The position numbers were made by a program, and so were the translations under genes. The notes beneath the pieces were generated by a model. The model had not been told where the DNA came from and searched no databases. It was given only the letters and a program-made list of their open reading frames with translations. Below are positions 1 through 64,000 of a stretch of DNA of 64,000 nucleotides, one piece after another. Each line of letters opens with the position of its first letter. Positions within the stretch are counted from its first letter, which is position 1. The stretch lies in assembly GCF_000828895.1 (NCBI RefSeq), contig NZ_AP014568.1, positions 124,001 to 188,000 on the forward strand, in the 5' to 3' direction. The stretch is from Serpentinimonas raichei. GTDB lineage: Bacteria; Pseudomonadota; Gammaproteobacteria; Burkholderiales; Burkholderiaceae_C.

Positions 1-1705
1 CGCTGAGTTCGATGGCGATGTCGCCCGTGGGGTTGGCATCGTCTTGTACGCTCAGGCCCGAGAGCTCGATCATGCGCCGCGCCAGGTCGATGATGCGCAC
101 CGGCTGCCCCATGTCCAGCACAAACACCTCGCCGCCCTTGGCCATGGCCCCGGCCTGGATGACGAGCTGCGCTGCCTCGGGGATGCTCATGAAGTAGCGC
201 GTGATGTCGGGGTGCGTGAGCGTGAGCGGGCCGCCGTCGCGGATTTGCTGGCGAAACTTGGGCACCACCGAGCCCGATGAGCCCAGCACGTTGCCAAAGC
301 GCACCATGGCAAAGCGGGTCGTGCCCGCGGTGCCCGCCGCGCCCGCCGATGCCGCCGCCAGCGCCTGCAGCACCATTTCGGCCAGGCGCTTGCTGGCGCC
401 CATGATGTTGGTCGGGCGCACCGCTTTGTCGGTGCTCACCAGCACAAAATCGCTCACCCCCGCCTGCAGCGCCGCCTGCGCCGTGCGCAGCGTGCCCAGC
501 ACGTTGTTCTTCACCCCTTCAGCCGGGTTGTGCTCCACCAGCGGCACGTGCTTGTAGGCGGCGGCGTGGTAGACCGTGTGCGGCTGCCAGGTTTGCATGA
601 TTTCGTGCAGGCGCGCGGCGTCTTGCACCGAGGCCAGCAGCGGCAGCAGCTCGATCTGCCCCGGGTCGGCCCCGGCAGCGCCCGCTGTGCGCTTGTCTTC
701 GAGCTCGTGGTGAATGGCGTAGAGGGCGAATTCGCTCTGCTCCAGCAGCAGCAGCTTGGCCGGCCGCACGGCCCAGATCTGGCGGCACAGTTCGCTGCCA
801 ATGGAGCCACCCGCCCCCGTGACCAACACCACCTTGCCGACGATGTTTTTGGCCAGCAAAATGTGGTTGGGGGCCACCGGCTCGCGCCCGAGCAAGTCGT
901 CGAGGTCGAGCTCGCGCACATCGGCCAGGCTCACCTTGCCCTGCGCCAGGTCGTTCATGCTGGGCAGCGTGCGCACCGCCACGTGCGCGGCACGCATTTG
1001 TTCGATCACCTCGTTGCGCCGCTTGCGCCCAATGTTGGGCATGGCCAGCAGCACATCGCGTATGCCTAGGGTGCGCGCCAGCACCGGCAGGTCGGCCGGG
1101 TTGTAGATGGGCAGCCCGTTGAGCACGTGGCCGTGCAGGCGCTCGTCGTCGTCGAGCAAACCGGCCACTTGCAGCTCGGGGCTGTGCTGCATGGCGGCGG
1201 CCAGTTGGCGCCCGCTTTGCCCGGCACCGTAGATCAGCACCCGGGGCCGCTGGGCGCGGCGCAGCAGGCCCTGGTACTGCTCGCCCAGCCAGTGCCGCGC
1301 CAGCGCGCGCGAAGCGCCCACAAACAGCAGCAGCAGCAGCGGCTGGATCAGGCCCACGGTGCGCGGCACGCCCGGCACCCCAATGGCGGTAAAAATCGCC
1401 GCATACAGCAGCGCATAGATTGCCACCGCCCGCGCCACCGCCAGCAGCGCTGGCCAGCCGCTGTAGCGGAAAATGGCCCGGTAAAGCCCCGAGACGATAA
1501 AGATCGGCAGCGCCAGCGCCACCGCGCCCGCCACCGCCCACCGCGCCGCCCCGCTGAGCGGCACCAGCTCGCCCAGGCGCAAATAAAACGCCAACCAGAC
1601 CGTGAGCACGCACAGCGCCAAGTCCACCAGCAGCGCCACGGCGCGCTTGGCGGGGCGGGGCAGGGCGAGGATGGGGGAGCTTAGTTTATGGAGCAACAGA
1701 TTCAT
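1..1705 (-). CDS. nucleoside-diphosphate-sugar 4,6-dehydratase, PglF/WbpM/CapD family (3' end cut by window)
   Basis: An inner-membrane enzyme that would dehydrate UDP-GlcNAc to the 4-keto-6-deoxy sugar, first step of the bacillosamine-type pathway. The frame opens at the ATG at 1705, overlapping the end of the upstream aminotransferase gene by 20 bases, and reads MNLLLHKLSS followed by hydrophobic helices over about the first 130 residues. A first Rossmann motif (YGAGQSG) is followed by the catalytic SDR domain with GAGGSIGSELCRQI and the STDKAVRPTNIMGASK active-site stretch. This layout (membrane domain plus two Rossmann domains, about 600 residues) is typical of PglF/WbpM; 568 codons lie in the window and the stop is outside. 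The aminotransferase and acetyltransferase genes just upstream match the PglE/PglD order. Whether the product is strictly PglF-like or WbpM-like cannot be told from sequence. Confidence 0.88.
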   Translation of the reverse strand, partial: MNLLLHKLSSPILALPRPAKRAVALLVDLALCVLTVWLAFYLRLGELVPLSGAARWAVAGAVALALPIFIVSGLYRAIFRYSGWPALLAVARAVAIYALLYAAIFTAIGVPGVPRTVGLIQPLLLLLFVGASRALARHWLGEQYQGLLRRAQRPRVLIYGAGQSGRQLAAAMQHSPELQVAGLLDDDERLHGHVLNGLPIYNPADLPVLARTLGIRDVLLAMPNIGRKRRNEVIEQMRAAHVAVRTLPSMNDLAQGKVSLADVRELDLDDLLGREPVAPNHILLAKNIVGKVVLVTGAGGSIGSELCRQIWAVRPAKLLLLEQSEFALYAIHHELEDKRTAGAAGADPGQIELLPLLASVQDAARLHEIMQTWQPHTVYHAAAYKHVPLVEHNPAEGVKNNVLGTLRTAQAALQAGVSDFVLVSTDKAVRPTNIMGASKRLAEMVLQALAAASAGAAGTAGTTRFAMVRFGNVLGSSGSVVPKFRQQIRDGGPLTLTHPDITRYFMSIPEAAQLVIQAGAMAKGGEVFVLDMGQPVRIIDLARRMIELSGLSVQDDANPTGDIAIELS

Positions 1706-2906
1706 CCAATTTCAAACTACCAGAAGCCTCGTGCAGCACACCAGCGGCCACTGTGGCTGCCTGGTTCATCTCGGCCACGGTCAGCGTGGGGTGCACCAAA
1801 AACATCAGGCTGGTTGCGCCCATTTGCTTGGCAACAGGCAGCCGCTCGGCCGGCCGCCAGCCGGTGTGGTCAAAGGCTTTTTCCAGGTACACCTCGGAAC
1901 AACTGCCTTGGTAGCAGGGCACCCCTTGGGCATTGATGGCCTCGATGATGCGCTCGCGGCTCCAGCCGGTGGCCAGATTTTCGGGGCGCACATAGGCGTA
2001 AAACTTGTACTGCGCGTGAACCGACTCTGCACCCGCCAGTTCAGGCAAACGCACCGGCCCGCTTGGGCCAGCAAAAGGCTGCAAAGCCCGCCTTAATAGG
2101 GCGGCATGGGCGTTGCGCTGCGCAGTCCATTCAGGCATTCGGCGCAATTGAATCCGCCCTATCGCCGCCTGCACCTCCAGCATGCGCCAGTTGGTGCCAA
2201 AGCTCTCGTGCAACCAGCGAAAACCGGGCGCGTGCTGGCGCTCGTACACGGCCGCATAGCTTTTGCCGTGGTCTTTGTAGGCCCACATGGCGCGCCACAA
2301 GTGTTCATCGTTGAGCGTGACCATGCCGCCTTCGCCGCCGGTCGTCATGATCTTGTCTTGGCAAAAGCTCCAAGCCCCCACGTGGCCGATGCTGCCCACG
2401 CTGCGGCCCTTGTAGCGGGCCCCATGGGCTTGGGCGCAGTCTTCAATCACCTTAAGTCCGTGCCGCTCGGCCAAGGCCATGATCGGGTCCATGTCGCAAG
2501 GCCAGCCCGCCAAATGCACGCAGACCACCGCCTTGGTGCGCGGCGTCAGCACCGCCTCGATGGTGCGGGCCGATAGGTTGCCACTGTCGGGTTCTACATC
2601 GGCAAACACCGGCGTGGCCCCGGCATTCACCACGCACGACACACTGGCAATAAAGGTGCGCGGCGTTACCACCACCTCGTCACCGGGGCCTATCCCCAGC
2701 CCCTTCAGGGCCAAGTCAAGCGCCAGCGTGCCGTTGGCCAAGGCGATGGCGTGGCGCGTGCCACACCAAGCGGCAAACTCGCGCTCAAACTCGCGGCATT
2801 CGGTGCCAGTCCAGTAGTTCACCTTGTTCGATTGCAGCACCTGCAGCACCGCCTGCACCTCATCGGCGCTGTGGCTGGGCCAGGGGGAAAAGGCGGTGTT
2901 TAGCAT
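1686..2906 (-). CDS. DegT/DnrJ/EryC1/StrS PLP aminotransferase, PglE-like
   Basis: A PLP-dependent sugar aminotransferase, likely converting the 4-keto product of the dehydratase encoded next to it into a 4-amino sugar. The 406-residue protein begins MLNTAFSPWP at 2906. Upstream in-frame residues would overlap the acetyltransferase gene, so this start, 20 bases after that gene, is preferred. Family marks include the ALANGT segment near residue 55, the cofactor-contacting VIEDCAQAHG near 153-162, and the Schiff-base lysine K185 in SFCQDKIMTTGGEGG. It lies between the NeuD/PglD-type acetyltransferase and the PglF-type dehydratase, the gene set expected for UDP-diNAc-bacillosamine. The substrate is inferred from this context; other 4-amino sugars are possible. 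Confidence 0.87.
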   Translation of the reverse strand: MLNTAFSPWPSHSADEVQAVLQVLQSNKVNYWTGTECREFEREFAAWCGTRHAIALANGTLALDLALKGLGIGPGDEVVVTPRTFIASVSCVVNAGATPVFADVEPDSGNLSARTIEAVLTPRTKAVVCVHLAGWPCDMDPIMALAERHGLKVIEDCAQAHGARYKGRSVGSIGHVGAWSFCQDKIMTTGGEGGMVTLNDEHLWRAMWAYKDHGKSYAAVYERQHAPGFRWLHESFGTNWRMLEVQAAIGRIQLRRMPEWTAQRNAHAALLRRALQPFAGPSGPVRLPELAGAESVHAQYKFYAYVRPENLATGWSRERIIEAINAQGVPCYQGSCSEVYLEKAFDHTGWRPAERLPVAKQMGATSLMFLVHPTLTVAEMNQAATVAAGVLHEASGSLKLDESVAP

Positions 2907-2925
2907 AAAAATTGCTGTAATTGAT

Positions 2926-3582
2926 TCACGATTTGCGGCTGGCAAAGGGGGCGGCCGGGTTGCCCACCACCGTGGCCCCTGGCGGCACACTTTTGGTCAC
3001 CACCGCCCCCATGCCCACCACCGCCCCCATACCTATGACCAAGGGCTGCCCGGGCTGGCCCTGTTTGATCACGGCACCGGTGCCAATGTAGGCGTGGTCT
3101 TGCACCACCACATTGCCGTTGCACATCACACCGGGGGCAAAGGTCACGTAATCGCCAATCACGCAGTCGTGTTCCACGTAGCTGTACAGGTTGGCATGGA
3201 AGTGCTTGCCAATTCGGATGTTGCTGGTGAGGGTGACAAAGGGGCAGAGAATGGCCCCTACACCCAGTTGCACATCGTCTAGCTGCACCACGTTCGCGGC
3301 GCGCACCTCGAAGAACTGCACACCATCGGCCATGCAGCGCTCCACCAGCTTCTGGCGCACGCTGCTGTTGGCTATGGCAATGTTGATGTGTCGGCTGGTG
3401 GCTGGCAAGGCCAGCCAATCGGCATAGCGCAGCACTTGGTGGCCATTGCACTCGGCTGCGGGGGGGTTGTCGTCCACAAACACCAACTGGTGCGGCTCGC
3501 CGCTGGCGGCCCACTGCTGGCGGGCCAGTGGCAGCACAGCACGGCCACAGCCGCTGGCACCAAAAATGGCGATTTGTTTCAT
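2926..3582 (-). CDS. NeuD/PglD-family sugar O/N-acetyltransferase
   Basis: A 218-residue acetyltransferase of the NeuD/PglD family, probably acetylating the 4-amino group of the sugar made by the following aminotransferase and the preceding dehydratase-type chemistry. The N-terminal part is a small Rossmann-like domain (IAIFGASGCGRAV), followed from about residue 95 by a left-handed beta-helix of hexapeptide repeats (VGVGAILCPFVTLTSN, IGDYVTFAPGVMCNG). The likely catalytic histidine lies in YVEHDCVIGD. It ends with the usual acyl-CoA-site loop GNPAAPF. It is separated from the vapC 3' end by about 70 bases. The family is clear; the acceptor sugar is inferred from the neighbours. Confidence 0.87.
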   Translation of the reverse strand: MKQIAIFGASGCGRAVLPLARQQWAASGEPHQLVFVDDNPPAAECNGHQVLRYADWLALPATSRHINIAIANSSVRQKLVERCMADGVQFFEVRAANVVQLDDVQLGVGAILCPFVTLTSNIRIGKHFHANLYSYVEHDCVIGDYVTFAPGVMCNGNVVVQDHAYIGTGAVIKQGQPGQPLVIGMGAVVGMGAVVTKSVPPGATVVGNPAAPFASRKS

Positions 3583-3650
3583 GGCGGAAAATTTGCTTTT
3601 GTCACACCTGCAGCGTTTTCATGATGGGCATTGCTTGCGCTTCCTGCGTT

Positions 3651-4055
3651 CTATGCGCCCAGCGCCCATTCCTCTACCGCCAAGCCCGGTACGCGCAAAA
3701 ACTCTCTGGCGTTGTTGGTGATCAGCACCGAGTCCTCGGCCAAGGCGTGCGCAGCAATCATCAAATCCATGCCACCAATCGGCTGCCCGGTGCGCTCCAG
3801 CGTGGCCCGAATGTGGGCGTAATGGTGGGTAGCCTCTAGGGGCCAAGGCCGTACGTCAAAACCCGCCAACCACGCTTCCACCGCTGCCTTGAACTTGGGT
3901 GACGCCAACTTGGCTGCCCCAAAGCGCAGCTCGGCCGCCACGATGCCCGACAGCCACACTTGGCTGCGCTCAAGCCCGGCAAAGCGCGCCACCATTTCGG
4001 CAGGGTGACGCCGCAGGATGTAGCTGCAAATGTTGGTGTCCAAGGTGCGGCGCAT
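3651..4055 (-). CDS. vapC: VapC-type PIN-domain ribonuclease toxin
   Basis: A 134-residue PIN-domain toxin, expected to be a Mg-dependent RNase neutralised by the AbrB-type protein encoded 9 bases upstream. The acidic PIN residues are visible: D in LDTNICSYIL (residue 6), E in AAELRFG, D in GGMDLMIAAHAL and the N/D region LITNNAREF. Length is normal for the family, and nothing suggests inactivation. The pair sits in the same orientation as the flanking glycan genes, between the phosphoglycosyl transferase and the PglD-like acetyltransferase, so it interrupts an otherwise coherent sugar operon and probably came in as a cassette. Confidence 0.87.
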   Translation of the reverse strand: MRRTLDTNICSYILRRHPAEMVARFAGLERSQVWLSGIVAAELRFGAAKLASPKFKAAVEAWLAGFDVRPWPLEATHHYAHIRATLERTGQPIGGMDLMIAAHALAEDSVLITNNAREFLRVPGLAVEEWALGA

Positions 4056-4064
4056 GGCGCTCGC

Positions 4065-4316
4065 TCAGCCCCAGTTGCGCTCTTGCGGCTGAAGGTCTTG
4101 CCTGTCGGCCAAAAAGTTGTCTGGCAGGGGCGCTGCGTTGGCGTAAAACCCCTGCAGCCAAACGCCCATGTCCTGCGTGGTCGGAGTTTGCGGGTGCAAC
4201 CATAAATCAGCTCCAACCTGCTCGATGCGCACCTCTTTGGCCGTCAGGCGCAAGCGCGCAGGCAAGCGCAACGCTTGGCTGCGACCACTCATGAATACCT
4301 TTGCGGTGATGGTCAT
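4065..4316 (-). CDS. vapB: VapB-type antitoxin (AbrB/SpoVT fold)
   Basis: An 83-residue antitoxin, DNA-binding through an N-terminal swapped-hairpin AbrB domain and toxin-binding through its C-terminal tail. The start is MTITAKVFMSGRSQALRLP at 4316, because a strong AAGGAGG ribosome site lies just upstream; the frame stays open further upstream but without such a site. The motif SGRSQALRLPARLRL is typical of VapB proteins paired with the 130-140-residue VapC class. The vapC gene follows after 9 bases. A perfect 10-bp palindrome lies in the promoter region, consistent with autorepression. Confidence 0.84.
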   Translation of the reverse strand: MTITAKVFMSGRSQALRLPARLRLTAKEVRIEQVGADLWLHPQTPTTQDMGVWLQGFYANAAPLPDNFLADRQDLQPQERNWG

Positions 4317-4328
4317 GGCACCCTCCTT

Positions 4329-4338
4329 GTCATATGAC
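4329..4338. promoter_or_regulatory. palindrome upstream of vapBC, possible operator
   Basis: The perfect palindrome GTCATATGAC lies 12 bases upstream of the vapB start and directly upstream of the AAGGAGG ribosome site. VapB proteins commonly bind inverted repeats at their own promoter, so this is a reasonable operator candidate. A 10-bp palindrome can also arise by chance, and no clear -35/-10 pair could be fixed around it. Confidence 0.35.
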
Positions 4339-4360
4339 TCTGACGTATTACAACACAAAC

Positions 4361-4969
4361 TCAGTCGCCATGCACCTTGTTTTGCGTGCCCTTAAACTTG
4401 GGCATGGTGGCCTCGCCTTGGGCGCTGATGCCATCGCGAAGCAGCACCTTTTTCACGGTGAGCCAGAGGATCTTGATGTCCAGCCACAGGCTGCGGTGGT
4501 CCACGTACCACAGGTCGAGCTTGAACTTGTCTTCCCAGCCAATGGCGTTGCGCCCATTTACTTGCGCCCAGCCCGTGATGCCGGGGCGCACCTCGTGGCG
4601 GCGGGCCTGCTCGGGGGTGTAGAGCGGCAGGTATTCCATCAGCAGCGGGCGCGGACCCACTAGGCTCATGTCACCTTTTAGCACATTCCACAGCTCGGGC
4701 AGTTCGTCTAGGCTGGTGGCGCGCAGCCAGCGCCCAAAGGGCGTCAGGCGCACGGTGTCGGGCAGCAACTGGCCATCAGGGCCGCGCGCATCCGTCATGG
4801 TGCGGAATTTCACCATTTGGAACGGTTGGCCGCGCAGGCCGGGGCGCACCTGGCGGAAAAAAACCGGGCTGCCCAGCTTGCGGCGCACCTGCCAGATCAG
4901 CAGCAGCAGGGGCAGTGCCAAGGCCAGCAGGCCTAGGGCTGAAAGTACAAGGTCAAACAGGCGCTTCAT
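4361..4969 (-). CDS. small polyprenyl-phosphate glycosyl-1-phosphate transferase, PglC/WcaJ-C family
   Basis: A monotopic membrane enzyme that starts the glycan by moving a sugar phosphate from a UDP-sugar to undecaprenyl phosphate. It is 202 residues from the ATG at 4969 (MKRLFDLVLS); a TTG three codons earlier overlaps the upstream stop and is a weaker choice. One N-terminal re-entrant hydrophobic segment is followed by the conserved GSPVFFRQVRPG, FKMRTM-like MVKFRTMTD, the catalytic DELPELWNVLKGDMSLVGPRPL and PGITGWAQVNGRN. The short length matches PglC rather than the long WcaJ type. With PglD/E/F-like genes downstream, UDP-diNAc-bacillosamine is a plausible donor. A 66-bp frameshifted copy of its 5' end is found at 7556-7621. 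Confidence 0.9.
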   Translation of the reverse strand: MKRLFDLVLSALGLLALALPLLLLIWQVRRKLGSPVFFRQVRPGLRGQPFQMVKFRTMTDARGPDGQLLPDTVRLTPFGRWLRATSLDELPELWNVLKGDMSLVGPRPLLMEYLPLYTPEQARRHEVRPGITGWAQVNGRNAIGWEDKFKLDLWYVDHRSLWLDIKILWLTVKKVLLRDGISAQGEATMPKFKGTQNKVHGD

Positions 4970-4974
4970 GGTGC

Positions 4975-6207
4975 TCAACGGCTTTGTGCCAACTGCTTGA
5001 ACAATTCACCAAACCGCTGTACGCCAACTTCCAAACCCAAGTGCTGTTGGTAAAACGCCTTGGCCTGCCGGCCCATCGTTGCCAACTCATCGGGGCTTGC
5101 GTTGGCCAACTGCTCTGCGGCTTGGGCCAAGGCTTGCGGGTTTTCTGATTCGGTAACCACACCGCCACCAGACTGTTGGACCATCTCGGCGGCGTCTCCA
5201 CCCACTGCCATGATTAGCAGTTTACCCGCTGCCATATAGGCTTGGGTTTTTGAGGGAATCGTGATTTCAAATAGCGGGTCTTTGCGCAAATGCACCAGAA
5301 GCGCGTCCGCAGCTTGCAAGTAAGCCCCAACCTCGGTCATGGGTACGGCGGGCAAGAAAACCACATTGCTTAGGTGCCGTCGCGCAGCTTCGGATTTTAG
5401 ACGCTCCAGTTCTACCCCGCCACCCAGCATCACCCAGCAGACCCGGCTGCCTTGCTGCTGCAGCAACTCTGCGGCTTGCAGTACAGTGTCCAACGCCTGA
5501 GCCTTGCCCATATTGCCAGCAAACAAAATACGAAATTGGCCCGCACTGGGAAATGTGGCGGCAACCTCTCCTACTGGAGAGGACAGCGACCCTTCGTCGG
5601 CCCAGTTGTACACCACGCTCAACTTGGCTTCGGGCACGCCTCGTTGTTGCAACAGGCGCTTAAAGCCTGGTGACAGCACCACGATTCGGTCCACCCGTCG
5701 ATACACCCAATTGCACACCACATCCACCACCCGCAGAGCACGGGCGTTGTTAAGCATACCCGTTGCCCGCAAGGTATCGGGCCACATGTCTTGAATGTCG
5801 TACACCACCGGAATGCGCAGGAAAACACGCATGATGCTCGCCACAACGCCCACCGTCAATGGCGGGTGATAGGCATAGATCACATCGGCCCGCTTGGCCA
5901 CGAACAGACCATAAAACAGTGCCGAAGCCGCAAAGCTGGAGTAATTCAGCACCCGCTTCAGAGCCGATTGGTCGTGATTGGGATAGAGCGGCACTCTGGT
6001 GATGTGGACGCCATCGATGTGCTCGCGTTGCAAGCACTTCAGCTTGTAGCCCGGGTATAGCTTGCCGCCAGGGTAGTTTGGGAAGCCAGTCAGCACCTCC
6101 ACCTCAAAACCCTGCCTCACCAATTCGCGGGCAAACACCAAGCCCTTGAAGGTGGGTTCAGGGTCAAACCATTGGGTCAGCAGCAGAACGCGAATGGCTT
6201 TGCGCAC
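4975..6207 (-). CDS. wbuB: GT4-family glycosyltransferase, WbuB-like (probable L-FucNAc transferase)
   Basis: A 410-residue GT-B glycosyltransferase likely adding N-acetyl-L-fucosamine to the lipid-linked acceptor. I take the GTG at 6207 as start because GAGG precedes it by six bases; a GTG at 6231 would overlap the upstream gene by 16 bases. The N-terminal domain has the WbuB-type signature LLLTQWFDPEPTFKG and GFPNYPGGKLYPGY. The C-terminal donor domain has FAGNMGKAQALDTVLQAA and ends in the acidic stretch around PLFEITIPSKTQAYMAAGK. WbuB proteins in O26-type clusters are linked to FnlA/B/C, and here wbjD is directly upstream. The sugar specificity is inferred from that context. Confidence 0.85.
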   Translation of the reverse strand: MRKAIRVLLLTQWFDPEPTFKGLVFARELVRQGFEVEVLTGFPNYPGGKLYPGYKLKCLQREHIDGVHITRVPLYPNHDQSALKRVLNYSSFAASALFYGLFVAKRADVIYAYHPPLTVGVVASIMRVFLRIPVVYDIQDMWPDTLRATGMLNNARALRVVDVVCNWVYRRVDRIVVLSPGFKRLLQQRGVPEAKLSVVYNWADEGSLSSPVGEVAATFPSAGQFRILFAGNMGKAQALDTVLQAAELLQQQGSRVCWVMLGGGVELERLKSEAARRHLSNVVFLPAVPMTEVGAYLQAADALLVHLRKDPLFEITIPSKTQAYMAAGKLLIMAVGGDAAEMVQQSGGGVVTESENPQALAQAAEQLANASPDELATMGRQAKAFYQQHLGLEVGVQRFGELFKQLAQSR

Positions 6208-6215
6208 CGGCGGCC

Positions 6216-7352
6216 TCAGTACTTCTTCCACACCACGCGGTTCACGTAGTCGGTGTAGCTGTGGATAATGCGCAGCACCTTTGCGCTCACATTGGGCATG
6301 CTGTAGTCGGCCACCAAGCGCAGCGCGCGCTCGTGGCCACGGGGCTGGGTTTGCAAAATTGCCAAGCCCTGGCGCACGCGCTCTACCTCTAGGCCCACCA
6401 TCATTACGGCGGCTTCTTCCATGCCCTCGGGGCGTTCGTGCGCCTCGCGCAGGTTCAGGGCCGGAAAGTTGAGGATGGACGACTCCTCGCTGATCGTGCC
6501 GCTGTCAGACAGTACGGCACGGGCGTTCATTTGCAAGTTTACGTAGTCGTGAAAGCCCAGTGGTTTCAGCAGGCGCACCAGCGGGTGAAACTTGGCACCT
6601 GTCAAGTCCACCCGCTTTTGGGTGCGCGGGTGAGTTGACACCACCACTGGCAAGCCGTGGTCTTGGGCCACGGCGTTCAGCACGGCAACGAGCTTGGTGA
6701 AAGACTTATCCGATTCGATGTTCTCTTCGCGGTGCGCGCTCACCACAAAGTACTGCTCGGGCTGCAAACCCAAGCGGCCCAAGGCGTCAGATGCCTTGAT
6801 CTGCGGCAAGTAGTGGTGCAGCACCTCGTACATCGGGCTGCCGGTTTTAATCACTTGGTCGGGTGGCAAGCCCTCGCGCAACAGGTAGTCGCGGGCAATG
6901 GTGCTGTAGGTGAGGTTGATGTCGGCCGTGTGGTCCACGATGCGCCGGTTGGTCTCTTCGGGCACGCGCTGGTCAAAACAGCGGTTGCCGGCTTCCATGT
7001 GGAAGATCGGCACCTTGCGCCGCTTGGCCGGAATCACCGACAGGCAGCTATTGGTGTCGCCCAACACCAGCATGGCTTCGGGCTGCTCTTGGGCCAGCAC
7101 CCCATCCACGGCTGTAATCAGGTTGCCTATGGTGTTGGCGGCGCCCGTGCTGCCTGCGGCACTGTTCAAAAAATAATCAGGTTTGCGCACACTCAGGTCG
7201 TCAAAAAACACCTGGTTCAGCTCGTAATCGTAATTCTGCCCGGTGTGCACCAGCACATGGTCGCAATGCGCATCCAACTTAGCCAACACGCGCGACAGTC
7301 GAATGATCTCGGGCCGAGTGCCCACGACCGACATGACTTTAAGCTTCTTCAT
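6216..7352 (-). CDS. wbjD: UDP-2-acetamido-2,6-dideoxy-L-talose 2-epimerase (WbjD/FnlC/Cap5G type)
   Basis: A 378-residue non-hydrolysing 2-epimerase related to WecB that completes UDP-L-FucNAc synthesis by inverting C2 of the L-talose intermediate. The start KKLKVMSVVGTRPEIIRLS shows the nucleotide-sugar fold, followed by HTGQNYDYELNQVFFDDL, GDTNSCLSV, HMEAGNRCFDQRVPEETNRR and the SDSGTISEESSILNFPALNLR active-site region. The RCFDQRVPEE sequence is characteristic of the Cap5G/WbjD branch rather than of classical WecB. The other two enzymes of the pathway, WbjB and WbjC, are upstream in the same direction, separated from it by a fitAB cassette and a gene fragment. Confidence 0.9.
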   Translation of the reverse strand: MKKLKVMSVVGTRPEIIRLSRVLAKLDAHCDHVLVHTGQNYDYELNQVFFDDLSVRKPDYFLNSAAGSTGAANTIGNLITAVDGVLAQEQPEAMLVLGDTNSCLSVIPAKRRKVPIFHMEAGNRCFDQRVPEETNRRIVDHTADINLTYSTIARDYLLREGLPPDQVIKTGSPMYEVLHHYLPQIKASDALGRLGLQPEQYFVVSAHREENIESDKSFTKLVAVLNAVAQDHGLPVVVSTHPRTQKRVDLTGAKFHPLVRLLKPLGFHDYVNLQMNARAVLSDSGTISEESSILNFPALNLREAHERPEGMEEAAVMMVGLEVERVRQGLAILQTQPRGHERALRLVADYSMPNVSAKVLRIIHSYTDYVNRVVWKKY

Positions 7353-7555
7353 ACTTCAAATAAAATATCACCAGGTGCCCGGGAATCACTGCGCTGATTT
7401 GGCACTTACACCTTGGGCACCATGTGCTCCAGGTGGCGTTGCTTCATTGGCTGTGAGTGCGCTTGGCTCGATGCCAAAGATTTCGGTAAATTCATTTTCA
7501 AACCGCTCCTTTATACACGAGCCCCGGGGCAAAACGATTGCGGTGCTCATGCAGC
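7353..7555 (-). other. region after the sugar-transferase fragment; short ORF without recognised function
   Basis: This 203-base stretch between the sugar-transferase fragment and wbjD holds no recognisable complete gene. On the minus strand a frame continuous with the duplicated ALPLL codons reads on to a stop at 7386. It contains an internal MSTAIVLPRG start at 7550 and a segment FENEFTEIFGIEPSALTANE that faintly resembles the beginning of an acyl carrier protein. That resemblance is too weak for a call. The stretch could be the tail of a lost gene dragged in with the duplication. Confidence 0.4.
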
Positions 7556-7621
7556 CCAGCAGGGGCAGTGCCAAGGCCAGCCGGCCTTGGCTGAAAGTAC
7601 AAGGTCAAACGGGCGCTTCAT
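7556..7621 (-). pseudogene. duplicated 5' fragment of the PglC-like sugar transferase, frameshifted
   Basis: From the ATG at 7621, which overlaps the fitB stop as ATGA, the minus strand repeats the first about 66 bases of the sugar transferase gene (4905-4969) nearly exactly. It reads MKRPFDLVLSA before a one-base loss puts it out of frame (KAGWPW instead of LGLLAL). Homology ends abruptly after the codons for ALPLL. It is a non-functional fragment, showing that the fitAB cassette region carries DNA that once lay beside, or recombined with, another sugar transferase gene. Confidence 0.85.
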
Positions 7622-8064
7622 GGCCCGCTTGGTTTTACATCCCAAGGGTTGATTACCGTCAGATGGTCGATCCCCTCGAAGTCCTTGGTGTTGCGGGTCA
7701 CCAGTGGCAGCCGATTGGCCAGTGCAATAGCCGCAATTTGTGCGTCTTCTGTGGTGATGGGTCGCCCAGATCGCACTCTTTGTGCTCGAACCATGGCGCA
7801 ATGTGCTGCCGCAGCGGCGTCAAAAGGCAAGCAGCGCCCCGACCATTCGGACGCAAACATTTCCTCGGCCGCTTGTGCCAAACCATCGCGCCGTTTGCCT
7901 GCAGGCAGCAAAGCCACGCCCGTCAAAATCTCGGCTTGTGTAATGGCCGACGTTCTCATGGCCGCCTGCGGTAGTTGCGCAAACCACGCCATCACCTTGC
8001 TGGAAGGGTTTTCGCGCATCAATTCCGACAGCACATTGGTATCCAGCAAGTAGGCGGACGTCAT
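7618..8064 (-). CDS. FitB/VapC-like PIN-domain toxin
   Basis: A 148-residue PIN-domain protein of the FitB type, a probable ribonuclease toxin. Acidic residues are in LLDTNVLSELMR (residue 8), the AEILTG motif, TEDAQIAAIAL and the final VTRNTKDFEGI. The FitB hallmark PW/W near the C-terminus is present (INPWDVKPSG). It overlaps the antitoxin gene by four bases (ATGA), implying translational coupling. Its own stop overlaps the ATG of the sugar-transferase fragment. The pair separates wbjC from wbjD, which normally adjoin. Confidence 0.87.
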   Translation of the reverse strand: MTSAYLLDTNVLSELMRENPSSKVMAWFAQLPQAAMRTSAITQAEILTGVALLPAGKRRDGLAQAAEEMFASEWSGRCLPFDAAAAAHCAMVRAQRVRSGRPITTEDAQIAAIALANRLPLVTRNTKDFEGIDHLTVINPWDVKPSGP

Positions 8065-8312
8065 GACAAGTTGGGAGCAGGGCGTGGTGCTTGCCTTGGC
8101 GGTATGGGCAGGTCGTCGGAACCCAAGCCCCTAAAGCGTTGGTTCACCCGCTCGGCAAAATTCAGCGCCTGGGTACCAGGGGTGTGACCTGACACCGCGT
8201 TTTGCAGAATGTGGCGCACCTCCTGCTCCATGGACCAGCCGTGCTGTGCGGCACGCACGCGCAGACCCAGCTTAACGGATTCATCAAGATTGCGGACGGT
8301 TAGGGTACTCAT
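8061..8312 (-). CDS. FitA-like ribbon-helix-helix antitoxin
   Basis: An 83-residue antitoxin starting MSTLTVRNLDESVKLGLRVR at 8312, the canonical FitA N-terminus, where the first beta strand of the ribbon-helix-helix contacts DNA. The helix AAQHGWSMEQEVRHIL completes the domain; the proline-rich C-terminal tail should bind the toxin. The open frame extends 18 codons upstream, but that extension lacks family similarity. It is coupled to the FitB-like toxin gene by a four-base overlap. Upstream lies an imperfect ATTG-N4-CAAT repeat (about 8344-8355) that could be part of an operator. Confidence 0.85.
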   Translation of the reverse strand: MSTLTVRNLDESVKLGLRVRAAQHGWSMEQEVRHILQNAVSGHTPGTQALNFAERVNQRFRGLGSDDLPIPPRQAPRPAPNLS

Positions 8313-8390
8313 CAGGGGCTCCGGTTCTGCCAACAGGTTTTTATTGTAAGCAATGATTGAAGTCAAGTGGCTTGCTACTGCGGATGCCCC

Positions 8391-9524
8391 CTAAACCTTA
8401 CTGGCTACGGTATCGGGGCGTTGGCGGTCGAAGTTCTCGTTGGCCCAGAGCATCACCACCATCTCATCGGTGCCCACGTTGGTGATGTCGTGGGCCCAGC
8501 CGGGAATGGTGTCCACCACTTGGGGCTTGGCGCCACTGGTGCGCAGCTCGACCAGATCATGGCTTAGCAGGTGCCGGAAGCGGAACAAGGCCTCGCCCTT
8601 GATCACAAGAAACTTCTCGGACTTGGTGTGGTGATAGTGCCCGCCGCGAGTTACCCCAGGGTGCGCCGTGAAATAGCTGAACTGGCCGCAATCGGGCGTC
8701 TTGAGCATTTCCACAAACACACCGCGAGGGTCAGCGTATTGCGGCACCTCGTAAGCAAAGCGCTCGGTGGGCAAATAGCTCACGTAAGTGGCGTACAGCG
8801 CCCGCACCAAACCTGTGCCCACCCGATCGGTTTGCAGTGTGGTGCGGCAGTTGTCAAATGCGCGAATCTGAGCCGCCAACTCGCCCAGCGTCACCGCATA
8901 CTCTGGTTGCACCACAGCGCGGGATAAACCCTTGGTGGGTGATTCCAGCGCTGCAACTAGGGCCGACACCACATCGTCCACATACACCAGCCGCACGCTG
9001 GCAGAAGGGTCGTTAACCTGAATGGGTAGGCCCCGCGCCAAGTTGTGGCAAAAGGTGGCCACCACTGAGTTGTAATTGGGTCTGCACCACTTGCCGAACA
9101 CCCCGGGCAGGCGAAACACCGTGCACGGGTTGCCTGTGGCATCGGCCAGTGCCGCTACTGCCTGCTCGGCTGCCCGTTTGCTGCGGCCATAGGGGTTGTC
9201 GCGCTCTGCCTGAGCGGATGATGCCAGCAGCAAAGGCACGCGCACACCGCTGGTGCGCACCTTGTGGGCAATTGCCTCACACAGCGCAACCGTCAGCCCG
9301 GTGTTTACCGCTGCAAAAGCGCCTTCATCCAGTGGGCGGTTCTCACCGGCCAGGTGCACCACCGCATCGGCCTGCGCCACCAAAGCGGGCAAGGCTGCTG
9401 GCGAGTCGCCGCGTACAAAGGTGCACGCGGCAACACCGGGCAACTCGCCCAGCCGCACCACGAGGTTTTTGCCTATAAATCCATGTGCGCCGGTGACGAG
9501 CACGCGGCGTGTTGTCGTGCTCAT
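8391..9524 (-). CDS. wbjC: UDP-2-acetamido-2,6-dideoxy-L-talose synthase/reductase (WbjC/FnlB/Cap5F type)
   Basis: A two-domain enzyme of 377 residues: an N-terminal SDR epimerase/reductase (RRVLVTGAHGFIGKNL, residues about 5-240) and a C-terminal cupin (GHYHHTKSEKFLVIKGEALFRFRH) that carries out the 3-epimerisation. Together with WbjB it produces UDP-2-acetamido-2,6-dideoxy-L-talose for WbjD. The ATG at 9524 is chosen because it lies just after the wbjB stop (9529) and gives the standard MSTTTRRVLVTGAHG start. The catalytic YGRSK motif appears as NPYGRSKRAAE. The domain pair and neighbours make the identification firm. Confidence 0.9.
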   Translation of the reverse strand: MSTTTRRVLVTGAHGFIGKNLVVRLGELPGVAACTFVRGDSPAALPALVAQADAVVHLAGENRPLDEGAFAAVNTGLTVALCEAIAHKVRTSGVRVPLLLASSAQAERDNPYGRSKRAAEQAVAALADATGNPCTVFRLPGVFGKWCRPNYNSVVATFCHNLARGLPIQVNDPSASVRLVYVDDVVSALVAALESPTKGLSRAVVQPEYAVTLGELAAQIRAFDNCRTTLQTDRVGTGLVRALYATYVSYLPTERFAYEVPQYADPRGVFVEMLKTPDCGQFSYFTAHPGVTRGGHYHHTKSEKFLVIKGEALFRFRHLLSHDLVELRTSGAKPQVVDTIPGWAHDITNVGTDEMVVMLWANENFDRQRPDTVASKV

Positions 9525-9528
9525 GCCA

Positions 9529-10557
9529 TCATTCCTCGGGCTCAACCAGATCACCGCGCACAGCGGCCTGCATAAAACGCAGCTTCATCAAGAGCGCCTG
9601 CATACCAGCCACATCCAAGCGCGTGGTGTTGTGCGAGTTGTACTCCACCGCTTCTGATACCTTTACATCGCCCTGCTCTACGTACTTGCCGTAGTTAAGG
9701 TCGCGCAGGTCAGGCGGCACCCGAAAGTACCCTCCTAAATCTTCAGCCGATACCATCTCTTCGCGGCTTAGCAGCACCTCGTACAGCTTTTCACCGTGGC
9801 GGGTGCCAATCACGTTGATGGGGTGGTTGGGTACGCCCAGCAGACCCGTAAGCGCCTGCGCCAGCACCTCGATGGTGGCTGCTGGTGCCTTTTGCACAAA
9901 AATCTCGCCCGGCTGCCCGTGCTCAAATGCAAACAGCACCAAGTCCACCGCGTCGTCCAGCGTCATCATGAAGCGCGTCATGGCCGGATCGGTGAGGGTG
10001 AGGGCTTGGCCGGCCCGGATCTGGTGGGTGAACAGCGGAATCACCGAACCGCGCGAGCACATCACGTTGCCGTAGCGGGTGACATTGATCACGGTACCGT
10101 TGCTGCTGCGCGACTTGGCCACGGCCACCTTTTCCATCATCGCCTTGCTGATGCCCATGGCGTTGATGGGGTACACCGCTTTGTCGGTGCTCAGCACCAC
10201 CACGCGCTTGACGCCGCAGTTGATGGCGGCCTCTAGCACATTCTCGGTGCCCAGCACATTGGTCTTGACGGCCTCGAGCGGGTGAAACTCGCAAGATGGA
10301 ACCTGCTTGAGCGCTGCTGCGTGGTAAATGTAGTCCACCCCACGAACAGCATTTAACACCGACTGATAATCGCGCACATCCCCAATGTAGAACTTAAGCT
10401 TGGGGTTGTTGTATTTTTTGCGCAAGTCGTCCTGTTTTTTTTCATCGCGGCTTAAAATGCGGATTTCATGCAAATCCGAATCTATGAAACGGCGGAGGAC
10501 GGCATTACCGAAGGAGCCGGTACCCCCTGAAATCAAAAGATTTTTATTGTAAAACAT
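9529..10557 (-). CDS. wbjB: UDP-GlcNAc 4,6-dehydratase (5-inverting)/5-epimerase (WbjB/FnlA/Cap5E type)
   Basis: First enzyme of UDP-L-FucNAc synthesis, 342 residues, soluble, lacking the membrane domain of PglF/WbpM. The NAD-binding motif SGGTGSFGNAVLRRF is at residues 10-24, the STDKAVYPINAMGISKAMMEK active-site segment near 127-147 and the conserved RYGNVMCSRGSVIPLF near 162-177. The last third (YGKYVEQGDVKVSEAVEYNSHNT) matches Cap5E/FnlA. Base composition changes within the gene: about the first 50 codons are AT-rich like the genes upstream, the rest is GC-rich, so one edge of the foreign block probably falls here. Confidence 0.91.
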   Translation of the reverse strand: MFYNKNLLISGGTGSFGNAVLRRFIDSDLHEIRILSRDEKKQDDLRKKYNNPKLKFYIGDVRDYQSVLNAVRGVDYIYHAAALKQVPSCEFHPLEAVKTNVLGTENVLEAAINCGVKRVVVLSTDKAVYPINAMGISKAMMEKVAVAKSRSSNGTVINVTRYGNVMCSRGSVIPLFTHQIRAGQALTLTDPAMTRFMMTLDDAVDLVLFAFEHGQPGEIFVQKAPAATIEVLAQALTGLLGVPNHPINVIGTRHGEKLYEVLLSREEMVSAEDLGGYFRVPPDLRDLNYGKYVEQGDVKVSEAVEYNSHNTTRLDVAGMQALLMKLRFMQAAVRGDLVEPEE

Positions 10558-10598
10558 AAAAAATTTAAAGGTTGTTTAACTTGAACAGCCAAGAAATA

Positions 10599-11555
10599 CT
10601 ACTTTAGCTTATAGAACCCATCTCCATATTGAATAATGTTATAAACAAAAAAAATACTTTGCATAGAAAAGTAAAGCAACAAAAGTAATGGCAAAGGCTT
10701 ACTCAACCTTTGCTCTATCAAAAGAAAATAAATCACTAGTGAAACGGCTATCATGTTAACCCTCTCACCACCTAATAAAAAAACAGCAGGAAAAAGAGGT
10801 AAATGGACCAAAACCATTCTCGCTTTATATCTTGTAGCGCTCATTGCAATTAAAAATAAAATTGTTAAATTTGTTAGTTCTATAAAATTTGCGTTTTCTG
10901 CAATATAAACTTGAGCCTTGGCAACTATCTCACCAAACTTAAAGAGAGATATTATTACCAATAAAAATATAAACAAAAAAACAATTCTTATCAACTTGAC
11001 TGTTATAAATAAAGACAACAACCGCCTTAAATCGGCTGATATGTGATGCAAGATTAACGAAGGAAAATATATTAATGCTTGAAAATGCGATAGAGGAGAC
11101 AAAGCAAGAAAGCTAAACCTATAAAGTTTTGATGTCGAAATTGCAGCCAATATAAAAAAAATATAAGCGAATTTTAATCTTTCAGCCCCCGTCAACAGTA
11201 CTATTACATAAAAATTGGTAAGCAAAAGAATATATATATAAAAAGGAGCTTTATTTTTTTCGAGTAAAACCACTAAACAGTATATTAAAATTGCGTTAAA
11301 AATAGATATGAAAATATTTTTTTCGATTTCTACAGCAGCGCCGACCCAAAGTAAATGCAAAGTAATTGGCTCTGCGCCTGAAACATGCAACAAGCCTAGG
11401 CCCATAACCTCGCTTAAATGAGCAGTCTTAAAAGCTTCGTACAATCTCTTATAAAAAATTTGATCTCCATAAGAGTAATACCCAAGCAAGATGTATGAAA
11501 ACAAAAAAGCAGCTAAAGCTATAACTAATTTTTGTATATTTTTATAGCTTAACAT
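10599..11555 (-). CDS. multi-pass membrane protein, putative Wzy/EpsG-like glycan polymerase
   Basis: A 318-residue integral membrane protein with about nine to ten hydrophobic segments and few soluble loops. The N-terminal segment pattern YYSYGDQIFYKRLYEAF followed by a SGAEPITLHLLW stretch recalls the DxxFYxxY...EP arrangement of EpsG/Wzy-type polymerases, which build glycans from undecaprenyl-linked units. Position in the sugar cluster supports this; sequence alone does not prove it. The gene is strongly AT-rich, unlike the rest of the window, and codon use (many AAA, ATA, TTA) marks it as foreign. O-acetyl or other membrane transferases are an alternative but lack the pattern. Confidence 0.6.
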   Translation of the reverse strand: MLSYKNIQKLVIALAAFLFSYILLGYYSYGDQIFYKRLYEAFKTAHLSEVMGLGLLHVSGAEPITLHLLWVGAAVEIEKNIFISIFNAILIYCLVVLLEKNKAPFYIYILLLTNFYVIVLLTGAERLKFAYIFFILAAISTSKLYRFSFLALSPLSHFQALIYFPSLILHHISADLRRLLSLFITVKLIRIVFLFIFLLVIISLFKFGEIVAKAQVYIAENANFIELTNLTILFLIAMSATRYKARMVLVHLPLFPAVFLLGGERVNMIAVSLVIYFLLIEQRLSKPLPLLLLLYFSMQSIFFVYNIIQYGDGFYKLK

Positions 11556-11582
11556 TTTAGAGGAATTCCGCTTAATTAATCA

Positions 11583-12833
11583 TCAAAATGATTGATTTCT
11601 CCTTGATGCAAAACTTTTTTCTTTAAAAAATAGATGATTAAAGGCAACAACAATAAATGAGATTAGCATTTTTGTAAGGTCATATCTTGATAGCTTGCTT
11701 GCAAGATTTAATTTATTAAGTTGCAAATTTAGCTCATCAAATCCTGCTATAGTTTTGCATATACAAAATTCTTCTGATTTTTTTTTACACCTTGCAGATA
11801 GTTCTTCTCTTATTTTTTTATCTCCAAAAAATTTTTCAAACAAAGAAATATACGAAACTTTTTTTAGGTAATCTACATTCTCATTATAAGACAATCCTTC
11901 AATATCAGATATAAATCCATAAGTTAATGGCTCATCAATGGACTCAATACCCACTACAGCGGGAATTCCAAACGAAGCAGCCTCAATCAAAGATGTTCCA
12001 CTTCCTACAAAAAGAGCAGAATTTTTTAAAGTTTCTTGAAATCTTGAATACTCTACAGCTCCGCAAAATTCAACAGAGTTATCTAAGTTAAGCTTCCTTA
12101 CGAGATTTACTAAATAATGTTTCATTTCACCAGTTCCATAAATTTTATACTTAATTAGCGGGAATTTTTTTAATAAATGTGGTAAAGTTTTTATCGTGTG
12201 CTCATTATATGTTTTAAAATTAACAAGATTCCCCAATGATACTATTTCCATAGAGTTTGATTTATAAGGAAATATTTCTGCCGGAACTTGAATTCCGATT
12301 GGTAAAATTTTAGATTCAGCATAGTCCCTGGAAAAGTGATGAGCATAATTAATCTTCGTTGCCTCGTTATAGAAAACAATTTGCTTGGGATCTAATTTGG
12401 CAAAGCACTCTAAAGCTTTATTGAGGAAAAAATGGTTTGTTTTTTTGAATAAAAACTCATTCTGATGATAAATCCCAACAGAAATTTTTATTTTTTCGTT
12501 TTTATTGAGCATTCGGCATGCAAAAATAAGGCCGAACATTCCCATTACATGTAACGAATATCCAAACGGACTAAAGGTTTTAAATAATTTAGCCCAGTGT
12601 ATTAACCCCCAAATGGTGAGATGCGCACGAAAAAAAACTGCATTCTCAATCAAAAACTCATGAAGAAAATAAACGTTGGCTAATTTTTTTAGTTTTTGCA
12701 AAATATCTACATCAAACTTGTTCCTTAGTACAAGCACTGCAACAGGCTTGTTTTGCTTTTTGTATTCTTCGCAAACCCGCAAAAGAAAAGTACTTCCTCC
12801 ATTCATTTCAAGGACATTTGCTATAAAAATCAT
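11583..12833 (-). CDS. AT-rich GT4-like glycosyltransferase
   Basis: A probable GT-B glycosyltransferase of 416 residues if started at the ATG at 12833 (MIFIANVLEMNGGSTFLLRV), a normal first strand and glycine loop for this fold. In-frame ATGs at 12905 and 12914 would overlap the upstream aminotransferase gene, and no clear ribosome site favours any of the three. The C-terminal donor domain shows VSLGNLVNFKTYNEHTIKTL, KYKIYGTGEMKHYL and SALFVGSGTSLIEAASFGIPAVVG, with the E of the EX7E-like region. The substrate is unknown. AT-rich composition places it in the same foreign block as the membrane protein that follows. Confidence 0.78.
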   Translation of the reverse strand: MIFIANVLEMNGGSTFLLRVCEEYKKQNKPVAVLVLRNKFDVDILQKLKKLANVYFLHEFLIENAVFFRAHLTIWGLIHWAKLFKTFSPFGYSLHVMGMFGLIFACRMLNKNEKIKISVGIYHQNEFLFKKTNHFFLNKALECFAKLDPKQIVFYNEATKINYAHHFSRDYAESKILPIGIQVPAEIFPYKSNSMEIVSLGNLVNFKTYNEHTIKTLPHLLKKFPLIKYKIYGTGEMKHYLVNLVRKLNLDNSVEFCGAVEYSRFQETLKNSALFVGSGTSLIEAASFGIPAVVGIESIDEPLTYGFISDIEGLSYNENVDYLKKVSYISLFEKFFGDKKIREELSARCKKKSEEFCICKTIAGFDELNLQLNKLNLASKLSRYDLTKMLISFIVVAFNHLFFKEKSFASRRNQSF

Positions 12834-12876
12834 ATTAGTTTGGTTTTTGTTATTAATTAACCTTGATAATAATTTT

Positions 12877-14007
12877 TTATTTACTTTCCCATGAAATAAC
12901 TGCATCAAAAACATTACTAAGATGTTTTTCCAACCCCAACCAGAGTGGCAACCTTACAATTTGATCGGATATATTATTGGTATTTTCCATGCTTCCATAG
13001 CATCTACCTACGCCACATCCAAAGAGAGAGGAGTGCAAAGGTACATAATGAAAAACAGTATTGACTTCTCTTGATTTTAAGTGAGCAATGAAATCCGAAC
13101 GTTTTGACAAACTCGGCAGCCTAACTGCGTACATGTGTGCATTATGCACGCATTCATTAGGCGACATAGGCAAACTAAAAACTGAGTTCTTATTATTCTG
13201 AATGAAAAACTCATTATATTTGCTCCATACTTTTAGTCTTCTTGAAGTAATTTCTTCAGCCTCTTCAAATTGAGCGTAGAGAAATGCAGCGGTTATCTCG
13301 CCTGGTAAATAACTCGAACCGACGTCGCACCAGGTGTATTTGTCCACTTCGCCCCGAAAAAACTGGCTGCGGTTGGTGCCTTTTTCGCGCAAGATTTCGG
13401 CCCGCTCCAGCCAGCGTGGGTCGTTGACCAGCAAGGCGCCGCCTTCGCCCGAGATGATATTCTTGGTTTCGTGAAAGCTCAAGCAGCCCAGGTGCCCGAT
13501 CGAGCCCAGGGCCCGTCCGCGGTAGCTGGCCATCAGCCCCTGGGCAGCGTCTTCGACCACGAACAAACCGTGGCGCTGGGCGATGGCCATTATGGTGTCC
13601 ATCTCGCAGCCGACGCCGGCGTAATGCACGACCACAATGGCCCGGGTGCGCGGTGTAATCGCCGCTTCGATCAGCGTCTCGTCGATATTCAGGGTGTCGG
13701 GCCGAATGTCAACGAACACCGGCGTGGCACCGCGCAGCACAAAGGCGTTGGCGGTTGAAACAAAGGTGTAGGAGGGCATGATGACTTCATCGCCCGGGGC
13801 CAGATCGAGCAGCAGCGCCGCCATCTCCAGCGCCGCCGTGCACGAATGCGTCAGCAGCGCCTTGCGCGTCCCAGTGCGCTGTTCGAGCCATTCATGGCAG
13901 CGCCGCGTGAACGGGCCGTCGCCTGCGAGTTTGCCGTTGAAATGGGCCTCGGCGATGTAGAACAGCTCTTTGCCCGTCATGTAGGGTTTGTTGAAGGGGA
14001 TGTTCAT
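12877..14007 (-). CDS. wecE: dTDP-4-amino-4,6-dideoxygalactose transaminase, WecE-like
   Basis: A 376-residue PLP aminotransferase that would make dTDP-Fuc4N from dTDP-4-keto-6-deoxyglucose. It starts MNIPFNKPYMTGKELFYIAEA, typical of WecE, with the ATG overlapping the wecD stop by four bases. THSCTAALEMAALLL, the VEDAAQ segment near residue 151 and the Schiff-base lysine K182 (SFHETKNIISGEGG) are present. The gene is a mosaic: about residues 1-230 are encoded in GC-rich DNA, the remainder in AT-rich DNA, the change falling at the codons for SSYLPGEITAAF near 13320. The reading frame is intact across the switch, so the hybrid may work. Confidence 0.9.
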   Translation of the reverse strand: MNIPFNKPYMTGKELFYIAEAHFNGKLAGDGPFTRRCHEWLEQRTGTRKALLTHSCTAALEMAALLLDLAPGDEVIMPSYTFVSTANAFVLRGATPVFVDIRPDTLNIDETLIEAAITPRTRAIVVVHYAGVGCEMDTIMAIAQRHGLFVVEDAAQGLMASYRGRALGSIGHLGCLSFHETKNIISGEGGALLVNDPRWLERAEILREKGTNRSQFFRGEVDKYTWCDVGSSYLPGEITAAFLYAQFEEAEEITSRRLKVWSKYNEFFIQNNKNSVFSLPMSPNECVHNAHMYAVRLPSLSKRSDFIAHLKSREVNTVFHYVPLHSSLFGCGVGRCYGSMENTNNISDQIVRLPLWLGLEKHLSNVFDAVISWESK

Positions 14008-14671
14008 GGGCTCAGGCGGTGGTAGATGTCTTTTGCATGGCGAAACTTGAAGCCGAGCGAGGCGTAGAGATTGAGCACGGCGAGGTTGCTGGCCGAAATC
14101 GAGCTGCGCACCTCGGTGTGGCCGCGCTTGAACAGCAAGCGGCACAGGGGTGACCAAAGGTATTTGGCTTTGCCTTGGCCACGCGCATGGCTGGCCGTGG
14201 CGTGTAGCACCAATTGATTGCCCTCCACCGCAATGAAGGCCAACAAATCTTGTCGCCAAGTCAGGCCCCAGACTTTGCCGCTGGTGTGCAATTGCTCGAG
14301 CCACTGGGCGTAGCGCGCCTCGGCGTGGGCGCGGTTGATGGCGGGGTCGCGGTGAAAGCGGCCATGCACAAAAGCACCGTGGGCGATGGCCAGCAGCTCG
14401 CTCAGGGGCGGCTGGGGCAGCAGGCCGACCTCGGGGTGGGGGTGCTCGAGCAACCAGTCTGGCCGGCAGTAGGGCTCGATCAGGGTGTCGCAATAGTAAA
14501 AACCGTGGCTGTGCAAGGCCTGCGTGCACGCCAGCGGCTCGACGCGCACCGTGTAGTGGCCCGGCTGCTGGCAGGCACGCTGCAAGGTGGCGGGGTCGGC
14601 GTCGCAGAGCTCGAAAGTCGGGCAGCCCAGAATCAAGGCGTCCCAAGGCGTGGGGCGCGCCCAAGAACTAG
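14004..14671 (-). pseudogene. wecD: wecD-like dTDP-fucosamine acetyltransferase, 3' part, cut off from its start by an IS481-family element
   Basis: A GNAT-type N-acetyltransferase expected to turn dTDP-Fuc4N into dTDP-Fuc4NAc. The GNAT core is visible in VEGNQLVLHATASHARGQGKAKYL (acetyl-CoA loop) and SISASNLAVLNLYASLGF (helix 4 region). The original ATG now lies beyond the insertion at 15782: joining the DNA on both sides of the IS at CTAG gives an uninterrupted frame MVSISASSEPSSWARPTPWD, then ALILGCPTFEL. Without that start, translation could begin at a TTG at 14636 (LILGCPTFELC), yielding 210 residues that lack the N-terminal strand. Activity is therefore doubtful but not excluded. Confidence 0.78.
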
Positions 14672-15750
14672 GTGTCGCATCCCAGATGATCGTATAGACT
14701 CAAGGCGCTCACCGTTGTTCATGGCCAGGGCGGTCATGACTGAGCTGATCGAGCAACTCAAGCCATCCAGGAGTCCTGCGACATGAACATTTCGCTGCAC
14801 AAATGCGCCCGCACCACACCGGCCATCCGGGCCGAAATCGCCGCCAGCAGCGAACCCGCCAGCGTGCTGGCCGAGCGCTACAACTTGAGCCTGTGCACCG
14901 TCTACAAGTGGAAGCGGCGCGACGTCTTTACCGACAAATCCCACACCGCGCACCGCTTGCAGACCACTTTGAGCCCGCAGCAAGAGATCATCGCTGTGCA
15001 ACTGCGCAAAACCCTGTTGCTGCCGCTGGACGACCTTCTCTCGGTGGTGCGCGAGTTCCTCTGCCGCAAGGCCTCGCGCTCCGGGCTGGATCGCTGTCTG
15101 CGACGCCATGGCGTGGGCAACCTCAACGCCCTCAAGCCCGCCACGGCCCCAAAGCCCCACAAGGCCTTCAAAGCCTATGAGCCGGGCTACCTGCACATGG
15201 ACCTCAAGTACCTGCCCCAGATGGCGGATCAGACCCGGCGCAGCTACCTGTTTGTGGCCATTGACCGGGCCACGCGCTGGGTCTTTGTGCAGATCAAAAG
15301 CAACAAGAGCGCACGCAGCGCTTCGAGCTTTTTGCGGGCGCTGCACAAGGCGTGCCCGATCAAGATTCAGAAGCTGTTGACCGACAACGGAAAAGAGTTC
15401 ACCGACCGTCTGTTTGGCGGTGCCCAGCGCCAACCAAGTGGCACGCATGAGTTTGATCAACTGTGTCAAGCCCTGGATATCGAGCACCGCCTGACCAAGC
15501 CCAGGACGCCCCAGACCAACGGCATGGTCGAGCGCTTCAATGGGCGCATCGCCGATGTGCTCAAGACCAACCGCTTTCGCAGCGGGGAGGACATGGAGCA
15601 GACGCTGCTGCGCTATGTGCGCTTGTATAACCATCAACTACCCCAAGCAGCCCTCAAGAGTAAAACGCCGCTCCAAGCCATGAAAGAATGGTACGCTACA
15701 CATCCTCATCTCTTTCATCGAGCGCCTTATGATCGTCCGGGATGTGACAA
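14672..15750 (+). mobile_element. IS481-family insertion sequence with CTAG target duplication
   Basis: About 1.08 kb, one transposase gene, bounded by imperfect inverted repeats: left TGTCGCATCCCAGATGATCG, right (inward) TGTCACATCCCGGACGATCA, followed at both ends by an AAGGCGCT subterminal match. CTAG is present on both sides (14668-14671 and 15751-15754), consistent with a target duplication of about 4-6 bp. TGT...ACA termini fit IS481. The element sits inside the 5' end of wecD. Excising it with one CTAG restores the wecD frame. Confidence 0.88.
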
Positions 15751-15754
15751 CTAG
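14783..15754 (+). CDS. IS481-family DDE transposase
   Basis: A 323-residue transposase. An N-terminal helix-turn-helix (ASVLAERYNLSLCTVYKWKRR, residues about 27-47) precedes the rve integrase core with catalytic acids in HMDLKYL, LLTDNGKEF and NGMVERFNGR. The gene appears intact. Its TAG stop codon is formed by the last A-C of the element followed by TAG of the CTAG target site, so the insertion site itself supplies translation termination. Length is at the usual value for IS481 enzymes. Confidence 0.92.
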   Translation: MNISLHKCARTTPAIRAEIAASSEPASVLAERYNLSLCTVYKWKRRDVFTDKSHTAHRLQTTLSPQQEIIAVQLRKTLLLPLDDLLSVVREFLCRKASRSGLDRCLRRHGVGNLNALKPATAPKPHKAFKAYEPGYLHMDLKYLPQMADQTRRSYLFVAIDRATRWVFVQIKSNKSARSASSFLRALHKACPIKIQKLLTDNGKEFTDRLFGGAQRQPSGTHEFDQLCQALDIEHRLTKPRTPQTNGMVERFNGRIADVLKTNRFRSGEDMEQTLLRYVRLYNHQLPQAALKSKTPLQAMKEWYATHPHLFHRAPYDRPGCDN

Positions 15755-15782
15755 GTTCACTTGAAGCTGATATAGATACCAT
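15751..15782 (-). pseudogene. wecD: severed 5' end of wecD
   Basis: Minus-strand ATG at 15782 begins the codons for MVSISASSEP and runs into CTAG at the right end of the IS481-family element. Its frame matches the wecD remnant on the other side. The start lies 72 bases after the stop of the upstream flippase gene, a normal operon spacing. No stop occurs in this piece. Confidence 0.72.
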
Positions 15783-15854
15783 TAAGTTACTTTTGGTTAT
15801 TTAATTCAAGTAGTTTATCAAAGTTAAGTCGAAAGCAATTCATTACCAATAATT

Positions 15855-17657
15855 TTATGCATTCGACATGTCTACCTGAACAATACCACCCTCCACTCGA
15901 TAAATCGCCTCGCAACTGCGCAGCGTGGAGGTGCGGTGGGCGATCATGATCACGGTGAGGGTGCGGCTTAGGCCTTCGACTGCCTCGAGCACGGCTTCTT
16001 CGGTGGCGTTGTCGAGCGCGCTGGTGGCTTCGTCGAACACCAGTACATCCGCCTGTTTGTACAGGGCGCGGGCTATGGCCAAGCGCTGGCGCTGCCCGCC
16101 CGATAGGCGCACGCCGCGCTCGCCCACTAGGGTGCTGTAGCCTTGGGGCCAGCCTTCGATGGTTTGCGCAATCTGGGCGCGCTGTGCGGCTAGGCGCACG
16201 CGCTCAGGGTCTATTTGTGCTGGGGGCACCCCAAACGCGATGTTGGCGGCTACGCTGGCATCGGCCAAAAACATGGCTTGGGGCACGTGCGCCACCCGGG
16301 CTTGCCAAGCGCGGCGGTTGGTTTCGGTGATCGGGCAGCCGTCAACGCACAGTTGCCCTTCGGTGGGGGGCAGCAGGCCCATGAGGATGTCCATGAGCGT
16401 ACTTTTGCCGCTGCCGGTGGTGCCCACGATGCCGATGCGCGCTCCTTTGGCAATGCCCATGTTTACGCCGCGCAGCACTTGCGGGCCATTGGTGTGGTAG
16501 GCAAAGCCGAGGTTTCGCAGCTCGATGGCGTGATCAAACGGCAGTGCGGGCTGTGTGCTGCCCACAGTGGGCTCGGCGGGCATGGGCTGCTCGACTAGGG
16601 TGAGCACTTCGTGCAAGTACCCATGGTTGCTGCTTAAGTTGCTCCATGAATAGTAAATGCTTTGTGCCAACGGCAGCATGCGCTGCGCTGCGAGTGCGAG
16701 GGCGCCAAGTACTGGCACCACCTGCCCCAAGCCGCCGGGGCCCTGCGCCATGAGCAGGGCCACGCTGGCGATGAGCACCATGCCCAGCGCCTCGACCATG
16801 AAGCGTGGCGTGGAGGCATAGACCACGCTGCGCACTTGGGCGCGGCGCATGATGAGGTCGGCTTGCTCGAAGCGGGTGCAAAAGGTGGCATGGGTGCAAT
16901 CGAGCGTGATGTCGCGGATACCGCCTAAGCCCTCTTGAAGGGCTTGCACACGCAGGGAGGTAGCATCTGCTGCACGCTGACTGTCACGCATAAGGCGCGC
17001 TTGGGTAAGGGCATAAATTAAACCGTAAATGCTGCCAAGGCCCAAGATCATGCTGATGGCCACCCAAGGCTGAAAAGCCAGCACAACCAAGCACACCACG
17101 AGCACGATGAAGGCCGCTGCAACCCCGTTTGCGGTGGGCAAGAGCACAAAATTGATGACGCGCTCAACCTTGAGCACGATGCCATCGACCACCTCGCTGC
17201 TGTTGCGCTGGATGTGTGTGGTGTAGGGCTGGTGCAGGGTGCGGCGAAAGATGCCGGCCACCAAGTCGTGCCCTATAGACAGGGCCAACTTGGTGCTAGC
17301 CCACTGCACGCCGATGCGCACTAGGCCAGCCAGCACGGCTGCGCAGCCAAAGAGCACGGTGAGCGGCAGCAGCAGGTCTTGCGGCTGCTGCAAGCCTAGC
17401 GCGGCGATGAAGGGCTGCATGAAGGGCAGCACAAACAGGGCTTCGGGGGCAGTGAGCGCGGCCAAAAACGGAATGAGCGCGCCGATGGACACCAGCTCGG
17501 CAGCCGATGCCACCACCGTGAGGCCTAGCAGCGCCACGCTCTGCCCCTTGCGCCGCGCCGACATGCTGCGCCACAAGCGGCGCAACTGCGGCAGCGCAGC
17601 CAGCAGCCCGGGCTCGGGGGTGGCGCTGGGGGCAGCGCTGGGATTGGCGGGGGGCAT
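15855..17657 (-). CDS. ABC transporter with fused membrane and ATPase domains, PglK/MsbA-type lipid-linked glycan flippase
   Basis: A 600-residue half-transporter. An exporter-type membrane domain (about residues 35-330, six hydrophobic segments) is followed by a nucleotide-binding domain with Walker A GTTGSGKST, Q-loop VPQAMFLADASV, signature RLSGGQRQRL, Walker B VLVFDEATSALD and switch histidine IAHRTS. Position as the first gene of the leftward glycan cluster, beside a PglC/D/E/F-like set, suggests it flips a lipid-linked saccharide as PglK does; MsbA-type lipid export is the alternative. Start MPPANPSAAP at 17657 is the only ATG before the membrane domain. Confidence 0.88.
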   Translation of the reverse strand: MPPANPSAAPSATPEPGLLAALPQLRRLWRSMSARRKGQSVALLGLTVVASAAELVSIGALIPFLAALTAPEALFVLPFMQPFIAALGLQQPQDLLLPLTVLFGCAAVLAGLVRIGVQWASTKLALSIGHDLVAGIFRRTLHQPYTTHIQRNSSEVVDGIVLKVERVINFVLLPTANGVAAAFIVLVVCLVVLAFQPWVAISMILGLGSIYGLIYALTQARLMRDSQRAADATSLRVQALQEGLGGIRDITLDCTHATFCTRFEQADLIMRRAQVRSVVYASTPRFMVEALGMVLIASVALLMAQGPGGLGQVVPVLGALALAAQRMLPLAQSIYYSWSNLSSNHGYLHEVLTLVEQPMPAEPTVGSTQPALPFDHAIELRNLGFAYHTNGPQVLRGVNMGIAKGARIGIVGTTGSGKSTLMDILMGLLPPTEGQLCVDGCPITETNRRAWQARVAHVPQAMFLADASVAANIAFGVPPAQIDPERVRLAAQRAQIAQTIEGWPQGYSTLVGERGVRLSGGQRQRLAIARALYKQADVLVFDEATSALDNATEEAVLEAVEGLSRTLTVIMIAHRTSTLRSCEAIYRVEGGIVQVDMSNA

Positions 17658-17827
17658 TGAGGGGTGGGCCAGAAAAGCGGTTTGGCCACGCTACCGCCGT
17701 GCCGTGTCACGATCGGCGGGCGCGTTAAGTGGGTGTATAGAGCCGGCCCCAAGCGGGCTGGCAGGCTGCTGCACGGGGCAACAGCGTTAAGGCTTGATTT
17801 TACACACAAGCCATGGAGGGCGAGGGT

Positions 17828-18019
17828 TTAGTTGTGCTCGTTTTTGCTGAGCTGGGCCGAAAGTTGGTTGGCCTGATGGGCCAAGTCCTCCAGATTCATG
17901 GGTGGCAGACCAGTTTGGCGCCACTGTGTGTAGTCGAACTTGTCACGCGAGACGGCAACCAGAAAGCGCTCGGCTTCGACCAAGCCCAGCGCCCCAATGA
18001 GGGCCTGCATACCAGTCAT
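17828..18019 (-). CDS. small conserved hypothetical protein
   Basis: A 63-residue protein starting MTGMQALIGALGLVEAERFLVAV, continuing with the SRDKFDYTQWRQTGLPPMNL segment and a short helical tail. The ALGLVEAERF...DYTxW pattern resembles small uncharacterised proteins often seen next to mobile or toxin-antitoxin genes, but I cannot assign a role. The frame stays open to about 18070 with KTEAEIR directly before the ATG, which also looks like family sequence, so the N-terminus may have been longer and lost its start. It lies 36 bases below the MerR remnant. Confidence 0.5.
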   Translation of the reverse strand: MTGMQALIGALGLVEAERFLVAVSRDKFDYTQWRQTGLPPMNLEDLAHQANQLSAQLSKNEHN

Positions 18020-18129
18020 GCGAATTTCGGCTTCAGTTTTTCGGGTAAGCGGATTAAATGGTTGATCTTACCTTTGCATGAGAGTGAGACAGACCGGCAT
18101 CTCATCGGATTATCTGGTTGATGCTTCAC

Positions 18130-18355
18130 CTACTGCTGGTGCATGTTTCCTTCGCTAATTCCAGCAAGAACCCCACACGCCTCAACTTTCCGGTCATCGT
18201 TGCAACTCGCTCTCAGTGAAACGAGTTGTTTCTCAAGCGCTTGCAGAGCGGTTATCTGCGACCGCACATGAGAGATGTGATCATCGAGCAAGGCGTTGAC
18301 GGCGGTACAAGGCTGATGAGGGTCGTCCTGATAGCTCTGTAGTTCGTGAATCTCA
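18130..18355 (-). pseudogene. C-terminal remnant of a CadR/PbrR-like MerR-family metal regulator, truncated by the IS1380-family element
   Basis: About 72 codons remain of a MerR regulator. They read GEIHELQSYQDDPHQPC, then VNALLDDHISHVRSQITALQ and KQLVSLRASC, ending in EACGVLAGIS. This is the dimerisation helix and metal-binding C-terminus of Cd/Pb-type MerR proteins, including the three cysteines. The N-terminal helix-turn-helix is missing: coding sequence stops exactly where the inverted repeat of the IS1380-family element begins at 18356. It cannot bind DNA as it stands. Confidence 0.75.
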
Positions 18356-20090
18356 CCTGAATCCGTGACCCCATTAGCAGCCAAACTCTAACCCAAGCCG
18401 AATCAGCATTTGGACATGAATTCCGCTCTGGATTTCTCAAATTTGGCCCAAGCCGAGCGTGTTTGCGCGCCCATGCGCTATCAAAGCATGGGAACGGATG
18501 CGTTGAACAAGGCCGTATGGGTGTTTTTGCCTGCAAGCGCGCAGCCCCCATCCTTGGGAGCCTCCCAATTGGCTGATCTTTCTTCGGGTGCTGGTCGGCA
18601 GCGGCTGGGGCTTTGCGCTTGGCCGCTACAGCGCGTCAAGCGCGCGCCAGTGGCGCTCAAACACCGCAAAGGCCCTGTCGTTGGCCCCCAAGCCCAACAC
18701 CCACTGGCGGGCATGGTCCACCATGCGGGCGGCCTTGAACATCAACTCCTGTATCACCGTGCGGATGCGACGGCGCTGCGCGCTGTGGCGCACCGGTGCA
18801 TCGGGCCCGTGCAGCGTGTGCTGGCCAACCAAGCGCAGCAGGTTCATCGCCACGGCCGCCAGCGCGCACACCACGTAGTTGGTGTCGAACTTGCCCGAGG
18901 GCAGCCGGGTCAGATCCATGTCGGTTTTGAACTCCGAGTGAAACTGCTCATGCGTGCCGTGCTCGGCGTACAAGGCAATGACCTGCTCGGGCGTGAACGA
19001 CTCAGGCAAGGTGGTGCTCCAGCCTTCCAGCACATACTCGGGCAACAGCATCTGCTGGCCCCGTTTGTCAACGGTGCGCTCGGTCAGGCGGTACACGCGG
19101 CGTGCTTTGAGGCTCTCGTTACCGTCTCTGATGGCCACGCTTTGCTCCCACAGGCACTGGCGTTTACCGGGGCGCAATACCGTCCAAGCGGTGTTGGCAT
19201 CGGCTACCCGTGCCTGGGCGATGGTCTCTACCGGCGTGCTGCGCGGGTTCCACTTGATGAGCCACGCGACCTCGCGCTGCAGGGCTTTGGCTTGTCGGGC
19301 GATGGCACACATCAGCTTGGCCGAATCAAAGCCCGAGTCGGCCCGCAGCAGCAAGGGCGGCTGGGCCGCTGCCGTGACTTTGGCCGCCAGCGGCAGCAGC
19401 CGCTCGATGTTGTATTCGGTCTCGCTGGCCGAGTGCTGGGTGCCCGGGCGCAGGGCAAACTCCAGGCAAAAGCCTTGGGTGCCCAAGTAGGCCACCAGCG
19501 GGCAGTAGCCGTCCACTCCCGCATAGGTGCGCCCCACATGCTCCTTGGCCGTGCCGCTTTGGTCCATGGCGAAGGTGTCGATGTCCAGTGGCACATAAGC
19601 ACAGGGCAGCGCCCCGAAGTCGATGGGCTGGCCCTCGAGCTTGAGGCTCAAAACCGCGGTGTTGATGTCATCGATCAAGTCAAACCAAGCTGGCGCGTGG
19701 GTGTCCAAGCGCTGGCGCAGGGTGGGCGACGAGGGCACCGATCGCAAGCCCAAGGCGCGGGTGAAGAAAGTGTCTTGGCGCTGGCCTTCGATGGCATCAA
19801 AATCGTTCTTGCCCAGACACAGCAGGCCCAGGTAGCTCTTGAGGATGTCGCTATTGGCGATGCCGCTGCGCACGGGGTAAGCGGGGTCGACCAAGGCGTT
19901 GAGATTGATGCGCTTGAGGTACTTGCCAATCAGGGCCAAGCCAGCGTGCTGGCTCAAGTCGTAGGGCAGTTGTTTGATGACAAAATCGGGCATGGGGGCT
20001 TCACCTTCAGGGTGAAGCCCACTTGGGGTCTAGAATGTTGATTTCAATAGGGAATCAGCAGTATTTTTGGTGCGGGGTCACGGATTCAGG
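18356..20090 (-). mobile_element. IS1380-family insertion sequence
   Basis: A 1.7-kb element delimited by a 17-bp perfect inverted repeat, CCTGAATCCGTGACCCC at 18356-18372 and its complement at 20074-20090. It carries one transposase gene on the minus strand. The roughly 250 bases between the left repeat and the transposase stop hold no convincing gene. The flanking bases (TCTCA left, CACGA right) show no target duplication, and both neighbouring genes are truncated exactly at the repeats, so the present junction probably arose by recombination between IS copies or by an adjacent deletion. Confidence 0.85.
18626..19993 (-). CDS. IS1380-family transposase
   Basis: A 455-residue DDE transposase of the IS1380 (IS4-like DDE_Tnp_1) group. 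Catalytic acids are in LDIDTFAMDQSG (about residue 137), LLRADSGFDSAK (about 217) and HEQFHSEFKTD (about 354). The middle YAGVDGYCPLVAYLG and WLIKWNPR motifs are characteristic. The gene is full-length, so the element may still be able to move. The long opposite-strand open frame across it is an artefact of GC-rich codon use. Confidence 0.92.
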   Translation of the reverse strand: MPDFVIKQLPYDLSQHAGLALIGKYLKRINLNALVDPAYPVRSGIANSDILKSYLGLLCLGKNDFDAIEGQRQDTFFTRALGLRSVPSSPTLRQRLDTHAPAWFDLIDDINTAVLSLKLEGQPIDFGALPCAYVPLDIDTFAMDQSGTAKEHVGRTYAGVDGYCPLVAYLGTQGFCLEFALRPGTQHSASETEYNIERLLPLAAKVTAAAQPPLLLRADSGFDSAKLMCAIARQAKALQREVAWLIKWNPRSTPVETIAQARVADANTAWTVLRPGKRQCLWEQSVAIRDGNESLKARRVYRLTERTVDKRGQQMLLPEYVLEGWSTTLPESFTPEQVIALYAEHGTHEQFHSEFKTDMDLTRLPSGKFDTNYVVCALAAVAMNLLRLVGQHTLHGPDAPVRHSAQRRRIRTVIQELMFKAARMVDHARQWVLGLGANDRAFAVFERHWRALDAL

Positions 20091-20663
20091 CACGATATTC
20101 ACACTTGGGGTCTTGAACGCAGCCACTAGGTCGGCGTCCGAGGTATTGACAAGATTGACGTCCCTCTCCGTGAGATTCACGCTCTCGAGAGCCCTAGCTA
20201 GCAGGTAGTGGGAAACTGAAAATTGAACCAAGTTGATCTGCTGGCCCTTGAGGTCGGCAAGCTTCTTGCCTTCGCCCTTCATGACGATGCCATCATTTCC
20301 ATTGGAAAAGCTACCCACGATCAAGGCGGTCGAGTCCACGCCGCCAGCAGCGGGAATGGTCAGTGCATCCATATTGGTCATGGTGCAGCCGTCGAACGAG
20401 CCTGCGGTATACTGGTTTATCGACTCGACGTAGTCGATGAGTTGAACCACATCGACCGTTATGCCGTACTTTTTGGCCCACTTGTCCATGATGCCGCTTG
20501 ACTTGGCGTAGTACCAAGGCATCCAGCCTGCGTAAATGGTCCAGCAGACCTTAAAATTTTTTTTCTTTTTCGGTGCGTCTAAGAAGGTGGTGGTGCCCAG
20601 TACAACTAGGCCGGAAAATACGGTTGCAGCAGCAACCTGCTTGAATCGGCGGCGTGAGATCAT
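20091..20663 (-). pseudogene. ABC transporter substrate-binding protein (guanidine/urea-carboxylase-associated NitT/TauT type), 3' half lost to the IS
   Basis: About 191 codons remain of a periplasmic binding protein. The ATG at 20663 follows AGGTG by six bases and starts MISRRRFKQVAAATVFSGLVV, a Tat-like signal. Conserved text includes WTIYAGWMPWYYAKSSG, the VESINQYTAGSFDG stretch, TNMDALTIPAAGGVDSTALI and VQFSVSHYLLARALES. Coding stops at the IS1380-family repeat at 20090; the frame runs on inside the IS to a stop at 20055. The permease and ATPase genes expected downstream are absent. The guanidine-I riboswitch in the leader indicates the ancestral substrate was guanidine or a related nitrogen compound. 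Confidence 0.82.
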
Positions 20664-20715
20664 GGAAAACACCTTGGAGATGGCACACGGAAACGGCGCA
20701 CCACAATATGCTTAG

Positions 20716-20810
20716 ATCTCCAGGGCTTTTGTCCCGCCGTGTAACCCCTCAAAGGGGTCGATAGCTCTCGGACCAGACACCCGCTCGCGCAGACCGGAAC
20801 CCTAGCCGTC
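20716..20810 (-). promoter_or_regulatory. guanidine-I (ykkC) riboswitch
   Basis: The minus strand carries the conserved ykkC blocks in order: CTAGGGTTCCG near 20804-20794, CTGGTCCGAGAG near 20776-20765, and ACACGGCGGGACAAAAGCC followed by a CCTGGAGA end near 20739-20717. A closing stem (CGACCCC / GGGGTTA side) lies between the last two blocks. This class binds guanidinium and activates guanidine carboxylase, transporter and exporter genes. It stands about 50 bases before the truncated substrate-binding-protein gene. All core nucleotides I recognise are intact, so ligand binding is probably preserved although the operon is broken. Confidence 0.88.
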
Positions 20811-20871
20811 TATTGAATTTGTGGCACTTTCAATCCGGCAAATGCCAGACCATTCCCGTCAAGTCTTCTGT

Positions 20872-20888
20872 AGCAATAGGCGTGCCAG
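20872..20888 (-). promoter_or_regulatory. sigma-54 promoter upstream of the guanidine riboswitch
   Basis: Minus-strand CTGGCACGCCTATTGCT matches the RpoN consensus (TGGCACG-N4-TTGCW) at every defined position with the correct -24/-12 spacing. Transcription would begin near 20860, giving a leader of about 50 bases before the riboswitch. RpoN control fits a nitrogen-scavenging operon. Confidence 0.72.
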
Positions 20889-20915
20889 ATTTCACCGCCG
20901 CTTTGCTGCCCGTCA

Positions 20916-20932
20916 TGCACAGAGTTGGTGCG
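20916..20932. promoter_or_regulatory. possible NtrC binding site
   Basis: TGCACAGAGTTGGTGCG fits the NtrC dyad TGCAC-N7-GTGCA with one mismatch. It is centred about 65 bases upstream of the predicted sigma-54 start. The remainder of the roughly 470-base gap between the transporter remnant and the DUF1289 gene shows no further gene. Confidence 0.4.
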
Positions 20933-21129
20933 AATGCGAGCTGCCGCCTCTCTCTGCATGCGATTTCACCCTATTTTCCGCTTCAATACGGTGCGAAATG
21001 AGCTGGTGCCTTGGCCCGGGTGGCGCGTGCGCTGCTGGGCAAGAGGGTGCAGGCGGCGCACTGAGGCTCGCTGCGCCGCAATAGGCGCACACACCCCGGG
21101 GTTGGCTTGGGTGCCCTACAGTTTGCCCC

Positions 21130-21426
21130 ATGAACGATATGCAGGCCAGCCTGCCCCGCCACCCCAAGCTCAAAGCCGCGCTGCGCCAAGCCCGAAGCGG
21201 CGGTGCCGTGCCTTCGCCCTGCGTCGGCATCTGCCGCATGGACGCCCCCAGCGGCTACTGCCTGGGCTGCTGGCGCACGCTGGACGAAATCGCGCACTGG
21301 AGCGCAGCCAATGCAGACGAGCAACGGGCTTGCTGGCGGCGCATCGAAGCGCGCATCGAGGGGCGTTTGGATGAGCGCATGGATGCGGGCAGGGTCGGCC
21401 AAGCCCAGGCGCACCCCTTGCCATAG
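21130..21426 (+). CDS. DUF1289 family protein
   Basis: A 98-residue protein with the DUF1289 core [30 protein letters not shown] (four cysteines, likely metal-binding, residues about 29-58), followed by [16 protein letters not shown]. These small cysteine-rich proteins are common in proteobacteria and have no firm function. The start at 21130 (MNDMQASLP) or the second Met at 21139 are both possible. It stands alone, downstream of the guanidine-operon control region but on the opposite strand. Confidence 0.82.
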
Positions 21427-21584
21427 GGCCGCATCAGCGCAGCTTGACGCCAGCAACCGCCACCTGAAACCGCCACCAAATGCTGTAGCCAGTTGCTGCC
21501 ACCCAAACCAGTTGGCCAAATCCGCCCCCAGCTTGGTTAAGATGATGGCCCCGCCGTGCAAACGGCTCAACGCATGGAGTCGCG

Positions 21585-22022
21585 ATGTTCAAAAAAATCC
21601 TGGTGCCCTCTGACGGCTCCAAACTGGCGCATGGCGCGGCCGAATTTGCCGCCGACTTGGCCAAGGTGCACGGGGCCAGCGTGGTCGGGCTGTACGTGAT
21701 CGACCCCTTTCCCTACATCGGCATCGGCGACGCCTCGGCCGCCGGCCTGCAAGCCTATATGGGCGAGGCGCAGGCGGCAGCCGACCGCTCGTTGGGCGAC
21801 ATCCAAGCCTGCTGCGAAGCGCGCGGCGTGGCTTTTGCCGCCGACACGATCGAGCGCAACAGCACCTACGAGGGCATTTTGGAAACGGCGCAGGACGAAG
21901 GCTGCGACCTGATCGTGATGGGCTCGCACGGCCGCACCGGCGTAAAGGCCTTGATTCTGGGCAGCGTGGCGCAAAAAGTGCTCACCTACGCCAAGGTGCC
22001 GGTGCTGATCGTCAAGCCTTGA
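21585..22022 (+). CDS. universal stress protein, UspA family
   Basis: A 145-residue single-domain Usp protein. It starts MFKKILVPSDGSKLAHGAAEFA. The C-terminal ATP-binding motif GSHGRTGVKALILGSVAQKVL is the G-2x-G-9x-G(S/T) type, so nucleotide binding is likely. Cytoplasmic; role under stress unspecific. It ends 34 bases before the uvrA start and could be co-transcribed with it. A second family member is at 46008. Confidence 0.9.
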   Translation: MFKKILVPSDGSKLAHGAAEFAADLAKVHGASVVGLYVIDPFPYIGIGDASAAGLQAYMGEAQAAADRSLGDIQACCEARGVAFAADTIERNSTYEGILETAQDEGCDLIVMGSHGRTGVKALILGSVAQKVLTYAKVPVLIVKP

Positions 22023-22055
22023 GCGGCACCACGGCCTGCGCCAAGCCTTTGCCCC

Positions 22056-25000
22056 GTGCCGCCCGCCTTGCCTGTGCCGCCCGCGCCCCTTGAGCCTCCT
22101 GTGCCCGAAGGGCTGATCCGCATTCGTGGGGCGCGCCAGCACAACCTGAAAAACCTCGATCTCGACCTGCGCACCGGCGAGCTGACGGTGGTCACCGGGC
22201 CGAGCGGATCGGGCAAATCCAGCCTGGTGTTCGACACCCTGTATGCCGAGGGGCAGCGGCGCTACGTCGAGACCTTCAGCGCCTACGCACGCCAGTTCCT
22301 GGACCGCATGGACCGCCCGGCGGTGGACCGGGTAGAGGGCGTGCCGCCCGCCATCGCCATCGACCAGAGCAACCCGGTGCGCAACTCGCGCTCCACCGTG
22401 GGCACGATGAGCGAGCTCAACGACCACCTCAAGCTGCTGTACGCGCGCGCGGCGCAACTGTTTGACCGCCAAACCGCGCTGCCGGTGCGCGCCGACCACG
22501 CCGATTCGATCTGCGCCGAGCTGCTGCGCCGCAGCCAGCAGGAACAGGCCCGCAGCGGGCAGGAGCCGCGCCTGCTGCTCACCTTCCCGGTGCAGTTGCC
22601 GGCCAGCAGCAGCGCGCTCGAAATCGAGCAATGGCTCAGCGCCAGCGGCTACACCCGGGTGCTGGGGCAGCGCCTGCAGGCCGGCGTTGCGGGCCAGAGC
22701 GAACCGGTGCAGGTGCTCGACGTGGTGGCCGATCGGCTGCTGCTCAGCCGCGCCGAACGCGCCCGGGTGCTGGAGGCGATCGAGCGCTGCCTGCAGCACG
22801 GCGCCGGGCGGTTGAACGTTTATTTGCAGACCGACCCGGCAGCCGAGCCGCCCGCCGAGGCCAGCGTATGGCGTTTTTCCACCGGCCTGCACTGCCCCGA
22901 GAGCGACTTGCGCTACCCCGAGCCGGTGCCGGCGCATTTTTCCTTCAATTCGGCGCTCGGGGCTTGCCCGACCTGCCGCGGCTTTGGCCGGGTCATCGGC
23001 ATCGATTGGGGCCTAGTGATCCCAGACCCCAAACGCACCCTGCGCGCCGGGGCCATCAAACCGATCCAGACCCCAGCCTACCAAGAGTGCCAAGACGAGC
23101 TGCTGCAGCACGCCGAGGCGGCCGGCATCCCGCGCGACACGCCGTGGATGCACCTGAGCGCCGAGCAACGCCACTGGGTGCTCGAAGGCGAGCCCGGCTG
23201 GCGCGGCGACTGGAAGCACCAGTGGTACGGCATCCGGCGCTTCTTCGACTACCTGGAGAGCAAGGCCTACAAGATGCACATCCGGGTGCTGCTGTCCAAA
23301 TACCGCAGCTACACCGAATGCCCAGCCTGCCAGGGTGCGCGCCTGCAGCCCGACAGCCTGCTCTGGCGGCTGGGCTCCAAGGCCGACGCCGACGCGGTGC
23401 TGCCGCCCGAGCAGCGCTTTTTGCCGCCCGGCGTGGGCTGGAGCCGGGCGCAACTCGAAGCCCTGCCGGGGCTGTGTCTGCACGACCTGATGCGCCTGCC
23501 CTTGCAGCCCTTGCGCGAATTTTTTGCGCGGCTGGCTGGCACGCCGCCGGGAGCAGGATGTGATACTGCCACTGGCGTGGGCGTGGGCGTGGCCGTGGCC
23601 GCTGGTGGGAGTGGGCGTAGGCGTACAGAAGCCGAAGCTGGCGCGGCTGGGGTAGGGGTGGGTGAGGAATCGGAGCCTGCGACTGACGAACCCGCCCCTA
23701 CCCCAGCCGCGCCAGCGCAACCCACCAAGGAACCCGCCGCCAAGGACCCACCCACCGACGAACCCGCGCCAGTCCACCCCCCACCCGAACTAAAGCTGCT
23801 GCTAGACGAAATCCAGACCCGCCTGCGCTACCTGTGCGAAGTCGGGCTCGGCTACCTGACACTCGATCGGCAAAGCCGCAGCTTGAGCGGCGGCGAGGTG
23901 CAGCGCATCAACCTGACCACGGCGCTGGGCACCTCGCTCGTCAACACCCTGTTCGTGCTCGACGAGCCCAGCATCGGGCTGCACCCGCGCGACATGGGGC
24001 GCATCTTGCAGGCCATGCGCAGGCTGCGCGACGCCGGCAACACGCTGGTGGTGGTGGAACACGACCCGGCGCTCATGCTCGCCGCCGACCGCGTCATCGA
24101 CATGGGCCCCGGCCCCGGCGCGCGCGGCGGCCAGATCGTGTTCGACGGCAGCCCGGAGCAGCTGCGCCACGCCGACACCCTCACCGGCGCCTACTTGGGC
24201 GGGCGCAAACAAGTCGGCTTTGGCTTCAAACGCATGGTCACGCCCAGCACACCCCGGCTGCAACTGCGCGGCGTGCGCGCCCACAACCTGCAGGGCATCG
24301 ACGTCGATTTTCCGCTGCAGCGCCTGGTCTGCGTCACCGGCGTGAGCGGATCGGGCAAATCGACCCTGATTCAAGACGTGCTGGCCCCAGCGCTGCAGCG
24401 CCACTTCGGCCACAGCGGCCAAGCCCCGCTGGCGCACGAGGCCCTGCTGGGGGCCGAGCAGTTAAGCGCGGTGGTGTTTATCGACCAGTCCCCGATCGGC
24501 AAAACGGCGCGCTCCAACCCGGCCAGCTACATCGGCGCCTGGGATGCGCTGCGCGCCCTGCTGGCGGCACAAGCGCTGGCGCGCCAGCGCGGCTACACCG
24601 CCGCCAAGTTCAGCTTCAACGGCGGCGACGGGCGCTGCCCCGGCTGCGGCGGCAGCGGTTTCGAACGCGTCGAGATGCAGTTCTTGAGCGACGTCTATCT
24701 GCGCTGCCCCGACTGCCTCGGCCAACGCTACCGGCCCGAGGTGCTGGAGGTGCGCCTGGAGCGCGGCGGGCGCGGCTGGAACGCCGCCGAGCTGCTCGAA
24801 CTCACAGTGAGCGAGGCGCTGGCGCTGTTTGGCGCGGGCGCAGATGACAGCGCCCCCGACGATCCGGCGCAACGCAAGCTCGAGCGCACGCTCTGCGCCG
24901 CCCTGCAGCCCTTGGTGGAGGTGGGGCTGGAATACCTCAAGCTCGGCCAGCCCGTGCCCACGCTCAGCGGCGGCGAAGCGCAGCGCCTCAAGCTGGCGGC

Positions 25001-28000
25001 GCACCTGGCGCTGGCCGAGCAGAGCCGTGCGGCGAGTGCCCCGCGCCGCACCGCCGCGCCGCCGCTGGGCCAATTGCTGCTGTTCGACGAGCCCACCACC
25101 GGGCTGCATTTCGACGACATCGCCAAGCTCATGCGCGCCCTGCGCAAGCTGGTGGAGGCCGGGCATTCGCTGATCGTGATCGAGCACAACCTCGACGTGA
25201 TCCGCGCCAGCGACTGGCTGATCGACCTCGGCCCCGAAGCCGGTGCCGGCGGCGGGCAGGTGGTGGCCCAAGGCCCGCCCGAGGAAGTGCGCCTGCACCC
25301 CAGCAGCCACACCGCAGCCGCGTTGCGCGCCTACGCCGAGGCGGAAGGGGGGCTGCAGGCCAGCGAGCCCGCGCCGCCGTGGCGGCTGGCTCGGGGCAGG
25401 CCCAAGGCCGGCATCCCGTCGATCCAGATCGTCAACGCCAAAGAGCACAACCTGAAGAACCTCTCGCTGGCCATTCCGCGCGGGCGCTTCAGCGTCATCA
25501 CCGGTGTCAGCGGTTCCGGCAAATCGACGCTGGCCTTCGACATTTTGTTCAACGAGGGCCAGCGCCGCTACCTGGAGAGCCTCAACGCCTACGCGCGCAG
25601 CATCGTGCAGCCGGCCGGGCGGCCCGACGTCGATGCCGTGCACGGCATTCCGCCCACGGTGGCAATCGAGCAGCGTTTGTCGCGCGGCGGGCGCAAATCG
25701 ACTGTTGGCACCGTCACCGAAGTTTGGCATTACCTGCGCCTGCTCTACGTCAAACTGGGCACCCAGCACTGCATCCACGACCACAGCCCGGTGCAGCCGC
25801 AAAGCCCGGCGGCAATTTTGGGGCAACTGATGAGCCGTTTTCGGGGCCAGCACATCGGTTTGCTGGCGCCGCTGGTGCGCGGCCGCAAGGGCCTCTACAC
25901 CGAACTGGCCGATTGGGCGCGCCAGCGCGGGCACAGCCATTTGCGTGTCGATGGCGAGTTTGTGCCCACGCTCGGTTTCCCCAAGCTGGAGCGCTTTCGC
26001 GAGCACCAGATCGAGCTGCCAGTGGGCAGCCTGGAGCTGCAGCCCGAGCACGAAGCCGAGCTGCGCGAGCTGATCGAGCGCGCGCTCGAACACGGCAAGG
26101 GCGTGCTGCAAGTGCTCAGCGGCATCGGCGGCCCCGACGACACCGAGCGCCCCGGCAGCCTGGCCAGCGCGCTGGCGGCCGGAGGCGGCGGCGCCGGCAT
26201 CGGGCAGCTCGACAGCTACTCGACCCTGCGCGCCTGCCCGCTGTGCAGCACCAGCTACGCCGAGCTGGACCCGCGCCTGTTTTCCTACAACAGCAAGCAC
26301 GGCTGGTGCCCGGATTGCGTGGGCACCGGGGTGCAACTGAGCCGCCAGCAGCGCCAGGCTTTTGACGACAGCCGACCGCCCGACGACGGCCAGGGCCGCG
26401 AGCAGAGCCTGAGCGAGCCCGACTTCGATGACCTGAGCGAGCAGCCCTGCGCCACCTGCGAGGGCAGCCGCCTGAACCCGGTGGCGCGGGCGGTGCAGTT
26501 CCAAGGCCACTCGATTGCCGAGCTGGCGCGCTTGAGCGTGCAGGCGCTACAGGCTTGGGTGCAGGCGCTGCCCGAGGGCGGTGCTTTGTCGCCGCGCCAA
26601 GCCCAGATTGCACGCGACCTGTTGCCCGAAATCTTGGGCCGGCTGCGGTTTTTGCAGCAAGTCGGGCTGGGCTACCTGACGCTGGAGCGCGGCGCGCCCA
26701 CGCTCAGTGGTGGCGAGGCGCAGCGCATCCGGCTGGCAGCGCAGCTCGGCTCCAGCCTGCAAGGGGTGTGCTATGTGCTGGATGAGCCGACCATCGGTCT
26801 GCATCCGCGCGACAACCGGATTTTGCTGGATGCCTTGCAGCAGCTTGGCCGCCAGGGCAACACGCTGGTGGTGGTGGAGCACGACGAGGACACCATCCGC
26901 CGCGCCGAGCACCTGATCGACATCGGCCCCGGAGCCGGGGTGCGCGGTGGCCAGGTGGTGGCCCAAGGCACCTTGGCCGACCTGATGGCCGCCCCCGAGT
27001 CGCAGACCGGGCGCTACCTGCTGCACGCCATGCGCCATCCGCTGCAGGCTAGGCGTTGGGTGGCGGATGATTTTGGTGGGATTGTTGGTGGGATTGTTGG
27101 TGGGGATGCGCTGAGCGGGCTGGGGGGCGGGGCCGGCGCGTCAGTCACACGTTCCGATTCCTTGCCGACCCCACCCCCCGGCCCGCCCGCCGCAACCGGC
27201 AGCGCCATCGCAAGCCCAGGCCCAAGCCCAAGCCCCTCCCCCCCCTGGCTGCTCGTCAAAGGCGCGCAGCGCCACAACCTGCAACAGCTCACGCTGCGCC
27301 TGCCGCTGCGGCGCTTGGTGGCGGTCACGGGGGTGAGCGGCTCCGGCAAATCCACGCTGGCGCGTGAGGTGCTGCTGAGCAATGTGGCGGCGGCGGTGCA
27401 ACTGCGCAGCACCCAAGCCGGGCGGCGCGCCTGGGACGCGGGCGAGCGCCCGGCTTGGCAGGGCTGTCAGGCGCTGATCGGCAGCGAAGGCATCGAGCGC
27501 GTGCTGGAAGTGGATCAAACCCCGATCGGCAAAACCCCGCGCTCCTGCCCGGCCACCTACATCGGCTTTTGGGACACGATACGCAAGCTCTACGCCGAAA
27601 CGCTGGAGGCGCGCGCGCGCGGCTACGGGCCGGGGCGCTTTTCCTTCAACACCGGCGCGGGCCGCTGCCCGCACTGCGAGGGCCAGGGCCTGCGCACCAT
27701 CGCCATGAGCTTTTTGCCCGACGTGAAGCTGCCGTGCGAGGTCTGTCACGGCGCGCGCTTCAACCCCGAGACGCTGGCGGTGAGCTGGCGCGGCCGCAGC
27801 ATCGCCGAGGTGCTGCGCATGGAAGTCGATCAGGCGCTGGATTTCTTTGCCTCCATGCCCGCCATCGCGCAGCCGCTGCAACTGCTGCACGATGTGGGCC
27901 TGGGCTACCTCACGCTCGGCCAGCCCTCGCCCACGCTCTCGGGCGGCGAGGCGCAGCGCCTCAAGCTCGTGACCGAGCTGGCCAAGGTGCGCCACGACCT

Positions 28001-28328
28001 GGGGCGGCGCGGCCAAAAAGCGCCGCACACGCTGTATGTGCTGGATGAGCCCACGGTGGGGCTGCACATGGCCGATGTGGAGCGGCTCATCCGCATGTTG
28101 CACCGGCTGGTCGATGGCGGCCACAGCGTGCTGGTGATCGAGCACGACCTGGACCTGATCGCCGAGGCCGACTGGGTGCTGGACCTCGGCCCGGAAGGCG
28201 GGCAGGAGGGTGGCCGCCTAGTGGCGCAGGGCACGCCGGAGGACCTGGTGCGCCAGGGCAGCCACACCGGCATCGCCTTGGGGCCGGTGCTGGCGCGTGG
28301 CGCAGCGCAGCGCCCGCCGGCAGCCTGA
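22056..28328 (+). CDS. uvrA: double-length (class III) UvrA, excinuclease ABC subunit A-like
   Basis: A 2090-residue protein made of two complete UvrA units in tandem, hence four ABC modules. Walker A motifs: GPSGSGKSS near residue 48, then GVSGSGKST near 761, 1150 and 1758. Signatures: LSGGEVQRI near 609, LSGGEAQRL near 970, LSGGEAQRI near 1549 and LSGGEAQRL near 1958. Zinc-type CxxC pairs are present in each module (CPTC near 304, CPACQG, CPGC, CPLC, CPHC). All look intact. UvrA recognises DNA damage in nucleotide excision repair; double-size class III proteins occur in some proteobacteria beside a normal UvrA and their special role is unclear. The GTG at 22056 is the best start. Two low-complexity linkers (about residues 505-580 and 1665-1730) contain related palindromic elements. 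Confidence 0.9.
23637..23716 (+). repeat. palindromic element copy 1 inside uvrA
   Basis: Two 27-base arms (23637-23663 and 23690-23716) are reverse complements with one mismatch, enclosing a 26-base loop starting GAGGAATCGGAGCC and ending ACTGACGA. The element is read in frame as an Ala/Gly-rich stretch, an acidic EESEPATDE turn and an Ala/Pro-rich stretch. It forms most of the extra linker in the first UvrA unit. Copy 2 has a homologous loop in opposite orientation. Confidence 0.85.
27115..27186 (-). repeat. palindromic element copy 2 inside uvrA (opposite orientation)
   Basis: Arms of 23 bases (27115-27137 and 27164-27186) are complementary except for three transitions. The loop is again 26 bases; on the minus strand it reads AAGGAATCGGAACG and ends ACTGACGC, about 80% identical to the loop of copy 1. 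It is translated in frame as a Gly-rich, SVTRSDS and Pro-rich linker, directly after a GIVGG triplicated repeat (27072-27106). Confidence 0.82.
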
Positions 28329-28331
28329 GCC

Positions 28332-28679
28332 ATGCCCATCCACCGGCCCGAGGCACCCCCGCGCTGGCAGATTCTGCACGTCGAGCCGCTCGCACCGGCC
28401 AAGCCGGCCCTAGGCGAATCTTGCAATGGCTGTGGTTTGTGTTGCCTGGCCGAGCCGTGCCCGCTGGGGATGGTGCTGAGCCTGCGCTGGCGCGGTGCCT
28501 GCCGCATGTTGCGCTGGGAGGCGCAGGCGCAGCGCTACCGCTGCGGGGCCATCGTGGCCAGCGCCGAGGGGCACCTGTGGCTGCGGCTCTGGAACCGCTT
28601 GGCGCGGCGCTGGATCGCTGCCGGCAGCGGCTGCGATGCCACGCTGCAAGTCCAAAACCCGCACCCGCCCAAACCATAG
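28332..28679 (+). CDS. small cysteine-cluster protein, YkgJ-like
   Basis: A 115-residue protein whose central motif GESCNGCGLCCLAEPCPLG (residues about 28-46) gives a C-x2-C-x2-CC-x4-C cluster like that of the YkgJ/Fe-S or zinc-chelating group. The rest is rich in Trp and Arg and has no catalytic motif I recognise. The ATG is 3 bases after the uvrA stop, so it is likely translated from the same transcript. Function unknown. Confidence 0.72.
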   Translation: MPIHRPEAPPRWQILHVEPLAPAKPALGESCNGCGLCCLAEPCPLGMVLSLRWRGACRMLRWEAQAQRYRCGAIVASAEGHLWLRLWNRLARRWIAAGSGCDATLQVQNPHPPKP

Positions 28680-28705
28680 TGGCCGGGCGCCACGCAAAAC
28701 ACCAC

Positions 28706-29074
28706 TCAGTACACCCGCCAAGCCAGCATCAGCAGCCCCAGCGCCAGCAATGCCGCACCGCCCACCAGCCAGCGGCTGCGCTTGCGCAGGCGTTCCACCT
28801 GGTCGATCAGGCGCGCGTTTTGCTCGGCCAGATCGGCGTTGGTCTGCGCCACCTGGGCCAGGTCGGCCTGCATGCGCTGCCAGGCCGCCTCCAGCACCTG
28901 CACCCGCTCTTGCGGCGTGCCGTTGCCGGTGGGCACAGGGGCGGCGTCGATGTCCGCGCCGCCGCCGCGTTGTTTGTCCAGAAAACGGCGCGCGCCCGCA
29001 ATCACCCTCGGTGCGTGCTCGATCACATCGCCCCAAGGAACCAGCTTCAAGGCTATCAGCCACGGAAATCCCAT
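28706..29074 (-). CDS. hypothetical protein with coiled coil and C-terminal membrane segment
   Basis: A 122-residue protein from the ATG at 29074 (MGFPWLIALKLVPWGDVIEH), preceded by AGGGA; a TTG at 29101 is less likely. After a loop of about 35 residues, a heptad-rich helix (VQVLEAAWQRMQADLAQVAQ and onward to about residue 95) suggests a coiled coil. The C-terminus WLVGGAALLALGLLMLAW is a membrane helix. It follows the desaturase gene in the same direction by 27 bases. No family assignment. Confidence 0.72.
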   Translation of the reverse strand: MGFPWLIALKLVPWGDVIEHAPRVIAGARRFLDKQRGGGADIDAAPVPTGNGTPQERVQVLEAAWQRMQADLAQVAQTNADLAEQNARLIDQVERLRKRSRWLVGGAALLALGLLMLAWRVY

Positions 29075-29101
29075 TACAAATCCCTTGAGGATGGGGGCCA
29101 A

Positions 29102-30337
29102 TCAGGCCAAGGCCGACGGCAGCGCCGCGACCGGGCGCAGCGCGCGCACGCGCTGCGAAAATTCCTGCAAGGCCGCAATGCCGCTGGCTTCGGCGCGCTG
29201 GCACCAGGCGTGCAAATCCTGCGCCAGTTGCTCGCGTGAGCGGGCGCTGTGGCTCCAGAGCTGGCGCAGCTCCTCGCGCATGGCGTGCATCTGCGCCAGC
29301 CGCGGGTGCTGCGCGCGCACCTGCTGCACCTGCGCCTGGTGTTGCGGCGGCACCTGCGCGTCGTCGCGGTGCAGCCAGCGCCGCACGGCGCGCAACGCGT
29401 CGGCGTCGGCGCAGCCCGCTTGCAAACCGGCCAGTTCCGCCGCCACGGTGGCGCGCATCTGCTGCGCATAAGCGGCCATGACCTCGTAGCGGTGCGCGAT
29501 CAGGGCCTCGAGCGTGTCCGCGTCGGCCACCGGGCGCACGGCCCCGAACGCCGGTTTGGGCGGGGTCTTGCGCGCCCGCGCCAGCCCGAACACCGACAGG
29601 GCGCGGATGTAGGCCCAGCCGATGTCGAACTCGTAGGGCTTGACCGAAAACTTGGCCGAAGTCGGGTAGGTGTGGTGGTTGTTGTGCAGCTCCTCGCCGC
29701 CGATCACGATGCCCCAAGGCGAAACGTTGGTGCTGGCGTCGGGTGACTCAAAATTTCGGTAGCCCCAGTAGTGCCCGATGCCGTTGACCACGCCCGCGGC
29801 CCAGAACGGAATCCAGACCATCTGCATGGCCCACAGCGCCAGCCCGAGCGCCCCAAACAGCGCCAGGTAAATGAACAACATCAGCACGATGCCCACCTGC
29901 GGCCAGCGGCTGTAGAGGCGGCGCTCGATCCAGTCGTCCGGGGTGCCGTGGCCGTAGCGCGCCAGCGTATCGGGGTTTTGCGCCTCGGCGCGGTACAACT
30001 CGGCCCCTTGCCAGAACACCTTTTTGATGCCAAACACCACCGGGCTGTGCGGGTCGCCTGCCTGCTCGCATTTGGCGTGGTGCTTGCGGTGGATGGCGGT
30101 CCAGTCCTTGGTTTTCATGCCGGTCGTGAGCCAGAGCCAAGCGCGAAAAACGTGCGCCAGCGCCGGGTGCAGATCGAGCGCGCGGTGCGCCGAATGGCGG
30201 TGCAGGTACAGCGTCACGCTGACGATGGTCAGGTGCGTAAACACCAAGCCCACCAGCAGCGCCTGCCACCACGTGGCCCCGCTCAGGCCCTGGGCCAAAA
30301 AATGCAAAATTGCGCTCCAAAACGATTCGATCGACAC
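29102..30337 (-). CDS. acyl-CoA/acyl-lipid delta-9-type fatty acid desaturase
   Basis: An integral-membrane di-iron desaturase of 411 residues. The three histidine boxes are clear: LHRHSAHR (about residue 45), HRKHH (about 84) and HNNHH (about 223). Hydrophobic pairs lie around residues 10-40 and 150-190. The C-terminal 150 residues are a soluble, helix-rich tail without known function, usual for this beta-proteobacterial subfamily. It would introduce double bonds into membrane acyl chains using oxygen and an electron donor encoded elsewhere. Start MSIESFWSAI at 30337. Confidence 0.92.
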   Translation of the reverse strand: MSIESFWSAILHFLAQGLSGATWWQALLVGLVFTHLTIVSVTLYLHRHSAHRALDLHPALAHVFRAWLWLTTGMKTKDWTAIHRKHHAKCEQAGDPHSPVVFGIKKVFWQGAELYRAEAQNPDTLARYGHGTPDDWIERRLYSRWPQVGIVLMLFIYLALFGALGLALWAMQMVWIPFWAAGVVNGIGHYWGYRNFESPDASTNVSPWGIVIGGEELHNNHHTYPTSAKFSVKPYEFDIGWAYIRALSVFGLARARKTPPKPAFGAVRPVADADTLEALIAHRYEVMAAYAQQMRATVAAELAGLQAGCADADALRAVRRWLHRDDAQVPPQHQAQVQQVRAQHPRLAQMHAMREELRQLWSHSARSREQLAQDLHAWCQRAEASGIAALQEFSQRVRALRPVAALPSALA

Positions 30338-30564
30338 CGCAGACCTTTCAAGTCACTGCCACAGAATAACGGGCAACATCCCAGCCACCATGCAGCCTAG
30401 ATACAGACTGCACCCCACCTGCGCGCGCGGCTGTGCGAGCACGGCAGGTCAGATGGGCTAAACTTCGGATTCTAGAACCCGCGCCCGCGTTCCCGGCGGC
30501 AGGGGTGAATTTGTGGCTTGCGCCCGCCTCGGCATTTTGCTTTTGATCCCCCCGCAGAACTCCC

Positions 30565-30578
30565 GCTACAATTGTAGC
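30565..30578. promoter_or_regulatory. perfect inverted repeat, probable operator of the ParDE-like pair
   Basis: GCTACAATTGTAGC, a 14-bp perfect palindrome, lies 24 bases before the antitoxin ATG and just upstream of its GGAG ribosome site. ParD-type antitoxins repress their own operon through such repeats. The remaining roughly 220 bases up to the desaturase gene show no gene. Confidence 0.55.
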
Positions 30579-30602
30579 TAACGAGATTTCTTGGAGTTGA
30601 TC

Positions 30603-30836
30603 ATGGCTACCTTGTCTGTGCGATTGGACGAAGAGTTGGTTTGCGCCGCCCGTGCCGCCGCGAAGGCGGAGTTGCGCACCGTGCAGGGCCAAGTGGAATT
30701 TTGGGCCAAGGTCGGGCGGGCCGCGCTCGACAACCCCGATTTGCCGGCCTCGTTCATCGCCGAAAGCCTGATGAGCATGGCCGAGCCGCGCGCCGACAGC
30801 ACCCCTTTCATTGCGCGCTCAGCCGCCGTCGCATGA
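30603..30836 (+). CDS. ParD-like antitoxin
   Basis: A 77-residue protein whose start MATLSVRLDEELVCAARAAA matches the TA-system ParD-like antitoxin group (short ribbon followed by helices). RTVQGQVEFWAKVGRAALDNPDLP is the conserved middle. The ATG at 30603 has GGAG six bases upstream. Its TGA overlaps the toxin ATG as ATGA. It should bind the adjacent RelE/ParE-like toxin and the operator in front. Confidence 0.83.
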   Translation: MATLSVRLDEELVCAARAAAKAELRTVQGQVEFWAKVGRAALDNPDLPASFIAESLMSMAEPRADSTPFIARSAAVA

Positions 30837-31111
30837 GCTGGGATGTGCGGCAAACCCGGCGCTTTGGCCGTGCCTACAAGAAGCTGCACGACAACGCAGC
30901 GGCTGCTGTCGATGCGGCGGTTGCAGAGGTGGCGCACGACCCCGGCATCGGCGAGCAGAAAAAAGGCGATTTATCCGATCTCTGGGTGCACAAGTTTCGC
31001 TGCTTGGGCCAGCTTTATTTGCTCGGCTACACCCGCGACGACGCCGTGCGCCTGGTCTATCTGGAAGCCGTAGGCCCGCACGAAAATTTTTACCGCGAGC
31101 TCAAGCGCTAA
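30833..31111 (+). CDS. RelE/ParE-superfamily toxin
   Basis: A 92-residue compact toxin starting MSWDVRQTRRFGRAYKKLHDN at 30833 by overlap with the antitoxin stop. The superfamily layout is evident: two N-terminal helices, then GDLSDLWVHKFRCLGQLYLLGYT beta strands and a C-terminal EAVGPHENFYRELKR segment. Whether it acts on mRNA in the ribosome or on gyrase cannot be told. It is convergent with rsmB, only two bases apart. Confidence 0.82.
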   Translation: MSWDVRQTRRFGRAYKKLHDNAAAAVDAAVAEVAHDPGIGEQKKGDLSDLWVHKFRCLGQLYLLGYTRDDAVRLVYLEAVGPHENFYRELKR

Positions 31112-31113
31112 CC

Positions 31114-32571
31114 TCAACCCCGGCGCTCCCAGACGGCGGCAAAAAAGCCGTCGCAGCCGTGTCGGTGCGGCCACAGGCGCAGATAGGGGCCGTGGCAGAG
31201 ACCCTCCGCGCCTTCCACCCCGGCGCGCGCCAAAATGGGGGCGGCGGGCAGCAGCTCAAATTCCCGCTCGGCTTGGCTGAAAGCCTCGGCGATGGCTTCG
31301 TTTTCGGCGCGCAGCAGGCTGCAGGTGGCATAGACCAGCCGCCCGCCGGGCTTGAGCAGGCGCGCCGCCGCCGCCAAGATGCGCCCTTGCAGCTCGGCTT
31401 GCTGCGCCACGTCGGCCGGGCGCTGGCGCCACATCAGGTCGGGCTGGCGGCGCAGCGTGCCCAGGCCGGTACAGGGCGCATCGACCAGCACCCGATCCGC
31501 CTTGCCCGCCAGCCGCTGTAGCCGCTCGTCGCGCTCGTGCGCCAGCGCCAGCGTGTGCACTTCGACGATGCCACTGCGCGCCAGCCGTGGTTTCAGGGCT
31601 TCGAGCCGGTGCGCCGAGGTGTCGAAGGCGTACAGGCGGCCGGTGTTGCGCAGCAGCGCACCCAGCGCCAGCGTCTTGCCGCCGGCGCCGGCGCAAAAGT
31701 CGATCACTGTTTCTTGGCGCTTGGGCTCGCACAGCAGCGCCAGCAGTTGCGCGCCTTCGTCTTGCACCTCGATCAGGCCCTCGCGCCAAGCGGGCAACTG
31801 CTGCAGCGCAGGCTTGCCCGCCAACCGGATGCCCCAAGGCGAGTGCGGTGTGGCGGTGGCCGGCAAGCCGGCCTCTTGCAGCAGCGCCAGCACGGCGGGG
31901 CGCTTGGTTTTGAGCAGGTTGACGCGCAAATCCAGCGGCGCGGGCTGGCGCAAGGCTTGCGCGGCGGCAACAACTTGCGCCCCCAACTCAGCCTCAGCCT
32001 CAGCCTCAGCCTCAGCCTCAGCCTCAGCCTCAGCCACTGTCGCTGTCGCCTGCGCACCCGAATCGGTTGCGCTTTGATCCACCAACCCCACCACCCCAAG
32101 CCTCTCCCGCCTCAGCTCGGCCCGCAGCGCCTCGGCCAGCCAATCGGGCAGGCCGTGCTGGCAGGCGGGCGGGGCGGCGGCCAAGGTTTGCGCCAGCGAC
32201 TGCGTGCGCCAGCTCCATTCCTCGGGCGTGCAGGCGGCTTGCAAGCGCTCGGCCGGGCCGGTCCAGGCCAGCAGCAGCAAGGCGCGCGTGTGCGCCGTAC
32301 CCTGAGGCTGCGCCGGATGATTGGGGCGCTGCGGGCGCGCGGGGCGCTCCTGCTGCGGCGTGCGGCCCGGATGGCTGGCGGCCAGCCACTGCAAGCGCGG
32401 CCGATCGCGCAGCAGCGCATAGACGGCGTCGGCCAGCAGCGCGCGCTCGCGGCTGCCCAGCGCGGGTTGTTGGCGAAAAAACTCGGCCACGGTGGCGTCG
32501 GCAGGGTGTTCAAAACGCAGCACGCGGCTTAGCAGCGCGCTGCCCAGTTCTAGCAAAGTGTGGGGGTGCAT
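31114..32571 (-). CDS. rsmB: RsmB-like rRNA (cytosine-5) methyltransferase
   Basis: A 485-residue SAM-dependent RNA m5C methyltransferase of the NOL1/NOP2/Sun family. The SAM site is VIDFCAGAGGKTLALG, and the two active-site cysteines are in DAPCTGLGTLRRQPD (about residue 365) and YATCSLL. The N-terminal helical domain is NusB-like and shortened. Between it and the catalytic domain is an unusual insert of about 50 residues including an (EA)8 tract, encoded by eight copies of a hexanucleotide (31988-32035). Standalone RsmB versus a related RsmF-type specificity is not decided by sequence. Confidence 0.86.
   Translation of the reverse strand: MHPHTLLELGSALLSRVLRFEHPADATVAEFFRQQPALGSRERALLADAVYALLRDRPRLQWLAASHPGRTPQQERPARPQRPNHPAQPQGTAHTRALLLLAWTGPAERLQAACTPEEWSWRTQSLAQTLAAAPPACQHGLPDWLAEALRAELRRERLGVVGLVDQSATDSGAQATATVAEAEAEAEAEAEAEAELGAQVVAAAQALRQPAPLDLRVNLLKTKRPAVLALLQEAGLPATATPHSPWGIRLAGKPALQQLPAWREGLIEVQDEGAQLLALLCEPKRQETVIDFCAGAGGKTLALGALLRNTGRLYAFDTSAHRLEALKPRLARSGIVEVHTLALAHERDERLQRLAGKADRVLVDAPCTGLGTLRRQPDLMWRQRPADVAQQAELQGRILAAAARLLKPGGRLVYATCSLLRAENEAIAEAFSQAEREFELLPAAPILARAGVEGAEGLCHGPYLRLWPHRHGCDGFFAAVWERRG
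31988..32035 (-). repeat. hexanucleotide tandem repeat, 8 units, in rsmB
   Basis: Eight perfect TCAGCC units on the plus strand, encoding alternating Glu-Ala on the minus strand. Because the unit is six bases, gain or loss of copies would change linker length without shifting frame. Confidence 0.95.
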
Positions 32572-32625
32572 ATTGCCGGGTATTGTCGGCTATTGGACAA
32601 TCACGCCCAAAAGGATGCCACACCC

Positions 32626-33540
32626 ATGCTACCCGCCCTCCACACCGACGCGCCGCTGCCCTTGTCGATCGAGCAGCTCTGGGTCTATCCGATCAAGTCT
32701 TGCGCCGGCGTGCGGCTGGCCAGCGCCGAGCTGCTGCCGACCGGGCTGCAGTGGGACCGCACCTGGATGGTGGTCGATCAGCGCGGTGAATTCGTTTCGC
32801 AGCGCGAGTTGCCGCGCATGGCGCTGGTGCGGCCGCGCTTTCGGATGGGGCAACTGGAGCTGCAGGCGCCTGGCATGTTGTCGCTCTATCTGGCCCTGGA
32901 CGCGGCCGAAGCGCCGTGCAAGGTGCGGGTCTGGGACGACGAGCTCGACGCCTACGACATGGGCGACGTGGCGGCGCAGTGGTTTGACGATTTTTTGCTG
33001 GCGGGCCGGCCCGAGCTCGACCTGCGGCTGCGGCTGGTGCGCTTCGACCCGGATTGCGTGCGGCCCTCGGATGTGCACTGGACCGGCGGCATTCAGGCCC
33101 CCAACACCTTCAGCGACGGCTATCCGCTGCTGCTGCTGAGCGCGGCGGCGCTCGATGAACTGAATGAACGCCGGCGCCTGCTCGGGCAGGAGGTGCTGGG
33201 GGTGGAGCGCTTTCGCCCCAATCTGTTGCTGGGTGGCCTGCAGGCGCACGACGAAGACCGGCTGGACGAACTGCGCTTCCCGATCGCTGCCGGCGCCGGT
33301 GCGCCCGCCGAAGTCTGGCTGCAGCCGGTCAAGCCCTGCGCGCGCTGCTCGATCCCGGATGTGGATCCGGCCACCGGCATCGAGCAAGGCGACGCCGTCG
33401 CCACCCTGCTGCAAAGCTACCGCCAAGACCGGCGGCTGCTGGGCGCCGTCACTTTTGGCATGAACGCCATCGTGCGCCAAGGGGCGGGTTTGAAGTTGAC
33501 GCAGGGCCTGCCGGGGTTTGGGCGCTGGGCCGATTGGTGA
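32626..33540 (+). CDS. MOSC-domain protein, YcbX/MARC-like molybdenum-cofactor enzyme
   Basis: A 304-residue protein with an N-terminal MOSC_N beta barrel (LWVYPIKSCAGVRLASAELL, residues about 17-36, then WDRTWMVVDQRGEFVSQRE) and a C-terminal MOSC domain. The probable Moco-ligating cysteine is in VKPCARCSIPDVDP. YcbX-type proteins reduce N-hydroxylated bases and other N-oxides, drawing electrons from a reductase. No fused ferredoxin domain is present, so an external partner is needed. The ATG at 32626 (MLPALHTDAP) is chosen because upstream codons show no family similarity. Confidence 0.86.
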   Translation: MLPALHTDAPLPLSIEQLWVYPIKSCAGVRLASAELLPTGLQWDRTWMVVDQRGEFVSQRELPRMALVRPRFRMGQLELQAPGMLSLYLALDAAEAPCKVRVWDDELDAYDMGDVAAQWFDDFLLAGRPELDLRLRLVRFDPDCVRPSDVHWTGGIQAPNTFSDGYPLLLLSAAALDELNERRRLLGQEVLGVERFRPNLLLGGLQAHDEDRLDELRFPIAAGAGAPAEVWLQPVKPCARCSIPDVDPATGIEQGDAVATLLQSYRQDRRLLGAVTFGMNAIVRQGAGLKLTQGLPGFGRWADW

Positions 33541-33547
33541 GCGGCGC

Positions 33548-34546
33548 TCAGACCCGCTTGAGCAGGCGCGCCAAGTCGAGCCGGATGCGCAGCTCCTCGG
33601 GCGCCACCGGGGCCTTGATGGCGTACAAGGGCAACTGGGTGTCGCGCTTGACCGGGATGCTCAGCAGCATGCCGTCGGGCCCGGTGATGGCCAGCGTGAG
33701 CGGGGTGTTGACCTTGGCCCCGCGCCGCACCACCAGCGCCGTTTCGCCGGTTTTCAGCCGCACCAGGGTACCGGGTGGGTACATGCCAAACTGCTTCACA
33801 AAACACGCGCCCAGTGGGCTGGCACTGGCTTCGGCCTCGAGGTACAGGTTGCCCACCACCACCTGCGGCCACATGCCGCGCCGGGTGCTGCGCGGGCTGA
33901 TGCGCGCCACGAACAAATCGCTCAGGCGCAGCAACTGCTGCCCCAGATCGAGCTCGGTTTTTTGGCTCGGGTAGCCGCTGCCGTCGGGGGCTTCATGGTG
34001 GTCTTGCACCCAACGCAACCAATCGGCGTCGCTCACACCCAAGGCGCGCAGCATGGCGACCGAATCGTTCGGGTGGGCGGTGATTTTTTCGCGCTGGTGC
34101 GCCGTGGTCTGCTGCGCCTGGGTGGCCAGCAGGTCTTGCAGCTCGGCCAGCGCAATGTTCATGGTCAGGGCGGCGCGCAGCAGCGCACCGCGCTGGGGCT
34201 CTTCGATCGGCAGCAGCGGCGCCACCAGCAAACACGAACTGGCCGCCAGCAGGGCGTGGGTGGCGCAGTAGCCATATTGCCGATCCGACAGCATTTGCAC
34301 CAGCACCAACACGCTGTCATCGGGCCGGTGGTGCAGCGTCAGGCGCAACCCGGCTTCGATAAAGGCCAAGCGGCGCGCAAAATCATGCGCCTGCGCGCCC
34401 TCCAGCAGCAAGGCCGCCAGCCGCCGCCGCAGCGCGGGCATGGCTTCGACCGGGTCCGGGTCGAGCTGCAGGCGCACATCGTGCAACACCGGCTCCAAGG
34501 CGGCGGGCAGCTCTTGGGGAGTGGAGTCGTGCGGGTCGAGCGGCAT
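33548..34546 (-). CDS. degenerate HD-GYP-domain protein
   Basis: A 332-residue cytosolic protein. The GYP signature WVQDHHEAPDGSGYP and the TAHPNDSVAMLRALG stretch identify an HD-GYP fold. However, the segment where LHDIGK normally supplies the HD pair reads ALTMNIALAELQ, so the metal-binding His-Asp is absent. C-terminal about 90 residues form a separate beta-rich part (FGMYPPGTLVRLKTGETALVV), also seen in other HD-GYP proteins of this phylum. It is probably not an active c-di-GMP phosphodiesterase; binding or scaffolding is possible. Single gene, convergent with the MOSC gene. Confidence 0.8.
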   Translation of the reverse strand: MPLDPHDSTPQELPAALEPVLHDVRLQLDPDPVEAMPALRRRLAALLLEGAQAHDFARRLAFIEAGLRLTLHHRPDDSVLVLVQMLSDRQYGYCATHALLAASSCLLVAPLLPIEEPQRGALLRAALTMNIALAELQDLLATQAQQTTAHQREKITAHPNDSVAMLRALGVSDADWLRWVQDHHEAPDGSGYPSQKTELDLGQQLLRLSDLFVARISPRSTRRGMWPQVVVGNLYLEAEASASPLGACFVKQFGMYPPGTLVRLKTGETALVVRRGAKVNTPLTLAITGPDGMLLSIPVKRDTQLPLYAIKAPVAPEELRIRLDLARLLKRV

Positions 34547-34691
34547 GGCGCAGAGGCAATCAGTTGGGCTTGAGGGCTGGCGTAGAGGCTAGGCTTCGAA
34601 GGCGGGGCACACCAGCGCGCCCAGCGTGTCTCCTGAGCAAATGGGGCCGCTAAAATCGGCGACATTCAGAAATTGTCATTTTAGGGCCTAT

Positions 34692-35786
34692 ATGAGTCTC
34701 AAGTGCGGCATCGTGGGCTTGCCCAATGTGGGCAAATCCACCCTTTTCAACGCCCTCACCCAAGCCGGCATCGCGGCCGAAAATTACCCCTTTTGCACCA
34801 TCGAGCCCAACGTGGGCGTGGTCGAGGTGCCCGATGCGCGCTTGCAGCAACTGGCGGCGATCGCCAAGCCCGAGCGCGTGGTGCCGGCCATCGTCGAATT
34901 TGTTGACATCGCTGGCTTGGTCGCCGGGGCCAGCCAGGGCGAGGGGCTGGGCAACCAGTTTTTGGCCCACATCCGCGAGACCGACGCCCTCGTCAACGTG
35001 GTGCGCTGCTTCGAAGACGCCAACGTGATCCACGTGGCGGGCCGGGTCGACCCGGTGTCGGACATCGAGGTCATCCAGACCGAGCTCTGCCTGGCCGACC
35101 TGGCCACGGTGGACAAGGCCCTGCAACGCGCCGGCAAAGCCGCCCGCAGCGGCACCGACAAAGACGCCACCCGGCTGCTGCAATTGCTGGGCCCGGTGCA
35201 GGCCGCGCTCAACCAGGGCCAGCCGGTGCGCGCGCTGGCGCTGAGCGAAGACGACCGGGCGCTGCTCAAGCCGCTGTGCCTGATCACCGCCAAGCCGGCC
35301 ATGTTCGTGGGCAATGTGGGCGAAGACGGCTTTGCCGCGAATCCGCTGCTAGACAAGCTGCAAGCCTACGCCGCCACGCAAAACGCGCCGGTGGTGGCGA
35401 TCTGCGCCAAGATCGAGGCCGAACTGGCCGAAATGGAGCCCGCCGACCGGCTCGTCTTTTTGCAGGAAATGGGGCAGGACGAACCAGGCCTGAACCGGCT
35501 CATCCGCGCCGGCTTCAAGCTGCTGGGCCTGCAAACCTACTTCACCGCCGGCCCCAAAGAGGTGCGCGCCTGGACCGTGCGCATCGGCGCCACGGCACCG
35601 CAGGCGGCGGGCGTGATCCACGGCGACTTCGAGCGCGGCTTCATCCGCGCCCAGACCATCGCCTTCGACGACTACCTGGCCTGCAAGGGCGAACAAGGCG
35701 CCAAAGACGCCGGCAAAATGCGCTCCGAGGGCAAAGACTACGTGGTGCGCGACGGCGACGTGATGAACTTTTTGTTCAACGTCTAA
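34692..35786 (+). CDS. ychF: OBG-family P-loop ATPase YchF
   Basis: A 364-residue cytosolic ATPase associated with ribosomes and oxidative-stress responses. It starts [20 protein letters not shown] at 34692. G1 is [10 protein letters not shown]2/switch region [11 protein letters not shown]3 [10 protein letters not shown]; the GTP-specifying NKxD motif is absent, as usual in YchF. The C-terminal TGS-like part ends [18 protein letters not shown], the standard terminus. Upstream in-frame codons to 34626 have no similarity. Full length. Confidence 0.95.
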
Positions 35787-35827
35787 GCGGCTATGCTTGC
35801 AGCACCTTGCAACCAAAGGGTGCCGCC

Positions 35828-36925
35828 ATGCAAACGCCTTGGGGAGAACTGGCCGACTTGGATCTGTCCGACCACGAGTTGGCCGGCCGGATTCTGGCGG
35901 CGGACAAGCACCAGCTGATCGAAGGGCTGGTGGTTGAATGCCTGTTCGACCAGATCGTGCAGGCCCTGCCCGCTTGCGCGGCCCACCCCTTGGTGCTGCT
36001 GGATGTGGAAACGGTGGTGGTTGACAGCGGCCGCAGCGACCTCGGGTGGCTCGGGTTTGTGTGGGCGCGACAGCGCGAACCCGGCCTGGGGCGTTATTTG
36101 CAGGCGCTTGGGCGCTGCCTCAGGCCGTGGCTGCTCGACTACGCAGACGGCGAATTCTGGGCCACGCCGGTGCGCGATGGCCAGCGCGCCGGCCCCACGC
36201 AGCGGCTGCCTGAGCTGCTGCAAACGCTCAGCAACCGGCCACCCAAGCCGTTTCTGGTGGACGCCTCGGTGCGCAACAGCTTGCGCCAGCGCCAGGCCTT
36301 TTGGGGCTTTGTCTCGGGTTACCACCAAGACCGGCTCGCCGAGCGGGTGCTGCTGCCGCGCATCCTGATCAACTGCGCCATCCAGCCGTGGTTTCGCACG
36401 GTCTGGAACCTCGACCGCGCCGTGATTTTGGGTGACCGCGTCTGGGTGCTCGAAATCAAGCACAAATTCCCGATCAACCAGCACCCCTTGCACTTTGGCA
36501 TCAACGCCGGAGAAATCGGCCTGCTCGACCGGCTGAGCCGGGCCGGCATGCGCTGTCTGCACACCATTTTGGTCAAACCGCAGTGGAGCAAAGAGGTCGG
36601 TTCGATGTACCTGCTCAACGACTTGCGGCTGCGCACCCAGGCGGCGCTGATCGCCACCGTGCTGGACCCAGAGCGCACGGCGCTGCTGCTGCAACAAACC
36701 AGCGCCCACGCTGGCCGCCACACCTCGATCACGGGCAGCGCGCCCTTGGCTTACAAGCGCCTCGCGGCCAGCTCGTTCTCGCGCCTAGGCCTGCTGCCAC
36801 AGCCACCCGCAGAACTGGCGCAAAACATGGTGGACACCATGCTGGGCAAGGCCACGCAGCCGGTGCAAGACGGGTGGTTGCGTGGCTTGCAGGCCAACTA
36901 CGCTGCAACCTGCTCGACCCCCTAG
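35828..36925 (+). CDS. unrecognised protein with possible nuclease-like E-x-K motif
   Basis: A 365-residue soluble protein starting MQTPWGELADLDLSDHELAG. I do not recognise a family. A stretch near residues 200-216 (LDRAVILGDRVWVLEIKHKFP) contains an acid followed by E-x-K after a strand, the form of PD-(D/E)xK nucleases; a preceding LLDVETVVVD at about 57 could be another acidic strand. No membrane segment or signal peptide. It follows ychF by 41 bases and is convergent with psd. The nuclease reading is only a hint. Confidence 0.68.
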   Translation: MQTPWGELADLDLSDHELAGRILAADKHQLIEGLVVECLFDQIVQALPACAAHPLVLLDVETVVVDSGRSDLGWLGFVWARQREPGLGRYLQALGRCLRPWLLDYADGEFWATPVRDGQRAGPTQRLPELLQTLSNRPPKPFLVDASVRNSLRQRQAFWGFVSGYHQDRLAERVLLPRILINCAIQPWFRTVWNLDRAVILGDRVWVLEIKHKFPINQHPLHFGINAGEIGLLDRLSRAGMRCLHTILVKPQWSKEVGSMYLLNDLRLRTQAALIATVLDPERTALLLQQTSAHAGRHTSITGSAPLAYKRLAASSFSRLGLLPQPPAELAQNMVDTMLGKATQPVQDGWLRGLQANYAATCSTP

Positions 36926-36946
36926 CAAAGCCAAGGCAAAAAGGGT

Positions 36947-37852
36947 TCAGGCAGGCGCCACCCAGTCCGCCATCTGCTGCCCCAAGCGCACCGGCTGCTC
37001 CGCCGCCCACTGCGGGTTCAGGCGCAACAAACCGGGCGGAAACAGCAGCACCACGGTGGAGCCGAGCAAAAAGCGGCCCATTTCGGCCCCGCGCTCCAGT
37101 TCGATGGCACGCTCTTCGTAGCGCCAGTCTTGCAGTAGGCCCGGGCGCGGTGGGTTGACCACGCCATGCCACGCCGTGGCCATGCTGCCCACGATGGTGG
37201 CCCCCACCAGCACCAGCGCAAAGTCGAAGCGCCGCCCGGCGTGCCTGCCCTCGAACACGCAGACCACGCGCTCGTTGCGCGCAAACAGCCCCGGCACCGC
37301 CCGCGCCGTGGCCGGGTTGACCGAAAACAGCGCCCCCGGCACGTGGATCATGCGCTTCAAGCGCCCGGCGCAGGGCATGTGGATGCGGTGGTAGTCGCGC
37401 GGGCTCAGGTACAGGGTGGCAAAGTCGCCGTGCTCGAAGCTGGCCGCCAACTGCGCGTCTCCGCCCAGCAGCGCGATGCTGCGGTAGTGCTGCCCCTTAG
37501 CCTGAAAGATGCGGTCGCCCTCGATGCGGCCCAGTTGGCTCACCGCCCCATCGACCGGGCACAGCAAGCCAGACTCGGCCAGCGGACGCACCCCGGGCTT
37601 GAGGGCGCGGGTAAAAAAGTCGTTGAAGGTGGCGTAGGCGGCCAAGTCGGGCTGCAGCGCCTCGCTCATGTCCACGCCATAGCGCGCGGCAAAGCGGCGC
37701 ATGGCCATCTGCGTCAGCGCGCCCAGCGGACGCCGCGCAAAAGCCCCGGCCAGCTCGGTCAGGGCCTGCTTGGGCAAGGCGTGCTGCAACCAAGCGTGAT
37801 AAGGGGGCGGTGCCGCCAGCGGGCTGCTGGGTGGGGTAGGAGATGCGGGCAT
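36947..37852 (-). CDS. psd: phosphatidylserine decarboxylase
   Basis: A 301-residue pyruvoyl-dependent enzyme that makes phosphatidylethanolamine at the inner membrane. The self-cleavage motif LGST, whose Ser becomes the pyruvoyl group, is in GRFLLGSTVVLLFPPG near residue 263. Other conserved parts are FNDFFTRALKPGVRP, CPVDGAVSQLG, YLSPRDYHRIHMP and LFSVNPAT. The ATG at 37852 (MPASPTPPSS) gives the usual length, with a Pro-rich, low-conservation N-terminus. It is the gene after the GGDEF/EAL gene on the same strand, 31 bases away. Confidence 0.93.
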   Translation of the reverse strand: MPASPTPPSSPLAAPPPYHAWLQHALPKQALTELAGAFARRPLGALTQMAMRRFAARYGVDMSEALQPDLAAYATFNDFFTRALKPGVRPLAESGLLCPVDGAVSQLGRIEGDRIFQAKGQHYRSIALLGGDAQLAASFEHGDFATLYLSPRDYHRIHMPCAGRLKRMIHVPGALFSVNPATARAVPGLFARNERVVCVFEGRHAGRRFDFALVLVGATIVGSMATAWHGVVNPPRPGLLQDWRYEERAIELERGAEMGRFLLGSTVVLLFPPGLLRLNPQWAAEQPVRLGQQMADWVAPA

Positions 37853-37883
37853 GGGGGCTGGCCAAAAGGGCCAGATTCTAAGC

Positions 37884-40244
37884 TTAGGCTGCGGGCTTGG
37901 CCCACTGCTGCGCCCATTCTGCAAATGCGCTAGCCGGCATGGGGCGGCAGATGTGGTAGCCCTGTGCCTCGTCGCAGCCCATGGCCTGCAAGCGCTGCAA
38001 AATGGCTTGCGACTCCACGCCTTCTGCGACCACGGTAAGGCCCAGGTTGTGTGCCAGGTCGATGGTGGAGCGCACAATCTTGGCGTCGCTCTCGTCGTCG
38101 CTCATGCCCATGACGAAAGATTTGTCGATTTTTAGCTCTTGAACGGGCAGGCGCTTGAGGTAGGCCAGCGAGGAATAACCGGTGCCAAAATCGTCGATCG
38201 ACAACTTAAACCCGAGCGCCGCCAGTTGGTTGAGCGTGTGTTCGGCGCGCTGGGGGTCGTCCATGATGGCGCTCTCGGTGATTTCAAGGCAAAAATGGCT
38301 TGCCTCCACCCCATGCCTTTGCATCAAATCGGTGAGTCGGGCTGGGAATTGGGGATCCAACAAATCTCGTGTCGACAGGTTGATGGCCGCGCGCAGTGGC
38401 GCTTGTGCACTGGCGTGTGCGGCCAGCCAGAGCGCCGCCTGTTCGAACATCCAGAGCGTGAGCTGACGAACAAAACCGGTTTGCTCGGCAAAGGGGATGA
38501 ACTGCACCGGTGGCACCAGACCGCGCTGCGGATGCTGCCAGCGCACCAGCGCCTCGGCCGCCACAATGGCGCCACTGCGCAAATCGAGCTTGGGTTGCAG
38601 GTACAAACGCAATTCGTGGTGCGCCAGTGCGTGGCGCAGGTCGCCCAGCAGCGAGAGCGTCTCGGCACTGGCGCTGTCAAGCCGCGGGGCGTAGACCAGC
38701 ACTGGTTCGTTGGTGGTTTTGGCCGCGTGCATGGCAATCTCGGCGCGGCCGAGCAGCTCATCGGCTTGGCTGGCGTGGGTGGGCCAGCAGGCTACGCCTA
38801 AGCTGGCATCCATATCCACCGACTGCTCACCCAGCGCCAACGGAGCCTCGAAGGCCTGCAAAATCCTTTGCGCCACCTGCACGGCGCCCGCTGGGCCACA
38901 GCCGCGCAGCAGCAAAGCAAATTCATCGCCTCCAAGGCGCGCCACCAGCCCATCCGTGGCCTCCATTTGTTGTGTCAGGCGCTGCGCCACGGCCTTGAGC
39001 AGTTCATCACCAAATCCGTAGCCAAGCACGTCGTTGACGTGCTTGAAGCGGTTCAGATTGAGCGTGAGCACGGCCAGCTCCCAGCCGGCTGGGGGTGCTT
39101 GCCCGATGGCCTCATGCACGCTGCGCCGAAACTGCTCCCGGTTGGGCAGCTCGGTCAGGCGGTCCCAATACGCCAACTGGAGGATGGCCTCGCGTTGCTG
39201 CGCAATGCTGGTGCGCATGAGGTCAAAACCCCGCGCCAGCTCTCCCACCTCGTCGTGTCGCTCGGTACCGGGAACCTCGGTCTGGAATTGGCCTTGGCGC
39301 AGCTCCCGCGTCACACGGGTCAGGTGCGTCAACGGCCTTGTGATGAAACGCACGCCCCACGCGCTGCTCAATGCAAACAGCAGCAACCCGGCGAGGGCGA
39401 TCAGACCCAGCAGCCACTGCAGGTTTTTGAAAGGTTGCGCGACCTCGTCGTAGGAGCGCAACAGCGTCACCCTGAGCGCACCGCCGTGGGTGGCAGGCTG
39501 CAAGTGGCGCGCCTTCCACATGCCTTCTTGGTAGCGAATTTCGCTGGCTTGGGTGCGGATGCGCGCGTAAATGTCAGAGGAAAACTCGCCCAGCGACGAC
39601 ACGGTGTTGGCTGCCCCTCCCACCGTCTGGTAAACGGTCAGGATGATGTGGGTGCCGGTCAGGCGCTGCATGTCATCGAGCTGCACCTGACCGACCGGAA
39701 AGCCCATCAGCACCCAACCCACGGTAAGGGGCGCCCGCACCGGCACCAGCACGAACTGAAACACGTCGCTGCCCGCAATAGCCAGCCTTCCAGCCTGCGG
39801 GTCTTGCGCCAATTCGGCGCTCAGACCTGGCACCATGGCCTGCAGCATGGCTGTTTTGCTGGGCTCCTCGAGGGTCGAGGCCACCAAGTTGAGCTGCGGG
39901 TCGAGCAAGGCCGCCATCGAGGCCCCAATGCGCTGGCTGTGGTTTTGCAGCGCCGATACCATCGTGTCGGCGTCGCCGGAGGCGACTGCGGCGCGGAAGC
40001 CAAAATCAGCAGCCAACACGCCAGAGGCCTCTCGCAGGCGAATGGCGTTTTGTTGCAACAGCTTGTTCCAGACGCGGTCGGCCACGTCGAGGTCATTGCT
40101 CAACTGGGTGGCAATTTGCTGCTGCACGGCCACGCGCACCGCCAGAAAACCCGCCGCTTGCACCACCAGCAGCACCAACAAAGCCAGCAACACAATGCGC
40201 AGCACCAACGGAGGGTGCGCAAACAGTTTGCCTAGGCGTTTCAC
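37884..40244 (-). CDS. membrane GGDEF/EAL protein, probable c-di-GMP phosphodiesterase
   Basis: A 786-residue protein started at the GTG at 40244, which overlaps the upstream stop as GTGA. A membrane helix (residues about 10-30), a periplasmic sensor of about 250 residues, a second helix (GLIALAGLLLFALSS) and HAMP region precede a GGDEF domain (LGGDEF near 436) and an EAL domain (EALVRW near 563, DDFGTGYSSL near 680, VAEGVE, AQGYHICRP). EAL residues look complete. In the GGDEF domain the first metal-binding Asp of DLDxFK is Asn (LNLNRFKHVND) and no RxxD inhibitory site is seen, so hydrolysis is the more likely activity. It is last in a three-gene overlapping operon. Confidence 0.9.
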   Translation of the reverse strand: MKRLGKLFAHPPLVLRIVLLALLVLLVVQAAGFLAVRVAVQQQIATQLSNDLDVADRVWNKLLQQNAIRLREASGVLAADFGFRAAVASGDADTMVSALQNHSQRIGASMAALLDPQLNLVASTLEEPSKTAMLQAMVPGLSAELAQDPQAGRLAIAGSDVFQFVLVPVRAPLTVGWVLMGFPVGQVQLDDMQRLTGTHIILTVYQTVGGAANTVSSLGEFSSDIYARIRTQASEIRYQEGMWKARHLQPATHGGALRVTLLRSYDEVAQPFKNLQWLLGLIALAGLLLFALSSAWGVRFITRPLTHLTRVTRELRQGQFQTEVPGTERHDEVGELARGFDLMRTSIAQQREAILQLAYWDRLTELPNREQFRRSVHEAIGQAPPAGWELAVLTLNLNRFKHVNDVLGYGFGDELLKAVAQRLTQQMEATDGLVARLGGDEFALLLRGCGPAGAVQVAQRILQAFEAPLALGEQSVDMDASLGVACWPTHASQADELLGRAEIAMHAAKTTNEPVLVYAPRLDSASAETLSLLGDLRHALAHHELRLYLQPKLDLRSGAIVAAEALVRWQHPQRGLVPPVQFIPFAEQTGFVRQLTLWMFEQAALWLAAHASAQAPLRAAINLSTRDLLDPQFPARLTDLMQRHGVEASHFCLEITESAIMDDPQRAEHTLNQLAALGFKLSIDDFGTGYSSLAYLKRLPVQELKIDKSFVMGMSDDESDAKIVRSTIDLAHNLGLTVVAEGVESQAILQRLQAMGCDEAQGYHICRPMPASAFAEWAQQWAKPAA

Positions 40245-40867
40245 GGTGCCGACAAGGTGTTGAGGGTAACGACTTGGGTCGGCGTGCTGGCGAGGACGCG
40301 CAGGCTTGGGCGCGGCACCACAACCCCCTCGGGCAAACGACGGTGCCACACCCCAATCTCGTAAACCCCCAAGGGCACGCCGTTTAAGACAATCTGTCCG
40401 TCGGGCCCGGTTTGGCCAAAATGGGGCGTGCGCACCACATGCACCCAAGCCAGCATCTCATCGTGGATGTTGCAGCCCAACACCACCACCCCAGGCCGAT
40501 CAAAGACCACGGGGGTTGCCGGCGTGCCTGTGTAGAGTTGGAGTTCGAAACGCTTGGCAGGCGAGAACGAATACACGTGGTGGCGCACGGTGTCTTGGTT
40601 GGGAAAGCTGATCGCCGTACCCACCGTCACCACGCTTTGATCGGGCTCAAAGCGACGCTGGCGCTGCACGATGCGGCGCGGCGAACCCGCCCGGCTGGCG
40701 TTTGCAGCGGCAGGGGAATCCAATTGCACCACGGCATGGGCCAGCGGCTGACCGGCGGCGTCACGCACCTGCACCGTGACGCTGACCGTACCCGCCTGAG
40801 CCGCCGCAAACCCGCTGCAAGCCAGCAAAAGCACGGCCAGTGCGCCCAAGGTCCAACGCTTGCTCAT
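40241..40867 (-). CDS. secreted plastocyanin-like (cupredoxin) protein
   Basis: A 208-residue protein with a Sec signal (MSKRWTLGALAVLLLACSGFAAAQA). A carboxypeptidase-regulatory-like strand region (residues about 28-50) is followed by a cupredoxin: FPNQDTVRHHVYSFSP contributes a histidine (96 or 97), and VVVLGCNIHDEMLAWV the C132, H135 and M138 copper ligands. Such proteins are often labelled methylamine-utilisation or plastocyanin-like. Periplasmic copper binding is likely; electron partner unknown. It overlaps both neighbours by four bases, so it is made together with DUF4394 and the c-di-GMP enzyme. Confidence 0.83.
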   Translation of the reverse strand: MSKRWTLGALAVLLLACSGFAAAQAGTVSVTVQVRDAAGQPLAHAVVQLDSPAAANASRAGSPRRIVQRQRRFEPDQSVVTVGTAISFPNQDTVRHHVYSFSPAKRFELQLYTGTPATPVVFDRPGVVVLGCNIHDEMLAWVHVVRTPHFGQTGPDGQIVLNGVPLGVYEIGVWHRRLPEGVVVPRPSLRVLASTPTQVVTLNTLSAP

Positions 40868-41778
40868 GGCTCGATCGCCATGCCCACCAGCGGCTGGCCG
40901 CCAGCCAAGGGGCCCAGCAAGCGGGCCGCACCAGTGGTCAAATCAATGCGGTACAAGCGCGGCAACACCGAGGTGCTCGTGGTGGCCGCAATCAGCGCCA
41001 CGTTGCCGATGTCCGAAATATCGAACTGCACCTCGTTCAAGGCCCCCAACCCCAAACTGCCCACGGTGCTAAGCAAGCCGGTGTTGGGGGAAACCGCTGG
41101 ATGCACGCCTTCGCGCGAGCCTTGCAACACCAGCAGACCCAAACGCCGCTCGATGGCGTAGTTGCTGGTCAGGCGTTCGTTTTGGGTGTTGTAGGTATAA
41201 CCCGCTGCCACCACATCGGGGGCGTGCCCGGCATGTGGGTCGCTGCTGACAAAGCGCAGCTTGGGGTCGGGCTGGGTGCCTGGGGCCGCTGGCTCGAAGT
41301 CCACCACCTCGGCGCTGTCGGGGTGCAGGCGGTGGTTGTGGGCGCTGCTTTGCACCACGCGAATGCGGTCAGCCGCCGGGTTGAAGTCAAAACCGACTGG
41401 GCCAGGCTGCAGCGCCAACAAAGTGGCCCCCGGGTTGACCAAGCGCGCTTGGCCAGTTTGCGGCTGCAAAACGTAGAGCCGACCACTGCGCGCTAGGCCA
41501 TACAAGCGGCCCTGCGCGACCCGGTAGTCGATCCCCACCAACTCGTCGCCAGCCAGCAGACCTCGGATAGGCCGCTGCTGCAACGCAATCCGGGGTTGCG
41601 CGGCATTGATTTGGATGAGTTGCTGCGCTTGCGTCAACAGCCACACCGAGGGCGGCAACTCGGGGCGGGGCGGCCGCTGCGGAAGTTGAGCCCACAGCAC
41701 CGAAGCAAAACCCAGCAGGCACAGACCCGCAGCTATTTTGAGCTGCTGCGTGATGCAGCGATACCTTGATCTCGTCAT
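40864..41778 (-). CDS. secreted DUF4394-domain protein
   Basis: A 304-residue protein starting MTRSRYRCITQQLKIAAGLC at 41778, whose N-terminal hydrophobic stretch ending LWAQ looks like a signal peptide. The remainder is a beta-propeller-like DUF4394 domain with repeats such as LVGIDYRVAQGRLYGLARSG, VGFDFNPAADRIRVVQSSAHNHRLHPD and NVALIAATTSTS. No catalytic function is known for the family. First gene of the DUF4394, cupredoxin, GGDEF/EAL operon. The 200 bases upstream (41779-41980) separate it from the divergent nodI-like gene and should hold both promoters, though I cannot fix one. Confidence 0.82.
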   Translation of the reverse strand: MTRSRYRCITQQLKIAAGLCLLGFASVLWAQLPQRPPRPELPPSVWLLTQAQQLIQINAAQPRIALQQRPIRGLLAGDELVGIDYRVAQGRLYGLARSGRLYVLQPQTGQARLVNPGATLLALQPGPVGFDFNPAADRIRVVQSSAHNHRLHPDSAEVVDFEPAAPGTQPDPKLRFVSSDPHAGHAPDVVAAGYTYNTQNERLTSNYAIERRLGLLVLQGSREGVHPAVSPNTGLLSTVGSLGLGALNEVQFDISDIGNVALIAATTSTSVLPRLYRIDLTTGAARLLGPLAGGQPLVGMAIEP

Positions 41779-41980
41779 GCCAGAACCCTGTACGTGAAAA
41801 ACCACCCTCACCGGCCACAACCGAGCACCAAGTCTTGGGCATCAGAATCGCCTAGACAGGCAATTATTTTGGCACAGCCTTGGGCCATGCAGCGGCCCAT
41901 GCGCCCGCCAACCCTGCTTTTACACCGACTGGCGCTCGACGCCCCAAAGCGCAGTGTAAAGGCGGCACAATGCATACCCC

Positions 41981-42906
<926 letters not shown>

Positions 42907-42910
<4 letters not shown>

Positions 42911-43737
42911 ACGCCTTGCCCAGCACCCCACCCCACCACTGGCGCGCGCCGCGGCTGTCGTGGCGCTTTTGGCCGGTGTTCCAGCGCAACCTGCTGGTCT
43001 GGCGCAAGCTGGCGCTGCCCAGCCTGGTGGGCAACATCGCCGAACCGCTGATCTGGCTGCTGGCCTTTGGCTACGGCATGGGGATGCTGGTCGGGCAGGT
43101 CACGGTGAGCGGCCCCGACGGGGTGGCGCTGGCCGTGCCCTACCTGCTGTTTCTGGCCAGCGGCGCCATTTGCATGAGCGCCATGAACGCCGCCAGCTTC
43201 GAGGCCCTGTACTCGGCCTACTCGCGCATGCAGGTGCAAAAAACCTGGGACGGCATCCTCAACGCCCCGGTCACGCTCGACGACATCGTGCTGGCCGAAA
43301 TGCTCTGGGCCACCTTCAAGGCGCTGTTCACCGTGTGCGCGATTTTGGGCGTGATTTTGGTGCTGGGCATCAGCCAAGCGCCCACGCTCTGGCTGGCGCT
43401 GCCGGTGCTGCTGCTGCTGGGCATCACCTTCAGTTGCCTGGCGCTGATCTTCAACGCGCTGGCGCATGGCTACGACTTTTTCACCTACTATTTCACGCTC
43501 TTTCTCACGCCCATGATGTTTTTGAGCGGGGTGTTTTTCCCGCGCGAGCAACTGCCTGCCCTGGTGTACGCCGTCTCCGAGCTGCTGCCGCTCACGCACG
43601 GGGTGGCGCTGGTGCGGCCCTTGTTCCTCAACCAGTGGCCCGCCGACGCCGCGCTGCACCTGGCGGTGCTGGCCGGCTACGCCGTGGTCGCGTTCTGGAT
43701 CGCGCTGGCGCTCACGCGCAAGCGCTTTGCGCGCTAA
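42907..43737 (+). CDS. nodJ: ABC-2 type permease, NodJ-like
   Basis: A 276-residue inner-membrane permease with six hydrophobic segments. [20 protein letters not shown] precedes the first, and the fourth loop carries the NodJ-like [19 protein letters not shown]. It forms the channel for the NodI-like ATPase encoded immediately upstream (ATGA overlap). Start [11 protein letters not shown] at 42907. Substrate not known. Confidence 0.87.
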
Positions 43738-43759
43738 AAAGCCGCTTGAGCAAGCCCCC

Positions 43760-44572
43760 ATGCTGATCGCCCAGTTCTCCGACCTGCACCTGCGCGCCAC
43801 GCCGCCTGCGGGGGCACGGGTGGACACCACCGCCCTGCTGCGCGCCTGCGTGCAAGACCTGTGCGCGCGCGACCCCGCCCCCGACCTGCTGCTGCTCACG
43901 GGCGACTTGAGCGACAGCGGCAGCGCCGCCGACTACGCCTTGCTGCGCCAACTGGTGCTGCCGCTGCAGGCGCTGGGCCTGCCGATCTTGCCGCTGCCCG
44001 GCAACCACGACCGGCGCGCCGCGCTGCGCCACGCCTGTGCCGACTGGCTGCAAGCCTGCCAAGGTCTGCACCCCACCTTTGTGCAGTATGTGTGGGAGTG
44101 CCCGACGCTGCGCCTGCTGGCGCTCGACACCGTGGCCGAGGGCTGCGCGCACGGCGAGCTGTGCCCCGAGCGGCTGCGCTGGCTGGAACAGGCGCTGGCA
44201 GCCAGCAACCAGCCCACCCTGCTGCTGCTGCACCACCCACCCTATGCCACCGGCTTGGCCGAGATGGACGGCATGGCGCTGCGCCAAGGTGCGGCCGAAC
44301 TCGAAGCGCTGCTGTGGCAGCACCCGCAGGTGCAGGCCCTGCTGTGCGGGCATTTGCACCGGCACACGGTCACGCGGGTGGCGCACGCGCTGGCGCTCAG
44401 CGCCCCCTCGACCGCGCACCAGATCGCGCTCGATTTGCGCACCGAGCAACCGGCACGCTACCGGCTGGAGCCGCCCGGCTATTTGCTGCACCGCTGGCAC
44501 GGCGGCCGCTTGCTCACGCACAGCGTGGTGGTGGGCGATTTTGGCGCGCCACAGGATTTCGACCGCCTGTAA
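43760..44572 (+). CDS. CpdA-like calcineurin-family metallophosphoesterase
   Basis: A 270-residue cytosolic phosphoesterase. All five metal-ligand blocks are present: QFSDLHLR (residue about 6), LLTGDLSDSG, PLPGNHDRR, LLLHHPPY and LLCGHLHRH. This set fits the CpdA branch (3',5'-cAMP phosphodiesterase), although related enzymes cleave other cyclic or linear phosphodiesters. The ATG at 43760 (MLIAQFSDLHL) lies 23 bases after nodJ, so it may be in the same transcript. Confidence 0.87.
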   Translation: MLIAQFSDLHLRATPPAGARVDTTALLRACVQDLCARDPAPDLLLLTGDLSDSGSAADYALLRQLVLPLQALGLPILPLPGNHDRRAALRHACADWLQACQGLHPTFVQYVWECPTLRLLALDTVAEGCAHGELCPERLRWLEQALAASNQPTLLLLHHPPYATGLAEMDGMALRQGAAELEALLWQHPQVQALLCGHLHRHTVTRVAHALALSAPSTAHQIALDLRTEQPARYRLEPPGYLLHRWHGGRLLTHSVVVGDFGAPQDFDRL

Positions 44573-44584
44573 GGCAGTGCTGGT

Positions 44585-45889
44585 TTACTGCAGCGGCGGC
44601 TCGGCTGCCCGACCCTCGTCCTCCAGCCCCGGGTCTTCCAGCAGGCGCGAGCGCTGGCTCCAGCGCAAGGTCAGGCTGGCCAGGCACAGCGCCGACAGCG
44701 CCGCCAGCGAGACCGACAGCGGCACCCCCACCCAATGGGCCAGCTTGCCCCACGCCGCAGCGCCCAAGGCGGCCCCGCCCATGAGCGCCATTTGATAGAC
44801 CGAGATGGCGCGCGCGCGCACCCAATCGGGCATGGCCAACTGGGCCGCCACGTTGAGCGTGTTGGCCACCGCAATCCACGCCATGCCGGCCACGAACATC
44901 GCCAGCAGCGCCGCCCACAGCCAAGGCGCCCATGTGACGACCAGCATCGTCAGCGCCTGCAACACCATGCCGGCCCAGACCATGAAGGCGCGGCTGTGCC
45001 CTTGGCGCAAACGCGGCAACCACAACGCCGACAGGATGGCACCGCTGCCCATGGCGGCCAGCAGCCAAGTAAAGGTGCTGGCGCTGGCGCCCTCGTAGCG
45101 CAGCGCCAGCAGCGGCAGCAGCCCGATCAGCGCGGCCGAGTGGAAAAAAAACAGCCCCACCTGCAGATAAGCCAGCCGCAAGCGGGCCGATTGGGCGACA
45201 AAGCGCACCCCCACCAACAGGGCGCTCCAAAAGGGCTCGCGCCGCAGCGGCTCCTCGCGCGGCGGGCTGCGCCAGCGCCAGATCAGGGCGACGCACCCCA
45301 GCGCCAACACCGCGTTGAGCACAAACACCCACTCGCTGCCCAGACTGGCGATGATCAATCCGGCCACCAGCGGCCCGACGATGCGCGAGACGTTCATCGA
45401 CACCCCGTTGAGCGCCAGTGCAGCCGGCAACTGCGCGCGCGGCACCAGCTGCGGCATCAGCGCGGCATAGACCGGCCAGCGCAGCGCCAGCCCGATGCCG
45501 TTGGCAAACACCAGCGCCAGCAACAGCGCCGGGGTCAGGGCATCGAGCTTGACCACCAGCACCAGCGTCAGCGCCACCAGCGCCGCCCAGACTTGGGTGA
45601 GCAACAACAGCCGGCGCCGCTCCAAGGCATCGGCCAGCACCCCGCTGGGCAGCCCGAGCAGCAGCACCGGCAGCGTAGCGGCGGTCTGCACCAGCGCCAC
45701 CCAAGCCGGCGAGGTGGTCAGCGTGGTCATGAGCCAGGCGGCGGCCACGTCGTTCATCCACAGGCTGATGTTGGCCGTCAGCCAAGTGATCCACAGCAAG
45801 GCAAAGGGGCGCTGCTGCAACGGGGCCAAGGCGGCCAAGCCTAAGGGGGGAGGTGCGCTGGGCGCAGTCGAATCGGGCATCGGGGGCAT
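44585..45889 (-). CDS. MFS transporter (MFS_3/EntS-like)
   Basis: A 434-residue permease with 12 hydrophobic segments. The first is LLWITWLTANISLWMNDVAAAWLMT; the MFS loop motif appears as LPSGVLADALERRRLLLLTQ. The group includes EntS-type exporters and many uncharacterised proteins. ATGs at 45889 and 45880 (MPPMPDS, MPDS) are equally possible; neither has a strong ribosome site. Divergent from uspA. Substrate unknown. Confidence 0.86.
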   Translation of the reverse strand: MPPMPDSTAPSAPPPLGLAALAPLQQRPFALLWITWLTANISLWMNDVAAAWLMTTLTTSPAWVALVQTAATLPVLLLGLPSGVLADALERRRLLLLTQVWAALVALTLVLVVKLDALTPALLLALVFANGIGLALRWPVYAALMPQLVPRAQLPAALALNGVSMNVSRIVGPLVAGLIIASLGSEWVFVLNAVLALGCVALIWRWRSPPREEPLRREPFWSALLVGVRFVAQSARLRLAYLQVGLFFFHSAALIGLLPLLALRYEGASASTFTWLLAAMGSGAILSALWLPRLRQGHSRAFMVWAGMVLQALTMLVVTWAPWLWAALLAMFVAGMAWIAVANTLNVAAQLAMPDWVRARAISVYQMALMGGAALGAAAWGKLAHWVGVPLSVSLAALSALCLASLTLRWSQRSRLLEDPGLEDEGRAAEPPLQ

Positions 45890-46007
45890 TGTCGCCGCAC
45901 TGGCCTCGACCTGCCCAGAGCGGCGGCAATTTTCGCCTGGCAAGGCACCGTGCCACCGGCCAGCGATGCGCTACAGTTGAGGCCAAGCAATCAATGGAGC
46001 GCATCGC

Positions 46008-46454
46008 ATGAAATGGCTGATCCCGGTGGATGGTTCGGAGTTGTCGATCGAGGCGGTGGCGTACGCCCTGCGCATGGCGCAGGCCGGGCTGGCGTGCGAG
46101 TTGGTGCTGGTCAATGTGCAAGAGCCGGCCACCTTTTACGAGCTGGTCACGCTGCACGACGCCGAGGCGATCGAGCGCCTGGCCCAGGCCGCTGGCCAAG
46201 ATATGTTGGCTGCTGCGCTGGAGCGGGTGCAAGCAGCCGGGCTGCCCTGCAGCACCCACGTGCGCATGGGTGAGCCGGTGGCCCTGCTGCTCGAGGTGCT
46301 GGAAGAAGAGGGCTGCGAGGGCGTGATCATGGGCAGCCACGGCCGTGGCCTGATCGGGCGCACGCTGCTGGGCTCGGTGTCGCAGCAGATGTTGCAGCAC
46401 GCGCCGGTGCCGGTGACCTTTGTCAAGCCCGCCCCAGCACCCGAAGCCGACTGA
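46008..46454 (+). CDS. universal stress protein, UspA family (second copy in window)
   Basis: A 148-residue Usp domain beginning MKWLIPVDGSELSIEAVAYA and ending with the nucleotide-binding motif GSHGRGLIGRTLLGSVSQQML. It is clearly diverged from the first copy at 21585, so this is not a recent duplication. It is followed after 45 bases by the dienelactone hydrolase gene on the same strand. Confidence 0.9.
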   Translation: MKWLIPVDGSELSIEAVAYALRMAQAGLACELVLVNVQEPATFYELVTLHDAEAIERLAQAAGQDMLAAALERVQAAGLPCSTHVRMGEPVALLLEVLEEEGCEGVIMGSHGRGLIGRTLLGSVSQQMLQHAPVPVTFVKPAPAPEAD

Positions 46455-46499
46455 CTACCGCCCCGCCCGCACGGGCACCCACCCTCACTGGAGACTTGC

Positions 46500-47189
46500 A
46501 TGAGCGCGTTCCTTGATCTGAAAGCCGCCGACGGTTTCGTCTGCCCTGCTTACCTGGCCCAGCCCGAGGGCACCCCGCGCGGCGCCGTGGTGGTGCTGCA
46601 AGAGATTTTTGGCGTCAATTCGCACATCCGCGCGGTGGCCGACGGTTACGCGGCGGCCGGCTACGTGGCCTTGGCGCCCTCGACCTTTCACCGGGTGCAA
46701 GCCGGGGTGGATCTGGGCTATACCGACGCCGACATGCAGGCCGGCTTTGCCATCACGCTGCAAGTCGATGCCCTGCCGGCGCCGGGCGTGATGGCCGACA
46801 TCCAAGCCGCCATCGACACCTTGGGTCTGGCGGCCGGGGTCAAGGTCGGGATCGTGGGCTATTGCTGGGGTGGGCTGCTGACGTGGCGCAGCGCCTGCCA
46901 GCTCCAGGGCCTATCGGCGGCGGTGCCCTACTACGGCGGCGGCATGACGGTAGGGGCCGACGCCGAGTTGCAGCCCCAATGCCCGGTGCTGGCCCATTTT
47001 GCCGAGCAAGACCACTGGATCCCGCTCGACACCGTGCGGGCCTTCCAGCAGCGGCATCCGCAGGTGCAGGTGCACACCTACGCGGCGCACCACGGCTTCA
47101 ACTGCGACCAGCGCGGCGCGCACCATGGCCCGTCGGCCGAGTTGGCGCGCGAGCGCACGCTGGCCTTCTTGGCCCAGCATCTGGGCTGA
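46500..47189 (+). CDS. dienelactone hydrolase family protein
   Basis: A 229-residue alpha/beta hydrolase of the carboxymethylenebutenolidase type. The nucleophile is Cys in VGYCWGGLLTW (about residue 125); the acid and base fit FAEQDHWIP and AHHGFNCD. True substrates range from dienelactones to unrelated esters; no chlorocatechol genes lie nearby, so a general esterase role is as likely. Preceded by CTGGAGA, terminated by a hairpin with a T run at 47222-47245. Confidence 0.88.
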   Translation: MSAFLDLKAADGFVCPAYLAQPEGTPRGAVVVLQEIFGVNSHIRAVADGYAAAGYVALAPSTFHRVQAGVDLGYTDADMQAGFAITLQVDALPAPGVMADIQAAIDTLGLAAGVKVGIVGYCWGGLLTWRSACQLQGLSAAVPYYGGGMTVGADAELQPQCPVLAHFAEQDHWIPLDTVRAFQQRHPQVQVHTYAAHHGFNCDQRGAHHGPSAELARERTLAFLAQHLG

Positions 47190-47221
47190 ACCCAAAAGGC
47201 AAGGGTAAACGCCTAAGCCTG

Positions 47222-47245
47222 GCCGCCCGTGGGGCGGCTTTTTTT
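47222..47245 (+). terminator. rho-independent terminator after the dienelactone hydrolase gene
   Basis: GCCGCCC (47222-47228), loop GTG, GGGCGGC (47232-47238) followed by seven T. It separates the uspA/hydrolase unit from the IOR gene. The next 127 bases hold no gene. Confidence 0.85.
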
Positions 47246-47372
47246 GGCGACAATCTGTGGCAATCGGCAGCAAGCAGCGATCCTGTGAGCGGCCGCAGCG
47301 CACCCGCTGCCGCAGCGGGTGAACGGAAACTGGCGGCCTACCCGGCCCGCCTTGGCGACAGGAGACCACACC

Positions 47373-50300
47373 ATGAACGCACCCTTGCCCGAAGCGGTTC
47401 GGCGCGCCCTTGCCAGCGTCAGTCTGGACGACAAATACACGCTCGACCACGGGCGCGCTTTCATGAGCGGGGTGCAGGCGCTGGTGCGCCTGCCCATGCT
47501 GCAGCGCCAGCGCGACTTGCGCCTGGGCCGCAACACCGCCGGCTTCATCAGCGGCTACCGCGGCTCGCCCTTGGGCGGCTACGACCAGGCGCTCTGGAAG
47601 GCCAAGGCGCACCTGGCGGCGCAGCAGATCGTGTTTCAGCCCGGCGTGAACGAGGAGCTGGCCGCCACCGCCATATGGGGCACGCAGCAGCTCGGCTTTG
47701 CGCCGCCGGGCAGCCAGCGCTTTGATGGCGTGTTTGGGCTCTGGTACGGCAAGGGGCCGGGTGTGGATCGCAGCGCCGACGTGTTCAAGCACGCCAACCT
47801 GGCTGGCACCACGCCCTGGGGCGGCGTGATCGCGGTCGCGGGCGACGACCACGTGGCCAAAAGCTCGACCGCCGCGCACCAGAGCGACCACATCTTCAAA
47901 GCCTGCGGGCTGCCGGTGTTCTTCCCGGCCAGCGTGCAGGAAATCCTCGATTTCGGGCTGCACGCCTGGGCCCTGAGCCGCTTTTCCGGCGTCTGGGCCG
48001 GCATGAAAACCATCCAGGAGATCGTGGAATCGAGCGCCGTGGCCGAGATCGACGCGGATCGGGTGCGCATCGTGGCACCCGAGTTCGAGCTGCCCCCCGG
48101 CGGCGTGCACATCCGCTGGCCCGACGCGGCGCTGGAGCAGGAAGCGCGCCTGATGGACACCAAGTGGTACGCCGCACTCGCCTACGTGCGCGCCAACCGC
48201 CTCAATCACAACGCGATCGAGAGCGCGCACGACCGCTACGGCCTCATTGCCAGCGGCAAGGCCTACAACGACACCCGCCAGGCGCTCAGCGACCTCGGGC
48301 TGGACGACGCCACCTGCCGCCACATCGGGCTGCGGCTGCACAAGGTGGGCGTGGTCTGGCCGCTGGAGGCGCAGACCACGCGCGAGTTCGCCACCGGACT
48401 GCGCGAGATTCTGGTGGTGGAAGAAAAGCGCCAGGTGATCGAATACCAGCTCAAGGAGGAGCTCTACAACTGGCGCGCCGACGTGCGCCCCGATGTGCTG
48501 GGCAAGTTCGACGAAGTCGGTGCCGACCACAGCGGCGGCGAGTGGTCGATGCCGAATCCGAGCGCGAACCAGTTGTTGCGCGCCAACGCCGACCTGACAC
48601 CGGCGCTGATCGCGCAGGCGCTGGCGCAGCGGCTGGCGCGCCACGGCCTGTTGCCCGAGGGCAGCGAGGTGGCGGCGCGGGTGCAGTCGCACCTCGACCG
48701 TTTGCAGGGCCAAGCGCTCGCCTTGCAGGTGCTGCGCGCCGACACGCCGCTGGCCGAGCGCCAGCCCTGGTTTTGCTCGGGTTGCCCGCACAACACCAGC
48801 ACCCGGGTGCCCGAAGGTTCGCGCGCCTTGGCCGGCATCGGCTGCCACTTCATGACGATCTGGATGGACCGCGCCACCGTGGGCTTTACCCAAATGGGCG
48901 GCGAAGGGGTGCCCTGGGTCGGGCAGCAGCCCTTTAGCCATGAAACGCACGTGTTTGCCAATCTGGGCGATGGCACCTACTTTCACAGCGGCCTGCTGGC
49001 GATCCGCCAGTGCATCGCTTCGGGGGTCAACATCACCTTCAAGCTGCTCTACAACGACGCCGTGGCCATGACCGGCGGCCAGCCGCTGGGCGAGCGCGCC
49101 GAAGGGCACCACGTGCTGCAAATCGCGCACAGCCTGCGCGCCGAAGGGGTGTCGCGCCTGACCGTGGTCACCGACGAGCCCGAAAAATACCGGGGCGCGC
49201 TGCACCAGACCGTGGGCGGCAGCACGCTGCGCCTGCCGGATGGGGTGTCGGTGGAGCACCGCGACCAGCTCGACCGCATCCAGCGCGAGTTTAGGCTGCT
49301 GCCGGGCACCACCGTGATTTTGTACGACCAGACCTGCGCCACCGAAAAGCGGCGCCGGCGCAAGCGCGGCACGCTGGTCGACCCGGCGCGGCGCGTGCTC
49401 ATCAACCCCGCCGTGTGCGAGGGCTGCGGCGACTGTGGGGTGCAGAGCAACTGCCTGAGCGTAGAGCCGCTGCAGACCGAGTTCGGGCGCAAGCGCCAGA
49501 TCAACCAGAGCAGTTGCAACAAAGATTTTTCCTGCCTCAAGGGTTTTTGCCCGAGCTTCGTCACCGTCGAAGGCGGGCGGCCGCGCAAGGCCAGCCTAGG
49601 CAGCGCCTTGCCCGCGCCCGAGTCGCTGGGCGACTTGCCCGAACCGAGCTTGCCCGGCTGCACCGACAGCCCCGGCGGCGTCTATGGCATCGTGGTGGCT
49701 GGCGTGGGTGGCACCGGGGTCATCACCATCGGCCAGCTGCTGGGGGTGGCGGCGCACCTAGAAGGCAAGGGCGTGGTGACGCAAGACGCCGCCGGGCTGG
49801 CGCAAAAGGGCGGCGCCACCTGGAGCCACGTACTGCTGGCTGAGCAGCAGGAGCGCATCTGCACCACCCGCGTCGGCACCGCAGCGGCCGATTTGATCTT
49901 GGGCTGCGACGCCATCGTGGCCGCCGGCAAGGAAAGCCTAGCCCGCCTGAGCCCGGGGCGCACGCGGGTGGCGCTCAATGGCCACGTGAGCCCGACAGCG
50001 GCCTTCGTGCACCAACCCGACTGGCACAACCCGGCGGCGCAGTGCCAGGCCACGCTGGAGCGCGTACTGGGCGGCACGGCGGTGGCGGCCTGCGACGCCG
50101 ACGCGCTGGCCACGCGCTTGCTGGGCGATGCGCTCTACATCAACCCGCTGCTCTTGGGCTTTGCCTGGCAAAAGGGCTGGCTGCCGCTGCGGCGCGAGTC
50201 GCTGCGGCGGGCGATCGAGCTCAACGCGGTGGCGGTGGCAAAAAACCAGGCCGCGTTCGAGTGGGGCCGCTGGGCCGCGCACGATGGCGCCCGGCTGCAG

Positions 50301-51032
50301 GCGCTGCTGGCCCCGGCGCAAACCATCGCGCTGCAGCCGCGCACGGGCCTGGAGGCCCTGCTGCAGCGGCGCAGCGCCTTTTTGAGCGCCTACCAGAACC
50401 AGGCCTATGCGCAGCGCTACAGCGCCTTCGTGCGCCGGGTGCAGCAGGCCGAGGCCGCCGCGCTGGGGCCGAAGCAGAGCGCGCTGGCCGAGGCGGTGGC
50501 GCACAACCTGTTCAAGCTCATGGCCTACAAGGACGAGTACGAGGTGGCGCGGCTGCACAGCGAGCCCGAATTTTTGCGCCAGATCGGGGCCCAGTTTGAA
50601 GGCGATTTTGCGCTGCGCTTTCACCTCGCACCCCCGCTGTGGGCGCGCCACGACGAGCGCGGCGTGCCGATCAAGCAGTCTTTTGGCCCGTGGATGCTGA
50701 CGGCCTTCAAATGGCTGGCCCGTCTCAAGGGCCTGCGCGGCAGCGCGCTGGATCCCTTTGGCCGCAGCGCCGAGCGGCGCAGCGAGCGCGCCCTGATAGT
50801 CGAGTACCAGGATTTGATCGAAGAACTGCTGCCGGGCCTGCACCCCGAACGCAAGGCGCTGGCGTTGCAACTGGCGGCGCTGCCCGAGGGCATCAAGGGC
50901 TTTGGCCATGTCAAGGCGCGCCATTTGCAGGCGGTGCGGCTGCGCTGGAGCGAGCTGCTGGGGCAGTGGCGGGCCGCAGCCCAGCCCGCAGCTCAAGCCG
51001 GCGCGCAAAACTCGACTGCAGACCGGGGCTGA
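47373..51032 (+). CDS. indolepyruvate ferredoxin oxidoreductase, fused alpha-beta form
   Basis: A 1219-residue enzyme that oxidatively decarboxylates aryl or branched 2-oxoacids to acyl-CoA, passing electrons to ferredoxin. The start MNAPLPEAVRRALA follows GGAG. Order: pyrimidine-binding domain (GRNTAGFISGYRGSPLGGYD near residue 51), TPP domain (FCSGCPHNTSTRVPEGS near 470), a ferredoxin-like insert with cysteine clusters (VCEGCGDCGVQSNC and SSCNKDFSC, residues about 680-727), then the gamma domain (GVGGTGVITIGQLLGVAAHL near 774). Such fused proteins are common in beta-proteobacteria, usually acting in aromatic amino acid catabolism. Confidence 0.93.
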   Translation: MNAPLPEAVRRALASVSLDDKYTLDHGRAFMSGVQALVRLPMLQRQRDLRLGRNTAGFISGYRGSPLGGYDQALWKAKAHLAAQQIVFQPGVNEELAATAIWGTQQLGFAPPGSQRFDGVFGLWYGKGPGVDRSADVFKHANLAGTTPWGGVIAVAGDDHVAKSSTAAHQSDHIFKACGLPVFFPASVQEILDFGLHAWALSRFSGVWAGMKTIQEIVESSAVAEIDADRVRIVAPEFELPPGGVHIRWPDAALEQEARLMDTKWYAALAYVRANRLNHNAIESAHDRYGLIASGKAYNDTRQALSDLGLDDATCRHIGLRLHKVGVVWPLEAQTTREFATGLREILVVEEKRQVIEYQLKEELYNWRADVRPDVLGKFDEVGADHSGGEWSMPNPSANQLLRANADLTPALIAQALAQRLARHGLLPEGSEVAARVQSHLDRLQGQALALQVLRADTPLAERQPWFCSGCPHNTSTRVPEGSRALAGIGCHFMTIWMDRATVGFTQMGGEGVPWVGQQPFSHETHVFANLGDGTYFHSGLLAIRQCIASGVNITFKLLYNDAVAMTGGQPLGERAEGHHVLQIAHSLRAEGVSRLTVVTDEPEKYRGALHQTVGGSTLRLPDGVSVEHRDQLDRIQREFRLLPGTTVILYDQTCATEKRRRRKRGTLVDPARRVLINPAVCEGCGDCGVQSNCLSVEPLQTEFGRKRQINQSSCNKDFSCLKGFCPSFVTVEGGRPRKASLGSALPAPESLGDLPEPSLPGCTDSPGGVYGIVVAGVGGTGVITIGQLLGVAAHLEGKGVVTQDAAGLAQKGGATWSHVLLAEQQERICTTRVGTAAADLILGCDAIVAAGKESLARLSPGRTRVALNGHVSPTAAFVHQPDWHNPAAQCQATLERVLGGTAVAACDADALATRLLGDALYINPLLLGFAWQKGWLPLRRESLRRAIELNAVAVAKNQAAFEWGRWAAHDGARLQALLAPAQTIALQPRTGLEALLQRRSAFLSAYQNQAYAQRYSAFVRRVQQAEAAALGPKQSALAEAVAHNLFKLMAYKDEYEVARLHSEPEFLRQIGAQFEGDFALRFHLAPPLWARHDERGVPIKQSFGPWMLTAFKWLARLKGLRGSALDPFGRSAERRSERALIVEYQDLIEELLPGLHPERKALALQLAALPEGIKGFGHVKARHLQAVRLRWSELLGQWRAAAQPAAQAGAQNSTADRG

Positions 51033-51080
51033 GCCTAGCGCCCCCCTTACACTCGGTGCATTGATTCAACGGGGTGCCGT

Positions 51081-52046
51081 ATGTGGCTAGGGGTGGGCTT
51101 TGCCTTGCTGGCAGGGATGTTGTGGGGCTTGGTGTTTCTGGTGCCGCTGCTGCTGCCCGAATACCCGGCCGCCTTGCTGGCGATGGCGCGCTACCTCGCC
51201 TTTGGGCTGCTGTGCCTGCCGCTGGCCTGGCTCGACTGGGGGGCCTTGCGCCGCCTCACCCGCTCCGACTGGCTCACCGCGCTCAAGCTGGCGGCGGTGG
51301 GCAACCTGGCCTACTACACCTTGCTGGCCAGTTCCATCCAAGGCACCGGCGGGCCACTGACCACGCTCATCATCGGCACCCTGCCGGTGCTGATCGCCAT
51401 TGCCGCCAACCAGCGCAACGCCGAACGCGACGGCCTGCTGCCGTGGCGGCGCCTGATGCTGCCGCTGGGCATCATGCTGCTGGGCATCGGGCTGGTGAAC
51501 CAGGCCGAGATGACGCGCTTGCTGCAGCAACCCGATGCCTCGCTCACCGCCTACGCGCTGGGCGCCCTGCTGGCGCTGGGGGCGTTGGCCTGCTGGACCT
51601 GGTACCCGCTGCGCAACGCCGACTGGCTGCGCCAGCACCCAGACCGCAACCCGCGCGTCTGGGCCACGGCGCAGGGGCTGGCTACCTTGCCCATGGCGCT
51701 GTGCGGCTTTGCGCTGGTGTGGGCCTGGATGGCGCTCAGCGGCAGCACCTTCCCCATGCCTTTCGGCCCAGACCCGCTGTTTTTCCTCTCGCTCATGCTG
51801 GCGCTGGGGCTGTTCGCCTCTTGGTGCGGCATCCTGTGCTGGAATCAGGCCAGCAAGCGCCTGCCCACGGCGCTGGCCGGGCAACTGATCGTGTTCGAGA
51901 CCGTGGCCGCGCTGATCTACATTTTCTGGTGGCGCGGCGAGTGGCCACAGGGCCTGACCATCGCTGGCATGGCCTTGCTGCTGCTGGGGGTGTGGCTGGC
52001 GCTGCGCATCCGGCCGGTGGCGGCACCGCGCCCAGCGCAAGTTTGA
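51081..52046 (+). CDS. DMT-superfamily (EamA-like) transporter
   Basis: A 321-residue inner-membrane protein with ten hydrophobic segments in two five-helix halves. Characteristic pieces are FALLAGMLWGLVFLVPLLLP at the start, LLASSIQGTGGPLTTLIIGTLP in the first half and FASWCGILCWNQASKRLPT and QLIVFETVAALIYIF in the second. EamA-type carriers export amino acids or other small metabolites; no substrate is evident. Single gene between the IOR gene and yajC. Confidence 0.88.
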   Translation: MWLGVGFALLAGMLWGLVFLVPLLLPEYPAALLAMARYLAFGLLCLPLAWLDWGALRRLTRSDWLTALKLAAVGNLAYYTLLASSIQGTGGPLTTLIIGTLPVLIAIAANQRNAERDGLLPWRRLMLPLGIMLLGIGLVNQAEMTRLLQQPDASLTAYALGALLALGALACWTWYPLRNADWLRQHPDRNPRVWATAQGLATLPMALCGFALVWAWMALSGSTFPMPFGPDPLFFLSLMLALGLFASWCGILCWNQASKRLPTALAGQLIVFETVAALIYIFWWRGEWPQGLTIAGMALLLLGVWLALRIRPVAAPRPAQV

Positions 52047-52127
52047 GCCTAGGGTTTAGAATGCGCGATTGACATGGGGCCCCAAGTGGCCCGCCCCCTC
52101 CAACGACCCTCTCACAGGAAAACTGCC

Positions 52128-52445
52128 GTGTTCATTTCCCCCGCCTACGCCCAGGCCGCCGCCGGCGACACCACCAGCACCTTGGTCAGCCTGCTGCCGC
52201 TGGTGCTGATGTTCGTGGTGCTGTACTTCATCATGATCCGGCCCCAAATGAAGCGCACCAAAGAGCACAAGCTGATGGTTGCCGCCTTGGCCAAGGGCGA
52301 TGAGGTCGTCACCGCTGGCGGCATGCTGGGCCGCATCACCAAGCTGGGCGACGATTTCGTCACCCTGGAACTGACCAGTGGCGTCGAAATCCAAGTGCAG
52401 CGCAGCGCCGTGATGCAACTGATGCCCAAGGGCACCTTCCAGTAA
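52128..52445 (+). CDS. yajC: preprotein translocase subunit YajC
   Basis: A 105-residue inner-membrane accessory of SecDF-YidC. GTG start at 52128, with AGGAAAA eight bases upstream, gives MFISPAYAQAAAGD; a single membrane helix (LVSLLPLVLMFVVLYFIMI) is followed by RPQMKRTKEHKLMVAALAKG and the GDEVVTAGGMLGRI domain. Order yajC-secD-secF is the standard one. Confidence 0.94.
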   Translation: MFISPAYAQAAAGDTTSTLVSLLPLVLMFVVLYFIMIRPQMKRTKEHKLMVAALAKGDEVVTAGGMLGRITKLGDDFVTLELTSGVEIQVQRSAVMQLMPKGTFQ

Positions 52446-52473
52446 GCGACATCGTCGTGGTCTTTTCTCGATA

Positions 52474-52495
52474 GGCCGGGTCCTCACGCCCGGCC
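52474..52495 (+). terminator. hairpin between yajC and secD
   Basis: GGCCGGG (52474-52480) pairs with CCCGGCC (52489-52495), followed by GTTTGGCTTTAA, a poor T tract. It may weaken read-through or act as a processing or attenuation stem within the operon rather than a full terminator. Confidence 0.4.
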
Positions 52496-52522
52496 GTTTG
52501 GCTTTAATGGAGCCGCCCGCTC

Positions 52523-54418
52523 ATGAACCGATATCCGCTGTGGAAGTACGCCACCATCTTGGTGGCGCTGCTCATCGCCATCCTGTACTCTCTGCCCAAC
52601 CTGTATGGTGAAGCGCCGGGGGTGCAGGTCTCTTCCGGCCAGCATGCGGTGCGCATCGACGCCGGCACCCTGACGCGCATCGAGCAAGCGCTGGCGGAGC
52701 GCGAGATCACGCCCACCTCGGTGGTGCTGGAACAGCAGAACATCCAAGCCCTGTTTGACAGCGCCGAAAACCAGCTCCAAGGGCGCGATGCCATCGACCG
52801 CGCCCTCAACCCCGACCCCGCCGACCCCGGACACGTGGTGGCGCTCAACCTGGTGCCGCGCACCCCGGTCTGGCTGCAAAGCATCAACGCCATGCCTATG
52901 TACCTCGGGCTCGATTTGCGCGGCGGTGTGCACTTCCTGATGCAGGTCGATATGCCCGGGGCGCTCGACCAGCGCGCCGAGGGCAAGGCGCGCGACATCC
53001 GCACCACCTTGCGCGAGCAAAACATCCGCCACGCTGGCATCACGCGCGAGGGCCAGGCGGTGGCGGTGCGTTTTCGTGACGAGGCCACGCTGGAAGCGGC
53101 GTTGACGCTGCTGCGCCCGCAGTACACCGACCTGAGCTTCGAGCGCCAACTGGTGGGCGAGCAGCTCAAGCTCATCGGCAGCCTGAGCCCGGAGGCGCAG
53201 CGCCGCATCCAAGAGCAGGCGATCAAGCAAAACATCCTCACGCTGCGCAACCGCATCAACGAACTCGGGGTGGCCGAGCCAGTGATCCAGCAACAAGGGG
53301 CCGACCGTATCGTGGTGCAACTGCCTGGCGTGCTCGACACCGCGCGCGCCAAAGACATTCTGGGCCGCACCGCCACGCTGCAAGTGCGCATGGTCGATGA
53401 AAGCCCGGCTGGGCGCGCCGCCGAGCGCGGCGAAGGGCCGGTGCCGCTGGGCTCCGAGCGCCACCTGGACCGCGAAGGGCGCACCGTGATCACCCTGCGC
53501 GAGGTGGTGCTCACGGGTGAAAACCTCACCGACGCCCAGGCTGGCTTCGACGGTCAGACGCAGGAGCCGGCGGTGCACCTGTCGCTGGACGCGGCCGGAT
53601 CGCGCATTTTCCGCGATGTCACGCGCCAAAACGTGGGCAACCGAATGGCGATTTTGCTGTTCGAGCGCGGCCGCGGCGAGGTGGTGACGGCACCCGTGAT
53701 CCGCACCGAGATTGGCGGCGGCCGGGTGCAGATTTCGGGCCAGATGAACACCACCGAGGCGCACAACATCGCGCTGCTGCTGCGCGCCGGCGCGCTGGCG
53801 GCCCCGATGGAGATCGTCGAAGAACGCACCGTCGGCCCGGGCCTAGGGGCCGAGAACATTCGCATGGGCTTTGAGAGCGTGCTCTATGGCTTCCTGGTGG
53901 TGTTGGTCTTCATGGTCGTCTACTACCGCCTGTTCGGGGTGTTTTCAAGCATCGCCCTGACCTTCAACCTGGTGTTGCTGGTCTCGGTGCTGTCGATGCT
54001 GCAAGCCACGCTCACGCTGCCCGGCATGGCCGCCATGGCGCTCGCGCTGGGGATGGCGATCGACTCCAACGTGCTCATCAACGAGCGCATCCGCGAGGAG
54101 TTGCGCCGCGGGGCCTCACCGCAGGTGGCCATCAACAGCGGCTACGACAGCGCCTGGGGCACCATCCTCGACTCCAACGTCACCTCGCTGCTGGCCGGGC
54201 TGGCGCTGCTGGCCTTTGGCTCCGGGCCGGTGCGCGGTTTCGCGGTGGTGCACTGCATTGGCATCTTGACCAGCATGTTCTCGGCCGTGTTTTTCTCGCG
54301 CGGGCTGGCCAATGCCTGGTACGGGCGGCAGAAAAAACTCAAATCCATCTCGATCGGTGTGATCTGGCAGCCGCCTGCGGCCGATGCAGCCAAGCCCGGC
54401 TCACCATCCGCCAATTGA
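52523..54418 (+). CDS. secD: protein-export membrane protein SecD
   Basis: A 631-residue subunit that uses proton-motive force to help protein export. N-terminal helix YATILVALLIAILYSLPNLY, a large periplasmic P1 domain, then the SecD signature LGLDLRGGVHFLMQVD near residue 131 and five C-terminal helices with GMAIDSNVLINERIREELRRG. GGAG lies 11 bases before the ATG. Full length. Confidence 0.96.
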   Translation: MNRYPLWKYATILVALLIAILYSLPNLYGEAPGVQVSSGQHAVRIDAGTLTRIEQALAEREITPTSVVLEQQNIQALFDSAENQLQGRDAIDRALNPDPADPGHVVALNLVPRTPVWLQSINAMPMYLGLDLRGGVHFLMQVDMPGALDQRAEGKARDIRTTLREQNIRHAGITREGQAVAVRFRDEATLEAALTLLRPQYTDLSFERQLVGEQLKLIGSLSPEAQRRIQEQAIKQNILTLRNRINELGVAEPVIQQQGADRIVVQLPGVLDTARAKDILGRTATLQVRMVDESPAGRAAERGEGPVPLGSERHLDREGRTVITLREVVLTGENLTDAQAGFDGQTQEPAVHLSLDAAGSRIFRDVTRQNVGNRMAILLFERGRGEVVTAPVIRTEIGGGRVQISGQMNTTEAHNIALLLRAGALAAPMEIVEERTVGPGLGAENIRMGFESVLYGFLVVLVFMVVYYRLFGVFSSIALTFNLVLLVSVLSMLQATLTLPGMAAMALALGMAIDSNVLINERIREELRRGASPQVAINSGYDSAWGTILDSNVTSLLAGLALLAFGSGPVRGFAVVHCIGILTSMFSAVFFSRGLANAWYGRQKKLKSISIGVIWQPPAADAAKPGSPSAN

Positions 54419-54437
54419 TTAGCAAGGGGTTGTAGCC

Positions 54438-55391
54438 ATGGAATTTTTCCGCGTCAAAAAAGACATCCCGTTCATGCGCCATGCGGTGCTGCTGAACGCG
54501 ATTTCACTCACTCTGTTTGCGCTGGCGGTGTTCTTCCTCGTCACGCGCGGGCTCAACCTATCGGTCGAGTTCACCGGCGGCACGGTGGTCGAGGTGACCT
54601 ACCAGCAACCAGCCGACCTGGAGCAGGTGCGCAGCACCTTGGCCGGCATCGGCTACACCGAGGTGACGGTGCAATACTTCGGTACCACGCGCGACGTGCT
54701 GATGCGCCTGCCGCCGCTGCCCGGCGTGGGCTCGGGCGAGCAAAGCCAAGCGGTGCTGGAGGCGCTGCGCGCGCACGACCCGACGGTGGAGCTGCGCCGC
54801 ACCGAATTCGTCGGGCCGCAGGTGGGGCAGGAGCTGGTCACCGACGGCATATTGGCGCTGCTGTTCGTGATCATCGGCATCACGGTGTACTTGGCTTTTC
54901 GCTTTGAATGGAAGTTCTCGATCGCCGCCATCGTCGCCAACTTGCACGATGTGGTCATCATCTTGGGCTTTTTTGCTTTCTTCCAGTGGGAGTTCTCGCT
55001 CGCCGTGCTGGCCGCCACGCTGGCGGTGCTGGGCTACTCGGTGAACGAATCGGTGGTGATTTTTGACCGCATCCGCGAGACCTTCAAGCGCCAGCGCAAG
55101 ATGAGCACGCAGGAGGTGATCGACCACGCCATCACCTCGACCATGAGCCGCACCATCATCACGCACGGCACCACCGAGGCGATGGTGATCTCGATGCTGC
55201 TGTTTGGTGGCCCGGTGTTGCACTACTTCGCGCTGGCGTTGACCATCGGCATTCTGTTTGGCATCTACTCCTCGATCTTCGTCGCCACCGGGGTGGCGAT
55301 GGCGCTGGGGATCAAGCGCGAGGATCTGATCAAGGCCACGCCGCAGATGGTGGAAAACCCGGACGACCCCAACGCTGGGGCGCAGATTTGA
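54438..55391 (+). CDS. secF: protein-export membrane protein SecF
   Basis: A 317-residue partner of SecD. MEFFRVKKDIPFMRHAVLLN leads into the first helix; LSVEFTGGTVVEV is the SecF signature, and GYSVNESVVIFDRIRE and SRTIITHGTTEAMV are the conserved loop and helix regions. It is 19 bases after secD. Convergent with dprA, six bases apart. Confidence 0.96.
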   Translation: MEFFRVKKDIPFMRHAVLLNAISLTLFALAVFFLVTRGLNLSVEFTGGTVVEVTYQQPADLEQVRSTLAGIGYTEVTVQYFGTTRDVLMRLPPLPGVGSGEQSQAVLEALRAHDPTVELRRTEFVGPQVGQELVTDGILALLFVIIGITVYLAFRFEWKFSIAAIVANLHDVVIILGFFAFFQWEFSLAVLAATLAVLGYSVNESVVIFDRIRETFKRQRKMSTQEVIDHAITSTMSRTIITHGTTEAMVISMLLFGGPVLHYFALALTIGILFGIYSSIFVATGVAMALGIKREDLIKATPQMVENPDDPNAGAQI

Positions 55392-55398
55392 GGCCCTT

Positions 55399-56613
55399 TC
55401 AGCCCAGCGCCTGGCGCTGAAACAGGCCGCCGGGCAAGCGCCGCACGCTGCCGCACAGTTCGAGCTCCAGCAACTGCGCTTGCAGTTCGGCCGTGGGCAG
55501 GCCACAGCGCGCCTGCAGGGCATCGAGCCCGACCGGGTCGTGGCCCAGCGCTTGCAGCAGCGTGCCCTCAGCCTCGACGGGTGGCCGCCCCTGAACCCCC
55601 TGCCCCATGCGGGCACGGGCCGCTGGCTGCGCCGCAGCGCCGCGTTCGCCCAGCGCCAACTCACCCTGCACCGGCTGCGCTGCGCCGTGTTGCAGGCGCA
55701 GCTCGTCGAGCACGTCTTGCACCGACTCCACCAGCTTGGCCCCTTGGCGGATCAGGGCGTGGCAGCCGCGCGACTGCGCCGAGTGGATCGAGCCCGGAAT
55801 GGCAAACACCTCGCGCCCGTATTGCGCCGCCAAATCGGCCGTGATGAGCGAGCCCGACTCCAGCGCCGCCTCCACCACCAGCGTGCCCAGGCTCAGGCCG
55901 GCGATGATTCGGTTGCGCTGCGGAAAATGCGGCGCCAGCGGCGGCGTACCGAGCGGGTATTCGCTCACCAATGCGCCGTGGCTGGCGATGCGTTGCGCCA
56001 GCTCATGGTGCTGCCTTGGGTAGACCCGATCCAGCCCGGTGCCGACCACCGCCACCGTGGGCGCACCCGCCTCCAGCGCACCCCGGTGCGCTGCGCCATC
56101 CACCCCCAGCGCCAGCCCAGACACGATGCAAAACCCTTGCTCACCCAGCGCCTTGGCAAAGGCATGGGCGTTTTCAGCCCCTTGCGGGCTGGGGTTGCGG
56201 CTGCCGACCATGGCCAGCGTGCGGGTCTGCGCCAGCGCGCTCAACTGGCCCTGCACATAAAGCAGCACCGGCGGATCGGGGGTTTGCAGCAGCGCAGCCG
56301 GGTAATGGGGGTGCCCCAAGGGCAGCCAATGCCGGTCCGGCGCAGCGGCCAACCAAGCCCCAGCGTGTTCCAACAGGCGGCCTCCTTGCACCGGAGCGCT
56401 GCGCAAGGCGGCCGCCAGCCGCTCGCCCACCAGCGCCTGCAGGGCCTGCGCGTCGGAGGCAAACACGGCTTGGGGTGATCCCAAAGCCGCCAGCAGCTTG
56501 CGCGCCGTGGCCGCACCCACTCCCGCGGTGTTGGTCAGGCGCAGCCAAGCGGCCAGCTCAGCCACATCGGCATCGATGCCAAGGCTCCTAGGGGGTGGCA
56601 AAGTGGTCGCCAT
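55399..56613 (-). CDS. dprA: DNA-processing protein DprA/Smf
   Basis: A 404-residue single-strand DNA-binding protein that loads RecA on incoming DNA in natural transformation. The Rossmann-like core has MVGSRNPSPQGAENAHAFAK (near residue 135), VSGLALGVDGAAHRGALEAG, GTGLDRVYPRQH, SEYPLGTPP and FPQRNRIIAGLS. The C-terminal winged-helix-like segment (ALGHDPVGLDALQARCGLPTAELQ) is present. ATG at 56613 (MATTLPPPRS) overlaps the LysM gene end by 26 bases, indicating coupling. Confidence 0.92.
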   Translation of the reverse strand: MATTLPPPRSLGIDADVAELAAWLRLTNTAGVGAATARKLLAALGSPQAVFASDAQALQALVGERLAAALRSAPVQGGRLLEHAGAWLAAAPDRHWLPLGHPHYPAALLQTPDPPVLLYVQGQLSALAQTRTLAMVGSRNPSPQGAENAHAFAKALGEQGFCIVSGLALGVDGAAHRGALEAGAPTVAVVGTGLDRVYPRQHHELAQRIASHGALVSEYPLGTPPLAPHFPQRNRIIAGLSLGTLVVEAALESGSLITADLAAQYGREVFAIPGSIHSAQSRGCHALIRQGAKLVESVQDVLDELRLQHGAAQPVQGELALGERGAAAQPAARARMGQGVQGRPPVEAEGTLLQALGHDPVGLDALQARCGLPTAELQAQLLELELCGSVRRLPGGLFQRQALG

Positions 56614-57862
56614 TGCGCACCGCATCGGCCACATTCAAGACCAGCGCATACGAGACCCGATCAAAGGTGCGAAACACCATCATCAAGCCGTTGCGCTCAG
56701 CCGGCAGTTGCATCGTGGCGCGCGCGCTGTCGGTGCGGTCGGTGAGCACCGCAGCGCTGCGGTGCAGTGCCAGCACGTGGCCCGCTTCCAGCCCATCGCG
56801 GCTGCCCCGGTTGAGCACCACCACCTGGTACTGACCGGCCATGCGCTGCGCATGGCCGTGGGTGCGCACGATGCGACCCGCCAGCTGCATCTGCGGAGCG
56901 CGCGGCACGTAACTGGCCGGCTGGGGCGGCGCCGGCGTGGCCAGCAGCCGATCACCGATGCGAATTTCTTCGATCGCCGCGCTGATGTCGACGCTGGCGG
57001 GTTCTACCCGCTGCTCGGTCGTGCCATCCGCCCGCGTGTGCGAGCGCAGGGTTTCGCTGCCCACCAGCAGCGCGCTGCCGATCAGCTTGGCTTCGTAGCC
57101 CAGCTTTTCGCCGCTGCTGGGGTCGATCAAGGGCTCGGCGTTGCGGTAAATGCGCTGCGACTGGCTGTGCTCGGCGCTCAAGAGCGGGCGGCCTTCGAGT
57201 GCGTCGAGCGGACCGGACTGGCCCCGGGCATAGACCCGATCGCCCCGGCTGAACAAGGTGCGCCCCTCGGGGGCGGCCACGATGCGCGGCGCGCGGGCGT
57301 GGGTGTCTGCACTCAACACCTGCGAATCGGTCAGGAAGGGGGCGATCATGTGCGCGGGGATGGCGGGCAAGGCGGCATCGGCCAAGGTCTCGGAGCGTAT
57401 GCGCGGCGACAAGCGCACCGTGGGCGGCGCCCCACCTGCTTCGAGCGCCAGAAAGGCGCGATCGCCCACGCGCGTCAACACCAGCACCTGACCCGGAAAA
57501 ATCAGGTGCGGGTTGCGGATTTGTTCTAGGTTCATGCCCCACAGCTCGGGCCAGCGCCAAGGCTGGCGCAGAAAGATGGCCGAAATATCCCACAGCGTGT
57601 CGCCCCGGCGCACTGTGTGGCGCTCGGGCGCATTGGGGGCCAGCGCCGACAGCGGCACCCCGGCTTGGGCCACTTGCTGCGCGGTCTCGCGTTGCGCCGG
57701 GCTGATGGGCAGATTGGGAAAGGTTTGCGCGCCTGCCCATGCGCCCGTCAGCAGCAAGGTGAGCGCGGGCACGAGATGGCGCAAGCCGACGCGCTCGGCG
57801 ACACGACGACCCGTCGGGTCGATGGCGCAGTGACAAGCGGCGGGTGCAGGAGTGGTTTGCAT
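56588..57862 (-). CDS. secreted LysM-domain protein
   Basis: A 424-residue protein. A signal-like hydrophobic segment (LVPALTLLLTGAWAGAQ, residues about 29-45) precedes a LysM domain (HTVRRGDTLWDISAIFLRQP, then NPHLIFPGQVLVLTR; residues about 81-130), which should bind peptidoglycan. The remaining 290 residues are beta-rich without a known catalytic motif; VVVLNRGSRDGLEAGHVLALHR near the end resembles an outer-surface or FlgT-like turn. The gene is regularly found beside dprA and def-fmt in this phylum. ATG at 57862 is chosen for the signal sequence position. Confidence 0.85.
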   Translation of the reverse strand: MQTTPAPAACHCAIDPTGRRVAERVGLRHLVPALTLLLTGAWAGAQTFPNLPISPAQRETAQQVAQAGVPLSALAPNAPERHTVRRGDTLWDISAIFLRQPWRWPELWGMNLEQIRNPHLIFPGQVLVLTRVGDRAFLALEAGGAPPTVRLSPRIRSETLADAALPAIPAHMIAPFLTDSQVLSADTHARAPRIVAAPEGRTLFSRGDRVYARGQSGPLDALEGRPLLSAEHSQSQRIYRNAEPLIDPSSGEKLGYEAKLIGSALLVGSETLRSHTRADGTTEQRVEPASVDISAAIEEIRIGDRLLATPAPPQPASYVPRAPQMQLAGRIVRTHGHAQRMAGQYQVVVLNRGSRDGLEAGHVLALHRSAAVLTDRTDSARATMQLPAERNGLMMVFRTFDRVSYALVLNVADAVRNGDHFATP

Positions 57863-58078
57863 GTCTGAAGCCCCGTTGGCACACCCGCAGGCCACGCATG
57901 CTGGGCACGGTTGCTTTTGGGTGGAAATAATGGCAAAAAAAGCGCTTTGGGCCTGCTGTGCAGTCAAGCCCCAGCTCCAGCAATGATAATAGCCGCATGT
58001 CACGTGCAGCGACAGCCAAAGGTGACGAAAATATCTAAAATTCGTTGCTTAGTCTGTCGGCCTCGTTTTGATTTGACC

Positions 58079-58654
58079 ATGAACCCTGCCGAACCTTTAC
58101 CTATCCTCAAATACCCCGACCCGCGCCTGCTGCGCGTGGCGCGCCCGGTGGCGGCCGTGGATGCGCGCGTGCGGGCCCTGACCGAGCGCATGTTCGCCAC
58201 CATGTACGGGGCCAAAGGCATCGGTCTGGCTGCCACCCAAGTGGATGTGCACGAGCGCGTCATCGTCATTGACGTGAGCGAGGAGCGCAACCAGCCGCTG
58301 GTGCTGATCAACCCCGTGCTCGAATGGGCCAGCCCCGAAACGCGCAAAGGCGATGAGGGTTGCCTGTCGGTGCCGGGCGTTTACGACGGCGTGGAGCGCG
58401 CGCTGGCGGTGCGCGTGCGCGCCCTCGATGCCCAAGGGCACAGCCGCCTGATCGAGGCCGAGGGGCTGCTGGCGGTGTGCATCCAGCACGAGATGGATCA
58501 CCTGATGGGCAAGGTGTTTGTCGAATACCTCTCGCTGCTCAAGCGCAACCGCATCAAGTCCAAGCTGCTCAAGGCCGCGCGCGAGGACGAGCGTGACAGC
58601 GATGGCGAACGCAGCACGGAACGCCCCGGGCAGCGCTCGGCGCAGCCATTCTGA
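58079..58654 (+). CDS. def: peptide deformylase
   Basis: A 191-residue Fe/Zn hydrolase removing the formyl group from nascent proteins. The three motifs are complete: [10 protein letters not shown] (residue about 44), EGCLSVPG (about 92) and [11 protein letters not shown] (about 134). The ATG at 58079 ([18 protein letters not shown]) is standard. The 216 bases upstream are shared with the divergent LysM gene. fmt follows in the same direction. Confidence 0.96.
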
Positions 58655-58668
58655 GCAGCGGCGGGCCC

Positions 58669-59670
58669 ATGCGGATCGTGTTTGCCGGTACGCCGGAGTT
58701 TGCGGCGCTGGCGCTGCGTGCCCTGCTCGCTGCCGGGCACGAGGTGGCGCTGGTGCTCACGCAACCCGACCGCCCGGCCGGGCGCGGCCTGAAATTGCAA
58801 CCCTCGGCAGTCAAACAGGTGGCGCTGGCGCATGGCCTGCCTTTGGCGCAGCCGCGCAGCCTGCGCCTCGATGGCAAATACCCCGACGACGCCGCGCAAG
58901 CGCGCGCGGCGCTGCAACAGGCCGGTGCCGAGGTGGCGGTGGTGGCCGCCTACGGCCTGCTGCTGCCGCCCTGGGTGCTGGCGCTGCCGCGCCTAGGCTG
59001 CCTGAACATTCACGCCTCGCTGCTGCCGCGCTGGCGCGGCGCCGCCCCGATCCAGCGCGCCCTCGAAGCCGGTGACTTGGAGAGCGGCATCACCCTCATG
59101 CAGATGGACGCCGGGCTCGACACCGGCCCCATGCTGCTGCGCCAAGCGCTGCCGATCGCGGCCCACGAAACCGCCGCCAGCCTGCACGATAAGCTGGCCG
59201 AGCTGGGCGCGCAGCTGATCGTGCAGGCGCTGCAGCAGGCCCAAGCGGGCGGTTCGGGCACCCTGCGGCCGCAGCCCCAACCCGAGCAGGGCGTGACCTA
59301 CGCCGCCAAGATCGACAAAGTCGAGGCGCTGATCGACTGGCGCGCCAGCGCCATGCAAATCGAGCGCCGGGTGCGCGCCTTCGACCCGGTACCGGGGGCC
59401 TACACGCTGCAGCAGGGCGAACCGCTCAAGGTCTGGGCGGCGCGGGTGTTGCCGCAGCCGCCTGCGCAGCCGCAGCCGGCCCAGCCGCCCGGCACCGTGC
59501 TGGCCGCCGACGCCCACGGGGTGCAGGTGCAGACCGGCGACGGCGTGCTGCTGCTGACCGAACTGCAACGCCCCGGCGGCAAGCGCCTGCCCGCCGCCGC
59601 GCTCTTGGCCGGCCATGCGCTGCCGGTGGGCACGGTGCTGGGCAGCCCCGCTCACGGTAGCATCAACTGA
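58669..59670 (+). CDS. fmt: methionyl-tRNA formyltransferase
   Basis: A 333-residue enzyme formylating initiator Met-t[23 protein letters not shown] opens the Rossmann domain; the catalytic Asn/His block is [20 protein letters not shown] (near residue 108) with the Asp in [13 protein letters not shown]. The C-terminal domain begins near residue 210. Fourteen bases after def. The stop overlaps the azlC ATG. Confidence 0.95.
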
Positions 59671-60437
59671 TGTTCTGGCGCGCCGACCTGCGCCGCTGGC
59701 CCGAGTTCACCGAGGGCATGCGCGAGCAAACCAGCGTCACCGCCGGGGTGGCGGCCTGGGGGCTGATGACCGGGGTGGCGATGGTCACGGCCGGCCTGAG
59801 CCAGCTCGAAGCGGTGCTGATGACGCTGCTGGTCTATGCCGGCAGCGCGCAACTGGCGGCGGTGCCCTTGATGAGCGCCGGCGCGCCGCTGTGGGTGGTG
59901 CTGGCGGCGGCGTTTTGCGTCAACCTGCGCTTTGTGGTGTTTTCGGCGCACCTGCGGCCCTACGTGATGCACCTGCCGCTGCGCCAGCGCCTGCTCACCG
60001 GCTACCTCACGGGCGACTTGAGCTACGTCTTTTTTGCCCGCCGCTACCATCAGGTGGGCCACAGCCTAGAAGAAAAACAGCGCCAGCAAGCCTATCTGGC
60101 CGGGCACTGCTGCGTCAACTACGCCAGTTGGATGGGCTCCAGCCTGCTCGGGGTGCTGCTGGCGCACACCATTCCGATCGAGTGGGGGCTGGGTTTTGCC
60201 GGCATTCTGGCGCTGATCGGGGTCGGGTGTTCGCTCGCCACCTCCAAGCTGCGCGTGGTTTCGGCCGGGGTGGCCGGAGCGGCGGCGGTGGCGGCCTGGG
60301 CGCTGCCGCTCAAGCTCAACATCGTGGTAGCCATTGCGGCGGCGGTGGCTTTTTGCCTGATCCTCGAAGCGCACGGCCCGCGCGGGCCGCGTGGGCCGGG
60401 CGGCTTGGGGCCCACACCGGAGCCGCCCCGTGTTTGA
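59670..60437 (+). CDS. azlC: AzlC-family branched-chain amino acid exporter, large subunit
   Basis: A 255-residue membrane protein with seven to eight hydrophobic segments. FTEGMREQTSVTAGVAAWGL begins the AzlC domain; MTLLVYAGSAQLAAVPLM and FCVNLRFVVFSAHLRPY are conserved. The pair AzlC/AzlD exports branched-chain or related amino acids. The gene overlaps fmt by one base and azlD by eight. Confidence 0.9.
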   Translation: MFWRADLRRWPEFTEGMREQTSVTAGVAAWGLMTGVAMVTAGLSQLEAVLMTLLVYAGSAQLAAVPLMSAGAPLWVVLAAAFCVNLRFVVFSAHLRPYVMHLPLRQRLLTGYLTGDLSYVFFARRYHQVGHSLEEKQRQQAYLAGHCCVNYASWMGSSLLGVLLAHTIPIEWGLGFAGILALIGVGCSLATSKLRVVSAGVAGAAAVAAWALPLKLNIVVAIAAAVAFCLILEAHGPRGPRGPGGLGPTPEPPRV

Positions 60438-60765
60438 AATCGACTGGCGCACCCTGCTGGCCATCGTCGCGCTGGCGCTGGTGACGGTGCTCACGCGCGG
60501 CTTTTTCTTCCTCAGCGAGCGCGACTGGAAGCTGCCACATTGGGCCGAGCGCGGCCTGCAATACGCCCCCATCGCCGCCTTGGCCGCCGTGGTGGCCCCC
60601 GAGGTGGTGATGACTCAAGGCCAGTTGATCGACACCTGGAAGGATGCGCGCCTGTTTGCCGCTGCTGCCGGGGTGGCTTGGTTTTTCTGGCGCGGCGGCG
60701 TGCTGGGCACCATCGTCTGCGGCATGGCGGTGTTTTTGCCGCTGCGCTTGGGGCTGGGCTGGTAA
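60430..60765 (+). CDS. azlD: AzlD-family small subunit
   Basis: A 111-residue membrane protein with four hydrophobic segments, partner of AzlC. The GTG at 60430 (MFEIDWRTLLAIVALALVTVLTRG) is preferred, as upstream codons lie within azlC and lack similarity. LQYAPIAALAAVVAPEV and VLGTIVCGMAVFLPLRL are typical of the family. Confidence 0.88.
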   Translation: MFEIDWRTLLAIVALALVTVLTRGFFFLSERDWKLPHWAERGLQYAPIAALAAVVAPEVVMTQGQLIDTWKDARLFAAAAGVAWFFWRGGVLGTIVCGMAVFLPLRLGLGW

Positions 60766-60788
60766 GGCCGGCTAGGCTGCGGCGCGAT

Positions 60789-62663
60789 TCACTCGGGCAG
60801 CCCTTGGCTGCGGCAAGCCAACAGGCGCGTCAGCGTGTGCTCCAGGGCCAGGCGCTGCAGCGGCTTGCTCAAAAACCCGTCCATGCCGGCCGCCAGCGCC
60901 TGTTCCTCCGCCCCATTCATGACGTCGGCCGAGACGGCGATGATGGGCACCAGTCCGCGCGCACCGGGCAACTGGCGGATGGCTTGCGTGCAGGCGAAAC
61001 CGTCCATCTCGGGCATGTGGATGTCCATCAGCACCCAATCAAAATCGTGCCGCTGGGCCAGTTCGAGCGCTTGCCGCCCGTTTTCGGCAAAGGTGGGCTG
61101 CAAGCCCATGCGCTCCAGCAACAGGGCCACAAACTTGCGATTGACCGGGTGGTCTTCCGCCACCAACACGCGCCGGCCCCGGCCCGTGGCGGGCGTGCCG
61201 ACACCGACTTCGGCTGGAGCTGGAACTGGAGCGGCAGCGCTGGCCTGCGCCGCCTCGCAAACCGGGGCCACCCAGTGAAAGCAAAACACCGAGCCCTGCC
61301 CGGGCGTGCTGTCGAGCGCGATGTCGCCCCCGAGCAGGCGCGCCAGCGTGCGCGAAATCTCCAGCCCCAAGCCATTGCCGCCTTGGGGCCGGGTGCTGCT
61401 GCGATCGACTTGGGCAAAGCGCTGAAAAATTTGCTCTTTCAGCGCGGGGTCGATGCCGATGCCGGTGTCGCGCACCACCAGACGCCAATGCGCCAGCGCG
61501 CCTTGGCGTTGGCACTCCAGCGCAAGCGCCACCGTTCCACTGGGGGTGAACTTGATCGCGTTGCTCAGCAAATTGAGCACCACCTGGCGCACCCGCGTCG
61601 GGTCGGTCAGCACCCACGGCGGCAAGTCGGGCCCCAAGCTCAGGGGCAGGTGCAGATGCTTGCCCTCCCCCATGGCCCGCAGCGAGCGGTGGCACTGCTG
61701 CACCAGCGCAGCCACATCGACCGGCTCGGGTTGCAGCTCGATCTGTCCGGCGTCCAGTGCCGACAAATCCAGCAAATCGTTCAAAATCGACAGCAAATGC
61801 GCGGACGACTGCTGCGCGGTGTGCAGCTGGTCGCGCTGCGCCGGCGGCAGCGGGCCATCGAGCAGCAAATCGAGCATGCCCAACACCCCATTCAGCGGCG
61901 TGCGCAATTCGTGGCTCATATTGGCCAAAAACAGGCTCTTGGCGCGGTCGGCCTGCTCGGCAGCGGCCTTGGCCAATTGCAATTCGGCGTTGAGGCGCTG
62001 GAGCTGCGCGCGCTCGCGCTGCTGGCGCCCATGCCGCACCCACAAACCCGCGGCAGCCAGCAACAGCAGCAGCACCTGAAACGTCATGAGTAGGTTGAGC
62101 CAGCGCTGCTGCTGCCGCACTTGCGCCAGCTTGTCTTGCATCAGGTGCGTCATGAGGCTGTCGGCCGCCAGGCTCAGGGCCTGCACCTCGGGCCCCAACA
62201 CCTGCATTTTTAGCAGCACATGGTGCAGCTCGGCTTGGTGGCGCACGGGGTCGGCGAGCAAGGGGTCGGCGTAGTCCAAAAAGGCCTTGATCTGGGGCGC
62301 AATGGCGTCGAACTCGGGGCGCTGGCGCATCACCTCGACCGTCGCCCCGCCGTGCAGCAGCCCGACTCGACTGGCAAAAATCTCGTGCCGCAGCTGCAAC
62401 TGCGACCAGTCGGCCTGTTCGGGCTGCGCCAGACTCAGATGGATCTGGTTGCGCAGCCGCAAAAACTCGCGTTCGAGTTGAAACGTGAGGGCGGTGATGG
62501 AGTCTGCCTGCAGGCGCGCGGTGTCTTCCACCGCCTGGGTTTGGCGCACAAAAAGCGCCATCATGACGGTCAGGCCGACCGCCATGACGAACGTGGTCAG
62601 GGCCAGCCAAAAAACGAAACGGCTGCCACCAACGGGCCTGTCCAAACCGGCCGCAACGCTCAT
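60789..62663 (-). CDS. hybrid sensor histidine kinase/response regulator
   Basis: A 624-residue membrane sensor kinase. Two hydrophobic helices ([24 protein letters not shown] and [19 protein letters not shown]) bound a periplasmic helical region of about 165 residues. Then come the HisKA motif [16 protein letters not shown] (His near residue 249), the HATPase blocks [19 protein letters not shown] and [10 protein letters not shown], and a receiver domain with phospho-acceptor Asp in [13 protein letters not shown] (near 544). No separate regulator follows. The gene overlaps the preceding periplasmic-protein gene by four bases, implying that protein feeds it a signal. Confidence 0.92.
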
Positions 62664-63178
62664 TCGATCACTTCGATCGACCGCAATTGCCAGATCGAGC
62701 GCTCGTAAAAACGCGCATGTTGCAACTGCGGATCGGAATCGAAGGGGTAGATCACAAACAAGGGGCCGCGCGTGCGCACCGGCATCGGCTGCTCGTTCAT
62801 GCGCGTGGCGATGATGACGTCAAAGTCGCGCGCATCTTGCAGCGGGAGGGTGATGCGGTAGTCGTTGAGGGCGGTGGCATGCAGCCGCTGGCCGCGCGCC
62901 TGCACCAGCGCCAGCACGTCGCGCAGCAACGGGCCGCTAAAGCGCACCACGCCCGGCTCCCACGGGGTGCGGGTGGCAAAGCGGTGCTGCGGCAGGGCTT
63001 CGAGCATGGCCATGTCGAACACCGCTGCCCCGCCTTGGTTGCTCACCCCAATCTGCCCGCTGATGGTCAGCACCACCCGATCGCGCGGTCGCTCCAAGGC
63101 CTGCACTTGGGCCGAAAAAACGGCAAGCAAGCCCAAACCCACACAAAATCGAAAGCAAAGCGTGATAAAAACTTTCAT
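62660..63178 (-). CDS. secreted protein with sulfite-oxidase-like (molybdopterin-binding) fold, cofactor residues not evident
   Basis: A 172-residue periplasmic protein. The signal is [16 protein letters not shown]. The body ([70 protein letters not shown]) resembles the oxidoreductase molybdopterin-binding domain. The usual Moco-ligating Cys after the TPW segment is absent, so it is probably a ligand-binding variant. Its stop overlaps the histidine kinase start by four bases; it likely works as that kinase's periplasmic partner. Confidence 0.8.
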
Positions 63179-63258
63179 GGCGTATGCGGAAAATTGAGGA
63201 TGGAAGTTATTTTAGTCAAGCTTCTTGCTTTTGCCATCGGTTGCAGCCCCTAGGGAGG

Positions 63259-64000
63259 CTAGGAAGGCGCCGGCGGCTTGGTGGCGCTGGCTGCCGCTTG
63301 GGCGCGCTGGGCAAACTCGGCCCGCAGCGCACGCAGCTTGGCGCGCGGGTCTTCGCGCACGCTGGCCGCGTCGAGCTGCATCTCGGCAATGAAGCGGCTG
63401 GGCTGCGCCGGCACCGTTTCGCGCCCCTTTTTGCGCCGCTTGAGCCAGCTCACCACCAGGGTGTGCTGGGCGCGCGTGATGCCCACGTACATCAGACGCC
63501 GTTCTTCCTCTAGGCGCAGCGCCAGCGCGGCGGCGTCGTCGTCTTCGGGGCGCATCGGCAGCAGCCCTTCGTTGACGCCCACCAACTGCACGTGCGGCCA
63601 CTCCAGCCCCTTGGCGGCGTGCAGGGTCGAGAGCGTGACCACGTCCTGCTCCTGCTGGCGCTCTTGCAAGGTGGTGATGAGGGCCACGGTCTGCGCCACG
63701 TCGAGCAGGGTTTGCTGCGCGCGCTGCTTGGCACCCTTGGTGGCGCTGGCGGCGTTGGCCGTGGCCGCGTCCTCTGACACCGGGGTGGCGCAGCGCTGCG
63801 CCATCCAGTCGCAAAAATCGAGCACGTTGCTCCAGCGCGCGCTGCCTTGCTGCGGGCTGTCGGCGTGGTCGAGCAGGTGCTGCTGGTAGCCGATGCCTTG
63901 CAGCCAGTCGGCCAGCAGGGCCGCCGCCGCCTCTTGGCCGTGGCAGTGGCGGGCGCGGTATTGCAAATCCGACAGGCAGCGCCCGAATTCGTGCAGCGTG
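63259..64000 (-). CDS. rep: Rep/UvrD-type ATP-dependent DNA helicase, C-terminal part (5' end outside window)
   Basis: 247 codons at the 3' end of a superfamily-1 3'-5' DNA helicase; the frame is open to the window edge. Visible motifs: VVTLSTLHAAKGLEWPHVQL (motif V region) and EEERRLMYVGITRAQHTLVVS (motif VI with its Arg finger). The sequence SRFIAEMQLDAASVREDPRAK fits Rep rather than UvrD or PcrA, but a firm choice needs the N-terminal domain. Confidence 0.82.
   Translation of the reverse strand, partial: TLHEFGRCLSDLQYRARHCHGQEAAAALLADWLQGIGYQQHLLDHADSPQQGSARWSNVLDFCDWMAQRCATPVSEDAATANAASATKGAKQRAQQTLLDVAQTVALITTLQERQQEQDVVTLSTLHAAKGLEWPHVQLVGVNEGLLPMRPEDDDAAALALRLEEERRLMYVGITRAQHTLVVSWLKRRKKGRETVPAQPSRFIAEMQLDAASVREDPRAKLRALRAEFAQRAQAAASATKPPAPS

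Follow-up and report, generated by a model that had tools for sequence, protein, structure and literature searches.

The window, a stretch of 64,000 nucleotides from Serpentinimonas raichei, contains a plus-strand ORF (22056–28328) coding for a dual UvrA protein of 2090 amino acids, which scores above the NCBIfam UvrA cut-off and hosts two palindromic elements in frame, neither of which brings in a stop codon; the top matches to this ORF in the relatives searched are mostly likewise long ORFs. The first element carries its motif on the plus strand, i.e. in the sense direction of uvrA, and comprises a 27-nt left arm (23637–23663), a 26-nt loop (23664–23689; GAGGAATCGGAGCCTGCGACTGACGA) and a 27-nt right arm (23690–23716), the arms being 96% complementary; its loop displays a tandem-G.A collar and an apical hairpin and is translated as EESEPATDE. 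The second element, of 72 nt (23+26+23), carries its motif on the minus strand, with the left arm at 27164–27186, the loop at 27138–27163 (AAGGAATCGGAACGTGTGACTGACGC) and the right arm at 27115–27137; its arms differ by three transitions, its loop has an A.C instead of the outer G.A, and the plus strand across the loop encodes the peptide ASVTRSDSL. This element was missing from the inverted-repeat listing that gave the first, and our re-measurement recovers for both the arms, loops and, in the second, the three transitions given by the first-pass annotation. Read on its motif strand, the first element has one G.U mismatch in its stem and the second has two G.U and one A.C; one of the four is hence an A.C, against the G.U trend of the family described below.

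A covariance-model search of the window run with no filters recovered 23647–23706 on the plus strand (83.6 bits, E 8.5e-16) and 27121–27180 on the minus strand (72.8 bits, E 1.9e-13), both copies being among the 28 sequences from which the model was built; their opposite strands scored 24.7 and 21.8 bits, and the remaining matches in the window had E-values of at least 0.25. The window contains two occurrences of the loop pattern as against none expected from 100 shuffles, and RNA folding yields z-scores of -11.6 and -5.9 for the first and second element respectively. At the first insertion site (uvrA site 1) the LREFF...LDRQ segment is 121 amino acids long, compared to 45–60 in 24 of 27 orthologues from outside the genus (of the other three, one has 72 and two were not anchorable), indicating that the 80-nt hairpin is only a part of the extra linker. 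Ordinary uvrA linkers lack such a hairpin at site 1. Thus, the earlier view of the palindromes as stop-free linkers absent from ordinary UvrA holds with respect to the open frame and, at site 1 where the comparison was made, the missing hairpin, but has to be amended there in that additional linker sequence accompanies the hairpin.

Across the wider set of copies we observed a common architecture, namely a stem of near-free sequence and a tandem-G.A collar, topped by a small apical hairpin that covaries. Among 150 copies the stem spans 24–28 bp in 112 and 10 bp in 3, and the loop measures 26 nt in 93 and 28 nt in 35, with a short inner apical loop. Alignment A1, comprising 28 copies chosen from 54 rows, has 97.4% of its cells paired and a covariation of 0.807 versus 0.187 when shuffled, with the omission of broken-stem rows and near-duplicates raising the paired percentage; alignment A2, built on a selection of 17 copies with a different loop type, gives 96.9% and 0.804 versus 0.200, with pre-filtering for stems raising the percentage likewise. 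What is conserved is the shape and the loop, the stem sequence being almost unconstrained; conservation of the loop is in part a product of a search that fetched copies by loop pattern. As the folded shape is kept while the letters vary freely, some component of the cell probably reads the shape. Readings of the collar as a kink-turn, a hammerhead or a C/D-box were weighed and dropped.

The loop motif of the window occurs in 9 copies in its own 2.57-Mb genome and in 10 and 16 copies in two congeners, and other genera of the same bacterial family carry related elements, bearing out the proposal of the first-pass annotation that a single dispersed element accounts for both palindromes; the search of the genome and its relatives that it had suggested turned up further copies, as opposed to none and unrelated linkers. 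Chance low complexity, against which it had also argued, is ruled out by the loop-pattern shuffles, the covariation relative to shuffled alignments and the covariance-model matches. A search of 84,980 species genomes for the exact motif found 26 stretches, every one labelled as Comamonadaceae-type Burkholderiales. A second model for the wider family matched 40 of 299 genomes of the bacterial family and 3 of 299 in a phylum sample, all three from that same family; the model searches also returned some matches that we judge, from inspection of a part of them, to be non-family (L087 of genome G135), and with at most 18 candidates scored per genome the copy counts from the model searches are lower bounds. 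Copies lie in frame in uvrA, leuS, murF and murD or in intergenic regions; some have decayed (L025, L054), and tandem or partner copies can have short stems (L020, L023, L024, L026). Five of the pattern matches have no stem (L180, L181, L185, L186, L200), and a viral contig match (L067), likewise stemless with 4 of 12 pairs, was rejected as a family member; one dimer (L197) had no match to plasmids or phages.

Read on the motif strand, the stem mismatches comprise 102 G.U against 16 A.C in 113 of 122 copies, drawn from stretches found by pattern searches or from genomes whose copies a pattern search listed, the other 9 copies being left out because fewer than 8 of their 12 pairs were Watson-Crick; the same count on all loci, inclusive of the model-found ones, gives 113 versus 17. 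When collapsed to 54 arm clusters the ratio is 56:6, with 32 clusters richer in G.U and 3 in A.C (p 4e-7). Sorted by relation to the host gene, it is 26:5 for sense, 37:6 for antisense and 39:5 for unclear copies, where these labels (39 sense, 53 antisense and 58 unclear among the 150) reflect the length of the longest ORF alone. Given that the excess of G.U is seen in both gene orientations, it is not the host mRNA whose fold is conserved, and the strand that folds is the one bearing the motif, regardless of the direction of the host gene. One alternative is that this strand acts as RNA, with the hairpin being a protein-binding or processing element in sense, antisense or intergenic transcripts. 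Tolerance of G.U fits RNA, as does the presence of intergenic pairs in one genus; however, the antisense copies show the same G.U bias, which argues against host mRNA as the selected molecule, and Rfam yielded no family at its gathering threshold for the element in the window and ten other loci, the best sub-threshold matches being microRNA models (E at least 0.003). Hence, we consider an RNA element rather unlikely.

The copies occur singly, as inverted pairs and as same-strand tandems, and the close inverted pairs have the same facing in 35 of 35 scored cases. For one loop type close pairs are minus/plus in 31 of 31, as counted by a script blind to the AATC loop type; the latter, counted separately, shows four minus/plus pairs, no plus/minus pairs and seven same-strand tandems. 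A looser script recovered 32 minus/plus pairs, one plus/minus pair, which is non-family, and one same-strand pair. In 56 orthologous pairs, which have members in common and are not independent, there are 78 compensatory columns (about 8 expected), 76 single G.U and 9 single A.C. At three orthologous sites, namely uvrA site 1, murF and, within Malikia, leuS, the copies are not all oriented alike (the flip pairs of a looser comparison include chance ones), and the leuS copies L047 and L051 are set apart by CTTT/CAAA changes that lie in clusters. Those copies in uvrA and leuS that were examined use a corresponding sense or antisense reading frame, and peptide-level selection is not favored as the main cause, as sense and antisense copies yield unrelated peptides. 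One present/absent site (L003) defines a discrete 111-bp unit, although its empty counterpart could represent a precise deletion instead of the pre-insertion state; the whole 36-nt arms are missing from the empty site, which refutes at L003 the copying of arms from the host flank upon insertion.

Such flips, along with the clustered L047/L051 changes, would be produced by template switching between arms during replication, and it could be argued that the palindromes are functionless, being perfected by this process with flips and compensation as by-products and the shape unread. Compensatory change, arm homogenization and spacer inversion have indeed been described for template switching (PMC8794818; PMC8604942). 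We would expect this process to affect G.U and A.C equally, but the ratio of 102:16 persists in both gene orientations; this objection falls short of full exclusion, given that strand-asymmetric effects on base-pair type have been proposed (PMC8794818). Nevertheless, template switching leaves the conserved loop, the covarying apical stem and the fixed facing of pairs unexplained, and we regard it as an unlikely explanation by itself.

Small palindromic repeats inside genes are already known. The longer Rickettsia palindromic elements (RPE-1 type) of Rickettsiales are in-frame palindromes in protein genes with one favored frame, and thus offer what may be regarded as a fair analogy, but their sequence is conserved along its length, unlike the near-free stems here. 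Integron attC sites, too, work as a single strand that folds and whose stem is free to vary in sequence, their R and L boxes being recombined by IntI on one strand; however, integron integrase does not track our element, exceeding the cut-off in 3 of 15 genomes that bear the element as against 5 of 10 others, and is thereby rejected as a mobilizer, as is reverse transcriptase, which is absent from the three genomes of the genus and shows no correlation with the element. REP/REPIN sequences are short dispersed palindromes, GTAG-tagged, forming inverted dimers with a spacer as well as heterodimers, some of them intragenic (PMC3733652). The present family resembles them in its dispersed short palindromes, spacer-separated inverted dimers and copies within genes, but has stems mostly of 24–28 bp, as opposed to 5–13 bp in REP/REPIN (PMC3733652 Table 1), with nearly free sequence and a conserved loop and collar; by eye, 49 flank rows have no GTAG-type foot in common, and the GTAG beside L003 also stands in the empty site. 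The CGTC-tagged class, to which Rickettsia RPE-4 and RPE-6 and Neisseria dRS3 belong, resembles our family in having no dedicated transposase and in consisting mostly of inverted dimers with intragenic copies (PMC3733652). However, they have an 8–9 bp stem, a loop of 4–5, an unpaired CGTC end and a CCA tail (PMC3733652), whereas our elements have the longer stems noted above, loops mostly of 26 or 28 nt and GACG within the loop collar; the unpaired CGTC end and CCA tail are absent by eye from the 49 flank rows. The main text of PMC3733652, as distinct from its figures and supplements, makes no mention of Comamonad, Acidovorax or Delftia. That these are standard REPINs mobilized by a RAYT transposase, as their dispersed inverted hairpin pairs with spacers and partly intragenic placement might suggest, is highly improbable in light of the unlike stem and tag (PMC3733652), the absence of the Y1 transposase domain (PF01797) from all three genomes of the genus, for which RAYT mobilization is rejected, and, in 13 other positive genomes with PF01797, the lack of any listed element within 13 kb of the Y1 gene on the same contig. 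Taken together, we see the family as a novel variant of REPIN/RPE-like palindromes.

On balance, we favor the proposal that the two uvrA palindromes belong to a dispersed, non-autonomous element of Comamonadaceae and close relatives, which is read by shape and spreads as folded single strands. While its dispersal is directly observed, its active mobility is what we infer. The working form would be the motif-carrying single strand folded as a hairpin, with a stem usually of 24–28 bp, G.A pairs that form a collar enclosing a single covarying S-S pair, and a small stem-loop at the apex. Copies might rarely spread as folded single strands, probably of single-stranded DNA, moved in trans by a putative enzyme, with linkers and intergenic gaps serving as sites where insertion would do no harm. 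Once a copy is in place, its folded strand may go on being read, by a host factor or by the mobilizer itself, such that the stem would drift via G.U intermediates, perhaps aided by template switching between the arms. The uvrA inserts would then be translated as flexible linkers, which probably serve no required function in the protein. More tentatively, it is possible that they exemplify a class of mobile DNA whose identity lies in how one strand folds rather than in its sequence, wherein a dispersed single-stranded hairpin with a tandem-G.A collar has had its shape kept across genera of a bacterial family, in essential genes and on either strand, through recognition by a putative recombinase or replication protein.

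The family supplies many compensatory changes that arose naturally, together with orthologous sites, a present/absent site and a signal for which strand acts, and these render shape recognition, strand and mobilizer directly testable. It also shows a route by which housekeeping proteins acquire long linkers, and these elements may explain breaks in draft assemblies.

The first-pass annotation had read the two palindromes inserted in the double UvrA as copies of one dispersed element, and our searches uphold both this reading and the positions. Arms and loops were re-found for element 1 at 23637-23716 (motif on the plus strand; 27-nt arms, 26-nt loop) and for element 2 at 27115-27186 (72 nt, as 23+26+23; motif on the minus strand), within an ORF of 2090 aa (22056-28328) assigned to UvrA by NCBIfam. 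A covariance model of the kind then proposed, built from copies that include both window elements, gives them 83.6 and 72.8 bits, as against 24.7 and 21.8 bits on the wrong strand, and matches other genomes too. The loop pattern is absent from 100 shuffles of the window and, allowing at most three mismatches, occurs 9 times in the window's own genome (one contig, 2,574,013 bases), where the pattern read backwards gives 0; further occurrences lie in the two congeners (10 in G001, 16 in G002) and in relatives. Stem mismatches on the motif strand of the two window copies comprise three G.U and one A.C.

Over 84,980 species genomes the exact loop pattern matched 26 stretches, labelled as Serpentinimonas, Hydrogenophaga, Tepidicella, Tepidimonas, Malikia, Limnohabitans, or MAGs named Comamonadaceae or Burkholderiales bacterium; NCBI taxonomy places four of the six genera in Comamonadaceae, and Tepidimonas and Tepidicella in Burkholderiales incertae sedis. 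Weak loop matches turned up in 3 of 97 other genomes (4 places, 2 mismatches), and a stem scan at those places found no hairpin. Of 18 chosen genomes, 15 matched in a pattern search, G121 with 18 matches; some of the matches lack a stem, and the reversed pattern gave one match in total over the same set. The first covariance model (28 copies) matches 20 of 299 family genomes and a second, from 17 copies with other loops, 40 of the 299, or 26 of 141 genera; when the second-model family was sought in a phylum sample, all three matching genomes of 299 belonged to the window's family. The element is real, structure-conserved and, in the samples searched, confined to one bacterial family. Draft genomes probably undercount it, because 5 of the 16 G002 copies sit at most 30 bp from a contig end (C45, C49, C64, C87, C88).

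Weak matches of the first model disclosed other loops, such as GACGATTT..CATGAGGA and AACGATGTT..GTCTGAGGC, that share one frame: a stem, [G/A]A-S-GA, a variable inner hairpin, GA-S'-G[A/C] and the closing stem. All three Serpentinimonas genomes also carry a second subtype, CCGATTT..ATGAGG; in the G001 stretches read (L329-L338) it appears as CCGATTTTTGGCCGC..ATGAGG, in many copies with similar arms (13 rows). Across 28 chosen copies 97.4% of cells in the named structure are paired, both sides change in 18 of 21 pairs, and the covariation score is 0.807 vs 0.187 (sd 0.018) when shuffled; for a second set the figures are 96.9%, 19 of 23, and 0.804 vs 0.200. The S-S' pair alternates between G-C and C-G, the apical pairs covary, the outer mismatch is mostly G.A or A.C, and the stem measures 24-28 bp in 112 of 150 copies. 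We compared 56 orthologous pairs from different genomes, with flanks alignable on both sides (80-97% identity) and stems agreeing at 13 or more of 20 columns. Their 1120 columns, in counts that are descriptive as pairs have members in common, include 78 compensatory changes, 17 other double changes, and single changes giving 76 G.U, 9 A.C, 44 other and 5 mixed; were the arms independent, double changes would number about 23, of which perhaps a third would pair.

The most unusual result is the strand signal. Since covariance models tolerate G.U, the count took in only copies retrieved by searching for the loop pattern, or lying in genomes for which such a search listed them, and 113 of 122 with at least 8 of the inner 12 positions Watson-Crick were kept, G.U and A.C both counting as failures. 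Over 16 positions each, motif-strand mismatches are 102 G.U vs 16 A.C (113:17 for all loci, including model-derived ones). Collapsing to 54 clusters of similar arms gives 56:6, with 32 clusters richer in G.U and 3 in A.C (p 4e-7). By longest-ORF context the ratio is 26:5 in sense, 37:6 in antisense and 39:5 where unclear; since antisense copies show the same bias, the selected fold is not that of the host mRNA, which leaves single-stranded DNA or motif-strand RNA.

Host genes over NCBIfam cut-offs are uvrA, leuS, murF and murD; copies also lie in a gyrA tail (a partial gene below its cut-off) and in a sigma-54-type response regulator with no NCBIfam family over its cut-off. In three species a response-regulator gene holds tandem copies at a period of 81-87 bp (2 at L004 in the window's genome, 1 at L013 in G001, 4 at L026 in G002). 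The uvrA and leuS copies read use the corresponding frame, giving, for the window's loop type, EESE.. if sense and SSV.. if antisense. For leuS, the motif is antisense to the gene in all three Serpentinimonas, in Malikia granosa (L046) and in those Limnohabitans copies that were read; it is sense in L076, in M. spinosa (L052) and in one Malikia MAG (L048). Orientation is reversed between species for leuS in Malikia, as it is at murF and uvrA site 1, the linker of element 1; between the window's genome and G001 the whole leuS loop subtype differs. The comparison of uvrA orthologues with and without the insert, which the first-pass annotation had called for, found the site 1 hairpin in 3 of 30 stretches, all Serpentinimonas, and in 0 of the 27 others, two of which show a low-scoring unrelated inverted repeat.

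At L003 the element is present in the window's genome and the site is empty in G001; the 111 bp absent there consist of the whole hairpin, whose arms are 36 nt long, and 13 nt more; CGC opens this unit and also follows it. Insertion and precise deletion both fit this site. The L024 locus (G002:C74:73125-73985) suggests a rearrangement breakpoint at its hairpin, because the two flanks of the element map to distant places in both the window's genome and G001. The best inference is that copies move in trans as single-stranded DNA; template switching, as described in PMC8794818 and PMC8604942, is the strongest rival. Neither the Y1 transposase (no match in the three Serpentinimonas genomes; present in 23 of 28 searched), reverse transcriptase (none in those three; found in 8 of 25) nor integron integrase (over cut-off in 8 of 25: 3 of 15 element-bearing genomes, 5 of 10 others) accounts for the element's distribution. 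The window's genome encodes a complete integron integrase (G000:C1:1434649-1435593, minus strand; 491 bits).

The architecture resembles that of REPINs. PMC3733652, which defines GTAG and CGTC repeats, includes RPE-4, RPE-6 and dRS3 among the latter, and describes these as sometimes intragenic and as lacking association with transposase genes; the defining features of REP and CGTC repeats, where tested, are not those of the hairpin family, of which we found no description in the open-licence literature among the matches listed. Many copies in genome g120 are intergenic pairs. With some pairs common to related species, all 31 close pairs with ATTT-type loops face minus/plus, spaced 79-274 nt, and those with AATC-type loops comprise 4 minus/plus, 0 plus/minus and 7 same-strand tandems, the 7 tandems all being in Serpentinimonas.

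Elsewhere in the window, a guanidine-I riboswitch (Rfam RF00442, 86.8 bits) lies at 20716-20816 on the minus strand, near a short ORF (20055-20672, minus strand) that resembles the start of a substrate-binding protein and may be truncated.
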